Origin: Nitrospirota bacterium
GTDB taxonomy: Bacteria > JACPQY01
Direction: 5' to 3'
NCBI GenBank assembly: GCA_016180645.1
Contig: JACPAV010000062.1
Location: 1 to 5,758 of the forward strand
Length of the DNA stretch: 5,758 nucleotides
Shown here: one piece after another, positions 1-5,758 of the stretch
Numbering within the stretch: position 1 is the first letter of the stretch
Layout of the letters: each line of letters opens with the position of its first letter
Notes under the pieces: model-generated
What the model was told of the DNA's origin: nothing
Databases searched by the model: none
Seen by the model: only the letters and a program-made list of their open reading frames with translations
Program-made: the position numbers and the translations under genes

Positions 1-113
1 AGATTGAGGCTGGCATAGGGCCCGCCGCTCTTCCCCCCGCGCCGGCCGAGAAAGCCGTGCAGCAGGCCATCCGCCTTTTTCCATTGCGGGACCTGGAGCC
101 ACGTCAAATCCAT
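1..113 (-). CDS. pgeF: PgeF/YfiH-family protein (laccase-domain peptidoglycan editing factor), N-terminal fragment
   Basis: The first 37 codons of a leftward gene cut by the window edge. The visible part reads MDLTWLQVPQ, then a stretch containing LLHGFLGRRGG (residues 17-27) and GGPYASLN (30-37). The HGF..R.GG.S.GPYASLNL signature is the characteristic N-terminus of the PgeF/YfiH (DUF152, Cu-oxidase_4) family. Members are usually about 240-260 residues, so only some 15% is present. The metal-binding His and Cys residues lie further along and cannot be checked. E. coli YfiH acts in the cytoplasm and prevents L-Ser being built into peptidoglycan in place of L-Ala. Relatives show polyphenol-oxidase or purine-nucleoside activities. 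The ATG at 113-111 is the only ATG start possible because an in-frame TAA lies four codons upstream (125-123). An AGGAG (136-132) is about 18 nt from the start, too far for a normal ribosome binding site. The gene is divergent from the lipoprotein operon. Confidence 0.85.
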   Translation of the reverse strand, partial: MDLTWLQVPQWKKADGLLHGFLGRRGGKSGGPYASLN

Positions 114-175
114 ACCCGATAGTTATCGCAACTCCTCCCCCGGCTGCAAGACGGCCGACCGGGTGAAAAAAACAG

Positions 176-205
176 TTGACAAGCTACAGCCGGACTAAGG
201 AGAAT
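176..205 (+). promoter_or_regulatory. Predicted sigma70-type promoter for the lipoprotein/Aas operon
   Basis: A perfect -35 hexamer TTGACA (176-181) is followed after 18 bp by GAGAAT (200-205), which matches four of six -10 consensus positions. Transcription would begin near 212. A run of seven A residues (166-172) lies just upstream of the -35 box, where an UP element would sit. The site is in the gap between two divergent genes, upstream of the plausible start codons of the rightward gene. The -10 box is imperfect, so this is a prediction only. Confidence 0.5.
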
Positions 206-235
206 GACCCAAGCCGTACGGCTGAACGACCCGGC

Positions 236-2422
236 ATGCAAGAGAAGCGGCCCTGGGCAACCTACTTTTTGGCGGTCCGTAGAGGTCTGCGGAGCGGCCG
301 CCTAGATTTGCCTGAAGCGACTAGTTCATTCGGGCGCGCGCTCCTGTCGGCAGGCCTCGCCGCCGCGTCGCTCCTTTCAGCCTGCCAACCCGTATCTCCT
401 CTGCTGGTCCGCGAGGCGCCTCCCGCCTTTTTTTCCGACGAAGCCGATGCCTACGCGGAAGCCCGCTGGCGAAGCCTTGAGCTGCGGAAAAATATCGACG
501 AGCTGGCAAAGGCGACGTCTCGCGAGCCGCCGTCAGATGCGCTTCAAAGGCTTGGGCTCTACAGGCGCGAATACTTTTCTCTGCGTGAAATTCTCTTCAG
601 CGGGGCAATGCTCCATGCCTCGGCTATCGTGGAGAGAGCTGAAGGGCAAGACCTCGGGACTCTCCTATTGAGATCCAGCTTGGCGCTTGTGGCGGGCACG
701 ACGCTACTGCAAAACTCCCACGCCGTCGCGGCCTTGCTGCGCGACCATCCGGCCCTGCGGGCCGCGTGGAACGAGCCTGATCCCGAATATGGAATCCCGA
801 AGGACAGTTGGGAACTCTCGCTGCAAACCTACAGCACAAGCCACCATCAAGATCTCTTCAGGGCGGCCATCGAGAGACTGAAGGGCCGCCGAGGAGATTT
901 GGAGAGGCATCTCAAGGCCAACGACAGGATTTTTTTCGCCCTGTATCCCGACGGAATCGAGTCGGCCCTGCAAGAGGCGGAGGAGACCTACACGTTGCTG
1001 CGGGCGGGCTTCGCCTCAGAGGATTTGGCTCAGGATGAGGCGGAGGTGCGCCTCCTGGTCGAGCGATCCAAGAAACTGCGCAATGAGTGGGCCGCGTCCG
1101 CTCCTCTTCTACGCCAGGCCATCATGCGGGACGGCGGACTGATCCGAGGAAACGTTCATGTCCGCGTGCACGCCGCGAAACGGGACTATCTGGACCTGCG
1201 CGAAGCCCTGTATCGCCTGGCCTTCAAACACGTCGCCAAGCTCACTCGCGAGGACATCCCCTACCCGCGACCGTTTCGACTTCGCGCCGTCGGAATTTCC
1301 CTTTTAGCCGCCGTGACTCTCTACGAGAACGCCCGCCGGTTACAAACCTCTCTTCTTAGCATCCCCGGGGTCAAGGCCCTGCTCAACCAGGGGGACCCGG
1401 CCCTGGGTATTCCGCGAGGCTTCTGGGACAACATCGAGACGGAATTCACCAGGCTTCAATACAGGCGCCTCCTGGAGACGGGGATTCAAGCGGTAGACGA
1501 AGCGCGACATCTGCCTTCGGGTCCGGCGGAAACACAACCTTTCTTTGCCTATCTGGCTGCGGAAATCGCGACAAGCACCGCCATCCCGGAAATCCGCGGC
1601 GAAGGGATTCTCCCGAAGCTCGTCCGGGCGCTGCAGAGTTATTCGGGGCTGGTACAAAAGATGAGTTCTGGAATTCTCGGAATTGCCGCGTCTCCGTTGT
1701 TCACAGGGGTAGGGAGTCTCGCCGGCATCGAGCTCAGAAAAGGAAAACTGTTCGACCAACCTCAATGGGCGGAATTCGTCAAGGAGAGGCTGCGACCCGG
1801 AGATCTCCTGCTGGAAAAAAGTCCTTTTAGGCTATCCAACAAGTTCATCCCCGGACACTTTGGACATGTAGCCCTGTATGTCGGCACAGCAGCGGAGCTG
1901 AAGGCCCTCGATCTCCTCCAACAGCCTTGGGTAGCGAAGTATGTGAAGCAGGTTGGTGAAAGAAAAACCATCGTAGAGGCGCTCCCGGGCGGAACCCGGC
2001 TCAGTACTATCGAGGACTTTCTCAACACCGACGATCTCGCCATCATCCGGCCCAAGAGCGACAAAATTCCGCCTGCGGACGTGGCGAGAGCGATCACCCT
2101 GGCCTTCTCCCACATCGGCAAGCAGTATGACTTTTCTTTCGATAACAACACGTGGGACGCCATCGTCTGTTCCGAACTCGCGTTCCACACCTACGTGAAC
2201 GTCCGCTGGCCTTTCGCAAAAATACTCAGCTCCTACACCATCTCCCCCGACGACGTGGCCGTCGTCGCCGGCTCGGACCCGGCGCGGCCCTTTGAGCTGA
2301 TTACATTCGTCCACGACGGCCAAGTCGTGCACGACCGAGCGACCGGACTGCTCGATGAGCCAAAGTACATCGACCTCTTGGGCAAACGCTATGACGAAGC
2401 CGGGTACTTTGCGGCGCGATGA
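236..2422 (+). CDS. Predicted lipoprotein with duplicated helical region and C-terminal YiiX-like permuted papain (NlpC/P60-type) cysteine hydrolase domain
   Basis: Numbering is from the ATG at 236 (728 residues). A signal-peptide-like stretch ALLSAGLAAASLLSAC ends in a lipobox, LLSAC, with Cys50 as the predicted lipidated residue. A mostly helical region follows (about 65-460) and includes two related ~106-residue copies (111-216 and 316-421). The last ~210 residues are a YiiX/YaeF-type permuted papain-like domain: PGDLLLEK (521-528), the His motif GHFGHVALYVG (540-550, likely catalytic His544), VEALPGG with probable acid Glu581, then CSEL with nucleophile Cys645, and a YTISPDDVA tail (667-675). 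The order His, Glu, Cys is the circularly permuted arrangement of this superfamily, whose members act as amidases, peptidases or acyltransferases. The substrate here is unknown. The protein should be anchored by lipid and face the periplasm or cell surface. The frame is open back to a TTG at 176, but that TTG is the start of a TTGACA promoter box. TTG at 308 would give the most typical signal peptide (25 residues before Cys). Neither start has a strong ribosome binding site. The stop overlaps the next gene. Confidence 0.85.
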   Translation: MQEKRPWATYFLAVRRGLRSGRLDLPEATSSFGRALLSAGLAAASLLSACQPVSPLLVREAPPAFFSDEADAYAEARWRSLELRKNIDELAKATSREPPSDALQRLGLYRREYFSLREILFSGAMLHASAIVERAEGQDLGTLLLRSSLALVAGTTLLQNSHAVAALLRDHPALRAAWNEPDPEYGIPKDSWELSLQTYSTSHHQDLFRAAIERLKGRRGDLERHLKANDRIFFALYPDGIESALQEAEETYTLLRAGFASEDLAQDEAEVRLLVERSKKLRNEWAASAPLLRQAIMRDGGLIRGNVHVRVHAAKRDYLDLREALYRLAFKHVAKLTREDIPYPRPFRLRAVGISLLAAVTLYENARRLQTSLLSIPGVKALLNQGDPALGIPRGFWDNIETEFTRLQYRRLLETGIQAVDEARHLPSGPAETQPFFAYLAAEIATSTAIPEIRGEGILPKLVRALQSYSGLVQKMSSGILGIAASPLFTGVGSLAGIELRKGKLFDQPQWAEFVKERLRPGDLLLEKSPFRLSNKFIPGHFGHVALYVGTAAELKALDLLQQPWVAKYVKQVGERKTIVEALPGGTRLSTIEDFLNTDDLAIIRPKSDKIPPADVARAITLAFSHIGKQYDFSFDNNTWDAIVCSELAFHTYVNVRWPFAKILSSYTISPDDVAVVAGSDPARPFELITFVHDGQVVHDRATGLLDEPKYIDLLGKRYDEAGYFAAR
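566..883 (+). repeat. Internal duplication in the lipoprotein, copy 1 (protein level)
   Basis: This encodes residues 111-216 of the lipoprotein (start at 236). It aligns without gaps to residues 316-421 at a fixed offset of 205 residues. Landmarks are REYFSLRE (111-118), a hydrophobic helix with L.A..TL..N, and DPEYGIPKDSW (182-192). By-eye identity between copies is about 25%, so the repeat is old and is not visible as DNA identity. Confidence 0.6.
1181..1498 (+). repeat. Internal duplication in the lipoprotein, copy 2 (protein level)
   Basis: This encodes residues 316-421 of the lipoprotein. Landmarks matching copy 1 are RDYLDLRE (316-323), LLAAVTLYEN in the hydrophobic helix, and DPALGIPRGFW (387-397). 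A linker of about 100 residues, rich in charged helix, separates the copies (217-315). Confidence 0.6.
2419..2422 (+). promoter_or_regulatory. ATGA start/stop overlap (translational coupling site)
   Basis: The TGA stop of the lipoprotein gene (2420-2422) shares bases with the ATG of the LplT-Aas fusion (2419-2421). There is no clear Shine-Dalgarno sequence in the preceding 20 bases. Translation of the second gene therefore probably depends on ribosomes finishing the first. A later in-frame ATG at 2446 is an alternative start, also without a good ribosome binding site. Confidence 0.65.
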
Positions 2423-5400
2423 CTCGAGACGACAAGTTCTCATTTATGCCCGTAGGTAAATACAGCGGCACGCTCGGATATCCCGGGTTCAAAGCGCTCC
2501 TCGCCACCCAGTTCTTAAGCGCCTTCAACGATAACGTCTACAGGATGGTGCTCTCATTGATCGCCTCCGGCGCCACCGGCGGCGGGGCCAGCGCCCTTGC
2601 CCTGGTCGGCGCCGTCTTTATTCTCCCTTCTTTGCTGTTCTCGGGCTATGCGGGACATGCGGCCGACGTCTGCAGCAAGCGAACCGTTATCGTCGTCACC
2701 AAGGCGGTCGAGGTGGCCGGCATGGGGTTGGCGCTCCTGGCCCTTTTCTCTCAAAGGCTCGAGCTTATGCTCCCGGTTCTGTTCCTATTGGCTCTCAATT
2801 CTGCCTTTTTCAGCCCGGCTAAATACGGCATCGTGCCGGAGATGCTCGCCGATAAGGATCTTTCCCGGGCCAACGGGCTTCTGGAGATGAGCACCTTCCT
2901 GGCCATCATTCTAGGGACTTCGTTGGGCGGCCTCATATTCGCCAGTTGGAGGGACCGGCCGGAGCTCATCGGCGTTCTACTCCTTGCGATCTCGCTGGCG
3001 GGGGCTCTTGCGAGCCTGAGGATCACCAAGGTCGCTGGTTCCGGGGTCATAAAACCGTTTCGACTTAATCCCTGGGCTGAGATCGGGCAGGGGATCGGAC
3101 GGTTGTACGGGGACAGGAGCCTGTGGCTGACGGTCATAGGCATCTCCTATTTTTGGTTTCTGGGCGCCCTGCTCCAGATGGATATTATCCTCTTTGGCAA
3201 AGAGGTGATGGGGCTGGATGACTTGCGAATCGGCTTTCTCCTCACCTTTCTTGCCGCGGGGATCGGGCTCGGCAGCCTTTTAGCCGGACGTTTATCTGGC
3301 GACAAGGTGGAGTTGGGGCTGGTGCCTCTAGGTTCCATCGGCATGGGGATATTCTCCCTTCTCTTGTCGAACTCCGCCGAATCCTACGGGCAGGCAGCCG
3401 CGGCGCTCGCCATGCTCGGGTTGGCGGGCGGCCTGTTCGTCGTCCCGTTAAACGCCTTCCTTCAACAGAGGAGCGGGCGCGAGGAGAAAGGCCGGCTAAT
3501 CGCAACCAACAATTTTCTCAATACGGGCGGGATTCTTCTCGCCTCCGGGCTGCTCTGGGCATTCCGCGACTGGCTGGAGGTGCCGGCGGACCGGGTCATA
3601 TTCATCTGCGGTCTCTTCACGCTCACAGCAACGGCCTATGTACTCAGCCTTCTGCCCGACTTTCTCATTCGATTCACGCTCTGGATGTTTACCCACACGA
3701 TCTACAGAATCCGGCTCGTGGGCCAGGAGCATGTCCCTTTCCGCGGGGCTGCGCTGCTTGTGTGCAATCACGTCTCCCATGTCGACGGCTTGCTCGTGGG
3801 AGCCTGTGTCCAGAGATTCATCCGGTTCATGGTCTACCGGCCTTACTACGAGCTGAAACCGCTCCATTGGCTTTTTCGCCTGATGAAAGCAATCCCGGTT
3901 TCGGGCAGGAGCCGAAAAGACATTATCGAGTCGTTGGAGCGCGCCCGCGAGGAGCTCCGCCAGGGTCACGTCGTCTGCATCTTTGCCGAGGGGGCGATCA
4001 GCCGGACCGGCAACCTGCTCCCGTTCAAACGGGGGTTCGAGAGAATCGTAGAAGGCATGGACGTGCCTGTGATCCCGGTGCATCTCGACCGGCTTTGGGG
4101 CAGCATCTTCAGCTTCAAAGACGGGCGCTTCTTCTGGAAGTGGCCCGAGCGTCTCCCCTATCCGGTCACGGTTACCTTCGGCGCCCCTTTGCCATCCAAG
4201 GCGACGGCGGAGGAAGTCCGACAGGCGGTTATCGAGCTGGGGTGCGAGGCGGTGAAGATCCGCCGGACGCCGCGGGACTTGCTTTCCGCGCGGTTTTTGA
4301 GGAGCGCCAAGCGGCGTTGGTTTTTGTTCTGCATGGCCGACTCCACCGGCAGGGAACTGACTTACGGCAAGGCGCTCACCATCAGCCTGCTCCTCGCGCA
4401 GTGGTTGCGAAAAAACGGCGGCGGTGAACGCATGGTGGGGCTCCTTCTACCCGCCTCGATCGCGGGGGCCCTGGCCAATATCGCTTTGCTCCTCGCCGGC
4501 AAGATCCCGGTCAACCTCAACTTTACGGCAGGGAGCGAAGCCATATCCTCGGCGATTAATCAGTGCAGGATCGAAACCATCCTGGCCTCGCGGACGTTTC
4601 TGGCCCGCGCCAAAATCGAAGAAAGGGAAGGGATGGTTTTCCTTGAAGACGTGATGAAACAAATGACGCCGTCGGCAAAAGTATCGACCGCCCTCCTGGC
4701 GTTCTTCCTTCCGTGCAGGGTGCTTGAAGCCATCTACTACCGCGGGGAGTGGAACCCCGACAGCCTTGCCACGGTCATCTTCTCCAGCGGGAGCACCGGC
4801 GTACCTAAAGGGGTCATGCTCTCCCATCACAACATCCTCTCCAATATCGAAGGGATCGCCCAGCTCTTTTGGGTGACGTCAAGAGACCGGGTGATGGGGG
4901 TGCTGCCGTTTTTCCACTCTTTCGGCTTCACCGGCACGCTATGGTTTCCGCTCCTATCCGGTTTCGGCGTCGTCTATCATGCCAACCCCATGGACGCCAA
5001 GACCATCGGCGAAACGGTATCGACGCGCAAAGCCACCATCTTGATCAGCACGCCTACCTTCTACGGGGCGTATCTAAAGAGGTGCCCCGCGGAACAGTTC
5101 TCCAGCCTCCGTTATGCTATCGCAGGAGCTGAGAAGGTCCCCGACTCGCTGGCAAGGGCGTTTAAAGAAAAGTATGGGTTGGATCTCCTGGAAGGCTACG
5201 GATGCACGGAGATGGCTCCTGTGATCTCGGTCAACATACCGGACGTAACCCACGGTCGGGAGCGGCAGACCGGCTTCAAGCCTCACACGGCGGGCCATCC
5301 CCTGCCCGGCGTGGCCGTGAAGGCCGTGGACCCCACCACCTGGGAAACGATCCCGCCGGGACAGGAAGGGCTCCTCCTGGTCAAGGGTCCCAATCGTATG

Positions 5401-5758
5401 GTCGGCTACTACGGCCAGCCCGAAAAGACCCAAGAGGTCGTTCGCGACGGGTGGTACGTCACAGGAGATATCGCCTCAATTGACGAAGATGGATTTATCC
5501 GTGTCACGGACCGCCTTTCCAGGTTCAGCAAGATCGGAGGCGAGATGGTTCCCCATATCAAGGTGGAAGAGGCGATGAATCAGATCGTGGGAGATCAGGC
5601 CTGCGTGATCACCGCGGTCCCTGATGAACAGAAGGGCGAACGCCTCGTGGCTTTTTATATTCGGAACGATATCACGCCGGGGGAGCTTTGGGAAAAGTTA
5701 AACCGCACGGACCTTCCCAAGCTTTGGATCCCTAAGCGAGAGAACATCTTCTCCGTCG
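2419..5758 (+). CDS. aas: LplT-like MFS transporter / glycerophospholipid acyltransferase / acyl-ACP synthetase fusion (LplT-Aas), C-terminus cut by window edge
   Basis: The frame is open for 1113 codons with no stop and continues past the window. Residues about 15-415 are an MFS transporter with some 12 hydrophobic segments. It starts with the TQFLSAFNDNVYR helix and has a motif-A-like GHAADVCSKR loop (79-88), as in LplT lysophospholipid flippases. Residues about 430-620 are a PlsC/Aas acyltransferase with NHVSHVD (HX4D, His451 and Asp456), IPVSGRS (492-498), FAEGAISRTG (522-531) and VIPV (551-554). Residues about 630 onward are an ANL adenylating domain with P-loop SSGSTGVPKG (789-798), GYGCTE (926-931), GWYVTGD (1011-1017) and the hinge RFSKIGGEMV (1035-1044). 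By analogy with LplT and Aas, it moves lysophospholipids to the cytoplasmic face, charges ACP with a fatty acid and re-acylates the lysolipid. E. coli LplT (~397 residues) plus Aas (~719) sum to nearly the same length, so perhaps 20-40 residues are missing. These include the A10 catalytic Lys (GSGK region), which cannot be checked. The start overlaps the upstream stop. Confidence 0.93.
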   Translation, partial: MTRDDKFSFMPVGKYSGTLGYPGFKALLATQFLSAFNDNVYRMVLSLIASGATGGGASALALVGAVFILPSLLFSGYAGHAADVCSKRTVIVVTKAVEVAGMGLALLALFSQRLELMLPVLFLLALNSAFFSPAKYGIVPEMLADKDLSRANGLLEMSTFLAIILGTSLGGLIFASWRDRPELIGVLLLAISLAGALASLRITKVAGSGVIKPFRLNPWAEIGQGIGRLYGDRSLWLTVIGISYFWFLGALLQMDIILFGKEVMGLDDLRIGFLLTFLAAGIGLGSLLAGRLSGDKVELGLVPLGSIGMGIFSLLLSNSAESYGQAAAALAMLGLAGGLFVVPLNAFLQQRSGREEKGRLIATNNFLNTGGILLASGLLWAFRDWLEVPADRVIFICGLFTLTATAYVLSLLPDFLIRFTLWMFTHTIYRIRLVGQEHVPFRGAALLVCNHVSHVDGLLVGACVQRFIRFMVYRPYYELKPLHWLFRLMKAIPVSGRSRKDIIESLERAREELRQGHVVCIFAEGAISRTGNLLPFKRGFERIVEGMDVPVIPVHLDRLWGSIFSFKDGRFFWKWPERLPYPVTVTFGAPLPSKATAEEVRQAVIELGCEAVKIRRTPRDLLSARFLRSAKRRWFLFCMADSTGRELTYGKALTISLLLAQWLRKNGGGERMVGLLLPASIAGALANIALLLAGKIPVNLNFTAGSEAISSAINQCRIETILASRTFLARAKIEEREGMVFLEDVMKQMTPSAKVSTALLAFFLPCRVLEAIYYRGEWNPDSLATVIFSSGSTGVPKGVMLSHHNILSNIEGIAQLFWVTSRDRVMGVLPFFHSFGFTGTLWFPLLSGFGVVYHANPMDAKTIGETVSTRKATILISTPTFYGAYLKRCPAEQFSSLRYAIAGAEKVPDSLARAFKEKYGLDLLEGYGCTEMAPVISVNIPDVTHGRERQTGFKPHTAGHPLPGVAVKAVDPTTWETIPPGQEGLLLVKGPNRMVGYYGQPEKTQEVVRDGWYVTGDIASIDEDGFIRVTDRLSRFSKIGGEMVPHIKVEEAMNQIVGDQACVITAVPDEQKGERLVAFYIRNDITPGELWEKLNRTDLPKLWIPKRENIFSV

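Follow-up and report, generated by a model that had tools for sequence, protein, structure and literature searches.

Several permuted NlpC/P60 proteins have been connected with acyl chains. YiiX was found with a fatty acid bound at its catalytic Cys, and the hydrophobic S1 pockets of permuted members were judged unsuitable for peptides (PMC3142127). Lipoprotein N-acylation requires LnsA (PMC7387801), DUF4105 has been identified as Lnb, a lipoprotein N-acyltransferase, and Tox-Act1 converts PE and PG to lysophospholipids (PMC12994826). On the recycling side, acyl transfer from PE by Lnt leaves lyso-PE, which is recycled by LplT-Aas; fusions of LplT and Aas are stated in the same source to be biochemically uncharacterised (PMC11416262).

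Here we describe a locus in which a gene of the first kind (ORF1) immediately precedes a gene of the second (ORF2). The window, meaning the whole 5,758-bp stretch of DNA that was analysed, is one entire contig of a 4.7-Mb genome assembled in 65 contigs. It contains the following features:

236..2422, + strand: ORF1 (728 aa), predicted to be a lipoprotein; a duplicated helical domain precedes a C-terminal Peptidase_C92 (permuted NlpC/P60) domain
236..385, + strand: signal peptide and lipobox LSAC (Cys50), read from the sequence; L002, the closest homologue, also has the Cys-Gln pair and a hydrophobic stretch
560..940, + strand: helical domain copy 1, about aa 109-235, from the shuffle test and a profile match at 7e-13
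1157..1648, + strand: second copy of the helical domain, about aa 308-471, the one that single-copy relatives also have; mostly helix, AlphaFold2 pLDDT about 50-82
1790..2263, + strand: Peptidase_C92 core with H544, E581, Y631 and C645 (codons at 1865, 1976, 2126 and 2168)
2419..2422, + strand: ATGA, 4 nt in which the stop of ORF1 overlaps the start of ORF2, read from the sequence
2419..5757, + strand: ORF2, an LplT (MFS), acyltransferase and AMP-binding fusion (LplT-Aas, PRK08633), its end lost at the contig edge

The tetranucleotide profile of the contig correlates with that of the remainder of the genome at 0.75, a value matched or undercut by about 7% of the genome's own windows and reached by 11% of foreign windows. 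The genome was represented by 20 of its stretches. As this composition lies at the low edge of the genome's own range, the binning of the contig is not certain. Neither ORF1 nor the LplT-Aas fusion gene was found in one other genome of the same family, which is 84% complete. On the minus strand at positions 1-122, MDLTWLQVPQWKKADGLLHGFLGRRGGKSGGPYASLN resembles by eye the beginning of a pgeF/YfiH gene (peptidoglycan editing factor) running divergently from ORF1; a Pfam search with its 40-residue fragment gave no match, and the pgeF assignment is a by-eye reading. Upstream of ORF1, at 176-205, we noted a TTGACA box and a weak -10 element, GAGAAT (10/12, spacer 18), one such arrangement being found against a chance expectation of 0.6.

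ORF1, a C92 protein with two helical domains

ORF1 was read from ATG236 to the TGA stop at 2420-2422. Its start codon is uncertain, since ATG236 gives an unusually long n-region and there are two other in-frame candidates, TTG269 and TTG308. A hydrophobic signal is followed by the lipobox L47-S48-A49-C50, with Q at +2. The closest homologue, L002, which comes from a Rokubacteria bin and is 51% identical across 662 residues, has LVACQ at the corresponding place, so that the Cys-Gln pair and the preceding hydrophobic stretch are kept. The protein is thus a predicted lipoprotein, probably periplasmic in location.

Focusing on the C-terminal part, Pfam identified Peptidase_C92 (PF05708) at aa 519-676 with an E-value of 5e-21 and a score of 75.9 bits, compared with a curated cut-off of 27. 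Residues H544, E581 and C645 are joined by the fourth catalytic position, Y631, and all four are invariant across seven homologues from diverse genomes. A profile generated from those seven homologues retrieved YiiX (PDB 2IF6) at 6e-7, with Y631 and C645 aligned with the YDF and CSE motifs. The original prediction of a lipoprotein with an intact permuted His/Glu/Cys set was therefore borne out on both counts, with the Tyr as an additional member of the set. Overall similarity to YiiX is weak: ORF1 scored 16.5 bits against the YiiX equivalog NF007458, well below its cut-off of 216. The Pfam scan of ORF1, carried to E=1, yielded C92 only and no match to the DUF4105 (Lnb) profile, and a search of viral contigs returned no further ORF1 homologues.

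The residues between the signal and the catalytic domain carry a tandem duplication, at about 100-235 and 308-471. Aligning residues 61-285 with 286-500 gave a score of 117, whereas 500 shuffles gave a mean of 33 and a maximum of 54; the same duplication in L002 scored 126 against a shuffle maximum of 57. A helical-domain profile likewise matched ORF1 and L002 twice each, whereas none of eight other relatives gave more than one convincing match. Because this profile was made partly from copy 2 of ORF1 and L002, the shuffle test provides the independent evidence. The Pfam scan gave no name to the helical domain, which may serve as a scaffold or as a membrane- or partner-binding part. In a full-length AlphaFold2 model, built with one homologue, residues 67-480 are mostly helix with block-mean pLDDT of about 50-89, and this helical part is usable. 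The C92 part is not: its pLDDT was mostly below 50 in the full-length model and averaged 41.7 when the domain was folded alone, making the C92 models unusable for inspecting the pocket. Searching the PDB by Foldseek with the full ORF1 model gave matches to long helices only, none at E<=0.001.

ORF1 belongs to an already known kind of enzyme, C92, and judged by its sequence it is a variant of those family members of 450-540 residues that have a single helical domain. We know of no activity for C92 proteins with this helical architecture and, more broadly, of no established substrate for most bacterial C92 (YiiX-type) proteins.

ORF2 and the pairing of the two genes

The downstream gene had been identified as an LplT-Aas fusion, and this identification is sound: ORF2 scored 1324.5 bits against family NF006386, passing the equivalog cut-off of 1221, and the LplT, acyltransferase and AMP-binding domains all lie within this single reading frame. 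Its sequence contains the acyltransferase motif HVSHVD (HX4D) and the adenylation motif SSGSTGVPKG. It ends at residue 1113 of about 1,140 because the contig stops there. From these features ORF2 is classed as an ordinary LplT-Aas fusion, predicted to flip lysophospholipids inward and re-acylate them. The two genes had also been called translationally coupled. The ATGA overlap is present in the DNA, but coupling itself is only suggested by it, because ATG2419 has no clear Shine-Dalgarno sequence upstream and ATG2446 is an alternative start.

This arrangement raised the possibility, central to the original prediction, of a dedicated two-gene envelope deacylation/re-acylation cycle. ORF1 would make or process a lysophospholipid, ORF2 would import and repair it, and coupling would balance both activities. 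Apart from the overlap, such a cycle draws support from the generation of lysolipid by a permuted relative, Tox-Act1, and from the repair by LplT-Aas of lyso-PE arising from Lnt, PagP and phospholipases.

We surveyed the gene neighbourhoods of both partners. The NF006386 search covered a diverse set of 290 genomes as well as 45 genomes from a single fusion-rich phylum, and neighbourhoods were fetched for 43 loci; these included 26 other long fusion ORFs, of which 21 are preceded by 1 kb of sequence or more. None of these 21 fusions had a C92 gene nearby. A C92 profile that recovers known C92 proteins matched none of 1,647 flanking ORFs, and the Pfam C92 model, applied to 30 of the genomes, found a C92 gene adjoining a fusion only in the genome studied here. 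The nearest other case was a C92 gene 17 kb from an unfused Aas (genome G129). No conserved partner was seen 5' of the fusions, whose neighbours vary (prephenate dehydrogenase, PLP enzymes, VWA, MarR and TetR proteins).

The reciprocal view gave the same picture. LplT-Aas was absent from the fetched flanks of ORF1 relatives in all 12 genomes inspected, some on short contigs, and the helical-C92 genes had no common neighbour among the loci scanned. The gene for L002 lies between unrelated genes, by eye hflK/hflC-like genes on one side and a PIN-domain-like gene on the other. No complete LplT-Aas fusion was found in its genome, G002, which gave partial matches resembling separate ligases or acyltransferases. 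The idea of a conserved C92/LplT-Aas pair thus failed in this survey: within the searched genomes the pairing is confined to a single lineage, the outcome that the original prediction had named as refuting it, and the ORF1-ORF2 operon is lineage-specific and one-off. Since no other genome searched showed this gene order, a dedicated lipid-turnover module is improbable. On its own, one operon from an incomplete genome shows little.

Co-occurrence of C92 and LplT-Aas genes across genomes

Adjacency and co-occurrence gave different results. In the 290-genome sample, leaving our own genome aside, the Pfam model found C92 in 7 of 16 fusion-bearing genomes and in 16 of the other 273 (Fisher 5.7e-5, kinship ignored). 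Stratifying Lnt-positive genomes by size, and leaving out our own genome and one of two genomes of the same genus, C92 and a fusion occurred together in 6 genomes where 2.0 were expected (p=0.0025, kinship ignored). Canonical NlpC/P60, used as a specificity control, showed no association with fusions (6/17 vs 123/273, p=0.46). These numbers are small, two of the genomes (G232 and G369) are of the same family, the counted C92 proteins differ in architecture, and the hypothesis arose from the same data. The co-occurrence may stem from shared ancestry, and it is a lead, not proof. Should the association survive once ancestry is corrected for, it would connect C92 enzymes with lysophospholipid metabolism and offer a concrete assay.

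For the two-gene cycle, then, co-occurrence across genomes is an argument in favour, yet about half of the fusion-bearing genomes lack a C92 gene. The host also has Lnt (full-length match, 6e-98), a sufficient source of lysophospholipid, so ORF1 is not required for lysolipid supply. Combined with a pairing confined to this locus and a closest homologue in a genome where no complete fusion was found, these results leave the cycle unlikely. That ORF1 feeds ORF2 specifically is possible, although not the likeliest reading. We are more doubtful of the fuller proposal, in which ORF1 would act in the periplasm as a dedicated acyl-hydrolase or acyltransferase of phospholipids and hand its lysolipid product to a co-translated LplT-Aas in a self-contained lipid-remodelling operon, with C92 as a recurrent, mostly unlinked partner of LplT-Aas.

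The presence of Lnt rules out ORF1 as an Lnt replacement in this genome. A separate observation concerns a 6.1-Mb genome, G215, where an LplT-Aas fusion is accompanied by three C92 matches but Lnt gave no match at 1e-10; a C92 protein there might substitute for Lnt, as LnsA and Lnb do elsewhere.

Predicted chemistry and comparison with described enzymes

Weighing these lines of evidence, we suggest, with somewhat better than even confidence, that Cys645 of ORF1 reacts with an envelope lipid or acyl-amide to form an acyl-thioester. His544 and Glu581 would activate Cys645 for attack on the ester or amide of a fatty-acyl group, Tyr631 would help to keep the carbonyl of the substrate in place, and the resulting acyl-thioester would then be hydrolysed or its acyl group passed on. 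Candidate substrates are phospholipid, lysolipid and lipoprotein acyl-amide, which as envelope lipids would be likelier than peptidoglycan. ORF2 would act on lysophospholipids as described above, by inward flipping and then re-acylation. Of the original prediction, the acyl chemistry is plausible from the literature on YiiX, LnsA, Lnb and Tox-Act1; the two-gene cycle built upon it is not supported, the pairing having been found only here. More generally, it is plausible that C92 proteins fit the description of acyl-chain enzymes better than that of peptidoglycan peptidases.

The older assumption for NlpC/P60 proteins would make ORF1 a peptidoglycan or peptide hydrolase that is co-transcribed with ORF2 by chance. 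It is consistent with superfamily membership and with the possible divergent pgeF start at 1-122. Furthermore, our genome has no canonical NlpC/P60 match at 1e-10, which might leave a wall role unfilled. Against it, the hydrophobic S1 pockets of permuted members were considered ill-suited to peptides (PMC3142127), and the permuted members that have been characterised act on lipids (PMC12994826). We therefore regard a hydrolase of this kind as a doubtful alternative to acyl-thioester formation. Least probable is an LnsA/Lnb-like lipoprotein N-acyltransferase or deacylase with a phospholipid donor, its lyso by-product recycled by ORF2: LnsA and DUF4105/Lnb are themselves permuted NlpC/P60 proteins, and G215 combines fusion and C92 genes with no Lnt match, but full Lnt is present both in our genome and in G002 and Pfam assigns ORF1 to C92 and not to DUF4105.

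Both genes can be compared with described proteins. The LplT-Aas gene is a typical PRK08633/NF006386 fusion, distinguished only by the preceding C92 gene and the end cut off by the contig. LnsA of S. aureus, Lnb/DUF4105 of Bacteroides and the Salmonella T6SS protein Tox-Act1 are, like ORF1, permuted NlpC/P60 proteins, for which the moving or removal of acyl chains has been shown or inferred; they form sequence clades separate from ORF1, whose acyl activity is predicted. Closer in architecture are the helical-C92 proteins L023, L063, L067 and L068 (about 450-540 aa), in which one helical domain is followed by C92 with the same catalytic residues, whereas ORF1 and the Rokubacteria protein L002 have two helical copies. 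The YiiX/YaeF family (PF05708; E. coli YiiX, PDB 2IF6) shares with ORF1 the permuted NlpC/P60 core and its H, E, Y, C order. YiiX-type proteins are about 200 aa in length, and ORF1 has about 450 residues more, with the duplicated helical domain and a lipobox.
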